Source: Nocardioides scoriae
GTDB lineage: Bacteria > Actinomycetota > Actinomycetes > Propionibacteriales > Nocardioidaceae
Assembly: GCF_900104965.1 (NCBI RefSeq)
Contig: NZ_LT629757.1
Location: 3,596,001-3,660,000 of the forward strand
Direction of reading: 5' to 3'
DNA: 64,000 nucleotides
Shown here in pieces: positions 1 to 64,000 of the stretch. Positions within the stretch are counted from its first letter, which is position 1, and every line of letters begins with the position of its first letter. The notes beneath the pieces are model-generated. The model was given only the letters and a program-made list of their open reading frames with translations, did no database searches and was not told the DNA's origin. A program made the position numbers and the translations under genes.

Positions 1-65
1 AGCACGCCGTTCGAACACGTGTGCGAACCTCGTCCGGCGTCGCGCGGCAGTGCCATCATCGACCC

Positions 66-647
66 GTGGACGGGCGATCGCGGACGACGGGACTGCTGCT
101 GGCCGCGGGAGCCGGTCGGCGGATGGGGCGGCCCAAGGCGCTGGTCGAGGGCTGGCTGCCCCGCGCGGTGGCCTCGCTCGCCGGGTGCGACGAGGTGGTC
201 GTGGTGCTCGGGGCGCAGGCCGACCGGGCCCGGCCGCTGGTGCCGCCCGGTCCGCGCGTGGTGGTGGCCGAGGACTGGGAGCAGGGCATGGGTGCCTCGC
301 TGTGCACCGGTCTGCGGGCGCTCGCCGACGGCGGGTCGCGGCGCTGCGTGGTGACGCTGGTCGACCTGCCGGACGTCACGGCCGAGGTGGTGGCGCGCCT
401 GCTCGCGGTGCCGGGGGAGGCGGGCGTCCTCGCGCGGGCGGCGTACGACGCGGTGCCGGGCCACCCCGTCCTGCTCGGTCGCGACCACTGGGCGGGCGTG
501 GCCGACTCGGCGGCGGGCGACCAGGGCGCCCGCGACTACCTCCGGGCGCGCGACGTCGTGCTGGTCGAGTGCGGCGACCTCGCGGCGGGCGTCGACGTCG
601 ACACCCCGCAGGAGCTCGGGCGGCAGCGCCTCAGCGGGCCTTCCTGA
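66..647 (+). CDS. MocA-like molybdenum cofactor nucleotidyltransferase
   Basis: About 193 aa. The N-terminus carries the NTP-binding signature [17 protein letters not shown], followed by a VDLPDV metal-binding segment and a [11 protein letters not shown] motif. These are typical of the MobA/MocA nucleotidyltransferases that attach CMP or GMP to molybdopterin for xanthine- or CO-dehydrogenase type enzymes. I chose the GTG at 66 because it puts the glycine-rich loop near the N-terminus; a GTG at 21 would add 15 poorly conserved residues. Its location near moxR, coxE and xdhC genes supports a role in molybdenum hydroxylase maturation. The 3' end overlaps the convergent DUF2256/DUF3253 gene by 17 bp. 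The CMP versus GMP choice cannot be read from the sequence. Confidence 0.8.
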
Positions 648-1014
648 TCCGGATGGCGCCCTTGGCGGTCGACGGGTCCACGACCCGACCGCCCTGGGTG
701 ATCTCGACCCGGCCGGCGGCCACGAGCCTGCGGGCCGCGCGGCGGGCGGGCTCCATCAGCTCGCGCCAGCCCTCGTCCTCGGCCGGCCCCACCACGCGCG
801 CGGCGTCGGACGGGCAGATGGTGGCGCCGCCCTTGCGCTTCGCGAGCAGGTCGAGGATCGCCTGCTCGAGCTGCTCGTCCTGGGCGGTGACGCCGTGGCG
901 GCGGCAGCCCGTCGAGCAGTAGCGGACCTGGTCCCAGTCGCGCTCCCACTTCTTGCGCCACTCGATGCGGCGCCCGCACGACGCGCAGGTCTTGTCCTCG
1001 GGCGGGGCGGCCAC
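631..1014 (-). CDS. DUF2256/DUF3253 fusion protein
   Basis: A 127-aa cytoplasmic protein of unknown function. The N-terminal 45 residues form a small zinc-ribbon-like DUF2256 domain ([14 protein letters not shown], then [10 protein letters not shown]), with four cysteines suited to bind zinc. The remainder is a DUF3253 helical domain ([14 protein letters not shown], then SDAARVVG) that resembles a winged helix. The start is a GTG four bases after the stop of the membrane protein gene at 1018-1311, so the two probably share a transcript. They sit on the strand opposite the molybdenum-enzyme genes and look unrelated to them. The domain assignment is firm; the function is not known. Confidence 0.82.
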
Positions 1015-1017
1015 GGG

Positions 1018-1311
1018 TCAGGAGATCCAGACCACGAGGCCCGAGAGCACCACCGTCGCCGCGCCGATCGCGCGCCAGCCGTCGTGGCTGATGAACGAGC
1101 GCGAGAGACCCAGCGTGGTGACCAGCGAGGCGAGCACGGCCAGCGGCAGCGCTGCCGGTCCGAGCAGCGGGCTGAGCAGCGCGAAGCCGAGCACGAGCAC
1201 GCCGGAGCCGATGAACAGCCGCATCGTCAGGGGGTGGTACGCCGCGGACGAGCCGCCGGCGACGACCCGACGGGGGTCGGGCTGGGGGCGGGCGGGGGAC
1301 AGGTCGCTCAT
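1018..1311 (-). CDS. small two-helix membrane protein
   Basis: A 97-aa protein. After a soluble N-terminal stretch of about 30 residues there are hydrophobic segments around residues 30-65 (FIGSGVLVLGFALLSPLLG and PLAVLASLVTTLGL) and near the C-terminus (IGAATVVLSGLVVWIS). It is therefore probably an inner-membrane protein with two or three helices. I do not recognise the family. The ATG at 1311 is the first start that avoids antisense overlap with the kinase gene at 1400. It lies just upstream of the DUF2256/DUF3253 gene and probably forms a two-gene operon with it. Confidence 0.65.
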   Translation of the reverse strand: MSDLSPARPQPDPRRVVAGGSSAAYHPLTMRLFIGSGVLVLGFALLSPLLGPAALPLAVLASLVTTLGLSRSFISHDGWRAIGAATVVLSGLVVWIS

Positions 1312-1399
1312 GGGCACTCGATCGAGGTGAGGGGGCGTCGGCGCTCGACGGTGGGCGCCGCTCTCGACGGTACCGGGGCTCCGAAGACCCCGCAGGTGG

Positions 1400-2452
1400 A
1401 TGATCTCCCCCGTGGAGCGACACGGCCCCGGGGCCACCGGCGTGGTCCGGCTGCAGCCGCTGACCCGACGCAAGGTGGCCTCGCTGGGGGAGCCCGGGCG
1501 GGCCTGGCTGGCCGACCTGCCGCGCGTGCTCGACGAGCTGGCCGAGCGCTGGGAGCTGACCTGGGAGCGCCCGCTGCCCGGCGGCAGCGCGTCGTACGTC
1601 GTGCGCGGGCGGACGCCGTCCGGCGAGGCCCGGGTGGTCAAGGTCGGCGTCCCCGACCTCGACGAGGAGCAGCCGCTCGAGGCGGAGGCGGCGGTGCTGC
1701 GGGCAGCGGGAGGACGGGGCTACGCCCTGCTCCACGACGACGCCCCCGAGCACCGCGCGCTGCTGCTCGAGTCGCTCGGCCGCTCGCTGCAGCAGGCGCC
1801 GGCCGAGCCCGAGGTCGTGCTCGACGTGCTGGTGGACACCCTGCGGGAGGCCTGGACGGTCCCGGTGGCGGCCGTGGGGACGGGCGGGTCGAGCGGTCCG
1901 GGCGGGGAGCCGAGGGCGCGGCAGCTGGCCCGGCTGGTCGCGACGACCGACGACCGGCTGGGCGGTGCCTGCCGGCCCGACGTGCGGCGGCAGGCGCTGA
2001 CGTGCGCCGAGCGGCTGGCCGACCCCGGGCCCGACGGCGAGGTCGTCGTGCACGGGGACGCCCACCCGGCCAACGCGCTGCGGGTCCCGGAGCCGCGGGT
2101 CGGTGCGCCCGTCCCGTCCTCGGGCCACGTCCTGGTCGACCCGGACGGCTTCGCCTGCGACCCGGCGTACGACCTGGGGGTGACGCTGCGCGAGTGGAAC
2201 GCCCGCCTCGAGGCCGGTGGTCGCCCGCTCCTCGAGGCCTGGTGCGACCGCGTCGCCGAGCGCTCCGGCTGCGACCGCGACCGGATCTGGGCCTGGGCCT
2301 TCCTCGAGCGCGTGTCCACCGGCCTGTACGTCTGCGGGTTCGGCGCCCACGACCTCGGCAGCCGCTTCCTGCGCACCGCCGAGCTCCTCCTCGACCCACC
2401 CCCGTCGTCCCGCTCGGCGGGACCCAACCCCGGACCAACCGGGCGTCCGTAA
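1400..2452 (+). CDS. aminoglycoside/hydroxyurea-type phosphotransferase
   Basis: A 350-aa kinase-fold protein of the APH(6)/hydroxyurea phosphotransferase family. The nucleotide-binding lobe has PLPGGSASYVV and the lysine in RVVKVGV (about residue 81). The catalytic loop is VVHGDAHPAN (His218-Gly-Asp220, Asn225), and the metal-binding segment is DPDGFACDPAYDLG. Family members phosphorylate streptomycin or hydroxyurea, but many actinobacterial members have unknown substrates. It ends 10 bp before the MoxR gene, so it is likely co-transcribed with the molybdenum-hydroxylase maturation genes. That context argues for caution before calling it a resistance gene. Confidence 0.75.
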   Translation: MISPVERHGPGATGVVRLQPLTRRKVASLGEPGRAWLADLPRVLDELAERWELTWERPLPGGSASYVVRGRTPSGEARVVKVGVPDLDEEQPLEAEAAVLRAAGGRGYALLHDDAPEHRALLLESLGRSLQQAPAEPEVVLDVLVDTLREAWTVPVAAVGTGGSSGPGGEPRARQLARLVATTDDRLGGACRPDVRRQALTCAERLADPGPDGEVVVHGDAHPANALRVPEPRVGAPVPSSGHVLVDPDGFACDPAYDLGVTLREWNARLEAGGRPLLEAWCDRVAERSGCDRDRIWAWAFLERVSTGLYVCGFGAHDLGSRFLRTAELLLDPPPSSRSAGPNPGPTGRP

Positions 2453-2462
2453 CCTGCGTCAC

Positions 2463-3353
2463 ATGGAGCTCACTTCTCCCGACGCGGTCACGGCTGCGCT
2501 CGCGACGACCGGCTACCTCGCCGACGACGACCTGGCGACGGTCGTCTTCCTCGCGGGGTCGATGCAGCGCCCGCTGCTGCTCGAGGGCGAGCCGGGCACG
2601 GGCAAGACCGCGCTGGCCGAGGCGCTCGCCGAGCTGCGCGGCGTGCCCCTGATCCGGCTGCAGTGCTACGAGGGGATCGACGCCAGCCAGGCGCTCTACG
2701 ACTGGGACTTCCCCCGCCAGATCCTGCACCTGCGCACCCTCGAGGCCGCGGCGTCGTCGGGCCGGGAGGCCGGGGGCTTCGACGCGGGCGAGGCCGAGAA
2801 GTCGCTGTTCGACGAGCGGTTCCTGCTGGCCCGGCCGGTGCTGCAGGCGCTGCGCGAGGCGCCGGCGGTGCTCCTGGTCGACGAGGTGGACCGGGCCGAC
2901 GACGAGTTCGAGGCGTTCCTGCTCGAGGTGCTCTCGAGCTGGTCGGTGAGCATCCCCGAGCTCGGCACCGTGACCGCGGCGACGCCGCCGCTGGTGGTGC
3001 TGACCTCCAACCGGACCCGCGAGCTGCACGACGCGCTCAAGCGCCGCTGCCTCTACCACTGGATCGACCACCCCGGCCTGGAGCGCGAGGTGGCGATCGT
3101 GCGCAGCCGGTTGCCCGAGGTCAGCGAGCGGCTCGGCGCGCAGGTGGCCCACGTGGTGCAGCAGCTGCGCTCGGAGTCGCTGCTCAAGCCGCCCGGCGTC
3201 GCGGAGACCCTCGACTGGGCGCGGGCGCTGCAGCGCCTGGGCGCCGAGGAGCTCGACCTCGACACGGCGTCGCGCACGCTGGGGGCCGTCGTGAAGTACC
3301 GCGAGGACACCGACCGCGTGAAGCAGGCCCTCGACCGGATGCTGGCGGGCTGA
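2463..3353 (+). CDS. MoxR/CoxD-family AAA+ ATPase
   Basis: A 296-aa single-domain AAA+ ATPase. Walker A is GEPGTGKT (residues 42-49) and Walker B is LLVDEVDRAD, followed by a sensor-1 asparagine in VVLTSNRTREL. MoxR proteins act as chaperones with a partner VWA-domain protein, and the gene directly downstream encodes such a partner with only one base between them. In CO-dehydrogenase clusters the pair corresponds to CoxD and CoxE, needed to insert or mature the molybdenum-copper active site. CoxD-type function is inferred from the gene order moxR-coxE-xdhC. The ATG at 2463 is the clear start. Confidence 0.88.
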   Translation: MELTSPDAVTAALATTGYLADDDLATVVFLAGSMQRPLLLEGEPGTGKTALAEALAELRGVPLIRLQCYEGIDASQALYDWDFPRQILHLRTLEAAASSGREAGGFDAGEAEKSLFDERFLLARPVLQALREAPAVLLVDEVDRADDEFEAFLLEVLSSWSVSIPELGTVTAATPPLVVLTSNRTRELHDALKRRCLYHWIDHPGLEREVAIVRSRLPEVSERLGAQVAHVVQQLRSESLLKPPGVAETLDWARALQRLGAEELDLDTASRTLGAVVKYREDTDRVKQALDRMLAG

Positions 3354-3354
3354 G

Positions 3355-4492
3355 GTGACGGCCGGCACGAGGCAGGCCCCGCCGGGACCGGCGCACCCGG
3401 CCGACGAGGTGTTCCTCGGATTCACCCGGGCGCTGCGGTCGGCCGGGCTGCGCGTCACCCACGACCGCGCGACCGGCTTCGTGCAGGCCGCCACCCTGGT
3501 CGGCGCGGGCGACGCGCAGGCGGTCTTCCGGGCCGGCCGGGCCACGCTGTGCAGCAGCCCCGACGACCTCGAGCGCTACGCCCACGTCTTCGAGGCGTGG
3601 TTCGGCGCCCGCGAGCGGCTGCCGCGCAGCATCCCCTCGGAGAAGCCGCGCCAGCTGCGCTCGCCGCTCCCGGTCGGCGAGGGCGGCGAGGCCGGCGGCG
3701 AGGACACCCCCGAGACGATCCAGGCGGCGGCCAGCGACGCCGAGGTCCTGAGCCGCCGCGACGTCGCCACCCTGCGACCCGACGAGAAGGCGCTGCTCGA
3801 CGCCATGATCCGCGCCCTGCGGCCGCGGATGCCGCAACGCCGCGCGACGCGACGCACCCCCTGGCGGCGCGGCGAGGTCGACCTCCACCGCACCCTGCGC
3901 ACCACGCTGCGCCGGATGGGCGAGCCCGCCCGGGTCGAGCACCGCCGCCGCGGCACCGCCCCGCGCCGGGTGGTGCTGCTGGTCGACGTCTCCGCCTCCA
4001 TGAAGCCGTACGCCGACGCGCTCCTGCGGCTGTGCCACCTGCTCGCCCGCAGCGGCGAGCAGGGTCGGCGCCGCGTCGAGGTCTTCACCCTCGGCACCCG
4101 CCTGACCCGCGTGACCGACGCGATGCGCACCGCCGACCCCGAGCGCGCGCTGGTCCGCGCCGGCGAGCAGGTGCCCGACTGGTCCGGCGGCACCCGGCTC
4201 GGGGAGACGCTCGGCGCCTTCCTCGACCGCTGGGGCGCCCGGGGGATGGCGCGCGGCGCCGTGGTCGTCGTGTTCAGCGACGGCTGGGAGCGCGGCGACG
4301 CCGTCGAGCTGGGGGAGCAGATGCAGCGGTTGCAGCGGCTCGCCCGACGCGTGGTGTGGGTCAACCCGCACCGCGGCAAGGACGGCTACGAGCCGGTGCA
4401 GCAGGGGATCGCCGCGGCGCTGCCGCACTGCGACGACTTCGTGGCCGGCCACTCGCTGCAGGCGTTCGACGAGGTGCTGGAGGTGATCGGTC

Positions 4493-4500
<8 letters not shown>
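3355..4500 (+). CDS. CoxE-like VWA domain protein
   Basis: A 381-aa protein of the CoxE family, which pairs with MoxR ATPases. The C-terminal half is a von Willebrand A domain with a clear MIDAS motif, DVSAS, at residues 211-215 (VVLLVDVSASMKPYAD). Further on are the expected GGTRLG threonine and the FSDGWERGD aspartate. The N-terminal half is helical and charged. The start is a GTG one base after the MoxR stop, and the 3' end overlaps xdhC by 8 bp, so all three are translationally linked. The likely role is maturation of a molybdenum hydroxylase, as for CoxE; the target enzyme is outside the window. Confidence 0.87.
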
Positions 4501-5635
<1,135 letters not shown>

Positions 5636-5646
5636 AGGGACCGCCG

Positions 5647-5662
5647 GCGCCCGATCGGGCGC
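5647..5662. promoter_or_regulatory. 16-bp perfect palindrome before araC-type gene
   Basis: GCGCCCGATCGGGCGC is a perfect palindrome in the 38-bp gap between the xdhC stop and the GTG of the AraC-family gene. It could be an operator, or a stem that ends the xdhC transcript. It has no following T-run. Confidence 0.35.
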
Positions 5663-5673
5663 ATGATGGGGCG

Positions 5674-6528
5674 GTGACCGGCTCCCGGCAGCAACACGAC
5701 CTGCTCCCGGGCTTCGTCGCGCGCGCCGCGGCGTACGACCAGTGCGGGCTGGAGCCCGGCGTCCACCGCGGGCTGCCCTCGCCGTGGGTGACCCTGGTGG
5801 TCTCGACCCGGGGACCGGTGCGGACCCTCGGGACCGTCGGCGGGCCGGCCGGGCCGGTCGCCTCGGCCGACGTCCTGGTCGCCGGGCTGCACCCGGTCGC
5901 CACCCGCGTCGAGCAGCCGGTGGAGCAGAGCGGGGTGCAGCTGGCCGTGCACCCCCTCGCCGCGCGGCGGCTGCTGGGGTGCCGCGCCGCCGACCTCACC
6001 GGTCACGGCACCGACGCCCGCGAGCTGCTGGGGCCCGACGTCGAGCGGCTCCACGAGCAGGTCGCGCTGGCCGGGCCGGACGACCGGCTCGCGGTGGTGC
6101 GGGCCTGGGCGCAGGCGCGGCTGGCGGCCACCGAGGACCGCCGGCGCCGGGTCCGGCCCGAGGTGGTGCGGGTCCACCAGCGGGTCCTGGCCAGCCGCGG
6201 GCGGGTGCGGGTCGAGGACCTGGCCGGCGAGGTCGGCCTCAGCCCCCGGCGGCTGCGCGAGCAGGTGCGCGCCGAGGTGGGGGTCTCGCCCAAGCAGCTG
6301 GTCCGCACGGCCCGTCTCGACCACGTCGTGGCCCGCCTCAGGACCGGTCCCCGGGACGCCCCCGCGGGGCTGGCCGGGCTCGCGCTGGACGCGGGGTTCG
6401 CCGACCAGGCCCACCTCGCCCGCGAGTTCACCGCCATGGCCGGCTGCGCCCCGACGGCCTGGCTGGCCGAGGAGCGCCGAAACCTCCAAGACGACGGGCC
6501 CGCTCCTGCGCCAGGGTCGTCCCCATGA
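5674..6528 (+). CDS. AraC-family transcriptional regulator
   Basis: A 284-aa protein with an N-terminal ligand-binding-like region (residues 1-165) and a C-terminal double helix-turn-helix AraC domain (about 170-275). The first helix-turn-helix is RVEDLAGEVGLSPRRLREQV, followed by GVSPKQLVRTARLDHVVARL and the second, AGFADQAHLAREFTAMAGCAPTAW. The GTG at 5674 gives a sensible N-terminus. The stop overlaps the ATG of the VOC gene by 4 bp, a pairing often seen where the regulator and a glyoxalase-fold protein respond to the same stress or ligand. The inducer is unknown. Confidence 0.85.
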   Translation: MTGSRQQHDLLPGFVARAAAYDQCGLEPGVHRGLPSPWVTLVVSTRGPVRTLGTVGGPAGPVASADVLVAGLHPVATRVEQPVEQSGVQLAVHPLAARRLLGCRAADLTGHGTDARELLGPDVERLHEQVALAGPDDRLAVVRAWAQARLAATEDRRRRVRPEVVRVHQRVLASRGRVRVEDLAGEVGLSPRRLREQVRAEVGVSPKQLVRTARLDHVVARLRTGPRDAPAGLAGLALDAGFADQAHLAREFTAMAGCAPTAWLAEERRNLQDDGPAPAPGSSP

Positions 6529-6944
6529 CCCCGACACCCGGCCCGACACCCGGCCCGACACCCGCCCCCACGGTCTGGCCCGCCTTCGCGGCCCGCGACG
6601 CCCGCGCCATGATCGCGTTCCTGGTCGCCCTCGGCTTCGAGGAGACCGCCACCTACGGCGAGGGCGACGAGGTCGCCCACTGCCAGCTCGACTGGCCCGA
6701 GGGCGGCGGCGTGATGTTCGGGTCGGTCAAGGACGACGGCTGGTCGCGGCAGCCCGGCACGGGTGGGTTCTACGTCGTCACCGCCGACCCGCAGGCCGTG
6801 CACGACCGCGCCGTCGCGGCCGGCGCCACCATCACGCGGCCCCCGTCGGCGCCCGGCTACGGCGGCCTCGAGTTCTCCCTGGCCGACCCCGAGGGCAACC
6901 TGTGGTCCTTCGGGACCTACGCCGGGGAGCCGCGCGCCCGCTGA
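6525..6944 (+). CDS. VOC-family (glyoxalase-fold) protein
   Basis: A 139-aa protein with one vicinal-oxygen-chelate unit: WPAFAARDARAMIAFLVALGF at the start, a central VAHCQLDWPEGGGVMFGS strand pair, and the terminal FSLADPEGNLWSFGTY motif. This resembles the PhnB/YdeI-like group rather than true glyoxalase I. The first 15 residues are a low-complexity [14 protein letters not shown] run encoded by short direct repeats, so the functional start might lie later. It is coupled by a 4-bp overlap to the AraC regulator. The substrate is unknown. Confidence 0.8.
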   Translation: MTPTPGPTPGPTPAPTVWPAFAARDARAMIAFLVALGFEETATYGEGDEVAHCQLDWPEGGGVMFGSVKDDGWSRQPGTGGFYVVTADPQAVHDRAVAAGATITRPPSAPGYGGLEFSLADPEGNLWSFGTYAGEPRAR

Positions 6945-6976
6945 CGTCCACCCGCCGCCGGCCACGTGTCCACGAC

Positions 6977-7192
6977 GTGGGACACCGGGTACCGGTCCGG
7001 GTCGAGGCGCTCGTCGGTCGCATCGAGGTCACCCGGGGCGAGGCCGAGGCCGTGGTGCGCCGCGCCGCCCGCGTCGTGACCGACGTCGGGTCGCTCGTGC
7101 GCCGGGTGGGCCGCCTGCCGGGCATGGGACGCATCCGGCGACGCCTCGACGAGGAGCACGAGGCCGCAGCCGACGCGCCCGCGGCCGGCTAG
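6977..7192 (+). CDS. small basic hypothetical protein
   Basis: A possible 71-aa protein starting at the GTG at 6977. It is rich in Arg, Val and Glu, predicted helical (GEAEAVVRRAARVVTDVGSLVRRVG) and has an acidic tail. No domain is recognised. It fills the gap between the VOC gene and the convergent methyltransferase, with its stop overlapping the methyltransferase stop by three bases. The snug fit between neighbours is the main support. It could also be a chance open frame in GC-rich DNA. Confidence 0.35.
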   Translation: MGHRVPVRVEALVGRIEVTRGEAEAVVRRAARVVTDVGSLVRRVGRLPGMGRIRRRLDEEHEAAADAPAAG

Positions 7193-7893
7193 TCCCGGCG
7201 CCCGACCAGGTAGGGCTGGGGCGTCTTCTCCATGCCCTCGGGGTCGCGCACGAGCCGCAGGTGGACGTGGATCCCGGCGCCGGCCAGCAGCCCGGTCACC
7301 TCGTCGGGCTCCAGGCGCCAGGCGTCCATGCCGAGACCGGTGTGGCCGTAGGCCTCGCGCAGCCGGCGCACGTCGTCGCCGACCTGGAAGGCGACCACCA
7401 GCTCGCCGCCGGGGCGCAGCACCCGGGCGAGCTCGGCCACCACCGCGGGCCGCACGTCGGGCGGGACGTGGATCAGGGAGTACCACGCGAGCGCGCCGTG
7501 CAGCGTGGCGTCCCCGAGCGGCAGCGCGCGCAGGTCGCCGACCTCGAACTCCACCCCCGGGTGCCGCTCCCGGGCGGTCGCGACCATCCCGGGGGACAGG
7601 TCGATCCCGCGGGCGGCCAGCCCGCGGTCGACGAGGTGGGCGGTGAGGCGACCGGGCCCGCAGCCCAGGTCGGCCACCCGGGCGCCTGGGCCGACCAGGT
7701 CGGCGAACAGGCCCAGCACCGCCCGGTCGGTGGGCGAGTGCTCCAGCGCGTCGGCCAGCAGGTCGGCGTACGACGTCGCGACGCGGTCGTAGGTGCTGCG
7801 TGTCTCGCGCAGCCAGTGCGGCTCGCGCACGGGGTCCGGCACGGGTCGCTCCACCGGCACACCGTAGGCGGGCTTGGCCGCCGGGGTCACCAT
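7189..7893 (-). CDS. class I SAM-dependent methyltransferase
   Basis: A 234-aa Rossmann-fold methyltransferase of the Methyltransf_11/25 type. Motif I is VADLGCGPGRLTAHLV, motif II is ARGIDLSP, and motif IV/V is VAELARVLRPGGELVVAF. The N-terminal RSTYDRVATSYADLLADAL helix is typical of small-molecule methyltransferases. Substrate unknown. The ATG at 7893 is used; a GTG at 7899 is two codons upstream. The divergent hydrolase begins only about 15 bp away, leaving no room for separate conventional promoters. Confidence 0.82.
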   Translation of the reverse strand: MVTPAAKPAYGVPVERPVPDPVREPHWLRETRSTYDRVATSYADLLADALEHSPTDRAVLGLFADLVGPGARVADLGCGPGRLTAHLVDRGLAARGIDLSPGMVATARERHPGVEFEVGDLRALPLGDATLHGALAWYSLIHVPPDVRPAVVAELARVLRPGGELVVAFQVGDDVRRLREAYGHTGLGMDAWRLEPDEVTGLLAGAGIHVHLRLVRDPEGMEKTPQPYLVGRRD

Positions 7894-7908
7894 GGCCACG
7901 TGGAGGCG

Positions 7909-8964
7909 GTGACGCGACGGACGACGCTGGCGGGCGTGCTCGGGCTCGCCGCGACGGCCTGCGCGGGGGAGGACCCCGCGGCCCAGGACGGCCCGACCCC
8001 CGCTCCGACGACGTCACCCAGCGCCACGACGGCGCCCACCACCAGCCCGACGACCAGCCCGAGCGCCAGCCCCACCGCGCCCCCGCTCCCCGAGCCTCCC
8101 GACCGGGTCTCGCTGCCGACGCTGATGCGCGAGGACTTCGCGGGCGGCCGCGTCACGCGGGTCCGCCAGGTCGCGGTGACCGACGCCTACACGCGCTGGG
8201 AGGTCACCTACCCCGCCGGCGGCACGACCGTCTCCGGGGTGCTGCTGCGGCCGGCGGGACCCGGCCCGTTCCCCGCGGTGGTGCTCAACCACGGCTACAT
8301 CGAGCCGTCGGTCTACGTCACCGGCCAGGGCCTGAGCCGCGAGCAGGACGCCCTCGCCCGGGCGGGGTTCGTGGTGCTCCACACCGACTACCGCGGCCAC
8401 GCGGGCTCCGACGCCGCGGGCGAGCTCGAGCGCGAGACCCGCCTGGGCTACACCCGCGACACGCTGCACGCCGTCGGCTCGGTCAAGCGGCTGCCGTACG
8501 TCGACCCCGACCGCGTCGCGATGCTCGGCCGGTCGATGGGCGGCGGGGTGACCCTCAACGCCCTGGTCGCCCAGCCCGGGGCCGTGCGCGCGGCCGTCCT
8601 CTACGCCTCGGTCAGCTCGCGCTTCGTCGACAACCTCGAGCAGTTCACGATCCCCGGGCGGCCCGAGGCCGCCCGCCGGCTCTACGACCGGTTCGGGACC
8701 CCCGCCGAGGAGCCGACCTTCTACGCCGGGCTGTCCTCGCGCACCTACTTCGACCGGGTCGCCGCGCCCGTGCTGATCCACCACGGCAGCCTCGACGACA
8801 CCTGCCCGCTGCGCTGGTCCGAGCAGACCCAGCGGCTCCTGGTCCGCGACGGCGTCGCGTCGGTGCTGCGGGTCTACGAGGGCGAGCAGCACGCGTTCAT
8901 CCCCCAGTGGCAGCAGTCGATGGACCGCACGGTGCGGTTCCTGCGACGCCGGCTGCGTGCCTGA
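7909..8964 (+). CDS. secreted alpha/beta hydrolase (S9-peptidase/esterase-like)
   Basis: A 351-aa protein. The N-terminus (MTRRTTLAGVLGLAATACAG) resembles a twin-arginine or lipoprotein signal, with a possible lipidated Cys. It is followed by a Thr/Ser/Pro-rich linker (residues 28-65) and an alpha/beta hydrolase domain. The nucleophile elbow is GRSMGG, the oxyanion region is NHGYIEPS, the acid is in GSLDDTCP, and the catalytic His is in GEQHAFIPQW. It resembles prolyl-oligopeptidase-like or acetyl-esterase-like extracellular hydrolases. GTG starts at 7900 and 7909 are both possible. Substrate not predictable. Confidence 0.8.
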   Translation: MTRRTTLAGVLGLAATACAGEDPAAQDGPTPAPTTSPSATTAPTTSPTTSPSASPTAPPLPEPPDRVSLPTLMREDFAGGRVTRVRQVAVTDAYTRWEVTYPAGGTTVSGVLLRPAGPGPFPAVVLNHGYIEPSVYVTGQGLSREQDALARAGFVVLHTDYRGHAGSDAAGELERETRLGYTRDTLHAVGSVKRLPYVDPDRVAMLGRSMGGGVTLNALVAQPGAVRAAVLYASVSSRFVDNLEQFTIPGRPEAARRLYDRFGTPAEEPTFYAGLSSRTYFDRVAAPVLIHHGSLDDTCPLRWSEQTQRLLVRDGVASVLRVYEGEQHAFIPQWQQSMDRTVRFLRRRLRA

Positions 8965-9085
8965 GGCCACCCCCGCCCCCGCCTCGGGGCCGTTCGCTGG
9001 GCAGGGCTGGACGCGCGGGCTACCGTGTGGCCCACATCACCCCCTCGACCAGATGCCGCAGGCGGCCCGGAGGCTGGCACCCACG

Positions 9086-10330
9086 ATGACGAGCACCCAC
9101 GACGAGCTGCACGTGCGTCGCCTCAACACGGTGCACGCCTGGACGGCCTTCGTGGAGCACGGCGACCGGGCCGAGGGCCTGGTCCGGCCCGAGATCCTGC
9201 GCTCGTGGGAGCGCTCGGCGCCCCGCGTGCAGGTCGACGTCGCCGAGGCGCCGCTGGCCGACGAGTCCGACACCCGCTCCTTCTGGCACGGCTCGGTGCT
9301 GCAGGTGGCCGTCGAGCGGGTCGAGTCGGAGCTGCGGCGCACCGCCGAGGACGGCGACCTCGTGGTCGCGGTCACCGACGCCGAGACCCGGGTGCTGTGG
9401 ACCTACGGCGGCCGGGTGATGCGCCGCAAGGCCGAGTCGGTCAACTTCGTCGCCGGTGGTCGGTGGGACGACGCCAGCGTCGGCACCAACGCCCTCGACC
9501 TCGCCTGCCGCAACGACGCGCCGTCGATGGTCTTCAGCGCCGAGCACTACGCCCCGATGGTCCACAACTGGGTCTGCTGGGCGGCGCCGGTGCACGACCC
9601 GGTCAGCGGCGAGCAGCTCGGCGTCCTCGACCTGTCGACCACCTGGGACCGCTCCCACCCCATCGGCCTGGCCACCGCCCGGGTGATGGCCCGCCTCATC
9701 GAGACAGCGATGCCCGAGACCTCCGGCGTCGCCGGGCTGCCCGGCCAGCTAGCCGGCTCGGCGGTCGAGGGCCTCGACCTGACCCTGCTGGGCGCCGCCG
9801 AGGCCCGGCTCGACGGCCGCCGGCTGCTGCTCAACCGGCGCCAGACCGAGATCCTGGCGCTGCTGGCGCTCAACCCCTCGGGCCTCTCGCTCGAGGCGCT
9901 GCACGCCCAGCTCTACGGCGACCAGGCCGTCACCTTCTCCACCCTCAAGGCCGAGGTCTCCCACCTGCGCAGCGCGCTGGGCGGCCAGCTCGCGTCGCGG
10001 CCCTACCGGCTCGAGCTGCCCGTGCGCGTCGACGTCGACGAGGTGATGCGGCTGGTGCGCCGCGGCCAGGTGCGGGCGGCCGTCGCGGCGTACGGCGGCG
10101 ACCTGATGCCCGGCACCGAGTCGCCCGCCCTGGTGGAGCTGGCCGACTACGTCGCGGTCGCCGTCCGCGAGGCGCTGCTGGCCGACCCGCAGCCGCAGGC
10201 GGTGGCGCGCTACACCGAGCTGGCGCCGTACGACACCGAGGTCGTCGAGGTCTGCCTGGCCGTCATGGGCGACTCGCCCCACCCGGTCAAGGCGCTGCTG
10301 CGCGGCCGGCTCGCGGCCGCCCGCCGCTGA
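9086..10330 (+). CDS. GAF-domain transcriptional regulator (AcoR-like)
   Basis: A 414-aa protein. Residues 20-60 match the N-terminus of AcoR-type activators (VRPEILRSWERSAPRVQ). A GAF sensory domain spans about 75-210 (ASVGTNALDLACRNDAPSMV, then HNWVCWAAPVHDP). There is no sigma-54 AAA domain. The C-terminal part instead has a winged-helix-like region (RRQTEILALLALNPSGLSLE, then FSTLKAEVSHLRSALGG) and a helical tail. In other actinobacteria such genes often sit beside aldehyde or alcohol dehydrogenases, but none is adjacent here, so the target is unclear. The ATG at 9086 is the best start. Confidence 0.83.
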   Translation: MTSTHDELHVRRLNTVHAWTAFVEHGDRAEGLVRPEILRSWERSAPRVQVDVAEAPLADESDTRSFWHGSVLQVAVERVESELRRTAEDGDLVVAVTDAETRVLWTYGGRVMRRKAESVNFVAGGRWDDASVGTNALDLACRNDAPSMVFSAEHYAPMVHNWVCWAAPVHDPVSGEQLGVLDLSTTWDRSHPIGLATARVMARLIETAMPETSGVAGLPGQLAGSAVEGLDLTLLGAAEARLDGRRLLLNRRQTEILALLALNPSGLSLEALHAQLYGDQAVTFSTLKAEVSHLRSALGGQLASRPYRLELPVRVDVDEVMRLVRRGQVRAAVAAYGGDLMPGTESPALVELADYVAVAVREALLADPQPQAVARYTELAPYDTEVVEVCLAVMGDSPHPVKALLRGRLAAARR

Positions 10331-10339
10331 CCCAGCGCG

Positions 10340-11236
10340 TCACCCCGCGTCGGGCCGGAGCGCGGCGACCACCGCCCGCACGGCCGGCGAGCCCGCCATG
10401 GTGCGGCGGTGCAGCACGCTGACGGTCCGCTCGGGCACGGGGTCGACCGCGGTCACGGCGACCAGGTCGTCGGGGAGGTCCTCGCGCCCGAGCCGCGGCA
10501 CCAGCGCCACCCCGAGGCCCGCGCGCACCAGGGCGAGGTGGCTGGCGAACTCACCCGAGACGTGGGCGATGCGCGGGGAGGCCCCGGTGCCGACGTACAT
10601 CCGGGTGAGCCACTGCCGGCAGATGGTGCCCTCGGCGGTGGCGACCCACTCGACCTCGAGCAGGTCGTGGGGCGTGACGTGGTCGCGCCCCGCGAGCGGG
10701 TGGCCCACGGGCACCACCACGTCGGCCACGTCGTGGGCGACCGTCGTGGCCACGACGTGCTCGGGCACGCTCAGCGGCAGGTCGCCCCAGCTGTGCACGA
10801 TGCCGAGGTCGAAGCGACCGGTGGCGACCAGGTCGACCGCCTCCCAGGGCTCGTGCTCGTGCAGGGCCAGCGCGAGGTCGGGGTGCTCGGCCAGCACCCG
10901 GCGCACGGCCGGCGCCACCAGGCCGCGCACGGCGGTGGAGAAGGCCGTGATCCGCAGCCGCCCCGCGACCTGGTCGGCCGACCGGTGCAGGTCCGCGGTG
11001 ATCTGCTCCAGCCGGTCGCGCACCCCGCGGGCGTCGTCGACCAGCTGGCGGCCCGCGCCGGTGAGGATGACGCCGCGACCCACCCGCTCCAGCAGCGGCA
11101 GGCCGACCTGGCGCTCGAGACGCTTGACCTGCTGGGAGACGGCGCTGGGGGTGAAGCCCAGCGCCAGGGCGGCGGCGTGCACCGAGCCCTGGGCGTCCAC
11201 GGCGGCCAGGGCGTCGAGCGAGTCGAGGTCGATCAC
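10340..11236 (-). CDS. LysR-family transcriptional regulator
   Basis: A 298-aa LysR protein. The N-terminal winged helix-turn-helix is LDSLDALAAVDAQGSVHAAA, followed by GFTPSAVSQQVKRLERQVG. A linker helix leads to the periplasmic-binding-like effector domain (LRITAFSTAVRGLVAPAV, then RFDLGIVHSWGD). The GTG at 11236 gives the usual LysR N-terminus. It is divergent from the EamA exporter gene at 11320, the classic arrangement for a LysR regulator controlling its neighbour, so an amino-acid or metabolite efflux signal is plausible. Confidence 0.88.
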   Translation of the reverse strand: MIDLDSLDALAAVDAQGSVHAAALALGFTPSAVSQQVKRLERQVGLPLLERVGRGVILTGAGRQLVDDARGVRDRLEQITADLHRSADQVAGRLRITAFSTAVRGLVAPAVRRVLAEHPDLALALHEHEPWEAVDLVATGRFDLGIVHSWGDLPLSVPEHVVATTVAHDVADVVVPVGHPLAGRDHVTPHDLLEVEWVATAEGTICRQWLTRMYVGTGASPRIAHVSGEFASHLALVRAGLGVALVPRLGREDLPDDLVAVTAVDPVPERTVSVLHRRTMAGSPAVRAVVAALRPDAG

Positions 11237-11319
11237 GAGACGATCATGCAGCACTGCTACCGCTTGGACCACACTTCTGTTCGCTGGTGCTTCACGGTCG
11301 CGAGGTCCAGGCTGGGTCC

Positions 11320-12246
11320 GTGACCCGCCGTGACTGCGCCCTCGCCGCCCTCGTCGCCCTGCTGTGGGGGCTCAACTTCGTGGTCATCGACGTCGGCATG
11401 ACCGGCGTCCCGCCGCTGCTCTTCCTGGCCCTGCGCTTCGTGCTCGTGGTGCTGCCCGCCGTCCTCCTGGTGCCGCGGCCGGCGGCTCCGTGGCGCACCG
11501 TCGCGCTGGTGGGGGTGTTCATGTCGCTGGGCCAGTTCGGCCTGCTCTACGCCTCGATCGACGCCGGCATGCCGCCCGGCCTGGCCGCCCTGGTGCTGCA
11601 GGCGCAGGTGATCTTCACCGTGGTGATCGCGGCCGGTGCGCTGCGCGAGCGGCCCACCGGGGCCCAGCTCGCGGGCATCGCGGTCGGCGTCGTGGGCCTG
11701 GTCGTGGTCGGCCTGGGACGCGGGGGCCACGTGCCCGCCGCCGCGCTGCTGCTGTGCCTGGGTGCGGCCCTGAGCTGGGGGATCGGCAACGTGCTGTCCC
11801 GGGCGTCGGGGGTGCCGGGCGGGCTGTCCCTGACCGTGTGGTCGGCGCTGGTGGTGCCGGTGCCGGCCCTCGCGCTGTCGCTGCTGCTCGACGGGCCGAC
11901 CGCCGTGGCCGACGGCCTGGCCGCCTTCGGCTGGCAGGCCGGGCTCTCCACGCTCTACACCGCGGGCCTGGCCTCGCTGGTCGGCTACGGCATCTTCAAC
12001 ACGCTGCTGGGCCGCAACCCGGCGGCCGCGGTGGTGCCGTGGGTGCTGCTGGTGCCGCCCGTCGCGATGACCTCGGCCTGGCTGCTGCTCGACGAGGTGC
12101 CCGGCGTCGCGGAGGTGGTCGGCGGTGCCGTGATGCTCCTGGGCGTGCTCGTGGCGCTGCGACCGCCGCGACGGAGCCCCCCGACGGTCGTCGCGGCCCC
12201 GGAGGCGGAACCGGCTGGCCGGACCCCCGTCGTGGCCCCACACTGA
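11320..12246 (+). CDS. EamA/DMT-family exporter
   Basis: A 308-aa membrane protein with about ten hydrophobic helices in two EamA repeats, the pattern of drug/metabolite transporters. Signature segments are ALLWGLNFVVIDVG at the start and LVLQAQVIFTVVIAAG before the mid-point. It resembles EamA (YdeD), an exporter of O-acetylserine and cysteine, though the substrate cannot be fixed. The GTG at 11320 removes a weakly conserved extension. Next come a divergent LysR gene upstream and a LysE-type exporter 4 bp downstream, suggesting an amino-acid efflux module. Confidence 0.87.
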   Translation: MTRRDCALAALVALLWGLNFVVIDVGMTGVPPLLFLALRFVLVVLPAVLLVPRPAAPWRTVALVGVFMSLGQFGLLYASIDAGMPPGLAALVLQAQVIFTVVIAAGALRERPTGAQLAGIAVGVVGLVVVGLGRGGHVPAAALLLCLGAALSWGIGNVLSRASGVPGGLSLTVWSALVVPVPALALSLLLDGPTAVADGLAAFGWQAGLSTLYTAGLASLVGYGIFNTLLGRNPAAAVVPWVLLVPPVAMTSAWLLLDEVPGVAEVVGGAVMLLGVLVALRPPRRSPPTVVAAPEAEPAGRTPVVAPH

Positions 12247-12250
12247 TCCC

Positions 12251-12904
12251 GTGCCCTCGACCCACCAGTGGCTCGCGTTCGTCGTGGCCTCGCTCCTGTT
12301 CATCCAGGTCCCCGGACCCAGCCTGCTGTTCACCATCGGACGGGCGCTGACGGTGGGGCGCCGCGACGCCCTGCTCTCGGTCGTCGGCAACGCCCTGGGC
12401 GTGGTCGGCCAGGTGCTGCTCGTGGCGCTCGGGCTCGGGGCGCTGGTGGCGGCCAGCGCGACGGTCTACACGGCCGTCAAGGTCGGCGGCGCGGCGTACG
12501 TCGTGTGGCTGGGCGTGCAGGCCGTCCGCCACCGCGGCGACGCCCGGCGCGCGATGCTCGCCGCCGCGGGTCCCGACCCCGCGGGCGCGCCGGTCGCCGG
12601 CACCGCCCGGCGCTCGGTGCTCACCGGGCTGGTCGTCGGCCTGACCAACCCCAAGACGCTGGTGTTCTTCGTGGCCTTCCTGCCGCAGTTCGTCGACCAG
12701 GGGGCCGGCCGCACCGGGCTCCAGGTGGCGCTGCTCGGCCTGGTCTTCGGCGTGCTCGCGTGCTGCTCCGACAGCATCTGGGCGCTGGCCGCCTCCCGGG
12801 CCCGCGACTGGTTCGCCCGGACGCCGACGCGGCTGGACGCGCTGGGGGCCGGCGGCGGCCTCATGATGGTCGGCCTCGGCGCCACCATGCTCGCCTCGGA
12901 GTAG
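12251..12904 (+). CDS. LysE/RhtB-family amino-acid exporter
   Basis: A 217-aa protein with about six hydrophobic segments and the LysE/RhtB signature QVPGPSLLFTIGRALTVGRR near the N-terminus. The conserved GLTNPKTLVFFVAFLPQFVD segment follows in the second half. These transporters export basic or neutral amino acids, homoserine or homoserine lactone. The GTG start lies four bases after the EamA stop, so the two exporters are probably co-transcribed and may answer to the divergent LysR regulator. Substrate unknown. Confidence 0.88.
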   Translation: MPSTHQWLAFVVASLLFIQVPGPSLLFTIGRALTVGRRDALLSVVGNALGVVGQVLLVALGLGALVAASATVYTAVKVGGAAYVVWLGVQAVRHRGDARRAMLAAAGPDPAGAPVAGTARRSVLTGLVVGLTNPKTLVFFVAFLPQFVDQGAGRTGLQVALLGLVFGVLACCSDSIWALAASRARDWFARTPTRLDALGAGGGLMMVGLGATMLASE

Positions 12905-12943
12905 CCCGTCGCCGACCCGCGCCCGGGTGACAGGATGGGACGC

Positions 12944-14029
12944 ATGGGACTCGACCTCAGCTCGGACGTGGTGGCGCTGACCCAGGCGGTGGTCGACATC
13001 GAGTCGGTCAGCCGCGACGAGCAGGAGCTCGCCGACGCCGTCGAGGCGGCGCTGCGGCGCCTGTCGCACCTGGAGGTCACCCGCATCGGCCACTCCGTCG
13101 TGGCGCGCACCGACCTCGGACGCGGCGAGCGCGTCGTGGTCGCGGGCCACCTCGACACCGTGCCGCTCAACCACAACCTGCCCTCGCGCAACGACGGCGA
13201 GCGGCTCCACGGCCTCGGCACCTGCGACATGAAGGGCGGGGTCGCCGTGGCGCTGCGGCTGGCCCACGACCTCACCGAGCCGGTGCGCGACGTCACCTAC
13301 GTCTTCTACGAGGCCGAGGAGATCGACGACGTCTACAACGGCCTCGGCATCGTCGCCCGCGAGCGTCCCGACCTCGTCGAGGCCGACTTCGCCATCCTCA
13401 TGGAGCCCAGCGACGCCGTCGTCGAGGCGGGCTGCCAGGGCACCCTGCGCGTCGAGGTCCGCACCCGCGGCGAGCGCGCCCACTCGGCCCGCTCGTGGCG
13501 CGGCTCCAACGCGGTCCACGCCGCCGGCGAGGTGCTGCGCCGCCTGGAGCAGTACGTCGCCCGCACCCCGGTCATCGACGGCCTGGAGTACCACGAGGGC
13601 CTCAACGCCGTCGCGATCTCCGGCGGCGTCGCGACCAACGTGATCCCCGACGAGTGCGTGGTCACGGTCAACTTCCGCTTCGCCCCCGACCGCTCCGAGT
13701 CCGAGGCGCTGGTGTTCGTCCAGGAGTTCTTCGACGGCTACGACGTCGTGGTCACCGACTCCGCCCCCGGGGCGCTGCCGGGGCTGCAGCGACCCGCGGC
13801 GCGGGCCTTCGTCGAGGCCGTCGGCGGCACGGTCAACCCCAAGTTCGGCTGGACCGACGTGGCCCGCTTCACCGGCCTCGGCGTCCCGGCGGTCAACTAC
13901 GGTCCCGGTGACCCGATGCTGGCCCACAAGCAGGAGGAGTTCGTGCCCCTCGCGCAGCTGCGCGAGTGCGAGCAGACGCTGCGCACCTGGCTCGGCGCGG
14001 TGCCGCAGGCGGGGGAGGCGGGCGCGTGA
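12944..14029 (+). CDS. dapE: succinyl-diaminopimelate desuccinylase
   Basis: A 361-aa M20-family metallohydrolase. Metal ligands and catalytic residues lie in VVAGHLDTVP, the GLGTCDMKGG aspartate, FYEAEEIDD, and the terminal PAVNYGPGDPMLAHKQEE histidine. The dimerisation lid domain (about 180-290) contains RGERAHSARSWRGSNAVH. DapE removes succinate from N-succinyl-L,L-diaminopimelate in lysine and peptidoglycan precursor synthesis. ATG codons at 12935 and 12944 are both possible. The GTGA overlap with the next gene (4 bp) shows coupling. The dapE then LOG-protein order matches the conserved actinobacterial sigE region. Confidence 0.9.
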   Translation: MGLDLSSDVVALTQAVVDIESVSRDEQELADAVEAALRRLSHLEVTRIGHSVVARTDLGRGERVVVAGHLDTVPLNHNLPSRNDGERLHGLGTCDMKGGVAVALRLAHDLTEPVRDVTYVFYEAEEIDDVYNGLGIVARERPDLVEADFAILMEPSDAVVEAGCQGTLRVEVRTRGERAHSARSWRGSNAVHAAGEVLRRLEQYVARTPVIDGLEYHEGLNAVAISGGVATNVIPDECVVTVNFRFAPDRSESEALVFVQEFFDGYDVVVTDSAPGALPGLQRPAARAFVEAVGGTVNPKFGWTDVARFTGLGVPAVNYGPGDPMLAHKQEEFVPLAQLRECEQTLRTWLGAVPQAGEAGA

Positions 14030-14760
14030 GCGGGCGCCGCGAGAAGCGCCGCGGACCCACCCTGCTGCGCGGCGACCAGGTCGACCTGACCACCACCGAC
14101 CAGCGGCTGCTCGACTCCCGCGGACCGACCGACTGGGTCCACACCGACCCGTGGCGGGTGCTCCGCATCCAGAGCGAGTTCGTCGAGGGCTTCGGCGCCC
14201 TGGCCGAGCTCGGACCCGCGATCGGGGTCTTCGGCTCGGCGCGCACCGCGGTCGACGACCCGGCGTACGCCCAGGGGGTGGAGGTCGGGCGCCGCCTCGT
14301 CGAGGCCGGCTTCGCCGTCATCACCGGCGGTGGTCCCGGCGCCATGGAGGCGGCCAACAGGGGCGCGAGCGAGGCCGGCGGGGTCTCGGTCGGCCTCGGC
14401 ATCGAGCTGCCCTTCGAGTCGGGCCTCAACCCGTGGGTCGACGTCGGGGTCAACTTCCGCTACTTCTTCGCCCGCAAGACCATGTTCGTCAAGTACGCCC
14501 GCGGCTTCGTGGTGCTCCCCGGCGGCGTCGGCACCCTCGACGAGCTCTTCGAGGCGGTGACGCTGGTCCAGACGCAGAAGGTGACGTCGTTCCCGATCGT
14601 GCTGCTCGGCGTCGACTACTGGTCGGGCCTGCTCGACTGGCTGCGCACCACGGTGCTGCCCGACGGCAAGATCTCGCCGGCCGACCTCGACCTGCTCGCC
14701 CTGACCGACGACGTCGAGGAGGCGGTCGCGCTCGTGGCAGCCGGGACGGTGCGCCCGTGA
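14026..14760 (+). CDS. LOG-family (TIGR00730) Rossmann protein
   Basis: A 244-aa protein of the LONELY GUY/lysine-decarboxylase-like family. It shows the nucleotide-binding GVFGSARTA segment, AVITGGGPGAMEAANRGA and the diagnostic PGGVGTLDELFEAVTLVQ (PGGxGTxxE). Family members cleave nucleoside monophosphate to free base plus ribose phosphate (cytokinin-activating type), although the cellular role in bacteria is often unclear. The GTG start overlaps the dapE stop by 4 bp, and its stop overlaps the DivIVA-domain gene by 4 bp. Confidence 0.87.
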   Translation: MSGRREKRRGPTLLRGDQVDLTTTDQRLLDSRGPTDWVHTDPWRVLRIQSEFVEGFGALAELGPAIGVFGSARTAVDDPAYAQGVEVGRRLVEAGFAVITGGGPGAMEAANRGASEAGGVSVGLGIELPFESGLNPWVDVGVNFRYFFARKTMFVKYARGFVVLPGGVGTLDELFEAVTLVQTQKVTSFPIVLLGVDYWSGLLDWLRTTVLPDGKISPADLDLLALTDDVEEAVALVAAGTVRP

Positions 14761-15023
14761 GCTGGTTCTTCGCGGTGCTGGTGGTGCTGCTCGTCGGGGT
14801 GGTGGCCGTGGTCGCCGCGCGTGGCGAGGCGCACCTCGGACCGGCGTACGCCGACCGCGCCGGCCTCGAGCTGCCCGAGCGGCCGCTGACCGGCGACGAC
14901 CTCCGCGGGCTGCGGCTCGACACCGCCGTGCGGGGCTACCGCGCCGACGACGTCGACGCCCTGCTCGACCGGCTCGCGGCCGAGCTCGACCGCCGCCCGC
15001 CCGCGTCCGCCCCGGAGGCCTAG
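14757..15023 (+). CDS. small DivIVA-domain membrane protein
   Basis: An 88-aa protein. The N-terminus is one hydrophobic helix (WFFAVLVVLLVGVVAVVAA) and the C-terminal half holds a short DivIVA-type motif (LTGDDLRGLRLDTAVRGYRADDVDALLDRLAAEL). This class of small proteins is common in actinobacteria near cell-envelope genes, and the DivIVA motif usually means curvature or polar-growth association. It is translationally coupled to the LOG gene by a 4-bp overlap and meets the convergent enoyl-CoA hydratase gene with a 4-bp overlap. Function unknown. Confidence 0.78.
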   Translation: MSWFFAVLVVLLVGVVAVVAARGEAHLGPAYADRAGLELPERPLTGDDLRGLRLDTAVRGYRADDVDALLDRLAAELDRRPPASAPEA

Positions 15024-15835
15024 CGGCCCTCGAAGACCGGCTTCTGCTTGGCCACGAACGCCTCGACGGCGCGGCGGTGGTCCTCGGTGCCGCCGGTGAG
15101 CGTCATCATCGACGACTCGAACTCCAGCGCCTCGGTGAACGAGTGCCCCGCGGCGTGCTCGACCGAGCGGCGGATGGCGCCGTACGCGACGGTCGGGCCG
15201 GCGGCCAGGCGTCCGGCGAGCTCCGCCACCGCCGCGTCGAGCTCCTCGGCGGGGACCACGCGGGTGACCAGGCCCAGCTCGAGCGCCTCGGCCGAGCCGA
15301 TGGTGCGCGGGAAGTAGAGCAGCTCCAGCGCCCGCGCCCGGCCCACCAGGCGCTGCAGCGTCCACGACGACCCGGTGTCGCACGACAGCGCGATGCCGGC
15401 GAAGGCGAGGTTGAACCCGGCGGGCTCGGCCATCACCCGGAGGTCGCAGGCCAGCGCCAGGCTGACGCCGGCGCCCGCAGCGACGCCGTTGACCGCGGCC
15501 ACGACCGGCTTGGGCATGGTCGCCAGCGCGGTGACGATCGGGTTGTAGTGCTCCTCCACGGTGTTGAACAGCCGCTCGCTGCCGGTGTCGGCCAGCACCT
15601 GCTGGTGCTCCTTGAGGTCCTGGCCCACGCAGAAGGCGCGGCCCGAGCCGGTCAGCACGACGCAGCGGGTGGCCTCGTCGTCGGCGGCGGTGCGCACCGC
15701 GTCGAGCAGCGCCACCTTGGTGGCCACGTCGAGCCCGTTCATGGCCTCCGGCCGCGCCAGCGTGATGGTCGCGACCCCGTCGCGGACCTCGTGGCGGACG
15801 GTCTCGTGACCGGCGGCGGCAGCGCTCTCGGACAT
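15020..15835 (-). CDS. enoyl-CoA hydratase/isomerase family protein
   Basis: A 271-aa crotonase-fold protein. The oxyanion-hole segments are SGRAFCVGQDLKEHQQ and AAVNGVAAGAGVSLALACDL, followed by FAGIALSCDTGSSWTLQRLVG, where Asp takes the position used for isomerase chemistry. The pattern resembles PaaG-like 2-(1,2-epoxyphenyl)acetyl-CoA isomerases, but no other phenylacetate genes are present, so general fatty-acid or acyl-CoA metabolism is equally likely. The ATG at 15835 is preferred to an upstream start at 15901. Confidence 0.87.
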   Translation of the reverse strand: MSESAAAAGHETVRHEVRDGVATITLARPEAMNGLDVATKVALLDAVRTAADDEATRCVVLTGSGRAFCVGQDLKEHQQVLADTGSERLFNTVEEHYNPIVTALATMPKPVVAAVNGVAAGAGVSLALACDLRVMAEPAGFNLAFAGIALSCDTGSSWTLQRLVGRARALELLYFPRTIGSAEALELGLVTRVVPAEELDAAVAELAGRLAAGPTVAYGAIRRSVEHAAGHSFTEALEFESSMMTLTGGTEDHRRAVEAFVAKQKPVFEGR

Positions 15836-16059
15836 GCGGGGGCTCCTCGTCTCGGGGCCGGGCGGGGACGCCTCGGCCAGGCCCTGCCGAGTCTGCCCCA
15901 CGACGCGCTCCGGGGCTCCTGGTGGCCGCGCGGGAGCGGGTCCGCGGCGATCACCTGCGGGTCGGCTGACGAGGACTGCTCCACGCTCGGGTGCGATGGG
16001 GAATAATGGCCGTGCAAATGCGCGAGGTGCGCACGGATGACATGGGAAGAGGTGTGCAC

Positions 16060-16227
16060 ATGGCGGCCATGAAGCCGCGGACGGGCGACGGCCCGCTCGA
16101 GGTCACCAAGGAGGGTCGTGGCATCGTGATGAGGGTTCCCCTCGAGGGCGGTGGACGGCTCGTGGTCGAGCTCAACGCCGACGAAGCCACCGCTCTGGGC
16201 GACGCCCTCAAGGGCGTCACCGGCTGA
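16060..16227 (+). CDS. DUF3117 domain protein
   Basis: A 55-aa protein (MAAMKPRTGDGPLEVTKEGR, then VMRVPLEGGGRLVVELNADE and ATALGDALKGVTG) that matches the DUF3117 family along its whole length. Family members are single-domain proteins of about this size found across actinobacteria, with no assigned function. The ATG at 16060 follows a purine-rich GGAAGAGG ribosome site, which settles the start over several in-frame upstream ATGs. A strong terminator hairpin lies downstream. Its position between dapE and sigE matches M. tuberculosis Rv1211, as I recall. Confidence 0.88.
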   Translation: MAAMKPRTGDGPLEVTKEGRGIVMRVPLEGGGRLVVELNADEATALGDALKGVTG

Positions 16228-16282
16228 CCTCTCTCCACCCGGGTCCCGGAGCACAGGACCCGTGACAGGCACCCGAGATCTG

Positions 16283-16316
16283 GGCCCCCGCACTCCCACC
16301 CGGGAGGGCGGGGGCC
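16283..16316 (+). terminator. hairpin terminator after DUF3117 gene
   Basis: GGCCCCCGC at 16283-16291 pairs with GCGGGGGCC at 16308-16316 around a 16-base loop that can pair further (CTCCC with GGGAG). A short TTCGGTTAG tail follows. It separates the DUF3117 gene from pepA. Confidence 0.7.
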
Positions 16317-16335
16317 TTCGGTTAGGGTCGACGGC

Positions 16336-17919
16336 GTGTCGCTCGCACCGCAGGTCCCGCCGCCCGACTTCTCGCTCTCCGAGCACCCCGTGTCGCAGGT
16401 CGAGGGGGCCCGCGTCGTGGCGCTGGCCGTCCTGCCCGCGACCGACGGCCCCGACGGCCCCGAGAGCGGCCCCGAGAGCGGCGTCGGCGTGCAGGTCGGC
16501 CCGGGTGGCACCGAGCTCGACGAGGCCCTCGACGGGCCCGACCTGCTCGACGTGCTCGAGGCGGCCGGCGCGAGCGGCGAGGCCGGCGAGGTCACCGAGC
16601 TCCCCGGCGCCCGTCGTGGCGACGCCGCCGCCGACCAGTCGCCGCTGCGGGTGCTGCTCGTCGGTGTCGGCGACGCCACCCCCGGCGACCTGCGTCGCGC
16701 GGGTGCGGCCCTGGCCCGGCGGGTGCGCGACGTCGAGGAGGTCGCCTCCTCGGTGGCCGCGGTCGGCGACCTCGACGGCCTCACGGCGTTCGTCGAGGGG
16801 GCGACCCTCGGCTCGTTCACCTTCAGCCTGCGCCAGGACGGCCCCGAGACCCGTCCCGTGGCCCACGTCGTGCTGGCGGGCAGCCCCGCCGACGCCGAGG
16901 CCACCGAGGTGCTGGCCCGTGCCGTGGCCCGGTCCCGCGCCGCCTGGCGGGCGCGGCTGCTCGCCTCGGTGCCCTCCAACACCAAGAACCCCGCCTGGCT
17001 GGCCGACCAGGCCGTCACCGCGGCCGAGGCGGCCGGGCTGAGCGCCACCGTCCTCGACGACGAGGAGCTGCGCCGCCAGGGCTTCGGCGGCATCGTGGGC
17101 GTCGGCCAGGCCTCGGCGACCCCGCCGCGGTTCGTGCGCCTCGACTACCGCCCGCAGGGCCGGGGGGCCCGCAAGGCGCCCCACGTGGTGCTGGTCGGCA
17201 AGGGCATCACCTTCGACAGCGGCGGCCTGTCCATCAAGCCGGGCGCCGCGATGGTGAGCATGAAGCGCGACATGACCGGCGCCGCGGTCGTGGCCAGCGT
17301 GATGGCCGCGCTGCCCGCGGTCGGCTGCCCCGTGCGCGTCACGGGCCTGCTGCCGCTGGCGGAGAACGCCGTCGGCGGTCGCGCCATGCGTCCCGGTGAC
17401 GTGCTGACGCACTTCGGCGGTCGCACCACCGAGGTCACCAACACCGACGCCGAGGGTCGCCTCGTGCTCGGCGACGCGCTCGCGTACGCCGTGCAGGAGC
17501 TCGACGCCGACGCCCTGGTCGACATCGCCACGCTCACCGGTGGCGTCAAGGTGGCCCTGGGCCAGCACCTCGGCGGCCTGTTCGCCACCGACGACGCCCT
17601 GGCCGGGGCGCTGGCGGCCGCCGGCGCCCGCTCCGGTGAGCCGCTGTGGCGGCTGCCGCTGTCCCAGGAGTACGCCGGCAAGCTGTCCTCCAAGATCGCC
17701 GACGCCGACAACGCACCCGGCGGGCCGCCCGCCATCACCGCGGCGCTGTTCCTCCAGCCCTTCACCGGTGGCAAGCCGTGGGCACACCTCGACATCGCCT
17801 CGGTCGGGGACGCCCCGAAGGAGTCCTTCGAGTACACCGAGGGCCCGACCGGGTTCGGCGTGCGGCTGCTGCTCGACTGGCTGGCCGGCGAGGAGCCGCT
17901 GGCGGGCGTCGGCGGCTGA
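16336..17919 (+). CDS. pepA: leucyl aminopeptidase (M17)
   Basis: A 527-aa cytosolic M17 metallopeptidase, about the usual family length. The C-terminal catalytic domain has the metal-binding and active-site stretches VLVGKGITFDSGGLSIKPG, MKRDMTGAA, the NTDAEGRLVLGDAL signature and DIATLTGG. The N-terminal 180 residues form the less conserved macro-like domain, here with an extra acidic insert (PDGPESGPESGVGV). PepA releases N-terminal Leu and other residues from peptides using two metal ions. The GTG at 16336 follows the terminator closely. A convergent O-methyltransferase begins 22 bp downstream. Confidence 0.93.
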   Translation: MSLAPQVPPPDFSLSEHPVSQVEGARVVALAVLPATDGPDGPESGPESGVGVQVGPGGTELDEALDGPDLLDVLEAAGASGEAGEVTELPGARRGDAAADQSPLRVLLVGVGDATPGDLRRAGAALARRVRDVEEVASSVAAVGDLDGLTAFVEGATLGSFTFSLRQDGPETRPVAHVVLAGSPADAEATEVLARAVARSRAAWRARLLASVPSNTKNPAWLADQAVTAAEAAGLSATVLDDEELRRQGFGGIVGVGQASATPPRFVRLDYRPQGRGARKAPHVVLVGKGITFDSGGLSIKPGAAMVSMKRDMTGAAVVASVMAALPAVGCPVRVTGLLPLAENAVGGRAMRPGDVLTHFGGRTTEVTNTDAEGRLVLGDALAYAVQELDADALVDIATLTGGVKVALGQHLGGLFATDDALAGALAAAGARSGEPLWRLPLSQEYAGKLSSKIADADNAPGGPPAITAALFLQPFTGGKPWAHLDIASVGDAPKESFEYTEGPTGFGVRLLLDWLAGEEPLAGVGG

Positions 17920-17941
17920 GCCGGGGCGGGACCCCGACCGC

Positions 17942-18592
17942 TCAGGCCTCGGGCGTCCAGATCTTCTTGGCGACCAGCAGGCCGTCGCCGACGGGCAGCA
18001 GCGCCGGCACCAGCGACTCGTGCTCGAGCACGGTGCGGCCGAGCTCGCGGATGGCCACCGTCTCGGGGTCGCGCTGCGCGGGGTCGGCGACCTTGTCGTG
18101 CCACAGCGCGTTGTCGAAGGCCACCACGCCGCCGGGACGGAGCAGGCGCACCGCCTCGGTGAGGTAGTCGGCGTACTCCTGCTTGTCGCCGTCGCAGAAC
18201 ACCAGGTCGTAGTGGCCGTCGGTCAGCCGGGGCAGCACCTCGAGCGCCGAGCCCGGGATCAGCCGGACCCGCTGCGAGGCGATGCCGGCCTCGACGAACC
18301 CCTTGCGGGCCAGCCGCTGGTGCTCGGCCTCGGTGTCGACCGTGGTGAGGACGCCGTCGGGCCGCATGCCGCGCAGCAGCCACAGGCCCGAGACGCCGGT
18401 GCCGGTGCCGATCTCGACGACCGAGCGGGCCTCCAGCAGCGAGGCGATGAAGCCCAGCGCGGCGCCCCCGCCGCTGCCGATGGCGGTGACGCCGACCTCG
18501 TCCGCGCGGGCGCGGGCGGCGGCGATCACCTCGTCCTCGGGCACGAACTCCTCGGCGTAGGTCCAGCTCTGGGGCTTCAGCGGCGTGACGAT
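17942..18592 (-). CDS. O-methyltransferase with non-canonical start
   Basis: About 216 aa, O-methyltransferase family 3 (catechol/caffeoyl-CoA type). Motifs: VVEIGTGTGVSGLWLLRGM (SAM site), LTTVDTEAEHQ, DLVFCDGDKQEYADYL and GGVVAFDNALWHDKV. The conserved N-terminal segment KPQSWTYAEEFVPED must be translated, yet no ATG, GTG or TTG occurs in frame between it and the divergent sigE gene. An AGGAG ribosome site at 18603-18599 lies six bases before an ATC codon at 18592-18590, so I set the start there. GTC at 18589 or CTG at 18580 are alternatives. The gene is divergent from sigE, as in M. tuberculosis (Rv1220c, from memory). Confidence 0.82.
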   Translation of the reverse strand: MVTPLKPQSWTYAEEFVPEDEVIAAARARADEVGVTAIGSGGGAALGFIASLLEARSVVEIGTGTGVSGLWLLRGMRPDGVLTTVDTEAEHQRLARKGFVEAGIASQRVRLIPGSALEVLPRLTDGHYDLVFCDGDKQEYADYLTEAVRLLRPGGVVAFDNALWHDKVADPAQRDPETVAIRELGRTVLEHESLVPALLPVGDGLLVAKKIWTPEA

Positions 18593-18720
18593 GACGGTCT
18601 CCTGACGTGTGGTGCGTGCGGGTGAGACCCTACCGCCCGCGAGCCGGCCTCCCCGACCTCCGTCCGACCCGGGCGCCGGACCCTGGGCAGCTTGACGGCG
18701 CTTGCTCAGGCCCGTCTCAG

Positions 18721-18738
18721 CAACGCTGCCTAGCGTTG
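18721..18738. promoter_or_regulatory. inverted repeat just upstream of sigE
   Basis: CAACGCT-GCCT-AGCGTTG is a perfect 7-bp inverted repeat ending four bases before the sigE ATG. It may be an operator or a 5' hairpin that affects sigE translation. No matching regulator can be named. Confidence 0.4.
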
Positions 18739-18742
18739 ACCC

Positions 18743-19372
18743 ATGGTGACCCCCCCGCCCCCCGCCCTCGCCGTCGAGACGCCCGCGGACGCGCTCGACG
18801 AGACGAGCTGGGAGCAGATCGTCCACGACCACTTCGCGCGGGTGTACCGGCTGGCCTACCGCCTCACGGGCAACGGCCACGACGCGGAGGACCTCACCCA
18901 GGAGGTCTTCGTGCGGGTCTTCCGGTCGTTGCACACCTACACGCCCGGCACCATGGAGGGCTGGCTCCACCGGATCACCACCAACCTGTTCCTCGACCAG
19001 GCCCGGCGCAAGCAGCGGATCCGCTTCGACGCCCTCACCGACGAGGCGGCCCACCGGCTGCCGAGCCGGCTGCCCACGCCCGAGGTGGCGCAGGCCGACC
19101 GGATGTTCGACGCCGACGTCGAGCAGGCGCTCGGCTCGCTGTCGCCGGAGTTCCGCGCCGCCGTGGTGCTGTGCGACGTGGAGGGGCTGACCTACGAGGA
19201 GATCGCCGACGTCCTGGGCCTCAAGCTCGGCACCGTGCGCTCGCGCATCCACCGGGGCCGCGCCCAGCTGCGCAAGGCCCTGGCCCACCGCGCGCCCCGT
19301 CCGGGCAGCACCCGCATCGCCGGCCCGCTGCTGCGCCAGCCGGTCGTCGCGGGCGCCGGTCGGCTGCGGTGA
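18743..19372 (+). CDS. sigE: ECF sigma factor SigE
   Basis: A 209-aa extracytoplasmic-function sigma factor. Region 2 contains [20 protein letters not shown] and [17 protein letters not shown]; region 4 contains [20 protein letters not shown] and [20 protein letters not shown]. Both are typical of the SigE branch. It directs RNA polymerase to envelope-stress and heat-shock genes and is held inactive by the RseA-type anti-sigma factor encoded immediately downstream (1-bp overlap). The order sigE-rseA-htrA with tatB nearby matches the mycobacterial sigE locus. A perfect 18-bp inverted repeat sits just before the ATG. Confidence 0.92.
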
Positions 19373-19869
19373 TGCTGTCGCTGAGCGGCCACCTCGGCGA
19401 CAAGGTCAGCGCCCTGGTCGACGGCCAGCTCGGTGCGGCCGAGGAGGAGCGCGCCTGGGCGCACGTGCTGGCGTGCCCCGGCTGTCGCCGCCTCGTGGAG
19501 CACGAGACCTGGACCAAGCAGGCGCTCGGGGCCTGGGCGACCCCGCAGCGGGCGGCCGCCGTGCCGAGCCCGCCGGCCGGCCTGCTGAGTGCTCCCGGCC
19601 CGTGGTCGGACTGGGCCGGCGTCGACCGCGAGGAGCGCCGCCCGCGCCGACGGCGCACGGTCGCCGTCGTGGGCGGCGGGGCGGTCGCGGCCTCGGTGAT
19701 CGGCCTGATGGCCGTCACCGGCACGCCCGGCCTGCGCGGCGACGTGCCGGTCCGGCCGTCGCCGGCGAGCATCCGCGGCGACCTCGCGCAGCGCGGGGGT
19801 GGCGTCGTCGGGACCCCGACCGGAGCCGAGCGGACCGCCACCACGGCATGGACGCGTAGGTCAAGATAG
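19372..19869 (+). CDS. zinc-binding anti-sigma factor (RseA-like)
   Basis: A 165-aa protein with the ZAS zinc motif His31-x3-Cys35-x2-Cys38 in AHVLACPGCRRLVEHE. Around residues 96-117 is a hydrophobic helix (VAVVGGGAVAASVIGLMAV), followed by a short extracytoplasmic tail. ZAS proteins bind region 4 of an ECF sigma factor and release it on oxidative or envelope stress. The ATG overlaps the sigE stop by one base. The transmembrane helix is plausible; mycobacterial RseA is described as a SigE anti-sigma factor degraded after stress. Confidence 0.87.
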   Translation: MLSLSGHLGDKVSALVDGQLGAAEEERAWAHVLACPGCRRLVEHETWTKQALGAWATPQRAAAVPSPPAGLLSAPGPWSDWAGVDREERRPRRRRTVAVVGGGAVAASVIGLMAVTGTPGLRGDVPVRPSPASIRGDLAQRGGGVVGTPTGAERTATTAWTRRSR

Positions 19870-19873
19870 GCGG

Positions 19874-21286
19874 GTGACCTCCGAGCGACCCGACGACGAG
19901 CCCACCGCCCCGCTGGCCCCGCCGCCGGGACGGCAGCCCGACCAGCAGGGTCCGCCGCCGTCGTGGGGCCAGCAGCCGCCGCCCCAGCAGGTCGGCCAGC
20001 AGGTCGGCCAGCCGGTCGGCCAGCCGGTGGGGCCGCAGCAGCAGCCCTACCCGTCGCCGACCCCGCCGTGGCCCGGGATCGGCCAGCCGCGGCCCGGCCA
20101 CCCGACCTTCCAGCAGCCCTACCTGCCCGGCCACCCCCAGCAGCCCCTGCCCTACGGGCCGCCCGAGCCCCCGCAGAGCGGCTCGGCGACCCCGGGACGC
20201 CGGCTGCCCCGGTGGACCTGGCCCGTGGTGGCGCTGCTGTCGCTGCTGCTGGGCGTGGTGGGCGGCCTCATCGGCGGCTCGCTCGTCGGCGGCGACACCA
20301 GCACGGTGGAGATCGAGCGCCGCACCGCCCAGCCGCTGCCCTCCGACAACGACAGCGTGGCCTCCGTGGCGGCCGAGGTGCTGCCCTCGACGGTGCAGAT
20401 CATCGCCGAGTCGGGCGGCACGAGCAGCTCGGGCTCCGCCCAGGGCGCCACCGGCTCGGGCTTCGTCTACGACCAGCAGGGCCACGTCATCACCAACAAC
20501 CACGTCGTGGCCGAGGCGGCCAAGGCCGGTGGCCGCATCCAGGTCGTCGACCAGGACGGCAACCGCTCGCGCGCCACCGTGGTGGGTCGCAGCACCGTCT
20601 ACGACATCGCCGTGCTCCGCTCCGAGGGCGCCAAGGAGCTCACGCCTGCCGCCGTCGGGTCGGCCGAGCAGATGCGCGTCGGCGAGACCGTGGTCGCCAT
20701 CGGGTCGCCGCTGGGGCTGGCCGCGACCGTCACCTCCGGCATCATCAGCGCCGTCAACCGCCCGGTCACCACCGGCCAGGGCGAGGGCGACAGCTCCTAC
20801 ATCAACGCCGTCCAGACCGACGCCGCCATCAACCCCGGCAACTCGGGCGGTCCGCTGGTCAACCTGCAGGGCCAGGTCGTGGGGGTCAACTCCGCGATCG
20901 CCTCGCTGGGCTCGTCGCTCACCAGCGACCAGGGCGGCAACATCGGCGTGGGCTTCGCGATCCCCATCGAGCAGGTCGAGGTGACCGCGACGCAGATCCT
21001 CAAGACCGGCAAGGCGCAGTACCCCGTGATCGGCGCCAACGTCCGCGGCACCGACAGCCTCGACGGCGCCCGCGTGGAGTCCATCTCCCCGGGGTCGCCC
21101 GCGGCCCGCTCCGACCTCGAGGTCGGTGACGTCGTGCGCCGCGTCGACGACCAGCCCGTCACCACCTCGATCGACGTCGTGGTGGCCGTGCGGTCCCACG
21201 TCCCGGGGGAGAAGGTGACGCTCACCATCGAGCGCGACGGCCGCACCCAGGAGGTCGAGGTCGGGCTCGACGCCAAGACGGGCTGA
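19874..21286 (+). CDS. htrA: membrane-anchored HtrA-type serine protease
   Basis: A 470-aa protein. Residues 1-110 are a cytoplasmic Pro/Gln-rich tail, 113-137 a membrane anchor, and about 160-365 a trypsin-like protease domain with catalytic His210 (ITNNHVV), Asp244 (YDIAVLRS) and Ser324 (NPGNSGGPLV). A PDZ domain follows at about 375-465 (ARVESISPGSPAARSDLEVG). HtrA proteases degrade or refold damaged envelope proteins. It sits four bases after the anti-sigma gene and completes the sigE-rseA-htrA stress operon. The GTG at 19874 is used. The tail carries four 12-bp tandem repeats. Confidence 0.92.
   Translation: MTSERPDDEPTAPLAPPPGRQPDQQGPPPSWGQQPPPQQVGQQVGQPVGQPVGPQQQPYPSPTPPWPGIGQPRPGHPTFQQPYLPGHPQQPLPYGPPEPPQSGSATPGRRLPRWTWPVVALLSLLLGVVGGLIGGSLVGGDTSTVEIERRTAQPLPSDNDSVASVAAEVLPSTVQIIAESGGTSSSGSAQGATGSGFVYDQQGHVITNNHVVAEAAKAGGRIQVVDQDGNRSRATVVGRSTVYDIAVLRSEGAKELTPAAVGSAEQMRVGETVVAIGSPLGLAATVTSGIISAVNRPVTTGQGEGDSSYINAVQTDAAINPGNSGGPLVNLQGQVVGVNSAIASLGSSLTSDQGGNIGVGFAIPIEQVEVTATQILKTGKAQYPVIGANVRGTDSLDGARVESISPGSPAARSDLEVGDVVRRVDDQPVTTSIDVVVAVRSHVPGEKVTLTIERDGRTQEVEVGLDAKTG
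19988..20035 (+). repeat. four 12-bp tandem repeats in htrA
   Basis: Four in-frame copies of a 12-bp unit (CAGGTCGGCCAG, CAGGTCGGCCAG, CCGGTCGGCCAG, then a diverged CCGGTGGGGCCG) encode a QVGQ/PVGQ-type repeat in the cytoplasmic tail of HtrA. The unit keeps the reading frame, so copy number could vary between strains. Confidence 0.7.
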
Positions 21287-21301
21287 GCGGCGGTTTCCCT
21301 G

Positions 21302-21333
21302 TTCAAATCTCGCTAAACAGGCATACTGGACAC
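21302..21333 (+). promoter_or_regulatory. AT-rich promoter-like patch
   Basis: TTCAAA at 21302 and CATACT at 21322 sit in an unusually AT-rich patch. The -10-like element ends seven bases before the ATG at 21334, so the transcript could be leaderless. The spacing between the two boxes (14 bp) is short, so the assignment is weak. Confidence 0.35.
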
Positions 21334-21663
21334 ATGCGAGATGATCGACAGGCCGTCGCGACCCGGTTGGGCCTCGCCCACGGTCGTCGCGAGCGCCGCT
21401 GGACGACGATCGTCGACGGCGTCCTCGTGGTGGCCGTCGTCGCCTGGCTCGCGACGGCGCTGACGGCGTACGGCCAGGACCACCACGCGACCCGGTGGGC
21501 GCTCAGCCTGCTGCTCCTCGCCTTCGCGGTGCACCGGGTGGTGCTCCTCGCCGAGCGTCTCCGGAGCCGCGGCCGCGACACCGGCGTGGGCCACGCGACG
21601 GTCACCGCGGTGGGTGCGGCCAGGCGCCCGGTGGCCCGGGCCGGTCGCTCGCACGCCGCCTGA
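21334..21663 (+). CDS. small two-helix membrane protein
   Basis: A 109-aa protein with two hydrophobic helices (TIVDGVLVVAVVAWLATALTA and WALSLLLLAFAVHRVVLLA) and basic ends, so probably an inner-membrane protein with both ends in the cytoplasm. No family is recognised. It lies between htrA and the convergent tatB gene, a place where the mycobacterial sigE locus has no equivalent that I recall. The ATG at 21334 follows an AT-rich promoter-like patch and may be translated without a leader, as no clear ribosome site is seen. Confidence 0.6.
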   Translation: MRDDRQAVATRLGLAHGRRERRWTTIVDGVLVVAVVAWLATALTAYGQDHHATRWALSLLLLAFAVHRVVLLAERLRSRGRDTGVGHATVTAVGAARRPVARAGRSHAA

Positions 21664-21679
21664 GCGACCAGCGGTCCGC

Positions 21680-22021
21680 TCAGGTCGCCTCGGCGTCGTA
21701 CGGCGGCCGCTCGCCCTGCGCGAGGACGTCCTCGGCGGGCGCGAGGCCACGACGCTGCGCGGGCGCGTCGTCGTCGTCCTCCATGGCCTCGAGGATGTGC
21801 TTGCGGATCGCGACGCGTGGGTCGAGGTCGGTCAGCTTGAGGTCGGCGTACTCCGGTCCCAGCTCCTCGCGGAGCTGGTTCTGCGCGCTGTTGGCCAGAT
21901 TGCGGACCTGGCGCACCATCCGGCCCGCCTGGCGGGCGAACTCGGGCAGGCGCTCGGGACCGAAGACGAAGATCGCGACCAGCATGATGACCGCGAGCTC
22001 CGGCAGCCCGATCCCGAACAC
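21680..22021 (-). CDS. tatB: Sec-independent translocase subunit TatB
   Basis: A 113-aa protein with the TatA/B hallmark: a short N-terminal membrane helix (IGLPELAVIMLVAIFVFG), the FGPERLPE hinge, and an amphipathic helix (FARQAGRMVRQVRNLANSAQ) followed by an acidic tail. TatB binds twin-arginine signal peptides with TatC. The start is a GTG. Its place next to htrA and mrp is the standard actinobacterial arrangement; tatA and tatC are not in the window. It follows mrp on the same strand with only a few bases between them. Confidence 0.92.
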   Translation of the reverse strand: MFGIGLPELAVIMLVAIFVFGPERLPEFARQAGRMVRQVRNLANSAQNQLREELGPEYADLKLTDLDPRVAIRKHILEAMEDDDDAPAQRRGLAPAEDVLAQGERPPYDAEAT

Positions 22022-22027
22022 CGCAGG

Positions 22028-23191
22028 TCAGCCCTTCGCGGTGGGGCTCAGGCCGAGCTGCATGCCGGCCAGTCCGCGGCCCCGGGCCGAGAGGTCGGTG
22101 GCGATCTTGCGCATCACCACGGCGCCGGGCGCGGTCGGGTCGGACTCGACGATGGGCTTGCCCACGTCGCCGCCCTCGCGCAGGCTCACGTCGATCGGGA
22201 TGGTGCCGAGCAGCGGCACGTCGTAGCCGAAGCGGCTGCCGAGCGTGCTGGCCACCCGGGCGCCGCCGCCGGCGCCGAAGATCTCGAGGCGGTGCTCGAC
22301 GCCCTCGGCCTCGCAGTGGGGGCAGGGCAGCCAGGACATGTTCTCCACGACGCCGATGACGCGCTGGTGCATCATCGAGGCCATCGTGCCGGCGCGCTCG
22401 GCGACCTCGGTGGCGGCGTCCTGCGGGGTGGTCACCACGACCACCTCGGCGCTGGGCAGGTGCTGGCCCAGCGAGATGGCGACGTCGCCGGTGCCGGGCG
22501 GCAGGTCGAGCAGGAGCACGTCGAGGTCGCCCCAGTAGACGTCGGCGAGCATCTGCACCAGCGCCCGGTCGAGCATCGGGCCACGCCAGGCGACGACCTG
22601 GTCGCGCCGCGGCTTGAGCATGCCGATGCTGATCACCGAGACGCCGCTGGGCGTGGGGACCGGCATGATCAGGTCCTCGACCTGGGTGGGCCGGGTGTCG
22701 GCCACGCCGAGCATGGCGGGGACCGAGTGGCCGTAGATGTCGGCGTCGACGATGCCGACCTTGAGGCCCTGCTGGGCCATCGCGACGGCGAGGTTGACCG
22801 TCACCGACGACTTGCCGACGCCGCCCTTGCCGGAGGCGATCGCGATCACCTTGGTGAGCGAGCCGGGCAGGGCGAAGGGGATGTCGCGCTGGGCCTGGCC
22901 GCCGCGCAGCAGCTCCTGCAGCGAGGAGCGCTGCTCCGCGGTCATCACGCCCAGCTTGACGTCGACGCCGGTGACCCCGGCGATCGGCGAGACGTGGGAG
23001 GTCACGTCGCGGGTGATGGTGTCCTTGAGGGGGCAGCCGGAGACGGTGAGCAGCACGGTCACGGTCACCAGGCCGGTGTCGTCGACGGTGACGTCGTCGA
23101 GCATGCCGAGCTCGGTGATCGGGCGCTTGATCTCGGGGTCGTGGACCTTCGCGAGGGCAGCCCTGATCGAGGCGATGTCAGGGGAAGTCAT
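22028..23191 (-). CDS. mrp: Mrp/ApbC iron-sulfur carrier ATPase
   Basis: A 387-aa protein with an N-terminal MIP18/DUF59 domain (residues 1-95; VHDPEIKRPITELGM) and a ParA-like P-loop ATPase domain. The deviant Walker A is ASGKGGVGKSSVTVNLA, and a DADIYGHSVPAMLG segment follows. The Cys pair in LPCPHCEAEG is the expected bridging iron-sulfur ligand. Mrp proteins carry Fe-S clusters to target enzymes. It lies just upstream of tatB on the same strand, as in the M. tuberculosis sigE region. ATG start at 23191. Confidence 0.92.
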   Translation of the reverse strand: MTSPDIASIRAALAKVHDPEIKRPITELGMLDDVTVDDTGLVTVTVLLTVSGCPLKDTITRDVTSHVSPIAGVTGVDVKLGVMTAEQRSSLQELLRGGQAQRDIPFALPGSLTKVIAIASGKGGVGKSSVTVNLAVAMAQQGLKVGIVDADIYGHSVPAMLGVADTRPTQVEDLIMPVPTPSGVSVISIGMLKPRRDQVVAWRGPMLDRALVQMLADVYWGDLDVLLLDLPPGTGDVAISLGQHLPSAEVVVVTTPQDAATEVAERAGTMASMMHQRVIGVVENMSWLPCPHCEAEGVEHRLEIFGAGGGARVASTLGSRFGYDVPLLGTIPIDVSLREGGDVGKPIVESDPTAPGAVVMRKIATDLSARGRGLAGMQLGLSPTAKG

Positions 23192-23210
23192 GGCGCCAGC
23201 CTACGTCGCG

Positions 23211-23789
23211 TCACGAGTCGTCCTCCGCCGAGTCGTCGTCCTCGTCGGCCTGCAGCTCCTCGACCAGGTTGCGCAGCTCCGAGCGCATGAAGTCGCGGGT
23301 GGCGACCTCGCCGACGGCCATCCGCAGCGAGGCCACCTCGCGGGCCAGGAACTCCATGTCGGCGTGGGCGCGGGCGTTGGCCTGGCGGTCCTGCTCGTTG
23401 ACCACCCGGTCGCGGACCTCCTGCCGGTTCTGCGCGAGCAGGATCAGCGGCGCGGCGTACGACGCCTGGAGGCTGAGCATCAGGGTGAGGAAGATGAAGG
23501 GGTACTCGTCGAAGCGCAGCGACGCCGGGGCGACGAGGTTCCACGCCACCCAGAAGATGACGAAGCCGGTCATGTAGAGCAGGAAGCGCGCGGTGCCCAT
23601 GAAGCGGGCGAACTGCTCGGCGAAGATGCCGAAGGCGTCCTGGCGCACCTGGGGTCGCCGCACGATCGGGCGGCGCACGTCGGTCGGGGTGTCCAGCCGG
23701 GGCGTGCGGGCGTGCTCGGGGCGGCGGTCGGACCGCTTGTGGGGGTCGCCGCGCTTCTCGCGGTCGGTGCGCTTGTCCCGCTCGCTCAT
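23211..23789 (-). CDS. DUF1003 membrane protein
   Basis: A 192-aa protein. After a basic N-terminus rich in Arg and Lys (residues 1-45) come two membrane helices of the DUF1003 family (FLLYMTGFVIFWVAWNLVA, and FIFLTLMLSLQASYAAPLIL ahead of LAQNRQEVRDR). A long C-terminal helix (residues 125-170) ends in an acidic run. Family members are predicted cyclic-nucleotide-domain-associated or channel-like proteins without a settled role. Its ATG overlaps the stop of the CBS-domain gene by one base, so the two are coupled. Confidence 0.85.
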   Translation of the reverse strand: MSERDKRTDREKRGDPHKRSDRRPEHARTPRLDTPTDVRRPIVRRPQVRQDAFGIFAEQFARFMGTARFLLYMTGFVIFWVAWNLVAPASLRFDEYPFIFLTLMLSLQASYAAPLILLAQNRQEVRDRVVNEQDRQANARAHADMEFLAREVASLRMAVGEVATRDFMRSELRNLVEELQADEDDDSAEDDS

Positions 23790-25042
23790 CACCGTGCGCT
23801 CCGTCCGGCGTTGCGGTCGCGCCAGCCCTCGGGCAGCAGGTGGTCGAGCAGGTCGTCGACGGTGACCGTGCCGAGCAGCCGGCCCTCGTCGTCGACGACC
23901 GGGGCCGCGACCAGGTTGTACGTCGCGAGGAAGGTCGCGACGTCCTCCAGGCTGGCGCCCGCCCGCAGGTAGTCGATGTCGGTGTCGAGGGCGCCCGCCA
24001 CCAGCGAGGACGGCGGCTCGCGCAGCAGCCGCTGGATGTGGGCGATGCCGAGCAGCTTGCCGGTCGGCGTCTCGAGCGGGGCGCGGCAGACGTAGACCAG
24101 CGCGGCCAGCGACGGGGTCAGGTCCTCGTTGCGGACCCGGGCCAGCGCCTCGGCGACGGTCGCGTCGGGCGGCAGGATCACCGGCTCGGGCGTCATCATG
24201 CCGCCGGCGGTCTCCTGGCCGTAGACCATCAGCCGGCGCACCGACGCCGCGTCCTCGGACTCCATCAGGCCCAGCAGGGTCTGCGCGGTCTCGGGCGGCA
24301 GCTCGGCGATCAGGTCGGCGGCGTCGTCGGCCGACATCTCCTCGAGGATGTCGGCGGCGCGCTCGGAGTCGAGCCGCTCGAGGATCTCGACCTGGTCCTC
24401 CTCGGGGAGCTCCTCGAGCACCTGCGCCAGCCGCTCGTCGTCGAGGGCCGCGACCACCTGCGTGCGCCGCTCCGGGGTCAGGTCGTGGATCACGCTCGCC
24501 GCGTCGGCCGGTCGCAGGTCGGCCAGGGAGGCGGCGAGGTGCTCGGCGCCCTGGGTCGAGGAGCGCTCGTGGAGGCCCTCGACGTCGTCCCACTCCACGA
24601 CGTGGGTCTGGGAGCGGCGGCGGAAGCCCTTCGCGCCCTCGGTGATCGCCACCCGCGACAGCACCCAGTCGCGGGTGCGCAGCTGCTCCATCGCGACGTC
24701 GAACACGGTGCCCTGCACGCCGCTGCTGCGGACCGTGACCGGGCGGTCGAGCATCTGGGCGATGACGAGCGTCTCGGTGGAGCGCTTCTCGAAGCGGCGC
24801 ATGTTGAGCAGCCCGGTGGTGATGACCTGGCCGGGGTCGATGCCGGTCACGCGGGTCATCGGCGCGAAGATCTGGCGGCGCCCGAAGACCTCCACCACGA
24901 GGCCGACCACGCGGGGCTGGCGGACGTCGGCCCGCAGCACCACCACGACGTCGCGCACCTTGCCGACCTGGTCGCCCGCGGGGTCGAACACCGGCAGTCC
25001 GGCCAGCCGGGCCGCGAAGACGCGCAGGGGAGTGGTGCTCAC
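23789..25042 (-). CDS. PRC-barrel/MgtE-N/CBS protein lacking a channel domain
   Basis: A 417-aa cytoplasmic protein. Residues 10-75 form a PRC-barrel-like segment (GDQVGKVRDVVVVL), about 155-290 an MgtE N-terminal superhelix (LADLRPADAASVIHDLTPE, then LEELPEEDQVEILERLDSER), and about 285-405 a pair of CBS domains (DATVAEALARVRNEDLTP, then GTVTVDDLLDHLLPEGW). In true MgtE magnesium channels these domains gate a membrane pore, but no transmembrane segments are present here. The gene is coupled to DUF1003, which supplies membrane helices and may be its partner. It starts with GTG at 25042. Confidence 0.85.
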   Translation of the reverse strand: MSTTPLRVFAARLAGLPVFDPAGDQVGKVRDVVVVLRADVRQPRVVGLVVEVFGRRQIFAPMTRVTGIDPGQVITTGLLNMRRFEKRSTETLVIAQMLDRPVTVRSSGVQGTVFDVAMEQLRTRDWVLSRVAITEGAKGFRRRSQTHVVEWDDVEGLHERSSTQGAEHLAASLADLRPADAASVIHDLTPERRTQVVAALDDERLAQVLEELPEEDQVEILERLDSERAADILEEMSADDAADLIAELPPETAQTLLGLMESEDAASVRRLMVYGQETAGGMMTPEPVILPPDATVAEALARVRNEDLTPSLAALVYVCRAPLETPTGKLLGIAHIQRLLREPPSSLVAGALDTDIDYLRAGASLEDVATFLATYNLVAAPVVDDEGRLLGTVTVDDLLDHLLPEGWRDRNAGRSAR

Positions 25043-25175
25043 GTGAGGGGAGCCTATACGCGTGGCGCAGTGCTGGCTGCGGAGTGAAATTGGTCATGGC
25101 AGCCCGACCTACTCTTGCGTAACGTCCCCCTCGCTCCGGCGCCCGGAGCGCTGCCGAGAGCGAAGGACCCCACGC

Positions 25176-26372
25176 ATGAGCCGCCTGTGCGAGACCGAAG
25201 GCCTCACCGACATCCAGGTCGAGATCCTCAAGGCGGTGCGGTCCTTCGTCGAGGCCAAGATCATCCCTGTCGCGACCGAGCTCGAGCACGCCGACGAGTA
25301 CCCCACCGAGATCGTCGAGGGCCTCAAGGAGCTCGGCATCTTCGGGCTGATGATCCCCGAGGAGTACGGCGGCCTGGGGGAGTCGCTGCTGACGTACGCC
25401 CTGGCCGTGGAGGAGATCGCCCGCGGCTGGATGAGCGTCTCGGGCGTCATCAACACCCACTTCATCGTGGCCTACATGCTGATGCACCACGGCACGCAGG
25501 AGCAGAAGGAGAAGTACCTCCCGCGGATGGCGACCGGCGAGGTGCGCGGGTCGTTCTCGATGTCGGAGCCCGGGCTGGGCTCGGACGTCTCGGCGATCTC
25601 GACCAAGGCCGTGCGCGAGGGTGACGGCTACTCGATCACCGGCCAGAAGATGTGGCTGACCAACGGCGGCTCGTCCAACCTGATCGCGGTGCTGGTCAGG
25701 ACCGACGAGGGCTCCGACAGCGTCTACAAGAACATGACGACCTTCCTGGTGGAGAAGGAGTCCGGCTTCGGCGAGACCGCGCAGGGCCTGACCATCCCCG
25801 GCAAGATCGACAAGATGGGCTACAAGGGCGTCGACACCACCGAGGCGATCTTCGAGGGACACCGGATCTCGGCCGACCAGGTCCTGGGTGGTGAGGCCGG
25901 GCGCGGCTTCTACCAGATGATGGACGGCGTCGAGGTGGGTCGCGTCAACGTCGCCGCCCGTGCCTGCGGCATCGCCAACCGCGCGTTCGAGCTGGGCATC
26001 TCCTACTCCCAGCAGCGCGAGACCTTCGGCAAGCCGATCAGCCAGCACCAGGCGATCCTGTTCCGGCTCGCGGAGATGGCGACCAAGGTCGAGGCCGCCC
26101 ACGCGATGATGGTCAAGGCCGCCCGCCTCAAGGACAAGGGCGAGCGCAACGACGTCGAGGCCGGCATGGCGAAGTACCTCGCCGCGGAGTACTGCAACGA
26201 GGTCGTCGAGGCGTCCTTCCGCATCCACGGCGGCTACGGCTACTCCAAGGAGTACGAGATCGAGCGCCTGTACCGCGAGGCGGCGTTCATGCTCATCGGC
26301 GAGGGCACGGCCGACATCCAGAAGATGATCATCGGCCGCAGCCTGCTCAAGGACTACGCGCTCAAGGGCTGA
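25176..26372 (+). CDS. acyl-CoA dehydrogenase
   Basis: A 398-aa FAD-dependent acyl-CoA dehydrogenase. Segments matching the family are SFSMSEPGLGSDVSAIST (FAD and substrate site), ITGQKMWLTNGGSSNLIAVL, YSQQRETFGKPISQHQAI (FAD dimer contact) and FRIHGGYGYSKEYEIERLYR. The catalytic base is probably the glutamate in IGEGTADIQKMIIGRSLL. The substrate is unclear; the last segment resembles the medium/short-chain branch. The ATG at 25176 sits in a 130-bp gap downstream of the divergent CBS gene and probably has its own promoter. Confidence 0.9.
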   Translation: MSRLCETEGLTDIQVEILKAVRSFVEAKIIPVATELEHADEYPTEIVEGLKELGIFGLMIPEEYGGLGESLLTYALAVEEIARGWMSVSGVINTHFIVAYMLMHHGTQEQKEKYLPRMATGEVRGSFSMSEPGLGSDVSAISTKAVREGDGYSITGQKMWLTNGGSSNLIAVLVRTDEGSDSVYKNMTTFLVEKESGFGETAQGLTIPGKIDKMGYKGVDTTEAIFEGHRISADQVLGGEAGRGFYQMMDGVEVGRVNVAARACGIANRAFELGISYSQQRETFGKPISQHQAILFRLAEMATKVEAAHAMMVKAARLKDKGERNDVEAGMAKYLAAEYCNEVVEASFRIHGGYGYSKEYEIERLYREAAFMLIGEGTADIQKMIIGRSLLKDYALKG

Positions 26373-26396
26373 GGCACCCGGCCCGCGCGAGCCTGC

Positions 26397-26798
26397 TCAG
26401 AGCTCGCGCGCCGACAGCACGCAGAACTCGTTGCCCTCGGGGTCGAGGAGCACGGTCCAGGTCGCGTCGGGTCCCTCGCCGACCGACGTGCGCTGCGCGC
26501 CGCGCTCGACCAGGCCCGCGACGAGGGCGTCGCGGTCGTCGTCGAGGTGCGGGGCGAGGTCGAGGTGGAGCCGGTTCTTGACCTGCTTGCCCTCGGCGAC
26601 CGGCACGAAGACCAGACCCGGGCCGACCTGGTCCCAGGGGGTGGACCGGACCGACTCCAGGGTGACGTGGGCGGGGACCAGGGCCACCTCGGTGTCGTCC
26701 TCGAACACGACCTGCCAGCCCAGGGTTTCGGCCCACCAGCGAGACTGGGCGGCGATGTCGTGGCAGTCGATGACGGTGCTGTACCAGCGCAGGCTCAT
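26397..26798 (-). CDS. VOC-family protein
   Basis: A 133-aa protein with one glyoxalase-fold unit: YSTVIDCHDIAAQSRWWAETLGW at the N-terminus, a central HLDLAPHLDDDRD strand, and WTVLLDPEGNEFCVLSAREL at the end. This pattern fits the PhnB-like and 4a-hydroxytetrahydrobiopterin dehydratase-linked VOC proteins common in actinobacteria. Metal ligands (His and Glu of HLDLAPH and DPEGNEFCV) are present. It is convergent with the acyl-CoA dehydrogenase, 24 bp apart, with no shared function evident. Confidence 0.83.
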   Translation of the reverse strand: MSLRWYSTVIDCHDIAAQSRWWAETLGWQVVFEDDTEVALVPAHVTLESVRSTPWDQVGPGLVFVPVAEGKQVKNRLHLDLAPHLDDDRDALVAGLVERGAQRTSVGEGPDATWTVLLDPEGNEFCVLSAREL

Positions 26799-26860
26799 GG
26801 GTCCGTCCTACCCGTGACCGCGGACAGGGTGTGTCCGCTCGTCGTCGGGCAGGGGCGGGG

Positions 26861-27913
26861 TCACAGGTCGCCCACGAACAGCAACCGGTCCGGCGACCCG
26901 TGCAGGTCGCCCCTCAGGGCGCCGGTCGTCGCGTGCCGCAGGAGCCAGCGCCGCACCTTCGCGGGGCCGGCCTTCGGGTGGGTCGAGAGGTGGAGCGCTG
27001 CCGCCCCGCTGACGTACGGCGCCGCCCACGACGTGGCCGCGCCGTCGGCCGTGACGATCCTGTCGGGGTCGATCATCGGGCTCACGACCGAGGTCACCTG
27101 CTCGCCCGGCGCGAACAGGTCGACGCAGCGTCCGTGGTCGAGCCCGGCGTCGCGGTCCGTGCGGGTCGAGGCGGTCACCGTGACCACCGACGGCAACCCC
27201 GCCGGCGGGAAGCGGCAGGCGTCCTCGCCGGCGTTGCCCGCGGCGGCCACGACGGTGACGCCCCGGGCCACGACGCGTGCGACCGCGGCCCGGACCGTCG
27301 GGGCCGGCTGCTCGACGTTGAGCGACAGGTTGGCGACCGCGGGACGCGTCGCGTGGTCGGCGACCCAGTCGAGGGCCCGCACGATGCGCCTCACGCGCTG
27401 CGCCTCGGTGGCGTCCCCGGAGCCGCCCTCGCAGCCGTCGAAGGCGCCGACCGAGACCAGGCGGGCCTTCGGGGCGACGCCGGTCCTGCGGCCGCCGATG
27501 ATGCCGGCGACGAAGAGCCCGTGGTCGATGCCCGACTCCAGGATGCAGCCGCGACCGTTGCGCAGGCCGACGGAGGCCCGGTCGCCGAGCTCGGCGTTGG
27601 TCGGGTCGAAGCGGCCGTCGACGACGTAGACCGTCACGCCCTCGCCCTGGCTGCGGACGGTGAACGCGGAGTCGAGGGGTCGGGCGCGCTGGTCGATGCG
27701 GTCCAGGGCCCACCCGGGCCCGCGTCGCACCACGGGGGTCGGGGACGACGTCGCTCCGCTCAGCGCAGTCGTCCCGGTCGCCCGTGCAGCGCTCGTGCCG
27801 GGGTCGGTGCCGGTGCCGGTGCCCGCCGGGGTGCTCGAGCACGCGGCGAGCGCGAGCACCGCGAGGGCCGCGGCGCCGGCCCGGACCGTGCGGTGACCAC
27901 GCAGGTGCGGCAT
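26861..27913 (-). CDS. lipoprotein subtilisin-like serine peptidase
   Basis: A 350-aa S8-family protease with a lipoprotein signal (LAVLALAAC, lipidated Cys25) and a Thr/Gly/Ser-rich linker (residues 26-65). The catalytic triad is Asp99 (YVVDGRFDP), His131 (DHGLFVAGIIG, where the usual HGTHVAG is altered), the oxyanion Asn227 (AAAGNAGEDA) and Ser295 (GAATSWAAPYVSG, instead of GTSMAAP). It is predicted to sit on the outer face of the membrane. No inhibitory propeptide domain is visible. The ATG at 27913 sets the signal peptide. The substrate is unknown. Confidence 0.85.
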   Translation of the reverse strand: MPHLRGHRTVRAGAAALAVLALAACSSTPAGTGTGTDPGTSAARATGTTALSGATSSPTPVVRRGPGWALDRIDQRARPLDSAFTVRSQGEGVTVYVVDGRFDPTNAELGDRASVGLRNGRGCILESGIDHGLFVAGIIGGRRTGVAPKARLVSVGAFDGCEGGSGDATEAQRVRRIVRALDWVADHATRPAVANLSLNVEQPAPTVRAAVARVVARGVTVVAAAGNAGEDACRFPPAGLPSVVTVTASTRTDRDAGLDHGRCVDLFAPGEQVTSVVSPMIDPDRIVTADGAATSWAAPYVSGAAALHLSTHPKAGPAKVRRWLLRHATTGALRGDLHGSPDRLLFVGDL

Positions 27914-27996
27914 GCGCCGAGGGTAGGCCTCGGCGGGCCCTGCCGACACCCCTCGACGCCGGCCGCGGGCAGAAGGGCGGGTGGGAGACTCGGCGC

Positions 27997-29064
27997 GTGG
28001 AGGCGGCGGAGGCGTTGCGGCACCAGGCCCGGTCGTGCGCCGCGCTCGGGTCGCCGATGTACGCCGACCTGCTCGACCGGCTGGCCGACGACTGCGCCGC
28101 CGGTGGGCCCACGGCCCGGGTGCTGCGCGACCACCAGGACGTCCCCGGTCCGACCGCGGTCGCCCTGCGGCTGCTCGGCAGCGTCCACCGCCTGGTGCTC
28201 GAGCGTCGCGCCGGCGCGCTCGCGCTCAGCTGGCCCAGCGTCGGCGGCACCTGGGAGCCCGGGACCGGGGCCGCCGCGGTGCTGGCCCTGCTGGAGGAGC
28301 GTCCCGACGAGGTCCGCGCCCGGCTGGACCGCCCGCCCCAGACCAACGAGGTCGGCCGCGCCTGCGCCCTGCTCGGCGGGCTGCTGCACCTGCCCGACGC
28401 CCTCCGGCTGCCGGTGCAGCTGGTCGAGCTGGGCGCCTCGGCCGGGCTCAACCTGCTGGCCGACCGGTTCGTGGTGACCGAGGGCCCCGGACCCGGCGGC
28501 GCGGGCGGTCGGGTGCTCCAGGGCGACCCGGCGTCCGGCGTACGGCTGGAGGGGGCGTGGGCCGGGCGCGAGCTGCGTCCCTGGCCCGGTCTCGAGGTGG
28601 TCGAGCGCCTCGGCTGCGACCCCCACCCCGTCGACCCGACCACCACCGAGGGCCGACTGGCGCTCACGGCGTACGTCTGGCCCGACCAGGTGCACCGTCT
28701 CGAGCGGCTGCGCGGTGCCCTGGCCGTGGCCGCCGACCACCCGGTCGACGTGCGCCGCAGCACGGCCGCCGAGCTGGTCGACGCCCTCGAGCTGCGCGAG
28801 GGGTGCACGACGGTGGTGTGGCACAGCGTGATGTGGCAGTACCTCGACGTGGCCGAGCAGGACCACGTGGTGCGGAGGCTGGAGGAGCTGGGGCGGGCGG
28901 CCGGTCCCCACGACCCGCTGGTCCACCTGGCCCTGGAGCCCCGGCGTCGCGGGGCCGGCACGCCCCACGACTTCTGGGTGGTGCTGCGCACCTGGCCCGG
29001 CCCGCCCGAGGAGGTCGTGGTCGGTCGCTCGGTGGCGCACGGGATGCCCACCACCTGGCTCTGA
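27997..29064 (+). CDS. DUF2332 domain protein
   Basis: A 355-aa cytoplasmic protein of the DUF2332 family. The N-terminal helices (LRHQARSCAALGSPMYADLL) and the central LVELGASAGLNLLADRF segment are family marks; the latter resembles a SAM- or nucleotide-binding loop. The C-terminal part carries CTTVVWHSVMWQYLDVAEQD and PHDFWVVLRTWPG. Function is unknown, although the fold looks like a methyltransferase. It is divergent from the subtilase gene, about 80 bp apart, which may hold promoters for both. Confidence 0.82.
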   Translation: MEAAEALRHQARSCAALGSPMYADLLDRLADDCAAGGPTARVLRDHQDVPGPTAVALRLLGSVHRLVLERRAGALALSWPSVGGTWEPGTGAAAVLALLEERPDEVRARLDRPPQTNEVGRACALLGGLLHLPDALRLPVQLVELGASAGLNLLADRFVVTEGPGPGGAGGRVLQGDPASGVRLEGAWAGRELRPWPGLEVVERLGCDPHPVDPTTTEGRLALTAYVWPDQVHRLERLRGALAVAADHPVDVRRSTAAELVDALELREGCTTVVWHSVMWQYLDVAEQDHVVRRLEELGRAAGPHDPLVHLALEPRRRGAGTPHDFWVVLRTWPGPPEEVVVGRSVAHGMPTTWL

Positions 29065-29198
29065 CCGGTCCGGTGGTGGGCCGGTGACGGGTCGGAGGCG
29101 GCTCGGCGCGGGCGAAAAGTCCTCGCCCCCGTGGGGGTCCGGGTGCGACGGTGGACCCCCGGCCGGGACCCCCGGCCGTCCCGACGCGAGGAGGCACC

Positions 29199-29393
29199 AT
29201 GGCCGACCAGACACCTGATCACCAGCCGACCCAGGACGAGATCAAGGCCAAGATGCGCGAGGCGCTCGACCGCAAGCAGGCACACCTCCACCCCGACGAC
29301 AGCGCCGGCGCCAAGGCCAAGGCCCACGGCTCCGAGGTCGTCGGCGGCGCCCCCAAGATGCACCGCCGCAAGGCCGGCGGGGGCGGCAGCTGA
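29199..29393 (+). CDS. DUF5302 domain protein
   Basis: A 64-aa small basic protein (MADQTPDHQPTQDEIKAKMR, then EALDRKQAHLHPDDSAGAKA and a KMHRRKAGGGGS tail), matching the DUF5302 family in length and sequence. Members are widespread in actinobacteria with no known role; they are predicted partly disordered and nucleic-acid-binding by charge only. A GAGGAG ribosome site precedes the ATG. A long perfect inverted repeat lies just after the stop. Confidence 0.82.
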   Translation: MADQTPDHQPTQDEIKAKMREALDRKQAHLHPDDSAGAKAKAHGSEVVGGAPKMHRRKAGGGGS

Positions 29394-29407
29394 CCCGCAC
29401 CACGATC

Positions 29408-29446
29408 GGGGAGGACCACTGCCACCTGGTGGCAGTGGTCCTCCCC
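29408..29446. terminator. perfect 19-bp inverted repeat after DUF5302 gene
   Basis: GGGGAGGACCACTGCCACC at 29408-29426 and GGTGGCAGTGGTCCTCCCC at 29428-29446 are exact reverse complements separated by a single T. The RNA would form a very stable hairpin and act as a terminator, though no T-run follows. A perfect repeat with such a short centre could also be an operator. Confidence 0.7.
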
Positions 29447-29551
29447 GCTGTCGCGCGGCGCGGCGTGAGGAATCCCACGGCCCCTCCCGGTGCCGGGCCG
29501 GGTCCGACAGGATGAGCCGGTCGTCACCGTCGTCGTCACGAGGAGATCCGC

Positions 29552-30091
29552 ATGCAGTTCGGCCGCAGCTACGAGGAGTTCGAGGTCGGGGCGATCTACC
29601 GGCACTGGCCCGGCAAGACGGTCACGGAGTTCGACGACCACATGTTCTGCCTGCTGACGATGAACCACCACCCGCTGCACCTCGACACCCACTACGCGGG
29701 GGAGACCACGCAGTTCGGGAAGAACGTCGTGGTGGGCAACTACGTCTACTCGATCCTGCTCGGCATGAGCGTGCCCGACATCTCCGGCAAGGCGATCGCC
29801 AACCTGGAGGTCGAGTCGCTGCGCCACGTGGCACCGACGTTCCACGGCGACACCCTGTACGGCGAGACCACCGTGCTCGACAAGTGGGAGTCGACGAGCA
29901 AGGACGACCGGGGCGTGGTGCACGTCGAGACCATCGGCTACAACCAGGACGGCAAGGTCGTGTGCCTGTTCCGCCGCAAGGTGATGGTGCCCAAGGACAG
30001 CTACCTGACCGCGCGCGGCGGCGAGCAGCCCGGTCGGCCGGTGCCGCAGCCCGACAGGTCCTGGCCCGGGCACGCGGCGGACGCCACGTGA
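29552..30091 (+). CDS. MaoC-family dehydratase
   Basis: A 179-aa hot-dog-fold protein of the MaoC (R-specific enoyl-CoA hydratase) family. The N-terminal FEVGAIYRHWPGKTVTEFDD segment and the NHHPLHLDTHYA core, with the catalytic Asp/His pair (Asp/His in LHLDTHYA), are typical, as is the central AIANLEVESLRHVAPTFHGD strand. It resembles mesaconyl-CoA hydratase and related acyl-CoA dehydratases, but the substrate is not fixed. Its stop overlaps the GTG of a phosphatase gene by 4 bp. A purine-rich site (AGGAGAT) precedes the ATG. Confidence 0.85.
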   Translation: MQFGRSYEEFEVGAIYRHWPGKTVTEFDDHMFCLLTMNHHPLHLDTHYAGETTQFGKNVVVGNYVYSILLGMSVPDISGKAIANLEVESLRHVAPTFHGDTLYGETTVLDKWESTSKDDRGVVHVETIGYNQDGKVVCLFRRKVMVPKDSYLTARGGEQPGRPVPQPDRSWPGHAADAT

Positions 30092-30669
30092 GCGGCCCCC
30101 GGGGTCCGCAGGACTCCGAGCTGTGGGTGGTGCGCCACGGGGAGACCGAGTGGAGCCGCGACGGGCGGCACACCTCGACCACCGACCTCGACCTGACCGC
30201 CGAGGGGGCCGAGGTCGCCCGCGGCCTGGCCGGGCGCCTCGCCGGCGAGGAGTTCGACCTGGTGCTGAGCAGCCCGCGGCTGCGGGCCCGGGTGACGGCC
30301 GAGCTGGCCGGCTTCGCCGAGGTGGAGACGACCGAGGACCTGGCCGAGTGGGACTACGGCGACTACGAGGGACTCACCACGCCGCACATCCGCGAGCAGG
30401 TGCCCGGCTGGACGGTCTGGTCCCACCCCTGCCCCGGAGGCGAGACCGCGGCCCAGGTGGCCGAGCGGCTCGACCGCGTCGTGGCGCGCGTGCAGGACGC
30501 GGGGGTGCGGGCGATCGTCTTCAGCCACGGCCACGCCTCGCGCGTGCTGGCCGCGCGCTGGCTGGGGCTGCCCCCGGAGGACGGCCGGCACTTCGTGCTC
30601 GGCACCGCGACCCTCTCGACCCTGGCCTGGGAACGGGAGTCGCCGGCCGTGGCGCGCTGGAACGCCTGA
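30088..30669 (+). CDS. histidine phosphatase family protein
   Basis: A 193-aa protein of the phosphoglycerate-mutase-like superfamily. The N-terminal catalytic RHGETEWS (VVRHGETEWSRDGRH), the second active-site His in FSHGHASRVLAARWL, the acid Glu in AEWDYGDYEGLTT and the LSSPRLRARVTAELAG arginine are all present. It is a predicted acid phosphatase or broad phosphomonoesterase, resembling M. tuberculosis Rv3214, as I recall. Coupled by a 4-bp overlap to the MaoC gene. Confidence 0.88.
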   Translation: MSGPRGPQDSELWVVRHGETEWSRDGRHTSTTDLDLTAEGAEVARGLAGRLAGEEFDLVLSSPRLRARVTAELAGFAEVETTEDLAEWDYGDYEGLTTPHIREQVPGWTVWSHPCPGGETAAQVAERLDRVVARVQDAGVRAIVFSHGHASRVLAARWLGLPPEDGRHFVLGTATLSTLAWERESPAVARWNA

Positions 30670-30685
30670 GCACTACGGTGTGGTC

Positions 30686-31327
30686 GTGTCGCTCGCGGCC
30701 TCGTGTCCCCGCTGCACCTCGCCGGTCTCCGGCGAGGCGGAGGAGTTCGCCTGCTCGGTGCACGGCCCGACCCAGCCGCTGTGGCGCCCCGCGCACGCCG
30801 ACTACGACGCCTTCGCCGAGCTCGTCGGCCGCATCGACGACTTCCCGACGTACCTGCCCTGGCCGATGAGCCCGGGCTGGTCGATCGCCGACTTCGGCTG
30901 CGTCGGCGCCGGTGACCGCGTGCAGGCCACGGTCACCACGACCGTCGGCGTCAGCGACCTCGACGGCGACGTCGGGGTCACGCTCGTCTCGGAGGACCCC
31001 GGCGTGGGGCTCGGCGCGCGCTGCAGCGGCACGGCGTACGACGACCCGGGACCGCAGATCAGCAACGGCCCGCCGGCCGTCCACGTGCGGGCCGGCGGTC
31101 GCAGCGTCCCGATGTGGCTGGTCGACCCGGACGGGGACGCTCCAGACGACGAGGTGCTCGCCCGGGCGGTGTTCGCCGGCGAGGCCGACGGTCGCTGGCT
31201 GTGGCTGGTGATCCGGCCGGCGTCGGCGGCGCTGCTGCTCCACGACGAGTGGCTGCTGGCCGACGTGACGGGCTTCGGGCCGGAGGCGCTGGAGATGCCG
31301 TTCGGGGGCGATCGACCCACCTGGTGA
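30686..31327 (+). CDS. DUF6758 family protein
   Basis: A 213-aa protein starting with a zinc-ribbon-like segment (SCPRCTSPVSGEAEEF, then FACSVHGPTQPLW), with Cys-x2-Cys and Cys-x2-His pairs. The rest of the sequence matches the actinobacterial DUF6758 family: YLPWPMSPGWSIADFGCVGAG and GVGLGARCSG early on, then VFAGEADGRWLWLVIRPASA near the end. No function is known. The GTG at 30686 is preferred to an alternative GTG at 30680. It stands alone between the phosphatase and the ParA gene. Confidence 0.78.
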   Translation: MSLAASCPRCTSPVSGEAEEFACSVHGPTQPLWRPAHADYDAFAELVGRIDDFPTYLPWPMSPGWSIADFGCVGAGDRVQATVTTTVGVSDLDGDVGVTLVSEDPGVGLGARCSGTAYDDPGPQISNGPPAVHVRAGGRSVPMWLVDPDGDAPDDEVLARAVFAGEADGRWLWLVIRPASAALLLHDEWLLADVTGFGPEALEMPFGGDRPTW

Positions 31328-31415
31328 GACGGCACGCCCCACCGCGGGGCGCCACGCCGCTCCGGGGCCTGGACGCTCCCGCAGGGCCCCCTCGCCTGGG
31401 GCACAATAGGCGGCG

Positions 31416-32174
31416 ATGACCACTCACGTCCTGGCCGTGGCCAACCAGAAGGGTGGGGTCGCCAAGACCACCACCGTCGCCTCGCTCGGCGCTGCCCTGG
31501 CCGAGCAGGGCCAGAAGGTCCTGCTCGTCGACCTCGACCCCCAGGCCTGCCTCACCTTCAGCCTCGGCATCGACCCCGAGGACCTGGAGCTGTCGGTGCA
31601 CCACGTGCTGACCAAGGGCCTGGACCCGACCGAGGTCATCATCGAGACCGACGACGGCGTCGACCTGCTGCCGGCGACCATCGAGCTGGCCCGCGCCGAG
31701 GCCGACCTGCTGACCCGCACCGGCCGCGAGTACGTCATCCGCGGCGCGATCGAGGACACCTCCGGCTACGACTGGGTGCTGCTCGACTGCCCGCCGTCGC
31801 TGGGCGTGCTGACCGTCGCCGCCCTGACCGCGGCGACGGGCGTGCTGATCCCGCTGCAGTGCGAGACGCTCTCGCACCGCGGCGTCGGGCAGCTGCTCGA
31901 CACCGTCCACGACGTGCGCCGCTTCACCAACCGCGACCTCGAGGTCTGGGGCGTGCTCCCGACGATGTTCGACGGCCGCACCACCCACTCGCGCACGGTC
32001 CTGGAGACCATCTCCGAGACCTACGACCTGGCCGTGATCGAGCCGCCGATCCCCAAGTCGATCCGCTTCGCGGAGGCCCCGGCCGCGGGTCGCTCGATCC
32101 TCAAGACCTCGCGCAGCAACAAGGGTGCGCAGGCCTACCGCGACGTCGCCACCGCCCTGCGGGCCCGGGCCTGA
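31416..32174 (+). CDS. orphan ParA/Soj-family ATPase
   Basis: A 252-aa deviant Walker ATPase. Walker A is NQKGGVAKTTTVASLG, followed by DLDPQACLTFSLG and the DWVLLDCPPSLGVLTVAAL switch region. ParA/Soj and MinD-like proteins position DNA, plasmids or protein complexes. No parB gene is adjacent, so this is probably not the chromosome-partition ParA. From memory, the position next to rhlE and a phosphatase matches M. tuberculosis Rv3213c. The ATG at 31416 follows an AATAGGCGGCG leader. The next gene, an L,D-transpeptidase, starts two bases after its stop. Confidence 0.87.
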   Translation: MTTHVLAVANQKGGVAKTTTVASLGAALAEQGQKVLLVDLDPQACLTFSLGIDPEDLELSVHHVLTKGLDPTEVIIETDDGVDLLPATIELARAEADLLTRTGREYVIRGAIEDTSGYDWVLLDCPPSLGVLTVAALTAATGVLIPLQCETLSHRGVGQLLDTVHDVRRFTNRDLEVWGVLPTMFDGRTTHSRTVLETISETYDLAVIEPPIPKSIRFAEAPAAGRSILKTSRSNKGAQAYRDVATALRARA

Positions 32175-32176
32175 GC

Positions 32177-32818
32177 GTGCGGCCCGCCCCGCGTCGGCCC
32201 CGCTCGTGGGGCCGGCCGTCGCTGGTCGTGCTCGCGGGCGCCACGACGGCGGTCTCGCTGCTCGGCAGCCTGGGGGTGATCCCGGCCGGTGGCCCCGCCG
32301 CGGCGGCCCGCCCGGCTCCCGCCGAGGTGGCGTCGCTCTCGTCGGGACAGGTGCTGCCCGACGCCCGCCCGCCCGGACGGCGGCAGCAGGAGCAGGCGCC
32401 CGCCGTGCTGGGTGCCAGCGGCGCGGGCACCCGGGTGGTCTTCGACATGGGCGAGCAGCGGGTGTGGCTGGTCCAGGCCGGCGCGGCCGGCGCCGAGGAC
32501 GTCGTGCGTCGCACCTACCTGGCCTCAGGCAGCGTCTACGACAACCTGCAGCCCGGGACCTACGAGGTCTACTCGCGCTCGCGCCACGCCGTCGGCATCG
32601 GTGACTCCGGGACGATGGAGTACTTCGTGCGGTTCACCCGCGGCGCCAACGCCGCGATCGGCTTCCACAGCATCCCCGTCCACGACGGCGAGCCGGTGCA
32701 GAGCCGGGCCCAGCTCGGCACCCCGCTCTCGCACGGGTGCATCCGCCAGGCCCGACCGGATGCGCGGGCGCTGTGGGACTTCGCGCCGGTCGGCACCCCG
32801 GTGGTCGTCACCGCCTGA
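32177..32818 (+). CDS. secreted L,D-transpeptidase (YkuD)
   Basis: A 213-aa protein. Residues 15-45 form a signal peptide or anchor (SLVVLAGATTAVSLLGSLGV). The C-terminal half is a YkuD domain with the catalytic signature His-x15-25-Ser-His-Gly-Cys (GFHSIPVHDG, then TPLSHGCIRQA). These enzymes form 3-3 cross-links in peptidoglycan or attach proteins to it. The GTG starts two bases after the ParA stop, so the pair is co-transcribed, which suggests a link to cell-wall growth. It faces the convergent DEAD-box helicase. Confidence 0.84.
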   Translation: MRPAPRRPRSWGRPSLVVLAGATTAVSLLGSLGVIPAGGPAAAARPAPAEVASLSSGQVLPDARPPGRRQQEQAPAVLGASGAGTRVVFDMGEQRVWLVQAGAAGAEDVVRRTYLASGSVYDNLQPGTYEVYSRSRHAVGIGDSGTMEYFVRFTRGANAAIGFHSIPVHDGEPVQSRAQLGTPLSHGCIRQARPDARALWDFAPVGTPVVVTA

Positions 32819-32860
32819 GCGGGCGTCCAGCGGGGTCCGACCGGAGCAGGTCCGGGCAGG

Positions 32861-34384
32861 TCAGCCGTCGGAGCCGGTGCCCGAGGCGGGCGCGCTGTCG
32901 CTGCTGCCGCCACGGGTGCGGCGACGGTTGCGGTTGCGCTTGCGCGCCGGGCGGTCGCCGGACTCGCCGCCGTCGGTGGCGGGACCGGTCGTCGTGGCCG
33001 CGGGAGCCGGGGCAGCCGAGTCGGACGAGCGCCCGCCCTCGCTGCGACCGCTGCGCGAGCGACCACGGCCGCCGTCGCGACCCCCGTCACGACCGCCGTC
33101 ACGACCGCCGCGGCCACCGCTGCCGCCGCGCCCGTCGGTGCGGGGCTGGCGCTCGATGACGACCTGGCCCTCGGGGATGAGGCGACCCTTGATCCCCTTC
33201 GGGATGCCCTGGTCGTGGAGGAAGTGCTCGGAGCTGGAGTAGGTCTCGGCCGGGTCGTCGAACGGCAGGTCGAGCGCCTTGTTGATCATCTTCCAGCGGT
33301 GCAGGTCGGCCCAGTCGACGAAGGTGATCGCGATGCCGGTGGCGCCGGCGCGGCCGGTGCGGCCGATCCGGTGGACGTAGGTCTTCTCGTCCTCGGGGCA
33401 GGTGTAGTTGACGACGTGGGTCACGCCGGTGACGTCGATGCCGCGGGCGGCGACGTCGGTGGCCACGAGCACCTGGAGCTTGCCCTCGCGGAACTTGGTC
33501 ATGGCCTTCTCGCGGGCGGCCTGCGCCATGTCGCCGTGCAGCGGCGCGCTGACGAAGCCGCGCATCTCGAGGTCGTCGGAGATCCGCTGCGCCTGGCGCT
33601 TGGTGCGGGTGAACACGATCATCAGGTCGGCGCCCTCGGCCTGCAGCAGCCGGCCGAGCATCTCCGGCTTGTCGAGGTCGTGGGCCTGGTAGATGAACTG
33701 GGCCGTGGCCGGCACCATCTGGTTGTCCTCGCCGGACTCGGCGCGGATGTTCATCGGGTGGCGCATGTGGGTCCGCGCCAGGGCCACGATCGCGGCCGGC
33801 ATGGTCGCCGAGAACAGCATCGTCTGGCGGGTCTCCGGGGTCTGCTTGAGCAGCCGCTCCACGTCGGGCAGGAAGCCGAGGTCGAGCATCTCGTCGGCCT
33901 CGTCGAGCACGAGCGACTTCACGTGCGAGATGTCGAGGGCGCGGCGGTTCATCAGGTCGATGAGGCGACCCGGGGTGCCGACGACGACGTCGACGCCCGA
34001 CGCGAGGGCGTCGAGCTGGCCCTCGTAGGGCACGCCGCCGTAGACGGTGAGCACGCGCAGGCCGCGGAGCGAGCCCGCCAGCGTCAGGTCCTTGCTGACC
34101 TGGAGCGCGAGCTCGCGGGTCGGCGCGACGACGAGCGCCTGCGGCTTGCCGGGGGCGGCGAGGTCGTCGAAGTCCGGGTCCTGCTGCGCGACGGCGCGCT
34201 GCAGGACGGGGATGCCGAAGGCCAGGGTCTTGCCGGTGCCCGTGCGGGCCTGGCCGATCAGGTCGGTGCCCATGAGGGCGACGGAGAGGGTCATCTCCTG
34301 GATGGGGAAGGGCGTCGTGATGTTGACGCTCTCGAGTGCGGCGGCAATCTCGGGGTGGACCCCGAGCTCTCGGAAGGTGGTCAG
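32861..34384 (-). CDS. rhlE: DEAD-box RNA helicase with no canonical start
   Basis: About 507 aa. Motifs: Q motif in PFPIQEM, ARTGTGKT (Walker A), PTRELALQVS, GTPGRL, VLDEADEML, SATMP, ATDVAARGIDV and HRIGRTGRAG. The tail has GGRDGG-type repeats and a basic RKRNRNRRRTRGG stretch, typical of RNA helicases. The Q motif (TTFRELGVHPEI to NITTPFPIQEM) lies upstream of the first ATG at 34294, yet the frame has no ATG, GTG or TTG back to its stop at about 34441. I place the start at the CTG at 34384. One base removed from the G run at 34408-34410 would join it to a GTG at 34415 instead. RhlE is by position (Rv3211-like). Confidence 0.83.
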   Translation of the reverse strand: MTTFRELGVHPEIAAALESVNITTPFPIQEMTLSVALMGTDLIGQARTGTGKTLAFGIPVLQRAVAQQDPDFDDLAAPGKPQALVVAPTRELALQVSKDLTLAGSLRGLRVLTVYGGVPYEGQLDALASGVDVVVGTPGRLIDLMNRRALDISHVKSLVLDEADEMLDLGFLPDVERLLKQTPETRQTMLFSATMPAAIVALARTHMRHPMNIRAESGEDNQMVPATAQFIYQAHDLDKPEMLGRLLQAEGADLMIVFTRTKRQAQRISDDLEMRGFVSAPLHGDMAQAAREKAMTKFREGKLQVLVATDVAARGIDVTGVTHVVNYTCPEDEKTYVHRIGRTGRAGATGIAITFVDWADLHRWKMINKALDLPFDDPAETYSSSEHFLHDQGIPKGIKGRLIPEGQVVIERQPRTDGRGGSGGRGGRDGGRDGGRDGGRGRSRSGRSEGGRSSDSAAPAPAATTTGPATDGGESGDRPARKRNRNRRRTRGGSSDSAPASGTGSDG

Positions 34385-34576
34385 GATCTTGGCCTGTTCT
34401 GTGCTGACCCGACACGCGGGTCGATCGTCTGAGGGGTCGTGTCACGACCACTGGCGAGCCACTCGCAGAACTTCGTCAGCAGGCGCACCCGGGGGTGCAA
34501 CCGCGACGCCGCTGTCCAGGCGGTGCGGGGGCATCAAGCCTGCGGCCCGCCCCGAGTCTATCGGTAGGGTGCGCCC

Positions 34577-35314
34577 ATGACCGAACCGTCGCGTGACGAC
34601 ACCCCCGACGAGACCCCCGGGGCCGCCGACGAGGTCGACTCGGTGGCCTTCGAGGACCCCGCCTACCGGGCCGCGGTCGTCGACCTCCTCGGCGTCATCA
34701 CCTACGGCGAGATCTCGGCGTTCGAGCGCCTGGCCGACGACGCGAAGCTGGCCCCGCGCCTGGCCGACAAGCTGGCGCTGCGCCAGATGGCGACCGTCCA
34801 GTTCGGCCACGTGCAGCCGCTGATGGACCGGATCGCCACCCTGGGGGCCGACCCCATCGAGGCGATGGCGCCGTTCACGACGCCCTTCGACGTCTTCCAC
34901 GCCGCGACCGCGCCCAACGACTGGCTCGAGGGCCTGGTCAAGGCGTACGTCGGCGACGGCCTCGCCGCCGACTTCTACGTCGAGATCGCGATGTTCCTCG
35001 ACGCGGGCACCCGCCAGCTGGTGATCGACTCGCTGGCCCACGCCGGCCAGGCCGACTTCGTGGTCGACCGGGTCCGCCGCGCCATCGAGGACGACCACCG
35101 GGTCGGGGGCCGCCTCGCGCTCTGGGGCCGCCGCCTGATGGGGGAGGCGCTCTCGCAGGCGCAGCGCGTCGCCGCCGAGCGCGACTCGCTGGCCGCCCTG
35201 CTCGCCGGCGGCGTCGACCGCCCCGGCATGGACCTCGCCGCCCTCGCCCGGATGTTCAGCCGGCTCACCGAGAACCACGCCAAGCGGATGGCCGAGCTCG
35301 GCCTCGCGTCGTAG
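34577..35314 (+). CDS. ferritin-like domain protein
   Basis: A 245-aa all-helical protein resembling the ferritin-like superfamily (MiaE-like/TIGR-type ferritin-fold proteins). Helices contain GVITYGEISAFERLADDAKL, then RQMATVQFGHVQPLMDRIAT, WLEGLVKAYVGDGLAADFYV and DHRVGGRLALWGRRLMGEAL. Possible di-iron ligands (Glu and His) occur in these helices, but the full set is not obvious. From memory it corresponds to M. tuberculosis Rv3210c, next to rhlE. It is divergent from the helicase. No biochemical role is established. Confidence 0.8.
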   Translation: MTEPSRDDTPDETPGAADEVDSVAFEDPAYRAAVVDLLGVITYGEISAFERLADDAKLAPRLADKLALRQMATVQFGHVQPLMDRIATLGADPIEAMAPFTTPFDVFHAATAPNDWLEGLVKAYVGDGLAADFYVEIAMFLDAGTRQLVIDSLAHAGQADFVVDRVRRAIEDDHRVGGRLALWGRRLMGEALSQAQRVAAERDSLAALLAGGVDRPGMDLAALARMFSRLTENHAKRMAELGLAS

Positions 35315-35341
35315 CGCGTGACGCGGGTCACCCGCAGAGAA

Positions 35342-35386
35342 GTTGCTTGCAGCAACCAACTAATCTTATAGTTGACCTATGTCAAC
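35342..35386 (+). promoter_or_regulatory. promoter with two MarR-type operators
   Basis: A TTGCTT (-35, 35343-35348) and TATAGT (-10, 35367-35372) pair is spaced 18 bp. Overlapping inverted repeats are GTTGC-TTGCA-GCAAC at 35342-35356 and GTTGAC-CTAT-GTCAAC at 35371-35386, the latter covering the MarR ATG. The -10 lies seven bases before that ATG, so the transcript could start at the A of ATG. Confidence 0.65.
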
Positions 35387-35924
35387 CACTGTCGAGCTCT
35401 CCCGGGCCGGCCGTGAGCGCACCGAGGCCGTCTCGGGCCTGTTCGACGCCCTGATCGCCTTCAGCAGGTCGCTGAAGGCGCGGGGGGCCGACTGGTCCCA
35501 GCTGTCCGACGACCTGTCCCGTGGCGACATCGTCACGCTCGGCGTGCTCGACGCCCACGGGAGCATCCGCCCCGGCCACATCGCGGCCAAGCTGTCCGTC
35601 GACCCCTCGGTCGTCAGCCGGCAGCTCGCCGGCCTGCACCGCCTCGGCCTGGTCGAGCGGGGGCCCGACCCCGCCGACCGGCGCGCCGAGCTGATCAGCC
35701 TCACCGCCACCGGGCGCGAGCGGCTGCTCCAGGCGCGCGACGCCATGTGCGCCGCGCTCGCCGACCGGCTCGACCACTGGGGCCTCGACGAGGTCCGGAC
35801 CGCGACCGCCATGGTCGAGGACCTCGGCCAGCGGCTCCACGAGCCGCTCGCCCGCCCCCCGGTCGCCGGCACGACCACCGACCACTCCACCCGCACCACC
35901 GCAGCAGCGAAGGACACCCCATGA
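35379..35924 (+). CDS. MarR-family transcriptional regulator
   Basis: A 181-aa MarR protein with a winged helix-turn-helix (GDIVTLGVLDAHGSIRPG, then AAKLSVDPSVVSRQLAGLHR and LGLVERGPDPADRRAELISL). The start is an ATG at 35379 that sits inside a perfect inverted repeat, and the promoter elements would place the transcript start at or near this base. This fits an autorepressed, leaderless gene. It is followed by an MFS multidrug exporter with a 4-bp overlap, so it probably represses that exporter until a phenolic or other drug ligand binds. Confidence 0.88.
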   Translation: MSTTVELSRAGRERTEAVSGLFDALIAFSRSLKARGADWSQLSDDLSRGDIVTLGVLDAHGSIRPGHIAAKLSVDPSVVSRQLAGLHRLGLVERGPDPADRRAELISLTATGRERLLQARDAMCAALADRLDHWGLDEVRTATAMVEDLGQRLHEPLARPPVAGTTTDHSTRTTAAAKDTP

Positions 35925-37489
35925 CCGACACCGCGACACGACCCGCCGTCGCGCCCACCACGGACTACTCCCACAAGGAGATCGTCGAGGTGCTGATCGG
36001 ACTGCTCTCGGCCCTGTTCGTGGCCATCCTGAGCACCACGATCGTCTCGACGGCCCTGCCCACGATCATCGCCGACCTCGACGGCACCCAGACGCAGTAC
36101 ACCTGGGTCGTCACCGCCTCGCTGCTCGCGATGACGGTGACCAGCCCGATCTGGGCGAAGTTCTCCGACCTCTACAACAAGAAGCTGCTCGTCCAGCTGG
36201 CCATCGGCATCTTCGTGGTCGGCTCGCTGGCCGCCGGCGCCGTGCAGAACGTGCCCGAGCTGCTCGCCGCCCGCGCCGTGCAGGGCCTCGGCATGGGTGG
36301 CCTGATCGCGCTCACCCAGTCGATCATCGCCTCGATCATCCCGCCCCGGCAGCGCGGTCGCTACAGCGGCTACATGGCCGGCGTCATGGCCGTCGCCACC
36401 GTCTCGGGCCCGCTCCTGGGCGGCCTGATCGTGGACAGCCTCGGCTGGCGCTGGTGCTTCTGGGTGGCCGTGCCGTTCGCGGTCGCCGGCCTGGCGATGC
36501 TGCAGAAGTTCCTCCAGGTCGAGACCATCCGCCGCGAGGTCCGCATCGACGTCCTGGGCGCGCTGTTCATCACCGTGGCCGCCGCCCTGCCGCTCGTGTG
36601 GGTCTCCTTCGCCGGCACCAGCTTCGCCTGGTGGTCCAGCGCCACGGCGTGCTTCCTCGTCGGCACCCTGGTCGCCCTCGTCGGCGCGGTCGTCGTCGAG
36701 CGTCGCCACTCCGACCCGCTCGTGCCGCCGCGGATCATCGCCGACAAGATGACGATGCTCTCGATCGCCGGCTCGCTGGCCGTCGGCGTCGCGCAGTTCG
36801 GCGCGTCGGTCTTCCTGTCGCAGTACTTCCAGGTCGCCCGGGGCCACACGCCCACCGAGGCCGGCCTGCTGATGCTGCCGCTCATCGTCGGCAACCTCTT
36901 CGGCGCCACCGGGTCGGGGCAGTACATCACCCGCACCGGCCGCTGGAAGGGCGTCATGGTCCTCGGCGGGGTGCTGCTGTCCGGCGGCCTGCTGCTCATG
37001 GGCACGGTCACCCACACCAGCCCGCTGTGGCACCTGTCGGCGTACATGGTCGTGATGGGCCTGGGCACCGGCGCGCTGATGCAGAACCTCGTGCTGGTCG
37101 TGCAGAACACCGTCGACGTCACCGACGTCGGCGCCGCCTCCGGCGTGGTGACCTTCTTCCGCTCGCTCGGCGGCACCATCGGTGTCGCGGCGCTCGGTGC
37201 GGTCCTCGCCAGCAGCGTCAGCGACCGGATCGCCACCGCGCTGGGCACCAGCGGCGGCACCGGCAGCACCGGCAGCACGCTCGACCTCAGCGGCCTGCCC
37301 GCCCCGGTCGTGGAGACCATCCGGGCGGCGTACGCCGACTCCACCGCGGAGGTCTTCATGATCGCCGGCCTGGTCGCCCTGGTGACGCTGGTCGCGGTCG
37401 TGCTGATGCCCGTCAGCGAGCTGCGCACCACCATCCGCAAGACCGAGCCGCAGGAGGCCGACCGCCCGGTCGAGGACGCGCTCGTCTGA
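35921..37489 (+). CDS. MFS multidrug exporter (DHA2, 14 TM)
   Basis: A 522-aa protein of the EmrB/QacA family with about 14 hydrophobic helices. Marks are LFVAILSTTIVSTALPTIIADL (motif for the DHA2 group), WAKFSDLYNKKLLVQLAIG (motif A variant), RAVQGLGMGGLIALTQSII (motif C region) and FRSLGGTIGVAALGAVLASS. It would expel toxic compounds using the proton gradient. Coupled to the MarR gene by a 4-bp overlap; a strong hairpin terminator follows. This module breaks the otherwise conserved gene order between ferritin-like and DUF3107 genes. Confidence 0.9.
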   Translation: MTDTATRPAVAPTTDYSHKEIVEVLIGLLSALFVAILSTTIVSTALPTIIADLDGTQTQYTWVVTASLLAMTVTSPIWAKFSDLYNKKLLVQLAIGIFVVGSLAAGAVQNVPELLAARAVQGLGMGGLIALTQSIIASIIPPRQRGRYSGYMAGVMAVATVSGPLLGGLIVDSLGWRWCFWVAVPFAVAGLAMLQKFLQVETIRREVRIDVLGALFITVAAALPLVWVSFAGTSFAWWSSATACFLVGTLVALVGAVVVERRHSDPLVPPRIIADKMTMLSIAGSLAVGVAQFGASVFLSQYFQVARGHTPTEAGLLMLPLIVGNLFGATGSGQYITRTGRWKGVMVLGGVLLSGGLLLMGTVTHTSPLWHLSAYMVVMGLGTGALMQNLVLVVQNTVDVTDVGAASGVVTFFRSLGGTIGVAALGAVLASSVSDRIATALGTSGGTGSTGSTLDLSGLPAPVVETIRAAYADSTAEVFMIAGLVALVTLVAVVLMPVSELRTTIRKTEPQEADRPVEDALV

Positions 37490-37515
37490 GCCGTCCACGC
37501 CACCCGCAGCAGCAG

Positions 37516-37547
37516 CGAGGCCCCCGTCCCGGTGGACGGGGGCCTCG
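37516..37547. terminator. bidirectional hairpin terminator
   Basis: CGAGGCCCCCGTCC at 37516-37529 pairs exactly with GGACGGGGGCCTCG at 37534-37547 around a CGGT loop. It lies between the convergent MFS and QorB-type genes and could end both transcripts. Confidence 0.78.
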
Positions 37548-37578
37548 TGGCGTGCCGGGGGAGCGGCGGTGCTGTGGC

Positions 37579-38433
37579 TCAGCCGGCCAGGGCCTCGCGC
37601 ACGGCCTCGGCCGTCGGCAGCGGCTCGCGGCCCAGCAGCCGGGCGAGGTCGTCGGTCGGGACCAGCAGCTCGCCCGCGGAGATGCCGCGGTCGACGTCGG
37701 CGAAGGTCTCGGCGGCGGGCCGCGGGAGGCCGGCGCCGACGAGGACCTCGACCAGCTGCGCCTGCGGCACGTCGGTGTAGGCGACCTGCGCGCCGGACAC
37801 CTCGCTCACGACCGCGGCCAGCTCGGCCAGCGTTACGGCCGGCCCGCCCAGCTCGTACGTCGCGCCCGCGTGGCCGTCCTCGAGCAGCACGGTGGCGGCG
37901 GCCTCGGCGTACTCCCGGCGCAGGGCGAGGCTGACGCGTCCCTCGCCGGCGGCGCCGACCATGCCGTGCTCGAGGTAGGTCGGCAGCTGGGCGGTGTAGT
38001 TCTCGACGTACCACGCGTTGCGGAGCAGCACGTGGGGCAGGCCGGAGGCGGTGACGACGGCCTCGGTGCCGGCGTGCTCGGCGGCGAGCAGCAGCGGCGT
38101 GGTGGCGGCGTGCGGCGCGGAGGTGTAGGCGAGCAGCGACACCCCGGCGTCGACGGCGGCCTCGACCACGGCCGTGTGCTGGGCGACCCGCTGGCCGAAC
38201 TCGTTGCCGGAGACCAGCAGCACCCGCTCGGCACCGTCGAGCGCCTCGCGCAGCGACGCGGGGTCGGCGTAGTCGGCGCGGCGCACGTCGACGCCACGGT
38301 CGGCGAGGTCCTGCAGCGCCTCGGTGCGGCGACCCGTCGCGACGATCCCGGCGGGGTCGGCGCCCCGGGCGAGCAGCGACTCGACGACGAGGCGGCCGAG
38401 CTGGCCGGTGGCTCCGGTGACGACGATGGACAT
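37579..38433 (-). CDS. NmrA/QorB-type NAD(P)H-binding oxidoreductase
   Basis: A 284-aa Rossmann protein with MSIVVTGATGQLGRLVVESL (NAD(P)H-binding GATGxxG) and the QorB-like segment HAATTPLLLAAEHAGTEAVV. Atypical short-chain dehydrogenases of this NmrA/QorB type reduce quinones or sense NADP(H) levels. The active Tyr is not obvious, which is usual for the group. It is divergent from an HxlR regulator gene, with a shared intergenic region holding inverted repeats. Quinone or electrophile stress is the likely theme. Confidence 0.86.
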   Translation of the reverse strand: MSIVVTGATGQLGRLVVESLLARGADPAGIVATGRRTEALQDLADRGVDVRRADYADPASLREALDGAERVLLVSGNEFGQRVAQHTAVVEAAVDAGVSLLAYTSAPHAATTPLLLAAEHAGTEAVVTASGLPHVLLRNAWYVENYTAQLPTYLEHGMVGAAGEGRVSLALRREYAEAAATVLLEDGHAGATYELGGPAVTLAELAAVVSEVSGAQVAYTDVPQAQLVEVLVGAGLPRPAAETFADVDRGISAGELLVPTDDLARLLGREPLPTAEAVREALAG

Positions 38434-38482
38434 GGTGGTTCCTCTCGGTGCGGGGGCCGCACGGTGCGACCCGGCACCGGCG

Positions 38483-38537
38483 CAACGGGAACACCCGACG
38501 GCTGCTTCCCGTTGGAGAGCAGGCACCTTGAAGTGCC
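38483..38537. promoter_or_regulatory. divergent operator region of qorB-type and HxlR genes
   Basis: CAACGGGAA at 38483-38491 and TTCCCGTTG at 38506-38514 form a perfect 9-bp inverted repeat with a 14-bp centre. GGCAC at 38522-38526 and GTGCC at 38533-38537 form a second, 16-bp dyad. Both lie between the divergent genes and are candidate HxlR sites. Confidence 0.55.
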
Positions 38538-38558
38538 GTAGCCACCCCGAGGAAAGCC

Positions 38559-39002
38559 ATGCCGACCACGCCCGTGACGCCCGCCGCCGACCCCTACTCC
38601 GCCGCCTGCCCGAGCCGGCAGCTCCTCGACCGGATCGGCGACAAGTGGACGGTGCTCGTGCTCGGGGTGCTGACGCAGTCGCCGCGGAGGTACGGCGAGA
38701 TCGCGCGGGCCGTCGAGGGCGTGAGCCAGAAGATGCTGACCCAGACGCTGCGCCACCTCGAGCGCGACGGCATGGTGGTGCGCACGGTGCACGCGACGGT
38801 GCCCGTGCGGGTCGACTACGAGCTGACCGACCTCGGTCGCTCGCTCAGCGGGCCGCTGGCCGTGCTGGAGGCCTGGGCCGTCGAGCACATCGACGTGATC
38901 GAGCAGGCCCGGGCGGCGTACGACGCCCCCGCGCCCGGCGAGGGCAGCGGGGGCGTCGGGGACGGCCGGGGCGTCAGGAGCGGAAGCCGACCGTCCCGGT
39001 GA
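38559..39002 (+). CDS. HxlR-family transcriptional regulator
   Basis: A 147-aa protein with the HxlR winged helix-turn-helix (CPSRQLLDRIGDKWTVLVLG, then RYGEIARAVEGVSQKMLTQT and LRHLERDGMVVRTVHATVPV). HxlR proteins respond to aldehydes, quinones or thiol-reactive compounds, with the N-terminal Cys of CPSRQ often involved. It probably controls the divergent QorB-type oxidoreductase. The 3' end overlaps the convergent DUF3107 gene by 29 bp, and the C-terminal tail is low-complexity and Gly/Ser-rich. Confidence 0.88.
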   Translation: MPTTPVTPAADPYSAACPSRQLLDRIGDKWTVLVLGVLTQSPRRYGEIARAVEGVSQKMLTQTLRHLERDGMVVRTVHATVPVRVDYELTDLGRSLSGPLAVLEAWAVEHIDVIEQARAAYDAPAPGEGSGGVGDGRGVRSGSRPSR

Positions 39003-39198
39003 CGCTGGTGGAGATGTCGACGTAGGCGAGCTTGGAGCCGGGCACGACGACCCGGCGGCCCTTGGCGTCGCTCAGCGCGAGCACGCCGCCGTCGTCGGCG
39101 AGCGCCGCGGAGACGGCCTGCTCGACCGCGTCGGAGTCGAGGGTGGTGTCGATGACGATCTCGCGGGTGACGTTCTGGACGCCGATCTTGACCTCCAT
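38974..39198 (-). CDS. DUF3107 domain protein
   Basis: A 74-aa protein (MEVKIGVQNVTREIVIDTTL, then DSDAVEQAVSAALADDGGVL and SDAKGRRVVVPGSKLAYVDI) covering the whole DUF3107 family. Small actinobacterial proteins of this type, such as M. tuberculosis Rv3208A (TB9.4), lie next to a TetR regulator, as here. A GAGG purine stretch precedes the ATG. No function is established. The 3' end overlaps HxlR by 29 bp, a sign of the inserted module meeting the conserved block. Confidence 0.88.
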   Translation of the reverse strand: MEVKIGVQNVTREIVIDTTLDSDAVEQAVSAALADDGGVLALSDAKGRRVVVPGSKLAYVDISTSVTGTVGFRS

Positions 39199-39259
39199 GC
39201 GGAGGGCCTCCTGAGGTGGTGGGGGTGGGCGTGGGGCGGGTGGAGCCGGTGGGGGACGG

Positions 39260-39925
39260 TCAGCGCTCGTCGGTGCGGGGGTAGCCGCCGATGCCGCGCC
39301 AGGCCAGCCCGGCGACCAGCGAGGCGGCGTCGCCCTGCGAGATGGTGCCGGTCTCCTGGAGCCAGAACCGTGCGCTGACCTGACCCATTCCGACCAGCGA
39401 CACGGCCAGCAGCTGCGACTGCTCGGCCGGCAGGCCGGTGTCGTCGCGGATCACGTGGGCGATCAGCTTGGCGCACTCGGTGGTGACCCGGTCGATGCGG
39501 GCGCGGACCGCCGGCTCGTTGGTCAGGTCGGACTCGAAGACCAGCCGGAAGGCGCCCTCGGCGCCGGCGACGTACTGGTAGAAGGCGTGCATCGTCGCGG
39601 TCACGCGGTGCTTGTTGTCGTCGGTCGACTCCAGCGCGGCGGCAGCGGCGTTGATCATCGCGTCGCACGACTCGTCGAGCAGCGCGAGGTAGAGGTCGAG
39701 CTTGCCGGGGAAGTGCTGGTAGAGCACCGGCTTGGAGACGCCGGCCCGCTCGGCGATGTCGTCCATCGCGGCGGCGTGGTAGCCCTGCGCGACGAAGACC
39801 TCACGGGCTGCGGTCAACAGCTGGGCGCGCCGGGCCCTCCGCGGCAGCCGCACCCCACGTCCGGTGGACGCGGGCGCGGGCAGCTCCTCGCGGTGGTCCG
39901 TCCGAGACTCGTCGATGCTGCTCAC
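39260..39925 (-). CDS. TetR/AcrR-family transcriptional regulator
   Basis: A 221-aa TetR protein. The N-terminal helix-turn-helix is LTAAREVFVAQGYHAAAMDD and IAERAGVSKPVLYQHFPGKL. The C-terminal ligand domain is divergent. It corresponds by position to M. tuberculosis Rv3208 beside the DUF3107 gene. It starts with GTG at 39925, divergent from the moeZ gene 205 bp away; that gap holds no clear motif beyond GC-rich sequence. The ligand is unknown. Confidence 0.87.
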   Translation of the reverse strand: MSSIDESRTDHREELPAPASTGRGVRLPRRARRAQLLTAAREVFVAQGYHAAAMDDIAERAGVSKPVLYQHFPGKLDLYLALLDESCDAMINAAAAALESTDDNKHRVTATMHAFYQYVAGAEGAFRLVFESDLTNEPAVRARIDRVTTECAKLIAHVIRDDTGLPAEQSQLLAVSLVGMGQVSARFWLQETGTISQGDAASLVAGLAWRGIGGYPRTDER

Positions 39926-40130
39926 CCGCGGAACACTACAAGCAGGTCCGGGTCGGCCCCGGTCCGGCGATCCCCGCGGCGGGACGGGCGTCCGGATCGC
40001 GGGCAGGTGGCGGCCCGGCGCGCCGGGCGGGGAGCATGGGGGGTCGGCACCCACGGGCCGCGGCGCGGGAACACCCCGCCGGCGACCGGCGTTGTGCCGC
40101 AAGACGCCCCCAACACGAGGAGATCCAGCC

Positions 40131-41333
40131 GTGTCCCTTCCCGCTCTGGTCGAGCCGGCCGCCGAGCTCACGACGGACGAGGTACGCCGCTACAGCCGCC
40201 ACCTGATCATCCCCGACGTGGGCATGACGGGGCAGAAGCGGCTCAAGAACGCCAAGGTGCTGGTCATCGGCGCCGGCGGTCTCGGCAGCCCCGCACTGCT
40301 CTACCTGGCCGCCGCCGGCGTCGGCACGCTGGGGATCGCCGAGTTCGACGAGGTCGACGAGTCCAACCTGCAGCGCCAGATCATCCACGGGCAGTCCGAC
40401 ATCGGGAAGTCCAAGGCGCTCTCGGCCAAGGAGTCGATCGCCGAGGCCAACCCGCTGGTCGAGGTGGTCCTGCACGACGAGCGCCTCGACAACGACAACG
40501 TGCTGGAGATCTTCGCCCAGTACGACCTGATCGTGGACGGCACCGACAACTTCGCGACCCGCTACATGGTCAACGACGCGGCGTACTTCCTGGGCAAGCC
40601 GTACGTCTGGGGCTCGATCTACCGCTTCGACGGGCAGGCCAGCGTCTTCTGGCCGACCCTCGAGGGTGCCGACGCCCCCTGCTACCGCTGCCTCTACCCC
40701 GAGCCCCCGCCGCCGGGCATGGTGCCGAGCTGCGCGGAGGGCGGCGTCCTGGGCGTGCTGTGCGCGAGCATCGGCTCGATCCAGGTCAACGAGGCCATCA
40801 AGCTGCTCACCGGCATCGGCGACGCCGCCGTCGGCAAGCTGGTCATCTACGACGCCCTCGAGCTGGAGTGGCGCACGCTCAAGGTCCGCAAGGACCCCAA
40901 CTGCCGGCTGTGCGGCCCGAACGCCGACGTCACCGAGCTGATCGACTACGAGTCGTTCTGCGGCGCGGTCTCCGAGGAGGCGGCCGACGCCGCCGCGGGC
41001 TCCACCATCTCCGTCACCACGCTCGAGCACATGCTCAAGGAGCGCGAGGAGGGCAGCCGCGACTTCGTCCTGGTCGACGTGCGCGAGCAGAACGAGTTCG
41101 AGATCAATCGGATCCCCGGCTCGGTGCTCATCCCCAAGGGCGAGTTCCTCAACGGCAACGTCTTCGACCAGCTCGGCCAGGACAAGCCGGTCGTGCTGCA
41201 CTGCAAGTCCGGTGTCCGCTCGGCCGAGGCGCTGGCCGTGCTCAAGGGCGCCGGCTACGACGACGCGGTCCACGTGGGCGGCGGCGTGGTCGCCTGGGTC
41301 AACCAGATCGACCCCTCGCAGCCGTCGTACTGA
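40131..41333 (+). CDS. moeZ: MoeZ adenylyltransferase-sulfurtransferase
   Basis: A 400-aa two-domain protein. The N-terminal ThiF/MoeB domain has RYSRHLIIPDVGMTGQKRLK, the nucleotide loop VIGAGGLGSPAL, and zinc cysteines in CYRC and CRLC. The C-terminal rhodanese domain has VLVDVREQNEFE and the active Cys in VLHCKSGVRSAEAL. MoeZ adenylates and thiolates ubiquitin-like sulfur carriers (MoaD, ThiS, CysO) for molybdopterin, thiamine and cysteine synthesis. The GTG at 40131 follows an AGGAG ribosome site. Its partners are not in the window. Confidence 0.93.
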   Translation: MSLPALVEPAAELTTDEVRRYSRHLIIPDVGMTGQKRLKNAKVLVIGAGGLGSPALLYLAAAGVGTLGIAEFDEVDESNLQRQIIHGQSDIGKSKALSAKESIAEANPLVEVVLHDERLDNDNVLEIFAQYDLIVDGTDNFATRYMVNDAAYFLGKPYVWGSIYRFDGQASVFWPTLEGADAPCYRCLYPEPPPPGMVPSCAEGGVLGVLCASIGSIQVNEAIKLLTGIGDAAVGKLVIYDALELEWRTLKVRKDPNCRLCGPNADVTELIDYESFCGAVSEEAADAAAGSTISVTTLEHMLKEREEGSRDFVLVDVREQNEFEINRIPGSVLIPKGEFLNGNVFDQLGQDKPVVLHCKSGVRSAEALAVLKGAGYDDAVHVGGGVVAWVNQIDPSQPSY

Positions 41334-41354
41334 CCCACGCCCCACCGCTCCACC

Positions 41355-41389
41355 CGGACGGCCCGTCCCCCCTGGGGGCGGGCCGTCCG
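41355..41389 (+). terminator. hairpin terminator after moeZ
   Basis: CGGACGGCCCG at 41355-41365 pairs exactly with CGGGCCGTCCG at 41379-41389; the 13-base interior (TCCCCCCTGGGGG) also pairs. There is no T-run. Confidence 0.72.
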
Positions 41390-41470
41390 TCGCGTCCGGC
41401 GTAACCCGGGCGGGGTTCGTGCGTTGTGTCCTGCATCACGCCCTGACCGCGACCCGGAAGGCCCGCCTCC

Positions 41471-42337
41471 ATGCGCCTGTCCCGCACGCTGCTCACCACC
41501 GCCTCCGCCGCGACGCTCGCCGTCGCCGGCCTCGCCGCTACGACCGGTGCCGCGGACGCCGCGCCCTCGTGGGCGCCGGCCGACACCGCGGCCATCCACC
41601 CCGGCACGATGATGTACACCGACGGCGCCCAGTGCACCGCCAACTTCGTGTTCACCGACGGCTCCGGCGCGACGTACGTCGGCTACGCCGCGCACTGCGC
41701 CGGCACCGGCGCCGCGACCGACACCGACGGCTGCGCGTCCGACTCGCTGCCGCTGGGCACCCGGGTCCGCTTCGCCGAGGGCGGCAACCTGGCCTCCGAG
41801 GGCACCACCGTGGGCGAGGGCACGCTGGCCTACAGCTCGTGGGCCACCATGGACGCGATCGGCACCACCGACGCCGCCACCTGCGCCTACAACGACTTCG
41901 CGCTGGTCCGGGTGGACGCCGACGACGTCGCGGAGGTCAACCCGTCCGTGCCGTTCTGGGGCGGTCCGGTCGGCATCGACACCGACGGCACCGCCGCGGG
42001 CGACCGGGTGTGGAGCTACGGCAACTCCAGCCTGCGTGCCGGGCTCGAGCCGCTCTCGCCCAAGACCGGCGCCAGCCTCGGCGACGACGCCGCCGACGAG
42101 GGCTGGAGCCACCCGCTCTACACCGTCACCCCGGGCATCCCGGGCGACTCCGGCTCGGGCTTCCTGTCCGCCGGCGGCAAGGCCGTCGGCACCCTCTCGA
42201 CCCTGGGCCTGGCCCCGCTGCCGGCGTCCAACAACATCGGCGACCTGTCGCGCGAGCTGGCCTTCGCCCAGCAGCACTCCGGCCTGTCCGGCCTGCAGCT
42301 GGAGAACGGCACCGAGCCGTTCGACCCGATCCTCTGA
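41471..42337 (+). CDS. secreted chymotrypsin-like serine protease
   Basis: A 288-aa exported protein. The signal peptide is RLSRTLLTTASAATLAVAGL with cleavage near ADAAP (about residue 31). The trypsin-like core has catalytic His75 (YAAHCAG), Asp142 (NDFALVRVD) and Ser227 (GIPGDSGSGF). Cysteines at the His and Asp loops could form disulfides. It resembles the S1-type proteases of Streptomyces and Nocardioides. Its role is probably extracellular protein digestion. It is flanked by terminators and is not in a visible operon. Confidence 0.86.
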   Translation: MRLSRTLLTTASAATLAVAGLAATTGAADAAPSWAPADTAAIHPGTMMYTDGAQCTANFVFTDGSGATYVGYAAHCAGTGAATDTDGCASDSLPLGTRVRFAEGGNLASEGTTVGEGTLAYSSWATMDAIGTTDAATCAYNDFALVRVDADDVAEVNPSVPFWGGPVGIDTDGTAAGDRVWSYGNSSLRAGLEPLSPKTGASLGDDAADEGWSHPLYTVTPGIPGDSGSGFLSAGGKAVGTLSTLGLAPLPASNNIGDLSRELAFAQQHSGLSGLQLENGTEPFDPIL

Positions 42338-42425
42338 GGTCGCCCGCCCTGGCTGCGGCGGCGTCCCGATCGAGGGGTTCGGGGCGCCGCCGTCGTTCGC
42401 CGGCCGGGTTGGCAGGATCGGGGGC

Positions 42426-42743
42426 GTGGACCCCGAGGACTACGTCGAGCACGTGCTCGCGACGGTCGAGCTGGTGCCGCGCGGGCGGGTGACGACGTAC
42501 GGCGCCATCGCCACGCACGTCGCCGACCCCCGGCGCCGGGGGCCGCGCTCGGTCGGGCGCGTGATGTCCCTGCACGGCGGCTCGGTCCCGTGGTGGCGGG
42601 TGGTGCGGGCCGACGGGTCGCTGCCGCCCAGCCACGACGACGAGGCCCGGGCCCACTACCTCGACGAGGGCACGCCGCTGCGGCCGTCGGGCCGCATCGA
42701 CATGCCGGCGGCGTACTGGGAGCCGGGGGAGGCGCCCGCGTGA
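42426..42743 (+). CDS. alkyltransferase-like (ATL) DNA-binding protein
   Basis: A 105-aa protein of the MGMT/Ogt family. The DNA-binding part TVELVPRGRVTTYGAIATHV and the arginine finger (RSVGRVMS) are present, but the active-site PCHR motif is replaced by PWWRVV, so the acceptor cysteine is missing. Such alkyltransferase-like proteins bind O6-alkylguanine and flag it for nucleotide-excision repair. Its position next to adnA matches M. tuberculosis Rv3204, from memory. The GTG at 42426 is used. Confidence 0.85.
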   Translation: MDPEDYVEHVLATVELVPRGRVTTYGAIATHVADPRRRGPRSVGRVMSLHGGSVPWWRVVRADGSLPPSHDDEARAHYLDEGTPLRPSGRIDMPAAYWEPGEAPA

Positions 42744-42807
42744 GCGCGGACGGGGTGCCGGCCCGGGTGCGGGTCCGGCTGTCGGCGCCGGGTGTTTGGG
42801 TGGAGGC

Positions 42808-45800
42808 GTGAGAGCCGAGCCCGACGCCCCCCGCTACCGGCTCGCGCGCACCGAGCACGTCGCGGTCGGGCGGCCGCCGCTCGACGCCGCCCAGCAGTCG
42901 GTCGTCGACCACCCCGGCGGGCCGCTGCTGGTGCTGGCCGGACCGGGCACGGGCAAGACCACGACGCTGGTCGAGGCCATCGTCGAGCGCGTCGAGACCG
43001 GCGGTGCCTCGCCCGACCAGGTCCTCGCGCTCACCTTCAGCCGCAAGGCCGCTGAGCAGCTGCGCGACCGGGTCACCGCGCGGCTGGGCCGCACCACCTC
43101 GACCACCACCTGCGCGACCTTCCACTCCTTCGCCTACGGGCTGATCCGGCGCTACGCACCCGCCGACCTCTACCTGGGCCCGCTGCGGCTGCTCAGCGCC
43201 CCGGAGCAGGACGTCGTGCTGCGCGAGCTGCTGGTCGACACCCCCGAGTCGGTCCGCTGGCCCGAGGCGCTGCGCCGGGCGGCCCAGACGCGCGGCTTCG
43301 CCCACGAGGTGGCGGCCGTGCTCGGCCGGGCGCGGGAGAAGGGGCTCGACGGCGAGCAGCTGAGCGAGCTCGGGCGGCGTCACGACGCCCCCGAGCTGGT
43401 GGCCGCGGGCCACTTCCTCGACCAGTACCTCACGATCCTCGACGACCTCGGCGCCACCGACTACTCCGACCTGATCCGCCGGGCCACCCTCGAGGCCCAG
43501 GTGCACCGCGAGGAGCTGCGGCGCGAGCTGCGCCACGTGTTCGTCGACGAGTACCAGGACACCGACCCCGGCCAGGTGGCGCTGCTCCGGGCCCTGGCCG
43601 GCGACGGCCGCGACCTCACCGTGGTGGGCGACCCGCACCAGTCCATCTACGGCTTCCGCGGCGCCGACGTCCGCGGCATCCTCGACTTCCCCCACGCGTT
43701 CCCGCGCGCCGACGGCCGTCCGGCCGACGTGGTCGCCCTCGGCACCACCCGACGCTTCGGGCCGCGCGTGCTCGCCGCGACGCAGCGGGTGGCCCACCGG
43801 CTGCCGCTGCCCGGCGGCCTGCCCGAGCAGGCGCGCGAGGCGTTCCTGCGTCCCGTGGCCGCGGCCGGGAGCACCGGTCGGGTCGAGGTGGCGACCTTCG
43901 ACACCGAGCGGGCCGAGGCCGAGCACCTCGCCGACCTGCTGCGCCGTGCCCACCTCGAGGACGGCGTGGCCTGGCACGACATGGCCGTGCTGGTCCGCTC
44001 CGGCCGCGGCTCGATCCCCGGCCTGCGCCGCTCGCTCGGCGCCGCGGGCGTGCCGGTGGAGGTCGCCGGCGACGACGTGCCGCTCGTGCGCGACCCGTCG
44101 GTGCGACCGCTGCTCGACGCGCTGCGCGCCGTGCTGCACCTCGACGACGAGGACCCCGACGACGTCGGCTTCCTCGACCCCGGCCGGGTCGAGGCGCTGC
44201 TGACCGGACCCCTCGGCGGGCTCGACGCGGGTGACGTGCGACGGCTGTCGCGGGCGCTCCGGGCGCGCGAGAAGGAGGCGGTCGAGGTCGGCGAGGCGGA
44301 CGCCCCCCGCCCCCGGACCTCCCGCGAGCTGCTCCGCGAGGCCGTGCTGCGGCCCGGCTTCCTCGCCGGTCTCCCCGAGGGGCCGGAGGTGCTGCGGGCC
44401 CGGGCGCTGCAGCAGCTGCTCCACCGGGCGCGCGGCCAGCTCGACGACGGCGCCACCGCCGAGGAGCTGCTCTGGACGCTGTGGTCCGGCACCACCTGGC
44501 CCGCACGGCTGCGGCGCTCGGTCGAGGCCGGCGGGGGTGCGGCCCGCCGCGCCCACCGCGACCTCGACTCGGTGGTGGCGCTGTTCGCCGCGGCCGCCCG
44601 GGCCGAGGAGCAGCGCGACCACCACGGCGTCGAGACCTTCGTGGCGACCCTGGTCGCCCAGCAGCTGCCGGCCGACACGCTGGCCGAGCAGGGGGTGCGC
44701 GGGTCCGCCGTGCGGCTGCTGACCGCGCACCGCTCCAAGGGCCTGGAGTGGCGCCTGGTCGTGGTGGCCCACGTCCAGGCCGAGGGCTGGCCCGACCTGC
44801 GGCGCCGCACCACGCTGCTGCAGGCCGACCGCATCGGCGTCGACGAGCTCGTGCCCCCGCTGAGCAGCCGCGAGCTGCTGGTCGAGGAGCGGCGGCTGTT
44901 CTACGTCGCCTGCACCCGCGCCCGCGAGCGGCTGGTCGTCACCGCGGTGGCCTCGCCCGAGGACGACGGCGAGCAGCCCAGCCGCTTCCTGGAGGAGCTG
45001 GGCCTCGAGCCGCGCCGGGTCGTCGGCCGGCCGCCGCGCCCGCTGTCCATGGCCGGGCTGGTCGGCGAGCTGCGTCGGACCGTCACCGACCCGGAGACCC
45101 CGCCGGCGCTGCGGGACGCCGCGGCGTCCCGGCTCGCCCGGCTGGCCCGGGAGCAGGGCCACGGCCGCCCGACCGTCCCGCAGGCCGACCCGGCCACGTG
45201 GTGGGGCACCCGGGCCGCGACCCGCTCCGAGCAGCCCGTGCGCGACCCGCAGCAGCCGGTGCCGGTCTCGGCGAGCGTCCTCGAGTCGATGGCCCAGTGC
45301 CCCACCCAGTGGTTCCTCCAGCGCGAGGCCGGCGGCACCGACCGGGTCCACCAGTCGGCCAACCTGGGCCAGCTGCTGCACGCCCTGGCCGACCGCGTCG
45401 CCACCGGCGAGCTGCCCGGGGACCCGGAGGCGGTCGAGGAGCTGATGGCGCACGTCGAGGCGGTGTGGGACCGCCTGGAGTTCCGCACTCCCTGGTCCCG
45501 GGCCCGCGAGCACGCCCGGGTGCGGGCCGCGCTGGGCCGCTTCCTGCGCTGGCACCGCGACAACCCGCGCCGCCTGCTCGGCACCGAGACCCACTTCGCG
45601 ACCGAGGTCGTGCTCGACGACGGCGAGCGGGTCCGGATCAGCGGCTACGCCGACCGGGTCGAGGTGGACGCCGACGGCCAGGTGGTGGTCGTCGACCTCA
45701 AGACCGGCCGCACGGTGCCCAGCGGGGTGGCCGTGCAGAAGCACCGCCAGCTCGGGCTCTACCAGTACGCCGTGGACCACGGCGCCGTCGACCCGGTGCT

Positions 45801-46074
45801 CGCCGACGCCGGGCTGGCGCTCCCCGGGCGCAGCGGCGGGGCCGAGCTGGTGCAGCTGGGCAGGCTCGACGACTCGACCGACGCCGTGGTCCAGCAGCAG
45901 CAGGTGCAGCCGGAGGGCGGTCGCGAGCGCGACCAGCTGCGCGGCGAGCTGGCCCGGGCCGCGGCCTTCCTGCGCGCCGAGTCGTTCCCGGCGACCCCCG
46001 GGCCGCACTGTCAGGACTGCTCGTTCGTGGCCGTGTGCCCGGCCCGCAGCGCCGGCTCGGTGGTCCAGCAGTGA
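42808..46074 (+). CDS. adnA: DNA helicase-nuclease subunit AdnA
   Basis: A 1088-aa protein. The UvrD/PcrA-like motor has GPGTGKTTT (Walker A, about 45-53), VDEYQDTD, QSIYGFRGAD and [10 protein letters not shown]. The C-terminal RecB-like nuclease has GYADRVEVDADGQVVVVDLK (Asp then Asp-x-Lys) and two cysteine clusters, AQCPTQWF and HCQDCSFVAVC, which suggest an iron-sulfur cluster. AdnA pairs with AdnB in a helicase-nuclease that resects double-strand breaks, replacing RecBCD/AddAB in actinobacteria. The GTG overlap with adnB is 4 bp, so they are co-translated. Confidence 0.92.
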   Translation: MRAEPDAPRYRLARTEHVAVGRPPLDAAQQSVVDHPGGPLLVLAGPGTGKTTTLVEAIVERVETGGASPDQVLALTFSRKAAEQLRDRVTARLGRTTSTTTCATFHSFAYGLIRRYAPADLYLGPLRLLSAPEQDVVLRELLVDTPESVRWPEALRRAAQTRGFAHEVAAVLGRAREKGLDGEQLSELGRRHDAPELVAAGHFLDQYLTILDDLGATDYSDLIRRATLEAQVHREELRRELRHVFVDEYQDTDPGQVALLRALAGDGRDLTVVGDPHQSIYGFRGADVRGILDFPHAFPRADGRPADVVALGTTRRFGPRVLAATQRVAHRLPLPGGLPEQAREAFLRPVAAAGSTGRVEVATFDTERAEAEHLADLLRRAHLEDGVAWHDMAVLVRSGRGSIPGLRRSLGAAGVPVEVAGDDVPLVRDPSVRPLLDALRAVLHLDDEDPDDVGFLDPGRVEALLTGPLGGLDAGDVRRLSRALRAREKEAVEVGEADAPRPRTSRELLREAVLRPGFLAGLPEGPEVLRARALQQLLHRARGQLDDGATAEELLWTLWSGTTWPARLRRSVEAGGGAARRAHRDLDSVVALFAAAARAEEQRDHHGVETFVATLVAQQLPADTLAEQGVRGSAVRLLTAHRSKGLEWRLVVVAHVQAEGWPDLRRRTTLLQADRIGVDELVPPLSSRELLVEERRLFYVACTRARERLVVTAVASPEDDGEQPSRFLEELGLEPRRVVGRPPRPLSMAGLVGELRRTVTDPETPPALRDAAASRLARLAREQGHGRPTVPQADPATWWGTRAATRSEQPVRDPQQPVPVSASVLESMAQCPTQWFLQREAGGTDRVHQSANLGQLLHALADRVATGELPGDPEAVEELMAHVEAVWDRLEFRTPWSRAREHARVRAALGRFLRWHRDNPRRLLGTETHFATEVVLDDGERVRISGYADRVEVDADGQVVVVDLKTGRTVPSGVAVQKHRQLGLYQYAVDHGAVDPVLADAGLALPGRSGGAELVQLGRLDDSTDAVVQQQQVQPEGGRERDQLRGELARAAAFLRAESFPATPGPHCQDCSFVAVCPARSAGSVVQQ

Positions 46075-49000
46075 GGCGCATCGACTCCCCGGCCGACCTG
46101 CGCGAGGTGATGCGCAGCGACTACGAGGTCAGCCCCCAGCAGTGGCAGGCGATCTCGGCGCCGCTCTCGCCCGCGGTCGTCATCGCCGGGGCAGGGTCGG
46201 GCAAGACCACCCTGATGGCGGCCCGCGTCGTCTACCTCGTGGTGACCGGCCAGGTGCGGCCCGACCAGGTGCTCGGCCTGACCTTCACCACCAAAGCGGC
46301 CAGCGAGCTGCGCGCCCGGATCCGCCAGGCCCTGGTGACCGCGGGCGTCCTGGGGCCCGAGCGGCCCGCCCCCACCGCTCCGGGGGAGGACGTCGAGGAC
46401 GTCCTGGAGCCGACGGTGGTCACCTACAACGCCTACGCCGCCAACCTGCTGGCCGACCACGGCCTGCGGATCGGCCACGAGCCCGACACCCGGGTGATCA
46501 CCGACGCCTCGCGCTACCAGCTCGGTGCGCGGGCGGTCGAGCGCTACACCGGCGACGTGCAGGTGCTCTCCGACCACCCGCCCACGGTCATCCAGAACCT
46601 GCTCGCCCTCGACGGCGCCATGACCGAGCACCTCGTCACCCCCGAGCAGGTCCTCGCGCTCGACGCCGAGGCGCGGGCGGGTTTCGCCCGGGCGCTCGAG
46701 GAGGAGGCGGCCGGCAAGGACCGCAAGACCTACCGGGAGCCGCTGGCCAAGGCGATGTCGGCCATCGACCGCCGCGGCGACCTCATGGGCCTGGTGCGCT
46801 CCTACCGCCGGCTCAAGGCCGACCTCGGCCTGATGGACTTCGCCGACCAGATCGCGCTCGGCGCGCGCCTGGCCCGGGAGCAGCCCGAGGTGGGGGCGCT
46901 GGAGCGGCAGCGGTTCACGGTGGTGATGCTCGACGAGTACCAGGACACCTCGGTCGCCCAGGCGCAGATGCTGGCGCGGCTGTTCTCGGGCCCCTCGGCC
47001 GCGCAGGGGCTGGGCCACGCCGTCACCGCGGTGGGCGACCCCAACCAGGCGATCTACGGCTGGCGCGGCGCCTCGGTCTCCAACATCCTCGGCTTCGCCG
47101 AGACCTTCCCCGCGCTCGACGGACGGGTCCCGGTGCTGCCGCTGACGGTCAACCGGCGCTCGGACCGCCGCATCCTCGAGGCCGCCAACGCCCTGGCCCA
47201 GCCGCTGTACGACGCGCTGCCCGACGTCGCACCGCTCACCCCGGCCAGCGGTCGCGAGGGCCGGGTCACCACGCGGGTCTTCGAGACCGCCGACGAGGAG
47301 CTGGACTGGCTGCTCGAGGAGGTGCGCGCGACCCACGACCCCGAGGGCGGGCCCGACGCCGCCACCGCGTGGTCCGACATCGGCGTGCTGACCCGCGACA
47401 ACAGCACCGCCGAGGCGGTCTTCGACACCCTCACCGCCGGTGGCGTGCCGGTCGAGATCGTCGGCCTGTCCGGCCTGCTCCGGCTGCCGGAGGTGGCCGA
47501 GGTGGTGGCCGTGCTGACGCTGCTGCACGACGTCACCGCCAACCCCGCGCTGCTGACCCTGCTGACCGGGCCTCGGTGGGCCGTGGGACCGCGCGACCTC
47601 AAGCTGCTGGGCGAGCGGGCGGCCGAGATCGCCGGGCGCCGGGCCCGCACCGACGGCCCGGTCCCGATCGCGCGCGAGCTCACCGAGATCGCCGACGGCA
47701 TCGACCCCGCGGAGACGGCGGCGCTCTCCGACGCGCTGACCGACCCGGGGGAGGCGGCGTACTCCCCGGAGGCGCGCGAGCGCTTCGGCCTGCTGGCCGG
47801 CGAGCTGCGCGGGCTGCGCTCGGCGGTCGGCGAGCCGATCCTCGACGTGGTGCGGCGCATCGTCGACGTCACCGGCGTCGACGTCGAGCTCGCGTCGGCC
47901 GTCAGCCCCGCGGCGGGCGCGCGTCGCGACAACCTCGACCTGTTCCTCAAGGCCGTGGCGGAGTTCCAGGCCATCGACGGCGACGTGACGCTGCCGGCGC
48001 TGCTGGCCTACCTCACGGCCGAGGACGACCAGGGCAACGGCCTCGACGTCGCCACGCCGACCGAGGCCGACTCGGTCAAGCTCCTCACCGTGCACCGCTC
48101 CAAGGGCCTGGAGTGGCACTCGGTCTTCCTGGTGGGGGTCTGCGAGACGCGGTTCCCCTCCAACCGCTCGCGCACCCTGTGGACCTCCTCGCCGGCGGTG
48201 CTGCCCGCGCCGCTGCGCGGCGACGCCGGCGACCAGCCGCAGCTGCGCGGCCACGACAAGGCGGCGCTCGACGCCTACCGCGCCGACACCCGCGCCCACG
48301 ACGCCGAGGAGGAGCTGCGCCTGGGGTACGTCGCCCTCACCCGCGCCGCCCGGCGGCTCTCGGTCACCTCCCACCTGTGGGGCACCCGGGCCACGCCGTT
48401 CGGGCCCTCGTCCTACCAGGCCCAGCTGCGGTCCCAGGTCGAGGCGTGGGGCGAGGAGGTGGTCTGGCTCGACAAGCCCGAGAAGGGTGCGGCCAACCCC
48501 TACGACCAGGTCGACCAGTCCTCCCCGTGGCCGCTCACCGGCGTCGGCCGCGAGGCGTCGCTGCGGCTGGCCGCCGCCGAGGTGGTCCGGGCCGCCGACC
48601 CCGACGCCGAGGACCACGGGCTCGACATGATCGAGACCGCCCGGGTGGCCGACTGGGACGCCGAGATCGAGCGGCTGCTCACCGAGGCACGGGCCGACCG
48701 CGCCGACGTGGTCGAGGTGCCGTTGCCGGCGAGCCTGTCGGCGACGGCCGTCGTGCGCCTGCGCGAGGACCCGGCCGGCTTCGCCCGCGACCTGGCGCGG
48801 CCGATGCCGCGCCGGCCCTCGCCGGCCGCCCGCTTCGGCACTCGCTTCCACGCCTGGGTCGAGGCCCGCTTCGACCAGCAGGCGCTGCTCGACCCCGACG
48901 AGCTCGCGGGCCGGGGCGACGAGGGCATCGACGACGAGGACGACCTGCGCGAGCTGGTCGCCACCTTCGAGTCGGGTCCCTTCGCCGACCGGGTGCCCCA

Positions 49001-49301
49001 CGCCGTCGAGGCGCCCTTCTCGCTGGTGCTCGCCGGGCAGGTGGTGCGCGGGCGCATCGACGCGGTGTACGCCGAGCCGGACGGCCGCTGGCTGGTCGTC
49101 GACTGGAAGACCAGCGCCACCCAGGAGGCCGACCCGCTCCAGCTCGCGCTCTACCGCCTCGCCTGGGCCGAGCTGCAGGGCGTGGGGCTCGACCGGGTCG
49201 GGGCGGCCTTCCACCACGTCCGCACCGCCGAGACGGTCGTGCCGGACGCGCTGCCCGACCGGGCCGCGCTGGAGGCCCTGGTCAGGCCACCGGCGCGCTG
49301 A
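46071..49301 (+). CDS. adnB: DNA helicase-nuclease subunit AdnB
   Basis: A 1076-aa partner of AdnA. The motor has [15 protein letters not shown] (Walker A), [21 protein letters not shown] and [16 protein letters not shown]. The C-terminal nuclease has [20 protein letters not shown] and [14 protein letters not shown], matching the RecB-like catalytic Asp, Asp and Lys. AdnB is the other half of the AdnAB end-resection machine. The GTG start overlaps the adnA stop by 4 bp; the 3' end overlaps the convergent deoD gene by 20 bp. Confidence 0.92.
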
Positions 49302-50022
49302 GCCCGTCGTCGGCCGGCCCCAGGGCGGCCTCGAGCGCGATCTCCACCATGGCGGAGAAGGTCTGCTCGCGCTCCTCCGCGGTGGTCTCCTCCCCGGTGA
49401 CCACGTGGTCGCTCACGGTGCACACGGCCAGCGCCCGGCGGCCGTGGGCCGCGGCCAGCGTGTAGAGCGCGCTGGCCTCCATCTCCACGGCCAGCACGCC
49501 GTGGGCCACCATCGGCTCGGTCAGCTCGGGGCGGGGGTTGTAGAAGGTGTCGCCCGAGAAGACCAGGCCGACGTGGGCGGTGACGTCGTCGCGCCGCTGC
49601 GCCGCGTCGTACGCCGCCCGGAGCAGGCCGAAGTCGGCCACCGGCGCGTAGTCGAGGCCGTGGAACCGCAGCCGGTTCATCGAGGAGTCCGTGCAGGCGC
49701 CCGACGCGATGACCACGTCGCGCACCGCGACCCGCTCGGTGAGCGCGCCGCAGGAGCCGACGCGCACGACCTGCTGGACGTCGTACGCGGAGAACAGCTC
49801 GTGGACGTAGATCGCCATCGACGGCTGGCCCATGCCCGACCCCTGGACCGACACCGGGAGGCCGCGCCAGGTGCCGGTGAACCCGAGCATGCCGCGGACC
49901 TCGCTGTGCAGGACGGCGTCGTCGAGGAAGGTCTCGGCGATCCAGCGCGCCCGCAGCGGGTCGCCGGGGAGCAGCACGGTGGGGGCGATCTGGCCGGGGG
50001 CGGCGCCGAGGTGGGTGCTCAT
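49282..50022 (-). CDS. deoD: purine nucleoside phosphorylase DeoD
   Basis: A 246-aa protein of the hexameric DeoD (E. coli-type) PNP family. Key regions are [20 protein letters not shown] (phosphate site Gly/Arg), [26 protein letters not shown] and [15 protein letters not shown] with the catalytic SDH in [10 protein letters not shown]. It cleaves purine nucleosides with phosphate in salvage. The 3' end overlaps adnB, so transcription may interfere. An ATG start at 50022 lies in a 69-bp gap with the M3 peptidase. Confidence 0.92.
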
Positions 50023-50091
50023 GGGGGGAGCCTAGGTGCGTGGTCCCGCTCGCGGTGGGGGCTGTCGGCCCGGCTGGCTACCCTCCCCGCC

Positions 50092-52050
<1,959 letters not shown>

Positions 52051-52060
52051 CCTGCGAGAC

Positions 52061-52981
52061 GTGGACCGCACCCTGCCGCACGTCGCCCTGTCCCAGCACG
52101 CGCACGACCGCCACGGCGACCTCCGGCGCGACGAAACGTGGCTCGACGAGCGCTGGAAGGACCCCGCGACCCGGGTGCTCGTCATCTCCGGCGCGCGGCT
52201 GCGCCCGGTCGCCGGCGCGGTCGTGTGGGTGCCCTCGGCGCAGGCTCCCACGGGCGGCCTGCGGCTGCTGCTCGGCGAGCGCGACGGCGTCGAGCACTTC
52301 GCGGTGCTCGTCGATCCCGCCGACGCCCCGGGCGAGCCCGACGAGTGGGTCGCGCTGCGCTCGGTGGTGATGGGCCTGGTCGACGACACCATCGACGACG
52401 GTCCGCTGGTGATGCACGCCATCGGGATGGCCGAGTGGCACGCGGCGACGACGTTCTGCCCGCGCTGCGGCGACGTGCTCGAGCCGCGCCAGGCCGGCCA
52501 CGTGCTGCACTCCCCGGGCTGCGGCCGCGACCAGTTCCCGCGGACCGACCCGGCCGTCATCATGCTCGTCACCGACGGCGAGCCGGGCGCGGACGACGAG
52601 CGGATGCTGCTCGGTCGCAGCCCCGCCTGGCCCGCGGGTCGCTTCTCCACCCTGGCCGGGTTCGTCGAGCCGGGGGAGACCATGGAGGACGCCGTGCGCC
52701 GCGAGGTCGCCGAGGAGACCGGCGTGGTGGTCGGGGAGGTCGCCTACTTCGGCAGCCAGCCGTGGCCGCTCCCGGCGAGCCTGATGATCGGCTTCACCGG
52801 TCGCGCCACCCGCACCGCCATCGACGTCGACGGCAGCGAGATCGAGGACGCCCGCTGGTTCACCCGCGCCGAGCTCCGCAGCGAGGCGGAGGCGGGCACG
52901 GTCGTGCTGCCGAGCGGCGTCTCGATCTCCCGCTCCCTCATCGAGAGCTGGTACGGCGCGACGCTGCCCGGCCAGTGGTGA
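52061..52981 (+). CDS. nudC: NAD(+) diphosphatase NudC
   Basis: A 306-aa Nudix protein. A zinc-ribbon-like part (FCPRCGDVLE and SPGCGRDQFPRTDPAVI) precedes the Nudix box (GFVEPGETMEDAVRREVAEE, then TG), and the NudC-diagnostic SQPWPLPASLM follows. NudC hydrolyses NADH and NAD, and in bacteria can remove NAD caps from RNA. Its position beside mycoredoxin and uvrD2 matches M. tuberculosis Rv3199c, from memory. The GTG at 52061 is used. A short GACCGG/CCGGTC stem follows the stop. Confidence 0.91.
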   Translation: MDRTLPHVALSQHAHDRHGDLRRDETWLDERWKDPATRVLVISGARLRPVAGAVVWVPSAQAPTGGLRLLLGERDGVEHFAVLVDPADAPGEPDEWVALRSVVMGLVDDTIDDGPLVMHAIGMAEWHAATTFCPRCGDVLEPRQAGHVLHSPGCGRDQFPRTDPAVIMLVTDGEPGADDERMLLGRSPAWPAGRFSTLAGFVEPGETMEDAVRREVAEETGVVVGEVAYFGSQPWPLPASLMIGFTGRATRTAIDVDGSEIEDARWFTRAELRSEAEAGTVVLPSGVSISRSLIESWYGATLPGQW

Positions 52982-53002
52982 GCCGACCGGTGGTGGGCCC
53001 GG

Positions 53003-53275
53003 TCAGGCCAGCGCGGCCAGCTTGTCCTTGACCTGGCGCAGCGAGGGGTTGGTCTGGGCCGAGCCGTCGCTGTAGACGAGGGTCGGGACGGTCTGGTTGC
53101 CGTTGTTGACCTTCATCACCAGGTCGGCGGCGGACGGGTCCTGCTCGATGTCGACGACCTCGTAGCCGATCCCCTCGCGGTCCAGCTGACCGCGCAGGCG
53201 GTGGCAGTAGCCGCACCACGGGGTGCTGTACATCGTGAATCGGGTGCCGGTCCGGTCGTCCTGGTGGGCGCTCAC
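53003..53275 (-). CDS. mycoredoxin (glutaredoxin-like)
   Basis: A 90-aa glutaredoxin-fold protein with the redox-active Cys21-Gly-Tyr-Cys24 in YSTPWCGYCHRL, plus the cis-proline segment QTVPTLVYSDG. Mycoredoxin-1 (Rv3198A) reduces mycothiol mixed disulfides in actinobacteria, where it stands between nudC and uvrD2, exactly as here. The start is a GTG. It is convergent with nudC and divergent from uvrD2. Confidence 0.88.
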   Translation of the reverse strand: MSAHQDDRTGTRFTMYSTPWCGYCHRLRGQLDREGIGYEVVDIEQDPSAADLVMKVNNGNQTVPTLVYSDGSAQTNPSLRQVKDKLAALA

Positions 53276-53342
53276 GGGCTGTCCTCTCTCGCGTCTAGGC
53301 TCGGGTCGATCAGAGCAACACCGAGAAGTGGGAGTTCATTTC

Positions 53343-55436
53343 GTGGCCTCGTCCGACGACCTGCTCGCGGCCCTCGATCCCGAGCAGCGCGCGGTCGCCA
53401 CGGCCCTGCGCGGACCGGTCCGGGTCCTGGCCGGAGCCGGCACCGGCAAGACCCGGGCGCTGACCCACCGGATCGCCTACGGCGTCGCCACCGGGGTCTA
53501 CCAGCCCACCGAGGTCCTGGCCGTCACCTTCACCACCCGCGCCGCCGGGGAGATGCGCGGGCGGCTGCGCGCGATGGGGGCCGGGCAGACCCAGGCCCGC
53601 ACCTTCCACTCCGCCGCCCTGCGCCAGGTCCGCTGGTTCTGGCCCAAGGTCTACGGCGGCGAGCCCCCGCAGCTGCTGGACTCCAAGGTCCCCGTGCTGG
53701 CCGCGGCCGCCCGGCGCAACCGGGTCGAGGTCGACCAGTCCCTGCTGCGCGACCTCGCGAGCGAGGTCGAGTGGGCCAAGGTCAGCAACGTGCGGCCCGA
53801 GGACTACCTGCGGCTGGCCCCCGCCCGTGGCCGCGCGGTCGGCAGCCTGGACGCCGCCACCGTCGCCCACGTCTTCGCCAGCTACGAGGAGCTCAAGCGC
53901 GAGCAGGGCCGCATGGACATGGAGGACGTCCTGCTCATCGGGGCGGCGCTGCTGAGCGAGGACGAGCGGGTCGCCGCGGAGGTGCGCCGCCAGTACCGCT
54001 GGTTCGTGGTCGACGAGTTCCAGGACGTCAGCCCGATCCAGAGCGCGCTGCTCGACCTGTGGCTCGGTGGTCGCGACGAGATCTGCGTCGTCGGCGACCC
54101 CGCCCAGACCATCTACTCCTTCGCCGGTGCCCAGCCCGGCTTCCTCACCGACTTCACGGCCCGCTTCCCGGGCGCGACCAGCGTCGAGCTGGTCCGCAAC
54201 TACCGCTCGACACCGCAGGTGATCGCCGCGGCCAACGGCCTGCTCCAGGGCAGCAGCACCCGCAGCGTCCGGCTGCAGTCGCAGTCGGCCTCCGGGGCCG
54301 AGGTGACCTGGCGCGAGGCCCCCGACGAGGTCGCCGAGGCCGAGGCCGTCGCCGCCCGCGCGGTGCAGCTGCGCGACCAGGGCGTCCCGCTGCGCGAGAT
54401 GGCCGTGCTCTTCCGCATCAACGCCATGTCGGAGGTCTTCGAGGAGGCGCTCACCTCCGCCGGCGTCCCCTACGTCGTGCGCGGGGCCGTGCGGTTCTTC
54501 GAGCGGCAGGAGGTGCGGCAGGCCACCGCCCTGCTGCGCGGCGACGTGCGGGCGGCCCAGCGGGCGCAGGAGGCCGGCGAGCTCGCCGGCCCGGTCGACG
54601 ACGCGTTGGTGACCCAGGTGCAGGCGGTGCTGTCGGGCATGGGCTGGACCGCCCAGGCGCCCGCGGCCCGCGGGAAGTCGCGCGACCGGTGGGAGTCGAT
54701 GCAGGCCCTGATCTCGCTGGCGGGCGACTTCTCCGCGGCCGCACCGGCCGACGAGCCGGCCACCCTGGCCGGCTTCGTCGCCGAGCTCGACCGGCGTGCG
54801 CACGAGCAGCACGCCCCGGTCGCCGAGGGGGTGACCCTCGCGACGATCCACGCGGCCAAGGGCCTGGAGTGGGACGCCGTGTTCCTGGTCGGGATGCAGG
54901 AGGGCGCCATGCCGATCGTGCACGCCGACACCCCTGCGGGCGTCGAGGAGGAACGCCGGCTGCTCTACGTCGGCATCACCCGGGCCCGGCGCCACCTGTG
55001 GGTCTCGTGGTCCCTGGCCCGCAACCCCGGCGGCCAGGCGCGACGGACCCCCTCGCGCTTCCTCGCCGGGCTGCGACCCGCGTCGGCGACCGACACCGGC
55101 GCCGGCTCGGGCCGCCGCGCCGTCCGCGCGTCCAAGCGGGCCGCGGTGTGCCAGCAGTGCCAGACCCCGCTGGCGACCTCCCGCGAGCGCAACCGGGGCT
55201 ACTGCTCGCAGTGCCCGGTGCCCTACGACGAGGCGCTCTACGACGTCCTCAAGGCGTGGCGCAAGGAGCAGGCCGACGCCGAGAGCGTGCCTGCCTTCGT
55301 GGTCTTCTCCGACGCCACGCTGGAGGCCCTGGCCGAGGTCCGGCCCCGCGACCGGGCCGGTCTCCAGGGCATCAACGGCATCGGTCGCGCGAAGCTCGAC
55401 AAGTACGCCGACGAGCTGCTCGGCCTGCTGGCCTGA
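53343..55436 (+). CDS. uvrD2: DNA helicase UvrD2
   Basis: A 697-aa SF1 helicase, about the length of mycobacterial UvrD2. The motor has AGAGTGKTRAL (Walker A), FVVDEFQDVSP, QTIYSFAGAQPG and IHAAKGLEWDAVFLVG. Near the end it carries a zinc-like four-cysteine motif (VCQQCQTPL, then YCSQCPVPY) and an HRDC domain at the C-terminus (LQGINGIGRAKLDKYADELL). These two extras mark UvrD2 rather than UvrD1. It unwinds DNA in repair or replication. The GTG at 53343 follows a GGGAG ribosome site. Confidence 0.91.
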   Translation: MASSDDLLAALDPEQRAVATALRGPVRVLAGAGTGKTRALTHRIAYGVATGVYQPTEVLAVTFTTRAAGEMRGRLRAMGAGQTQARTFHSAALRQVRWFWPKVYGGEPPQLLDSKVPVLAAAARRNRVEVDQSLLRDLASEVEWAKVSNVRPEDYLRLAPARGRAVGSLDAATVAHVFASYEELKREQGRMDMEDVLLIGAALLSEDERVAAEVRRQYRWFVVDEFQDVSPIQSALLDLWLGGRDEICVVGDPAQTIYSFAGAQPGFLTDFTARFPGATSVELVRNYRSTPQVIAAANGLLQGSSTRSVRLQSQSASGAEVTWREAPDEVAEAEAVAARAVQLRDQGVPLREMAVLFRINAMSEVFEEALTSAGVPYVVRGAVRFFERQEVRQATALLRGDVRAAQRAQEAGELAGPVDDALVTQVQAVLSGMGWTAQAPAARGKSRDRWESMQALISLAGDFSAAAPADEPATLAGFVAELDRRAHEQHAPVAEGVTLATIHAAKGLEWDAVFLVGMQEGAMPIVHADTPAGVEEERRLLYVGITRARRHLWVSWSLARNPGGQARRTPSRFLAGLRPASATDTGAGSGRRAVRASKRAAVCQQCQTPLATSRERNRGYCSQCPVPYDEALYDVLKAWRKEQADAESVPAFVVFSDATLEALAEVRPRDRAGLQGINGIGRAKLDKYADELLGLLA

Positions 55437-55469
55437 GCCCCCGTCCCGGGCCGTCCCGGACCCGGTCGC

Positions 55470-55520
55470 GAAATCTCTGCGATAAATCGTTTGCGCCCCC
55501 GCGAGAGGGCGCACTACCGT
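55470..55520 (+). promoter_or_regulatory. WhiB7-type promoter of whiB7 leader
   Basis: A -35 of TTGCGC (55491-55496) is followed 18 bp later by a -10 of TACCGT (55515-55520). An AT-rich tract (GAAATCTCTGCGATAAATCG, 55470-55489) precedes the -35 in otherwise very GC-rich DNA. WhiB7 is known to use such AT-rich DNA just upstream of its -35, so this is probably the autoregulated promoter of the whiB7 leader. Confidence 0.75.
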
Positions 55521-55586
55521 GCTGAGCACCGGCCGACCCTGGCCCCGGGCGCACCACGAGCCCACGACGACCGAAGGAGGTGCGAG

Positions 55587-55838
55587 ATGAAGAACGTGTA
55601 CGCCGCCACCGGCGCCACCACCGGCACCGTTCAGCGCTCCGGCTCGCTCGCACCCGTCTTCGACGCGGTCGTGGGAGGACTCCGTCTCGAGAAGGTTCTC
55701 GAGCAGGGCCCCGAGCTGGGCCTGCAGGACGGCGCCCGTCGGCGCGTCGACGCCACCCCGACCTTCGAGGTCACCCCGGTCATGAGCGCCATCGGCGCAC
55801 CCCTGGGTCTTCGCCCCCCGAGTCCACCGATCACCTGA
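55587..55838 (+). CDS. leader ORF upstream of whiB7
   Basis: An 83-codon open frame with a strong ribosome site (GAAGGAGGT at 55573-55581) five bases before its ATG. The peptide has no recognised domain and is basic in the middle (DGARRRVDAT). Its stop overlaps a TGAGCC-ACC-GGCTCA hairpin and lies 26 bp before a terminator hairpin, ahead of whiB7. whiB7/wblC genes are known to have such leader ORFs, where stalled translation under ribosome-targeting drugs prevents premature termination. The peptide is probably regulatory by being translated, not as a product. Confidence 0.7.
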   Translation: MKNVYAATGATTGTVQRSGSLAPVFDAVVGGLRLEKVLEQGPELGLQDGARRRVDATPTFEVTPVMSAIGAPLGLRPPSPPIT

Positions 55839-55850
55839 GCCACCGGCTCA
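55836..55850 (+). promoter_or_regulatory. leader hairpin at the uORF stop
   Basis: TGAGCC-ACC-GGCTCA is a perfect 6-bp stem whose first bases are the TGA stop of the leader ORF. A ribosome ending the ORF would melt it, so it may be part of the attenuation switch. Confidence 0.5.
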
Positions 55851-55863
55851 GATCGGCAGCCTC

Positions 55864-55900
55864 GAGGCCGCGGAACCCCCACCGGGATTCCGCGGCCTTC
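55864..55900 (+). terminator. intrinsic terminator in whiB7 leader (attenuator)
   Basis: AGGCCGCGGAA at 55865-55875 pairs exactly with TTCCGCGGCCT at 55888-55898 around a 12-base loop, plus one G-U pair, and is followed by TTCGTG. It lies between the leader ORF and whiB7 and would stop transcription under drug-free conditions. Confidence 0.75.
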
Positions 55901-55977
55901 GTGCATCCCGGGCACGAGACTCATCCGTCGCGGAGCAACCAGCCAGACGCAGGACATGAGTTCACGAGGAGGTGAAC

Positions 55978-56268
55978 ATGAACACCCACGTTGTCGACCG
56001 GTCCGAGCACCGGGAGATCGACGAGGCGGCGCTGCCGTGCCACCGCGAGGACCCCGAGCTGTACTTCGCGGAGTCCCCGGCCGACGTCGAGCTGGCCAAG
56101 GCGCTGTGCCAGACCTGTCCGGTCCGCACGGCCTGCCTCGCCAGCGCGCTCGAGCGGCGCGAGCCGTGGGGGGTGTGGGGCGGCGAGCTGTTCCTGCAGG
56201 GAGCGGTGATCCCGCGCAAGCGCCCCCGTGGCCGTCCCCGCAAGGACGCCGTCGTCACGGCCGCCTGA
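55978..56268 (+). CDS. whiB7: redox-sensing transcription factor WhiB7
   Basis: A 96-aa WhiB protein. Four cysteines (Cys21, Cys44, Cys47, Cys53) bind a 4Fe-4S cluster, the GVWGGE turn contacts SigA, and the C-terminal KRPRGRPRK is the AT-hook that is diagnostic of WhiB7. It activates intrinsic antibiotic-resistance genes. The ATG at 55978 follows AGGAGGTG at 55967-55974, ruling out the GTG at 55972. It sits in the conserved uvrD2-whiB7-ABC1 order (Rv3197A-like). Control is by the leader described upstream. Confidence 0.93.
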   Translation: MNTHVVDRSEHREIDEAALPCHREDPELYFAESPADVELAKALCQTCPVRTACLASALERREPWGVWGGELFLQGAVIPRKRPRGRPRKDAVVTAA

Positions 56269-56354
56269 CCCACCGACCCGAGGAGCCCGACCCGATGATC
56301 CACCCGACCAGCACCCCATGAACCCACGCACCACCGACCACCAGGAGCAGCACC

Positions 56355-56561
56355 ATGAGCACCACCTCGATCGAGCTCGTCCGGGAGCAGCACGCTGCTC
56401 GCCGGTCCGAGGCCGAGCAGTGTCGTCGCGCCGGTCGCGTCGCCGCCGCCCAGCGGCTGCAGCGCCGGGCCGAGAGGCTCTCGCAGCGGGCCGAGCGGGT
56501 CACCGCCCGGGCCGAGCGGGCCGCCTCGCGGGCGCGCGTCGCCGTCGCCCAGGTCCTCTGA
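56355..56561 (+). CDS. 68-aa helical hypothetical protein
   Basis: A 68-aa protein that is almost entirely one amphipathic helix or coiled coil (RVAAAQRLQRRAERLSQRAE, then RVTARAERAASRARVAVAQV), very rich in Ala and Arg. It lies 86 bp after whiB7. A CAGGAGCAGCACC segment precedes its ATG and a 17-bp terminator follows. No family is recognised. Its place in the whiB7 locus may be incidental. It might bind nucleic acid given its basic charge. Confidence 0.6.
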   Translation: MSTTSIELVREQHAARRSEAEQCRRAGRVAAAQRLQRRAERLSQRAERVTARAERAASRARVAVAQVL

Positions 56562-56589
56562 CCCGACCACGACCAGCAGCACCGGGAGC

Positions 56590-56628
56590 CACGAGCCCCG
56601 GGAAGGACGTCCCTTCCCGGGGCTCGTG
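56590..56628 (+). terminator. 17-bp hairpin terminator
   Basis: CACGAGCCCCGGGAAGG at 56590-56606 pairs exactly with CCTTCCCGGGGCTCGTG at 56612-56628 around ACGTC. Very stable; ends the whiB7 or downstream small-gene transcript. Confidence 0.78.
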
Positions 56629-56655
56629 CACGTCCGGGGGTCCTAGGGTGGCGCC

Positions 56656-56829
56656 ATGGACGCCCTGCGGACCACGTGCGACCTCTGCGGCACCTCCGTC
56701 GAGGGTGGGACGGTGCCCCTGACGTGGACCACCGCCGTCGAGCGCGGCGAGCGCCGGGTGTTCTGCGAGGTCTGCTCGCGCCGTCACCTGCGCGCGATGG
56801 AGGGCAAGCTCGACTCCGAGTGGTGGTGA
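56656..56829 (+). CDS. 57-aa double CxxC zinc-ribbon protein
   Basis: A 57-aa protein with Cys8-x2-Cys11 (TTCDLCGTSV) and Cys37-x2-Cys40 (VFCEVCSRRH), suggesting one zinc site. A tryptophan-rich tail (EGKLDSEWW) follows. It lies between a strong terminator and the convergent ABC1 kinase, so it has its own short transcript. No family is recognised. It could be a zinc-binding partner of the ABC1 or ThiF-like products, by position only. Confidence 0.62.
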   Translation: MDALRTTCDLCGTSVEGGTVPLTWTTAVERGERRVFCEVCSRRHLRAMEGKLDSEWW

Positions 56830-56851
56830 GCCACCGCCGACCCGGCCGCGC

Positions 56852-58222
56852 TCAGGCGTCGAAGCCGGGCAGCGACTCCTCGAGGATGCGACGGAACGGC
56901 ACCGTCGCCTCCAGCTGCGAGAGCACGCCGATGCCCCCGGCGAAGGTCCGGTGGATGAGCATGTACGACGGCGGCAGGTTCAGCCTGAGCGCCACGGCGT
57001 ACGCCTCGCTGCGGGGGTCGCTGGCCCGCTTGAACTGCTCCTGCATCCAGGAGCGGCTGAAGTGGAACTCGGGCTGGCTGGCCGGCTCGGTGAACGGCGC
57101 CAGGTAGGTGCGCAGCAGCTCGGGCTCGAGCCGGATCTTGTCGCGGATGAACCCCTCGCGGCGCAGCGTGGCGACCAGCTCGGAGTAGTCCTCCTGGAGC
57201 ATCAGGCGGATCAGCTCGCCCATCGAGGCGGGGAGACCGCCCTCGGGCAGCCGTGCGACGGCGCCGTAGTCGAGCACGCCGAGGCGGCCCGGCCCCTGGC
57301 CGTCGGGGTCCGGCACGACGCGGAAGTTGCCGGGGTGCGGGTCGGCGTGCAGCAGGCCGGTGCGCCGGGGGGCGTCGAACATGAACCGCAGGAACAGCTC
57401 GCCGAAGTGGTCGCGCTGCTCCTGGGAGCCCTCGCGGATGACCTGGGCGAGCGAGGCCTCGCTGTCCATCCACTCGGTCACCAGGACCGTGCCGGCGTCG
57501 GCCACCACGTCCGGCACGACCACGCGCGGGTCGTCGCGGAACTCCGCGGCGAAGGCGCGCTGGGCCTGCGCCTCGAGCTGGTAGTCGAGCTCCTCGACCG
57601 CGCGGGCCTGGACCTCGGTGATGAGGGCCTTCACGTCGAGCCCGGGCACCAGGGGGCCCAGGCCGCGGGCGACGCGGGAGAGCTGGCGCAGGTCGGAGGT
57701 GAGCGCCTCGGCGGAGCCGGGGTACTGCACCTTGACGGCCACCGCGCGCCCGTCGGACCAGGTGCCGCGGTGGACCTGGCCGATGGAGGCCGCGGCGGCG
57801 GGCACCGGGTCGAGCTCGACGAGGTGCTGCTTCCAGTCGGCGCCGAGCTCGCGGGTGAGGATCTCGCGCACGGTCATCGTCGGCATCGGGGGAGCGGAGT
57901 CCTGCAGCTTGGTCAGCTGCTCGCGGTAGGGGCCCGCCAGCTCCTCGGGCAGCGCGGCCTCGAAGACCGACATCGCCTGCCCGAACTTCATGGCGCCGCC
58001 CTTGAGCTCGCCGAGGGTGCGGAACAGCTGCTCGGCGGTGCGCTGCTGGACCTCGCTCAGCACCGTCTCGGCGGGGGCGCCGCCGATCCGCTTGCCGAGA
58101 CCGAGTGCGGTGCGGCCGGCGTACCCCAGGGGGAGGGCGGCGAGCCGGGCGGTGCGACGCACGGCGCGACGGGGCAGCTCGCTCATCGCCGCCGCGACCG
58201 GACGGGGCGGGTGGTGCGGCAC
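56852..58222 (-). CDS. ABC1 (UbiB/AarF-type) kinase
   Basis: A 456-aa atypical kinase of the ABC1/UbiB/COQ8 family. Marks are the KxGQ-type GGAMKFGQAMSVFE, the alanine-rich loop AAAASIGQVHRG, the nucleotide-binding AVKVQYPG and ELDYQLEAQAQRAFA, the catalytic HADPHPGNF, and VLDYGAVAR. ABC1 proteins act as ATPases or kinases in quinone and lipid metabolism. The GTG at 58222 follows a GGAGG ribosome site four bases after the ThiF-like stop, so the two are co-expressed. M. tuberculosis Rv3197, which sits beside whiB7, is similar. The start at 58186 is an alternative. Confidence 0.88.
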   Translation of the reverse strand: MPHHPPRPVAAAMSELPRRAVRRTARLAALPLGYAGRTALGLGKRIGGAPAETVLSEVQQRTAEQLFRTLGELKGGAMKFGQAMSVFEAALPEELAGPYREQLTKLQDSAPPMPTMTVREILTRELGADWKQHLVELDPVPAAAASIGQVHRGTWSDGRAVAVKVQYPGSAEALTSDLRQLSRVARGLGPLVPGLDVKALITEVQARAVEELDYQLEAQAQRAFAAEFRDDPRVVVPDVVADAGTVLVTEWMDSEASLAQVIREGSQEQRDHFGELFLRFMFDAPRRTGLLHADPHPGNFRVVPDPDGQGPGRLGVLDYGAVARLPEGGLPASMGELIRLMLQEDYSELVATLRREGFIRDKIRLEPELLRTYLAPFTEPASQPEFHFSRSWMQEQFKRASDPRSEAYAVALRLNLPPSYMLIHRTFAGGIGVLSQLEATVPFRRILEESLPGFDA

Positions 58223-58226
58223 GCAG

Positions 58227-59141
58227 TCATGCCTCCATGGTGCCCGACCTGTGGGTATCCGCGGGGACGTCGTCGCGAAGCTCCTCGGGCCAGGTCGCGC
58301 TCCAGGCGCAGCCGCACGCCGGGTGGCGGCTCCACGGGCGCACCTCGGGCTCCGTGCTGCCGGGGTGCCACCACCGCTCGGTGGACCAGCTGCTCGGCTC
58401 GCGGCCCGCCGCGTGGGCCACCACGTCGCGCACGGCCCACGCCGACACCAGGGCCAGCAGCGGCCGGTCGACGAGGTCGTCGGCCGCGTCCGGGCGCGGC
58501 CGGGTGCCGGCCTCGACGTAGCGGTCGGTGACGGCGGGGTGGTCGGGATCGGCCAGGGTGCGGTGGGCGTCGACGCAGCGCAGGCAGGCGGTGCGCCCCG
58601 GGTCGACGAAGGGCCCCAGCACGGCGCCGCCGTCGAGCAGCCGCAGCACCAGGTGGGGGCGCGAGGCCCGCACGAGCGGGTCGAGCACCGCGCGGTCGAG
58701 CTCCCCGGCCGCGACCACGACCACGACGTCGGCCTCGTGGGGCCAGGCCGTCACCCGCAGCGACGCGGAGCCGGCGACGAGGTCGTCGAGCAACCGACCC
58801 CCGTCGGGCAGGTCGGCCAGCAGCGCCACCTCGGCGACCGCGGGCGACGCGGCCGGCCGCAGGCAGTCGCGCTCGCGCAGCCGCTCCAGCACCCGCTCGG
58901 TGGTCGGGCCCGGGGCGAGCGGGCGACGCTCGGCCAGGCGGCGCAGCACGTCCTGCACGCCGGGCGTGCGGGGGAGCACCACCCGGCGGTCGGGGTCGAG
59001 GCCGACCTGGAGCTGCGAGCGGCCGCGACGCACGACGCGCAGCCCGGGCGCGAGCGCCAGCGCGGGGAGCGGACCGGAGGTCGGACCAGGGGTGGGAGCG
59101 GGGCTCGGGAGCGGGCCGGGGCCGGGGTCGCGCGCGGTCAT
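58227..59141 (-). CDS. ThiF-like/TOMM leader-binding-type protein
   Basis: A 304-aa protein of the ThiF/YcaO-partner type. The N-terminal 85 residues (RRGRSQLQVGLDPDRRVVLP) match the TOMM precursor-leader binding fold, and the C-terminal half is ThiF-like with CLRCVDAHRTL and a late CGC. These proteins are known as parts of thiazole/oxazole-modified peptide systems, but no YcaO or precursor gene is nearby, so a different role is possible. From memory it corresponds to Rv3196. The Pro-rich N-terminus (SPAPTPGPTSGP) is odd. It is coupled to the ABC1 kinase downstream. Confidence 0.7.
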   Translation of the reverse strand: MTARDPGPGPLPSPAPTPGPTSGPLPALALAPGLRVVRRGRSQLQVGLDPDRRVVLPRTPGVQDVLRRLAERRPLAPGPTTERVLERLRERDCLRPAASPAVAEVALLADLPDGGRLLDDLVAGSASLRVTAWPHEADVVVVVAAGELDRAVLDPLVRASRPHLVLRLLDGGAVLGPFVDPGRTACLRCVDAHRTLADPDHPAVTDRYVEAGTRPRPDAADDLVDRPLLALVSAWAVRDVVAHAAGREPSSWSTERWWHPGSTEPEVRPWSRHPACGCAWSATWPEELRDDVPADTHRSGTMEA

Positions 59142-59207
59142 GCGGGCACGCTAGGCGCGGTGCGGGACCGGGCCGAATCCGTCGTCCACAGGCCCCCGGG
59201 AACGGCG

Positions 59208-59240
59208 AACGGCGGGCCCCCGTGGAGGGGTCCCGCCGTT
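59208..59240 (-). terminator. hairpin terminator downstream of DUF5679 gene
   Basis: AACGGCGGG at 59208-59216 pairs with CCCGCCGTT at 59232-59240, with inner CCCC/GGGG pairing. It lies 33 bp after the DUF5679 stop, on the same strand. Confidence 0.7.
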
Positions 59241-59272
59241 GCGTGGTCGATCGACCAGGTGGTGCCAGGCGG

Positions 59273-59431
59273 TCAGGCCTTGCCCAGGATGCGGTTGAGG
59301 TTGGTGCCGCAGACGGGGCACACGGCCTTGGCCATGCGGGTGCCCTTGTCGTTCACCTTGACCTCGCCGTCCGCCTCACGCTTCTCCTTGCACTTCACGC
59401 AGTAGAACTCGCCGCTCCAGGTCTCTGCCAT
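59273..59431 (-). CDS. DUF5679 zinc-ribbon protein
   Basis: A 52-aa protein with Cys11-x2-Cys14 (EFYCVKCKEK) and Cys38-x2-Cys41 (KAVCPVCGTN), suggesting a zinc ribbon. It is basic and matches the DUF5679 family in length. An AAGGAGG ribosome site precedes the ATG. Family members are found in many bacteria and plastids, with no known role. It is followed by a hairpin terminator, so it has its own transcript ending before the ThiF-like gene. Confidence 0.85.
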   Translation of the reverse strand: MAETWSGEFYCVKCKEKREADGEVKVNDKGTRMAKAVCPVCGTNLNRILGKA

Positions 59432-59612
59432 GACGGCCTCCTTCATTCTTGGCTCGTGTCGGCGGGTGGTGGGGCCCGCCGGGGTCCGGTGCCCGGACCT
59501 CGCTCGACCCTAGTCCACACCGGTGCTCGCCACCGTCCAGGGGCGATGCGGGCGCCCAGCGTGTCCCCGGCGTCCCTGCGCCGCCCCACGCCGCCCCGGT
59601 AGCCTCCGGCGC

Positions 59613-60455
59613 ATGCCTGACCAGCCGCTCCCGTCCGCCGCCTCCGCCGCCTCCGCCGGGTCCACCACCGCCCTGCCCCACCTGCGCGTGGAGCGCCCGG
59701 CGCCGGGGGTGGTGAGGCTGGTGCTCGACAACCCCGACCAGCGCAACGCCATGTCCGCCCCCATGACGGAGTCGTGGACCACCGCGCTCGACCAGGTGCG
59801 CGCCGACGACTCGGTGCGCGTGGTGGTGGTGACCGGCGAGGGCAGCGCGTTCTGCTCCGGCGGCGACACCAGCTGGATCGCCAGCGAGCCCGACGCGGGC
59901 GTCGACCGGCTGCGCACGCGGATGATCGCCTTCTACCGCGCCTGGCTCGACATCCGCTCGCTGGAGGTGCCCACGATCGCGGCGGTCAACGGCGCCGCCA
60001 TCGGCGCGGGGCTGTGCGTCGCGCTGGCCTGCGACCTGCGCTACGCCGCCGAGGGGGCCAAGCTGGGGGCGCCGTTCGTCAAGCTCGGGATGAACCCCGG
60101 CATGGCCTCGACCTACCTCTTCCCCGACGTGGTCGGCCGCGCGCACGCCCGCGAGCTGCTGCTCACCGGGCGCCTGGTGCAGGGCGAGGAGGCCGTGCGG
60201 CTGGGCCTGGTCTCCCGGGTGCTGCCCCGCGAGGAGCTGGCCGCCGCCGTGCAGCAGGTCGCCGAGGAGATCGCGGCCACCGCCCCGATCGCCAGCAAGC
60301 TGACCACGCTCGCGCTGCGCTCGGGCCACCCCGACCTCGAGGCCTGCGTGCAGTGGGAGGCGATGGCCCAGCCGATCACCCTGGCCACCGAGGACCTGCA
60401 GGAGGGCATCCGGGCGGCCCGGGAGAAGCGCGACCCGGTGTTCCGCGGCCGGTGA
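59613..60455 (+). CDS. enoyl-CoA hydratase/isomerase family protein
   Basis: A 280-aa crotonase. The oxyanion-hole segments are SAFCSGGDTSWI and IAAVNGAAIGAGLCVALACD, with the second catalytic region PFVKLGMNPGMASTYLFPDV, where the usual Glu of GxExG has been replaced by Pro. The hydratase acid may therefore be missing, and another crotonase reaction is likely. The N-terminal 20 residues are Ala/Ser-rich. The ATG at 59613 is used. It is convergent with the Kai operon. Confidence 0.83.
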   Translation: MPDQPLPSAASAASAGSTTALPHLRVERPAPGVVRLVLDNPDQRNAMSAPMTESWTTALDQVRADDSVRVVVVTGEGSAFCSGGDTSWIASEPDAGVDRLRTRMIAFYRAWLDIRSLEVPTIAAVNGAAIGAGLCVALACDLRYAAEGAKLGAPFVKLGMNPGMASTYLFPDVVGRAHARELLLTGRLVQGEEAVRLGLVSRVLPREELAAAVQQVAEEIAATAPIASKLTTLALRSGHPDLEACVQWEAMAQPITLATEDLQEGIRAAREKRDPVFRGR

Positions 60456-60467
60456 GGCCGCGGCGGG

Positions 60468-60854
60468 TCAGCAGGCGCGGTCGCCGATGATCTGCTCGAG
60501 GCGGGGGATCAGGCTCCTCACCAGGTCCGACTTCTCCAGGTAGCCGTGGGCGCCGGCGTCGATCGCGCCGGGCCCGGCCGTCTCGAAGGGGTAGCCCGAG
60601 AGCATCACCACCAGGGCCTCCGGGGCGGCCTCGCGGATCAGGGGCAGCGCCTCCATCCCGTCCATCACGGGCATCGCGATGTCGAGCAGGACCAGGTCGG
60701 GCTGGTTGGCCCGGGCCTCGTCGACGGCCTCGCGGCCCTCGGTGGCGGTGGCGACCACGCGCCAGCCGTCGGGGTGGCGACGGATCACCATGCTGATGAG
60801 GTCGCGGAGGTCGTCGGAGTCGTCGACGACCATCACGTTGAGGGCTCCGGTCAT
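60468..60854 (-). CDS. receiver-only response regulator (Kai operon)
   Basis: A 128-aa single REC domain with no output domain. The acidic pocket is DDSDD (residues 11-15), the phospho-acceptor Asp58 is in LVLLDIAMPVMDG, Ser86 in VVMLSGYPF, and Lys108 in GYLEKSD. It is the last gene of the KaiC-KaiB-PAS operon, with its ATG overlapping the PAS stop by 4 bp. CheY-like receivers pass signals by protein contact. It may be phosphorylated by an unlinked kinase, because its PAS neighbour lacks a catalytic domain. Confidence 0.88.
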   Translation of the reverse strand: MTGALNVMVVDDSDDLRDLISMVIRRHPDGWRVVATATEGREAVDEARANQPDLVLLDIAMPVMDGMEALPLIREAAPEALVVMLSGYPFETAGPGAIDAGAHGYLEKSDLVRSLIPRLEQIIGDRAC

Positions 60855-61621
60855 GGTGTCTCCGTCCCGGTGCGAGCGGGTGCGCGTCGTACGGCGGTGC
60901 CGGGCTCGACCGACTGGCCCCCGGCCAGCTCGCCGATCCAGTGGCGGGCGTGGCTCGAGGTGCGGGCCACCAGGCTCCGGGCGAAGTCGGTCTGCCCGAG
61001 GTCGAGCGCCATCTCGGCGGCCACCAGGCCCTGCACGATGGTGTCGTTGACCTCCGCGGCCACGAGCATCCGCTCGGCGCGCGCGGAGTCGTCGGCGACC
61101 TTCTGCTCGACGAGCTTCTGCATGGTGAGGTCGGTGAAGACGAGGCAGCGCACGGTGACGCCCTCGACGTCGAGGTCGGTGGCGGCCACGAGCGTGGGCA
61201 CCTCCGACCCGTCGGAGCGCGGCACGGTCAGCTCGGCCCGGCGGGTGCCGGTCTCGCGCCCCATGAGCAGGTCGGCCAGGACCGGCAGCTGCTCCATCGA
61301 GACGTAGTCGGTGATGTCGCGCCCGGCCATGCTGTTGCGGTCGACGCCGAGGAAGTCGGCGATCTGGGGGTTGGCGTAGAGCACCACGCCGTTCTCCGAG
61401 ACCGTCACCGCGCCCTCGCCCATGTTCTCCACGATGACGCGGTAGGGCCGGTCGGCGCTGGTCAGCGTGTAGACCTGCTCGTGGTCCTCCTCGCCCAGCA
61501 CCACGGCGTCCACACCGGCGCCGCCGCCGATGGCCGCGAGGCTGCGCTGCAGGTAGGCCACCTGCTGGCGCAGCTCCTCGAGGTCGGGCTCGTCGTGCGC
61601 GGGACCGGGGCCGGCGCTCAC
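60851..61621 (-). CDS. PAS protein with degenerate DHp helix (Kai operon)
   Basis: A 256-aa protein. Residues 10-32 form a coiled coil ([20 protein letters not shown]), about 58-170 a PAS domain ([20 protein letters not shown], then [13 protein letters not shown]), and 175-232 a helical hairpin like a histidine-kinase DHp ([20 protein letters not shown]). At the position of the phospho-acceptor His in the family LHDxxxQ, residue 192 is Asn (VNDTIVQ). No ATPase domain follows. It appears to be a scaffold or sensor that dimerises. It is coupled by 4-bp overlaps to KaiB and the response regulator. Confidence 0.82.
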
Positions 61622-61959
61622 GTGCCGCTCCCGTCGGGCACGCGCAGCTGCAGGCCCACCAGCACCTTGTCGGTGTCGGAGAGGTCGCCGATGATCTTGC
61701 GGATCGGGTCGGGCAGCTTGCGCACCAGCGTGGGCACCGCGACGATCTCGTCGCCGCGCGCCAGGGCCGGGTTGACCAGCAGGTCGATCACCTCGACACG
61801 GTAGCGACCGGCGAGGTGCTCGTCGCACACCTTGCGCAGGTTCTCGACCGCGCGCACCGAGCGGGGCGACTGGCCCGCGACGTAGAGCCGCAGGTCGAAC
61901 ATCTGGCCGTCGGCGTCCGCCTCGGCGGTGGGCTCGCCGAAGCCCCAGGTCTGGCTCAT
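61618..61959 (-). CDS. kaiB: KaiB-family protein
   Basis: A 113-aa KaiB with the conserved thioredoxin-like core [20 protein letters not shown], then [20 protein letters not shown] and [20 protein letters not shown]. These match cyanobacterial KaiB closely, including the fold-switch segment. KaiB binds KaiC in the phosphorylated state. The ATG at 61959 gives a 19-residue N-terminal extension not seen in the cyanobacterial protein. It overlaps kaiC by 4 bp and the PAS gene by 4 bp. No kaiA gene is present. Confidence 0.92.
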
Positions 61960-63677
61960 CGTCGCGCTCCAGTCGGGGAGGAGTCCATCCGGTTGCGGTG
62001 CCGGGCGACCGAGGTGCGGGCCTCGTCGTCGCCGGAGGTGTAGGCCGCGTCGTCCGCGACCAGGTGGTCGAGCTCGTCGGCCTCGGCCTCGAGCTCGGCC
62101 CGCAGGGTCGCGATCTGGGCCTCGACGGCGGCCGTCCGCTGGGCCAGGGCGCGACGGCGGCGCTCCTGCTCCTCCACGCGCAGCCGCTGCGCGCTCTCGT
62201 CGCGACCGGCCTGCTCGAGGCGGGCCGAGCCGGTGAGCACGCCCTGCGGTCCGACGTACACCTCCAGCAGGCGGGGGCCGTCGTCGGTCAGGACGAACTC
62301 GCGCACCTGGTTGGAGTGGGAGGTGCCGCGGCTCTTGATGACGAACATCAGCCGGTTGCGCTCGCCGTTGGACTCCTGGTTGCGCAGCAGCAGCCAGGTG
62401 TCGACCAGCGAGGAGATCTCGACCTCGCTGCTCTCGGCGGCGGAGCCGCGGGTCAGGGTCGTCATCACCGAGGTCACGCCACGGCTCTTGAGCAGGTCGA
62501 GGTCGCGGGCCAGGACCGAGGCGGTCTGGTCCTGGGTGCCGCTGCGGCCCAGGCTCACGACGGCGTCGAGGACGGCCAGGGCCGGGTCCACCTCGTCCAG
62601 CAGGCGGTGGAGCTGGGCCAGGTGCTCCTCCAGCCCGAACGCCGTGGCCCGCACGGAGTGCAGGTGCAGCAGCCCGGCGTCGACCCAGCGCCGCAGGTCG
62701 ATGCCGATCGAGCGCATGTTGCGCACCAGCTGGAGCGGCGACTCCTCGAAGGACACGAAGAGCACCCGCTCGCCCTGGGCGCAGGCGGCTGCCGCCATCG
62801 CGGCGCCGATGCTCGTCTTGCCGGTGCCGGCGGAGCCGCTGATCATCATCGCCGAGCCGCGGTAGACGCCGCCCGCGAGCATCCCGTCGAGCTCGGGGAC
62901 GCCGGTCGAGACCCGCTCCTCGGACGCCTCGTAGGTCAGGCCCATCGAGGTGATGGGCACGACGGTCAGGCCGCGGGCGGTGATGAGGAAGGGGTACTCG
63001 TTGGTGCCGTGCAGCGAGCCGCGGTACTTGGTGATGCGCATCCGCCGCGTCGACAGGCCGTCCTCGACGCGGTGGTCGAGCACGACGACGCAGTCGGAGA
63101 CGAACTCCTCGATGCCGATCCGGGTGAGCTGGTCGGTGCCCCCGCCGCGCTCGCCGGTGATGACGACGGTGAGGTCGCGCTCCTTGAGCCACCGGAAGAG
63201 GCGGCTCAGCTCGCTGCGGACCACGGCGTGGTTGGGCAGGGCGGCGAAGAGCACCTCGATGGTGTCGAGCACGACCCGCTTGGCCCCGATCGAGTCGACC
63301 GCGAGCTGGAGCCGGAGGAACAGGCCGGTGAGGTCGAACTGCCCGGCCTCGACGAAGTCGGCCGGGTCGAGGTGGAAGGAGTCGATCGCCAGCAGGCCGT
63401 CGGCCTCGAGCTGGGGGAGGTCGAAGCCGAGCGAGGCGACGTTGGTCGCGATGTCGGCGGCGTCCTCCTCGAAGGCGAGCAGCACCCCGGGCTCGCCGTG
63501 GTCCGTGGCCCCGCGCACCAGGAACTCGATCCCGAAGAGGGTCTTGCCGGCGCCCGCGGAGCCCGCGACGAGGGTCGGGCGCCCACGCGGGAGACCGCCG
63601 TTGGTGATGTCGTCGAGGCCGGAGATGCCGCTGGGGCACTTCTCCAGGCTCGCCACACCACTCCCAGAGGTGCTCAC
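61956..63677 (-). CDS. kaiC: KaiC-family circadian-type ATPase
   Basis: About 573 aa. Two RecA-like lobes: CI with GSAGAGKT (residues 39-46) and FEED glutamates (70-71), and CII with GSAGTGKT (281-288) and FEES glutamates (311-312). The phospho-acceptor pair equivalent to Ser431/Thr432 is Ser422/Ser423 ([14 protein letters not shown]), followed by [15 protein letters not shown] coiled coil (485-542, [20 protein letters not shown]) forms the C-terminus in place of the KaiA-binding tail. The GTG at 63677 has a GGAAG site; ATG at 63698 is possible. First gene of the kaiCB-PAS-RR operon. Confidence 0.9.
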
Positions 63678-63698
63678 GTCGTCACTTCCTTCACTCAT

Positions 63699-64000
63699 TG
63701 CGTCACCGGACCCACCCGCGCAGTCTTCCTTGTCGATGCGGCGAGCGCGGCACTTTGACGAGGAACCCGCCCGACAATCGTCCGTCGCGGGCCCGGACGC
63801 GCAGACGGGGCCCCCGAGAGCACCGCTGCGCTTGCCTTCCCCTTGCGAACGCAGAAGTGGGTCTCGAGGGCCCCTTCTGCGCCGCACGCTACGGCTCCGC
63901 CGGTGTGTTGGTCAACGTCGGCGGCGCAGGTGGTGCCGCGGTTGTGCACCGCCTGTGGACAAACCTGTGGACGACGTGTGGAGGACGGTGTGGACGACGT
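63699..64000. other. 302-bp region upstream of kaiC, no convincing gene
   Basis: No convincing gene. It contains an inverted repeat (CGCAGAAG at 63850-63857 and CTTCTGCG at 63874-63881) and, at its end, four TGTGGA-type repeats. The kaiC promoter is expected here but no clear -10/-35 pair was found. A short minus-strand open frame (63695-63949) was rejected. Confidence 0.5.
63954..63997. repeat. four TGTGGANNA repeats resembling DnaA boxes
   Basis: TGTGGACAA (63954), TGTGGACGA (63966), TGTGGAGGA (63977) and TGTGGACGA (63989) recur at 11- to 12-bp spacing. The first is the exact complement of the actinobacterial DnaA box TTGTCCACA. They run to the window end and may continue. Confidence 0.55.

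Follow-up and report, generated by a model that had tools for sequence, protein, structure and literature searches.

Genes of a kai module, namely, kaiC, kaiB, the gene for a PAS-domain protein and the gene for a response regulator, were found in the genome of Nocardioides scoriae, a soil-type actinobacterium, in a stretch of 64,000 nucleotides of contig NZ_LT629757.1 that was analysed as a whole (hereafter, the window). The genes are arranged in this order on the minus strand, from position 63677 to position 60468, with three overlaps of 4 bp, which read ATGA (kaiC/kaiB), GTGA (kaiB/PAS gene) and ATGA (PAS gene/receiver gene). The four-gene operon with an overlap at every junction, proposed in a preliminary description of this DNA, is confirmed by the coordinates and by these overlap sequences; in eight related loci, most junctions show such overlaps too. 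The following features were annotated.

61956..63677, minus strand: kaiC, 573 aa from GTG 63677, assigned to the R. sphaeroides type by the Pfam ATPase match, the best solved match (8dba_A) and the tree
62409..62414, minus strand: pair of Ser-Ser phosphosites in CII of KaiC, which aligns with S413/S414 of R. sphaeroides
62046..62210, minus strand: C-terminal extension of KaiC, aligned to the coiled coil by which KaiC of R. sphaeroides forms dodecamers
61618..61959, minus strand: kaiB, 113 aa; Pfam KaiB, 5.3e-26; best solved match KaiB of R. sphaeroides, 8fwj_M, 2.5e-30
60851..61621, minus strand: gene for a PAS adaptor and kinase-dead DHp protein, 256 aa; Pfam PAS, 9.2e-10
61022..61048, minus strand: NDTIVQGLV block of this protein, with Asn at the position of the phosphoacceptor His, then D-x-x-x-Q
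60468..60854, minus strand: gene for a receiver-only response regulator, 128 aa; Pfam Response_reg, 4.2e-22
63807..63874, minus strand: structured RNA hairpin upstream of kaiC, conserved in genomes of the genus whether or not they have kai

An alternative in-frame start of kaiC, ATG 63698, is absent from the close relatives L032 and L033, in which the GTG is kept. The exact four-gene order, the conservation of which the preliminary description had proposed to check, recurs in G002, G008, G009, L060 and L061; the loci of G005 and G017 contain an extra second kaiB. A chance neighbourhood of the four genes is ruled out, since relatives have the same site and order. Among the genomes sampled, the combination of a kinase-dead DHp protein with a lone receiver was found only in Nocardioides/Marmoricola. 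The RNA hairpin, for which no Rfam match was found, does not belong to the kai module in the strict sense, because genomes of the genus without kai also have it; an 11-bp repeat binding site considered upstream of kaiC was dropped for the same reason, the element being this conserved RNA.

KaiC of the Rhodobacter sphaeroides type and KaiB

KaiC matches the Pfam ATPase profile in two stretches (2.2e-103). P-loops and catalytic glutamate pairs are present in both RecA-like lobes, namely, GSAGAGKT at residues 46–53 and E77/E78 in lobe 1, and GSAGTGKT at residues 288–295 and E318/E319 in lobe 2 (residues of KaiC are numbered from ATG 63698; numbering from the GTG start is lower by 7), in agreement with the earlier view of both lobes as intact. 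The phosphosite pair S429/S430 of CII is also intact. A coiled-coil dodecamer is predicted from the alignment of the C-terminal extension of about 50 aa (approximately residues 497–551) to the R. sphaeroides tail. The best solved match is KaiC of R. sphaeroides, 8dba_A (1.1e-173, query 16–556, coil included), with an alignment reaching residue 556 and a score of 582 bits, versus 343 bits for the next different KaiC. In the tree (41 rows, the 8DBA fragment left out), KaiC clusters with KaiC of R. sphaeroides and Pararhizobium and is split from short-tailed actinobacterial KaiC at 100/100. L046, L054–L057 and L059, duplicates of the same genomes, were left out of the KaiC and KaiB sets.

No match to the KaiA profile PF07688 was found in the single-contig genome, while the control, KaiA of S. 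elongatus, was detected, which bears out the reported absence of KaiA. Judging by its sequence, KaiC belongs to the KaiA-independent R. sphaeroides type, and the proposal of a KaiA-less KaiBC module is supported. The comparison with an hourglass-type timer or an energy sensor, suggested previously, is an apt analogy, because the timing of R. sphaeroides KaiC, the closest solved one, follows the ATP/ADP ratio (PMC10076222).

KaiB scores 90.6 bits against the Pfam cut-off of 27, but falls short of the two KaiB equivalog cut-offs of NCBIfam (98.5 versus 110 and 94.5 versus 145.3). The fold-switch residues K57/G88/D90 in S. elongatus numbering, which correspond to K58/G89/D91 in T. elongatus numbering, are represented by E, G and Q. 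Accordingly, the conserved fold-switch segment previously ascribed to KaiB does align, but only one of the three indicator residues, Gly, is kept in it. In KaiB of R. sphaeroides, which still fold-switches (PMC11551320), the same positions are occupied by S, N and K, none of the three being kept; these residues are thus not diagnostic of fold switching.

PAS-DHp protein with a replaced phosphoacceptor histidine and the adjacent receiver

The product of the third gene consists of a PAS domain and a HisKA_3-type DHp helix in which the phosphoacceptor His is replaced by Asn. Its naming as a PAS protein was correct for the PAS domain, but overlooked a DHp-like C-terminal hairpin. In the AlphaFold model, the PAS domain (55–163) is followed by helices 165–206 and 210–231, and the protein ends 24 aa past the second helix; no ATPase (HATPase) domain was found among its Pfam hits. 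Comparison of the DHp by hhalign gave 94.5% and E 7.9e-8 against ten HisKA_3 domains versus 0.9% against six HisKA domains, the homology to HisKA_3 being limited to 34 columns of helix 1. The Pfam HisKA_3 profile matches 29 of 32 members (best 2.7e-4), with no match for the window protein or for the two most divergent members, L060 and L061; the six reported member scores, the window member not among them, are 13–20 bits, below the Pfam cut-off of 24. When only the DHp part was searched with Foldseek, no match had E < 0.001, DesK-DesR (7ssj) being at rank 45 with E 7.0.

The search with the PAS protein yielded 325 homologues, the best 120 of which, including the window protein, were aligned. 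Asn, Asp and Gln of the block are present in all 120 aligned members, in nine of the nine loci of the locus alignment and also in two loci with PAS proteins 42% identical, while the HisKA_3 domains of the same genome have His at the phosphoacceptor position in all nine cases. In 63 sequences, 12 of the 18 columns of the His-less block are invariant, whereas the PAS domain has 12 invariant columns out of 109. Among nine loci, 9 of the 19 codons of the block vary only synonymously and 3 change the amino acid; Asn, Asp and Gln are encoded by one codon each. The rows of VIA-align spanned mainly the PAS part of the protein.

Asp and Gln are the phosphatase residues of HisKA_3, and the phosphatase activity of NarX is independent of its His; in the phosphatase complex of DesK, the ATPase domain contributes extra contacts (PMC5231405, PMC3510030). 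What the protein has in common with these bifunctional HisKA_3 kinases, NarX and DesK, is the DHp helix carrying D-x-x-x-Q and residues that face the receiver; unlike them, it has Asn at the position of the phosphoacceptor His and lacks the ATPase domain. According to our own mapping, counted from His, the receiver contacts Q193, S196, L200 and D203 of DesK correspond to Q196, V199, M203 and D206 (255-aa numbering), which are invariant in the 120 aligned of the 325 homologues. In view of its His-less HisKA_3 DHp helix, the PAS-DHp protein is likely the receiver-facing partner.

A plain sensor is ruled out by the DHp helix, an ordinary histidine kinase by the absence of both His and the ATPase domain, and a LOV-type light sensor by the absence of the LOV cysteine motif, as judged by eye. 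Identity with SasA or CikA was not indicated, as no KaiB-like N-domain, GAF or pseudo-receiver occurs among the Pfam and NCBIfam hits of the protein.

In the receiver, the acidic pair, the phosphoacceptor Asp, Ser and Lys are present, and they are intact in nine of nine loci of the alignment (L054–L057 were left out of the receiver set). Together with the Pfam Response_reg match, these residues uphold the annotation of a receiver-only regulator. The description of the PAS and receiver genes as a self-contained input/output cassette, with the two as matched input and output, is not supported.

Distribution and linkage of the PAS adaptor

KaiB was found in 6 of 24 congeneric genomes, and the PAS protein in the same six; both are absent from the other 18. 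The preliminary description named a PAS and receiver pair in unrelated contexts as evidence against the module; in the genus, kaiB adjoins the PAS gene in all seven PAS loci, and the PAS protein is therefore considered part of the module. Of 10 matches to the PAS adaptor in 396 genomes of the phylum, in each of which at most six candidates were scored, nine are beside kaiBC, the window's own among them; one adaptor, L121, is located away from kai. Elsewhere, and also in R. sphaeroides, kaiC and kaiB are followed by the same PAS adaptor with an output of the GGDEF/EAL, HD-GYP, SpoIIE-like or true kinase type; in L122, for example, kaiC and kaiB precede a PAS kinase that has a genuine His (ELHDTVTQ). 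In a tblastn search of plasmids with the PAS protein at E 1e-12 none were found, but this search is insensitive to distant forms, since it missed a plasmid-borne adaptor matching by pairwise blastp at 2e-19.

The KaiBC system of R. sphaeroides (Rhodobacter/Cereibacter; 8DBA, 8FWJ; PMC10076222) has the same order of kaiC, kaiB and PAS sensor gene (L133), Ser-Ser sites and a coiled-coil tail in KaiC, and no KaiA. In its sensor, the N-terminal half is similar to the PAS protein of the window (28.6% over 168 aa, 2e-11). The annotation of that sensor is HWE histidine kinase, and its gene is not followed by one for a receiver, whereas the window encodes a kinase-dead HisKA_3-type DHp protein and a receiver. 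The layout of kaiC-kaiB followed by a signalling gene is general and already in print for clusters in which histidine kinase or GGDEF/EAL genes are the neighbours (PMC3164672), the section and figure legend on which name neither Actinobacteria nor a His-less sensor for the group. The novelty consists in the variant of this clock-like module with a His-less sensor and a receiver. In the available text of papers on KaiC, KaiB and Actinobacteria (PMC11832031, PMC10173096, PMC8591293), no description of the operon was found, and the two strains of PMC8591293 are without Kai homologues; the accessible literature joining KaiC with Nocardioides appears unrelated to the operon.

Possible output of the KaiBC module

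The reading that we prefer, and to which we give an even chance, is that KaiBC, of the R. sphaeroides kind and independent of KaiA, forms a timer or energy sensor that gates a kinase-dead sensor acting on a lone receiver. By homology, KaiC, a double ring with a coiled-coil tail, would autophosphorylate its Ser-Ser pair and hydrolyse ATP without KaiA, tracking ATP/ADP, and in the ADP state KaiB would dock on the CI ring. The PAS adaptor protein, associated with kaiBC by conserved linkage and order, would read the KaiBC state by a presumed contact. The DHp bundle is not phosphorylatable because of Asn in place of His and the lack of an ATPase domain; it would dock the adjacent receiver via its conserved helix face and dephosphorylate it with Asp and Gln, taking off phosphate that a different kinase or a small phosphodonor had supplied. 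In this scheme, we infer the phosphatase activity, the contacts and the timing. The sensor is without a kinase but with dephosphorylation residues, and the timer therefore probably signals by phosphate removal. Somewhat short of an even chance is the view that natural selection removed the His and the ATPase domain while the docking and dephosphorylating face was kept, giving a dedicated phosphatase-only output under KaiBC control with the lone receiver as its substrate.

The phosphatase activity of CikA rises with KaiB and KaiC (PMC6378743). By functional analogy, the PAS-DHp protein would act in the way CikA acts on RpaA with its phosphatase arm, as a KaiB-KaiC-dependent DHp protein lowering receiver phosphate; it is not a CikA homologue, CikA being a full kinase with GAF and pseudo-receiver domains (PMC6378743), both lacking here.

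The signal may also flow in reverse, the His-less DHp reading receiver phosphorylation and passing it via PAS to KaiBC, with the receiver as an input that sets the timer. DivL, which has no known link to Kai, is likewise a PAS protein with a DHp without His that binds a response regulator. With Tyr for His, it binds DivK~P without kinase or phosphatase activity (PMC4211667), and the operon protein has similarly lost His and kept the receiver-facing residues; DivL keeps its ATPase domain, unlike the window protein. Such a flow is unlikely, as the other readable kai-linked versions fuse the PAS adaptor to output enzymes, so that the signal in them probably runs away from KaiBC, and the phosphatase residues Asp and Gln, which do not vary in the 120 aligned of 325 homologues, would be superfluous in a protein that only binds. 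Sequestration, in which the DHp helices would bind the receiver or another regulator in one KaiBC state without catalysis, is still less probable: it leaves unexplained both the invariance of Asp and Gln at the receiver-facing position and the adjacent canonical receiver. In its model, RpBphP1, PAS9 is followed by a DHp-related two-helix end (HOS) that lacks a kinase domain, and PpsR2 is bound in one of the light states; the AlphaFold arrangement of PAS and two helices is compatible with it; RpBphP1 has phytochrome input and a gene repressor as partner (PMC6899989).

Heterodimerisation of the protein with a complete HisKA_3 kinase encoded elsewhere, which it would modulate as a regulatory subunit, is suggested by the dimerisation of DHp domains and by the nine HisKA_3 matches in the genome; none of the nine is near the operon, and we consider this doubtful to a slightly greater degree. 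Decay of the operon, with the loss of His as one more lesion, would accord with the scar that PAS and receiver have left at this site in G012, the missing kaiC at the locus of N. psychrotolerans (L058), the in-frame stop in a metagenome-bin family copy (L035) and the 18 of 24 congeneric genomes without KaiB and PAS protein. The conservation of the His-less block, the most conserved part of the protein, with Asn throughout the aligned members and the codon pattern given above, largely refutes a relic, which is very improbable.

The operon thus represents a small testable case, with four proteins, a solved closest KaiC, a receiver with all catalytic residues and a sensor in which a single activity can be assayed. 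The PAS adaptor common to the kinase, GGDEF/EAL, HD-GYP and SpoIIE-like versions is a handle on the contact between KaiBC and output in several phyla. If the preferred reading is right, dephosphorylation by itself can carry a clock-like output; a phosphatase-only output, if true, would amount to the cyanobacterial SasA/CikA output, pared down to one arm, in heterotrophic actinobacteria.

The kai operon and its KaiC and KaiB proteins

The four-gene operon proposed in the preliminary description (kaiC, kaiB, the PAS-protein gene and the receiver gene) is present in that order on the minus strand, in the final 3.3 kb of the window (63677–60468), and the 4-bp overlap claimed for each junction was confirmed (ATGA 61959–61956, GTGA 61621–61618 and ATGA 60854–60851). 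The GTG start of kaiC lies at 63677, matching the end coordinate of that description; the close relatives L032 and L033 both retain this GTG, and neither has the ATG that precedes it by 21 bp in the window. The genome, a single contig of 4.06 Mb, encodes one KaiB and one double-domain KaiC, its remaining matches to the KaiC ATPase family being short or weak; KaiA, described as absent, was indeed not found in it. The nearest named homologues belong to Marmoricola and Nocardioides, which most likely makes the host a member of this group.

Both P-loops and both Glu pairs are present in KaiC, in agreement with the intact ATPase lobes reported earlier, and the Ser-Ser sites are intact. Among all solved structures searched, the best match is Rhodobacter sphaeroides KaiC 8dba_A (582 bits, query 16–556, coiled-coil tail covered), followed by the next different KaiC at 343 bits and the many cyanobacterial entries at ~300–310 bits. 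KaiB is likewise closest to R. sphaeroides KaiB among solved structures. A tree built from 41 KaiC sequences, with L122 and L037 flagged as long branches, places KaiC of the window in a group of 28 that also contains R. sphaeroides, Pararhizobium, cyanobacteria-titled loci and other actinobacteria. Most members of this group have the coiled-coil tail (L030, L116 and L123 being shorter), and the group is split at 100/100 from 13 short-tailed actinobacterial KaiC. R. sphaeroides KaiC is phosphorylated without KaiA, and the ATP/ADP ratio sets the timing (PMC10076222). By homology, KaiC of the window would work by an R. sphaeroides-type mechanism with nucleotide-driven timing.

KaiB is rare at E <1e-15, being found in 9 of 394 class genomes; at looser limits it was detected in 44 of them at E ≤1e-3 and in 20 above the family cut-off. 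In several relatives kaiB is followed by a gene for a second, divergent KaiB, ahead of the PAS or kinase gene (L029 5891–6235, L031 7463–7804, L134 4827–5120). Between kaiB and the PAS gene it is present in L029, L031 and L035 and absent from the window; the second KaiB of L029 and L031 is 42–44% identical to KaiB of the window. By identity, KaiB of the cyanobacteria-titled loci L063–L068 is nearer to this second KaiB than to that of the window. Another class in other actinobacteria (L036–L045, L103, L105) has a short-tailed KaiC with 36–38% identity and kaiB before kaiC; beside it no PAS-adaptor match (the N-terminal part of the PAS protein) was found, except a weak one in L036.

Linkage of the PAS gene to kaiBC and history of the site

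Among 24 genomes of the genus, six encode KaiB; it is these six, and no others, that encode the PAS protein. PAS genes in unrelated contexts, envisaged in the preliminary description, were not encountered in the genus, where all seven PAS loci adjoin kaiB. Of 17 named loci found with a PAS alignment, 13 have both kaiC and kaiB next to the PAS gene, although five of the 13 are the assemblies of genomes G002, G005, G009 and G017 again; the remaining four are L058 (kaiB remnants), L062 (kaiC pieces), L069 (no kai) and L070 (a scar). A search of 396 genomes across the phylum, scoring no more than six candidates in each, gave ten PAS-adaptor matches in nine genomes; nine of the matches lie beside kaiBC and one, L121, apart.

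One of these seven PAS loci, L035 (15071–15613), sits at a contig end in G017, a metagenome bin for which it is the second kai locus; its PAS gene has an in-frame TAA and runs off the contig, so decay or an assembly error is possible. In Nocardioides psychrotolerans (L058 7144–9121) kaiB copies are truncated into one frame, the PAS and receiver frames are open, and no kaiC was found within the 16.7 kb locus.

In all seven kai loci of the genus, kaiC is divergent from a gene that was recognised by eye as encoding a PHP domain. In 16 of the 18 congeners that lack kai, this PHP gene has within 1.5 kb of it the enoyl-CoA hydratase gene that is located beyond the operon in the window, and in G013 and G020 it was not found; the orientation is as in the window in 15, and in G010 the PHP gene is turned. 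In kai-less G012, PAS and receiver pieces are left between these two genes. Such a scar of the kai operon, with fragments of PAS (residues 188–209) and receiver between the PHP and enoyl-CoA hydratase genes of a kai-less congener, occupies L139 889–1104 and L070 8001–8216. On the PHP-gene tree, in which G017 is the bin with two kai loci, the kai loci require three changes, and G012 stands beside a kai-bearing row. From the neighbouring genes, the G012 pieces and this tree, it therefore follows that the kai operon has kept one site and was lost at least once.

A candidate small RNA upstream of kaiC

Features between the PHP gene and kaiC
63807–63874, minus strand: conserved structured RNA hairpin
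63910–63915 (-35) and 63886–63891 (-10): putative sigma-70-like promoter, by eye

The loop, GCAAGGGGAAGGC, is invariant. Of the 25 PHP loci examined in the genus, 22 contain its motif (≤3 mismatches), whether or not kai is present. The stems covary, with both-side changes in 11 of 20 pairs; pairing is kept in 94.5% of cells versus 85.1% in shuffled and 31.6–52.1% in slid alignments, with the caveat that this alignment also served to derive the structure. One copy per genome is present in 45 of 148 class genomes (E ≤1e-4), where the neighbouring genes, identified by eye, are PHP, enoyl-CoA hydratase or metallopeptidase-like. In Rfam, the window end had no match at the gathering score; further searches yielded a single chance-level match (E 0.17) and, in ten loci, none at E ≤0.01. 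It is a candidate new small RNA. DnaA-box-like repeats (TGTGGACAA and similar), conserved in several relatives, lie upstream of it (~63950–64000, plus strand).

The PAS protein, its outputs and its DHp-like hairpin

Outputs joined to the same PAS adaptor at kaiC–kaiB loci (output domains named by eye from sequence)
His-less DHp (Asn in place of the phosphoacceptor His) and receiver: Nocardioides/Marmoricola
Histidine kinase: L102 (HisKA and receiver), L116–L118 (others), L122 (HisKA_3 with His)
GGDEF-EAL: L030, L101, L104, L119, L120
HD-GYP: L063, L064, L068 (titled cyanobacteria), L123
GGDEF: L065–L067
SpoIIE-like phosphatase with kinase-like end: L062

The R. sphaeroides operon has the same PAS adaptor as the window and differs in its composition, kaiC–kaiB–HWE kinase; Pararhizobium has kaiC–kaiB–kaiB' with a kinase-receiver. 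A 2011 paper described Kai operons that have kinase or GGDEF/EAL genes as neighbours (PMC3164672), and the PAS gene of the R. sphaeroides kai operon is already in print (PMC6627678). No description of a His-less sensor, or of such an operon in Actinobacteria, was found in the literature searched, mostly at title level and largely outside subscription papers. The loci titled as cyanobacteria (L063–L068, Synechococcus and relatives) combine coil-tailed kaiC and kaiB with the adaptor fused to HD-GYP or GGDEF. In an Actinomycetota MAG (L062 6923–9605), kaiC pieces and a kaiB-like frame accompany the SpoIIE-like fusion; a link to stress sigma-factor control is possible.

Pfam matches of the PAS protein are PAS and PAS_9. 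In its AlphaFold model (63 sequences, mean pLDDT 80.9) the PAS domain (55–163) is followed by a C-terminal hairpin, comprising a long helix (165–206) and a second helix (210–231), after which no ATPase domain is present. In Foldseek, LOV-histidine kinase chimeras rank highest (8a52, TM 0.40, 215 columns, 14% identity). Pfam HisKA_3, a DHp helix family, detects 29 of the 32 members tested, the best at 2.7e-4 and all those with a listed score below the family cut-off; it does not detect the PAS protein of the window, L060 or L061. The C-terminal profile of the family aligned with ten HisKA_3 domains, nine from the window genome and one from L122 (94.5% probability, E 7.9e-8, 34 columns), versus 0.9% and no alignment with six HisKA domains. 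All nine own-genome domains have His where the PAS family has Asn. Of 325 homologues found, 120 were aligned, the window's own among them, and every one of these has this Asn together with Asp (+1) and Gln (+5); the three residues are unchanged in the 42% identical PAS proteins of L060 and L061. Across 63 sequences, 12 of the 18 columns 189–206 are invariant, whereas the PAS domain has 12 such columns among 109. No other part of the protein is as strongly constrained, even though this one cannot be phosphorylated and is followed by no ATPase domain.

Two studies (PMC3510030, PMC5231405) report that phosphatase activity of HisKA_3 kinases requires D-x-x-x-Q, that the own His of NarX is dispensable for it, and that Gln of DesK sits where it can orient the water that attacks the phosphate. 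By our mapping, counted from His, the DesK receiver contacts Q193, S196, L200 and D203 correspond to Q196, V199, M203 and D206 of the PAS protein (255-residue numbering), all invariant among the 120 members. The receiver encoded next door has its catalytic residues in nine of nine loci. Against a phosphatase stands DivL, which has lost its His and is no phosphatase (PMC4211667). Because Asp and Gln, the DesK-type contacts and the intact neighbouring receiver are kept, the PAS protein is proposed to be a receiver-directed sensor that would dock the receiver and probably act on it as a phosphatase; the conserved gene linkage suggests that it may also contact KaiBC.
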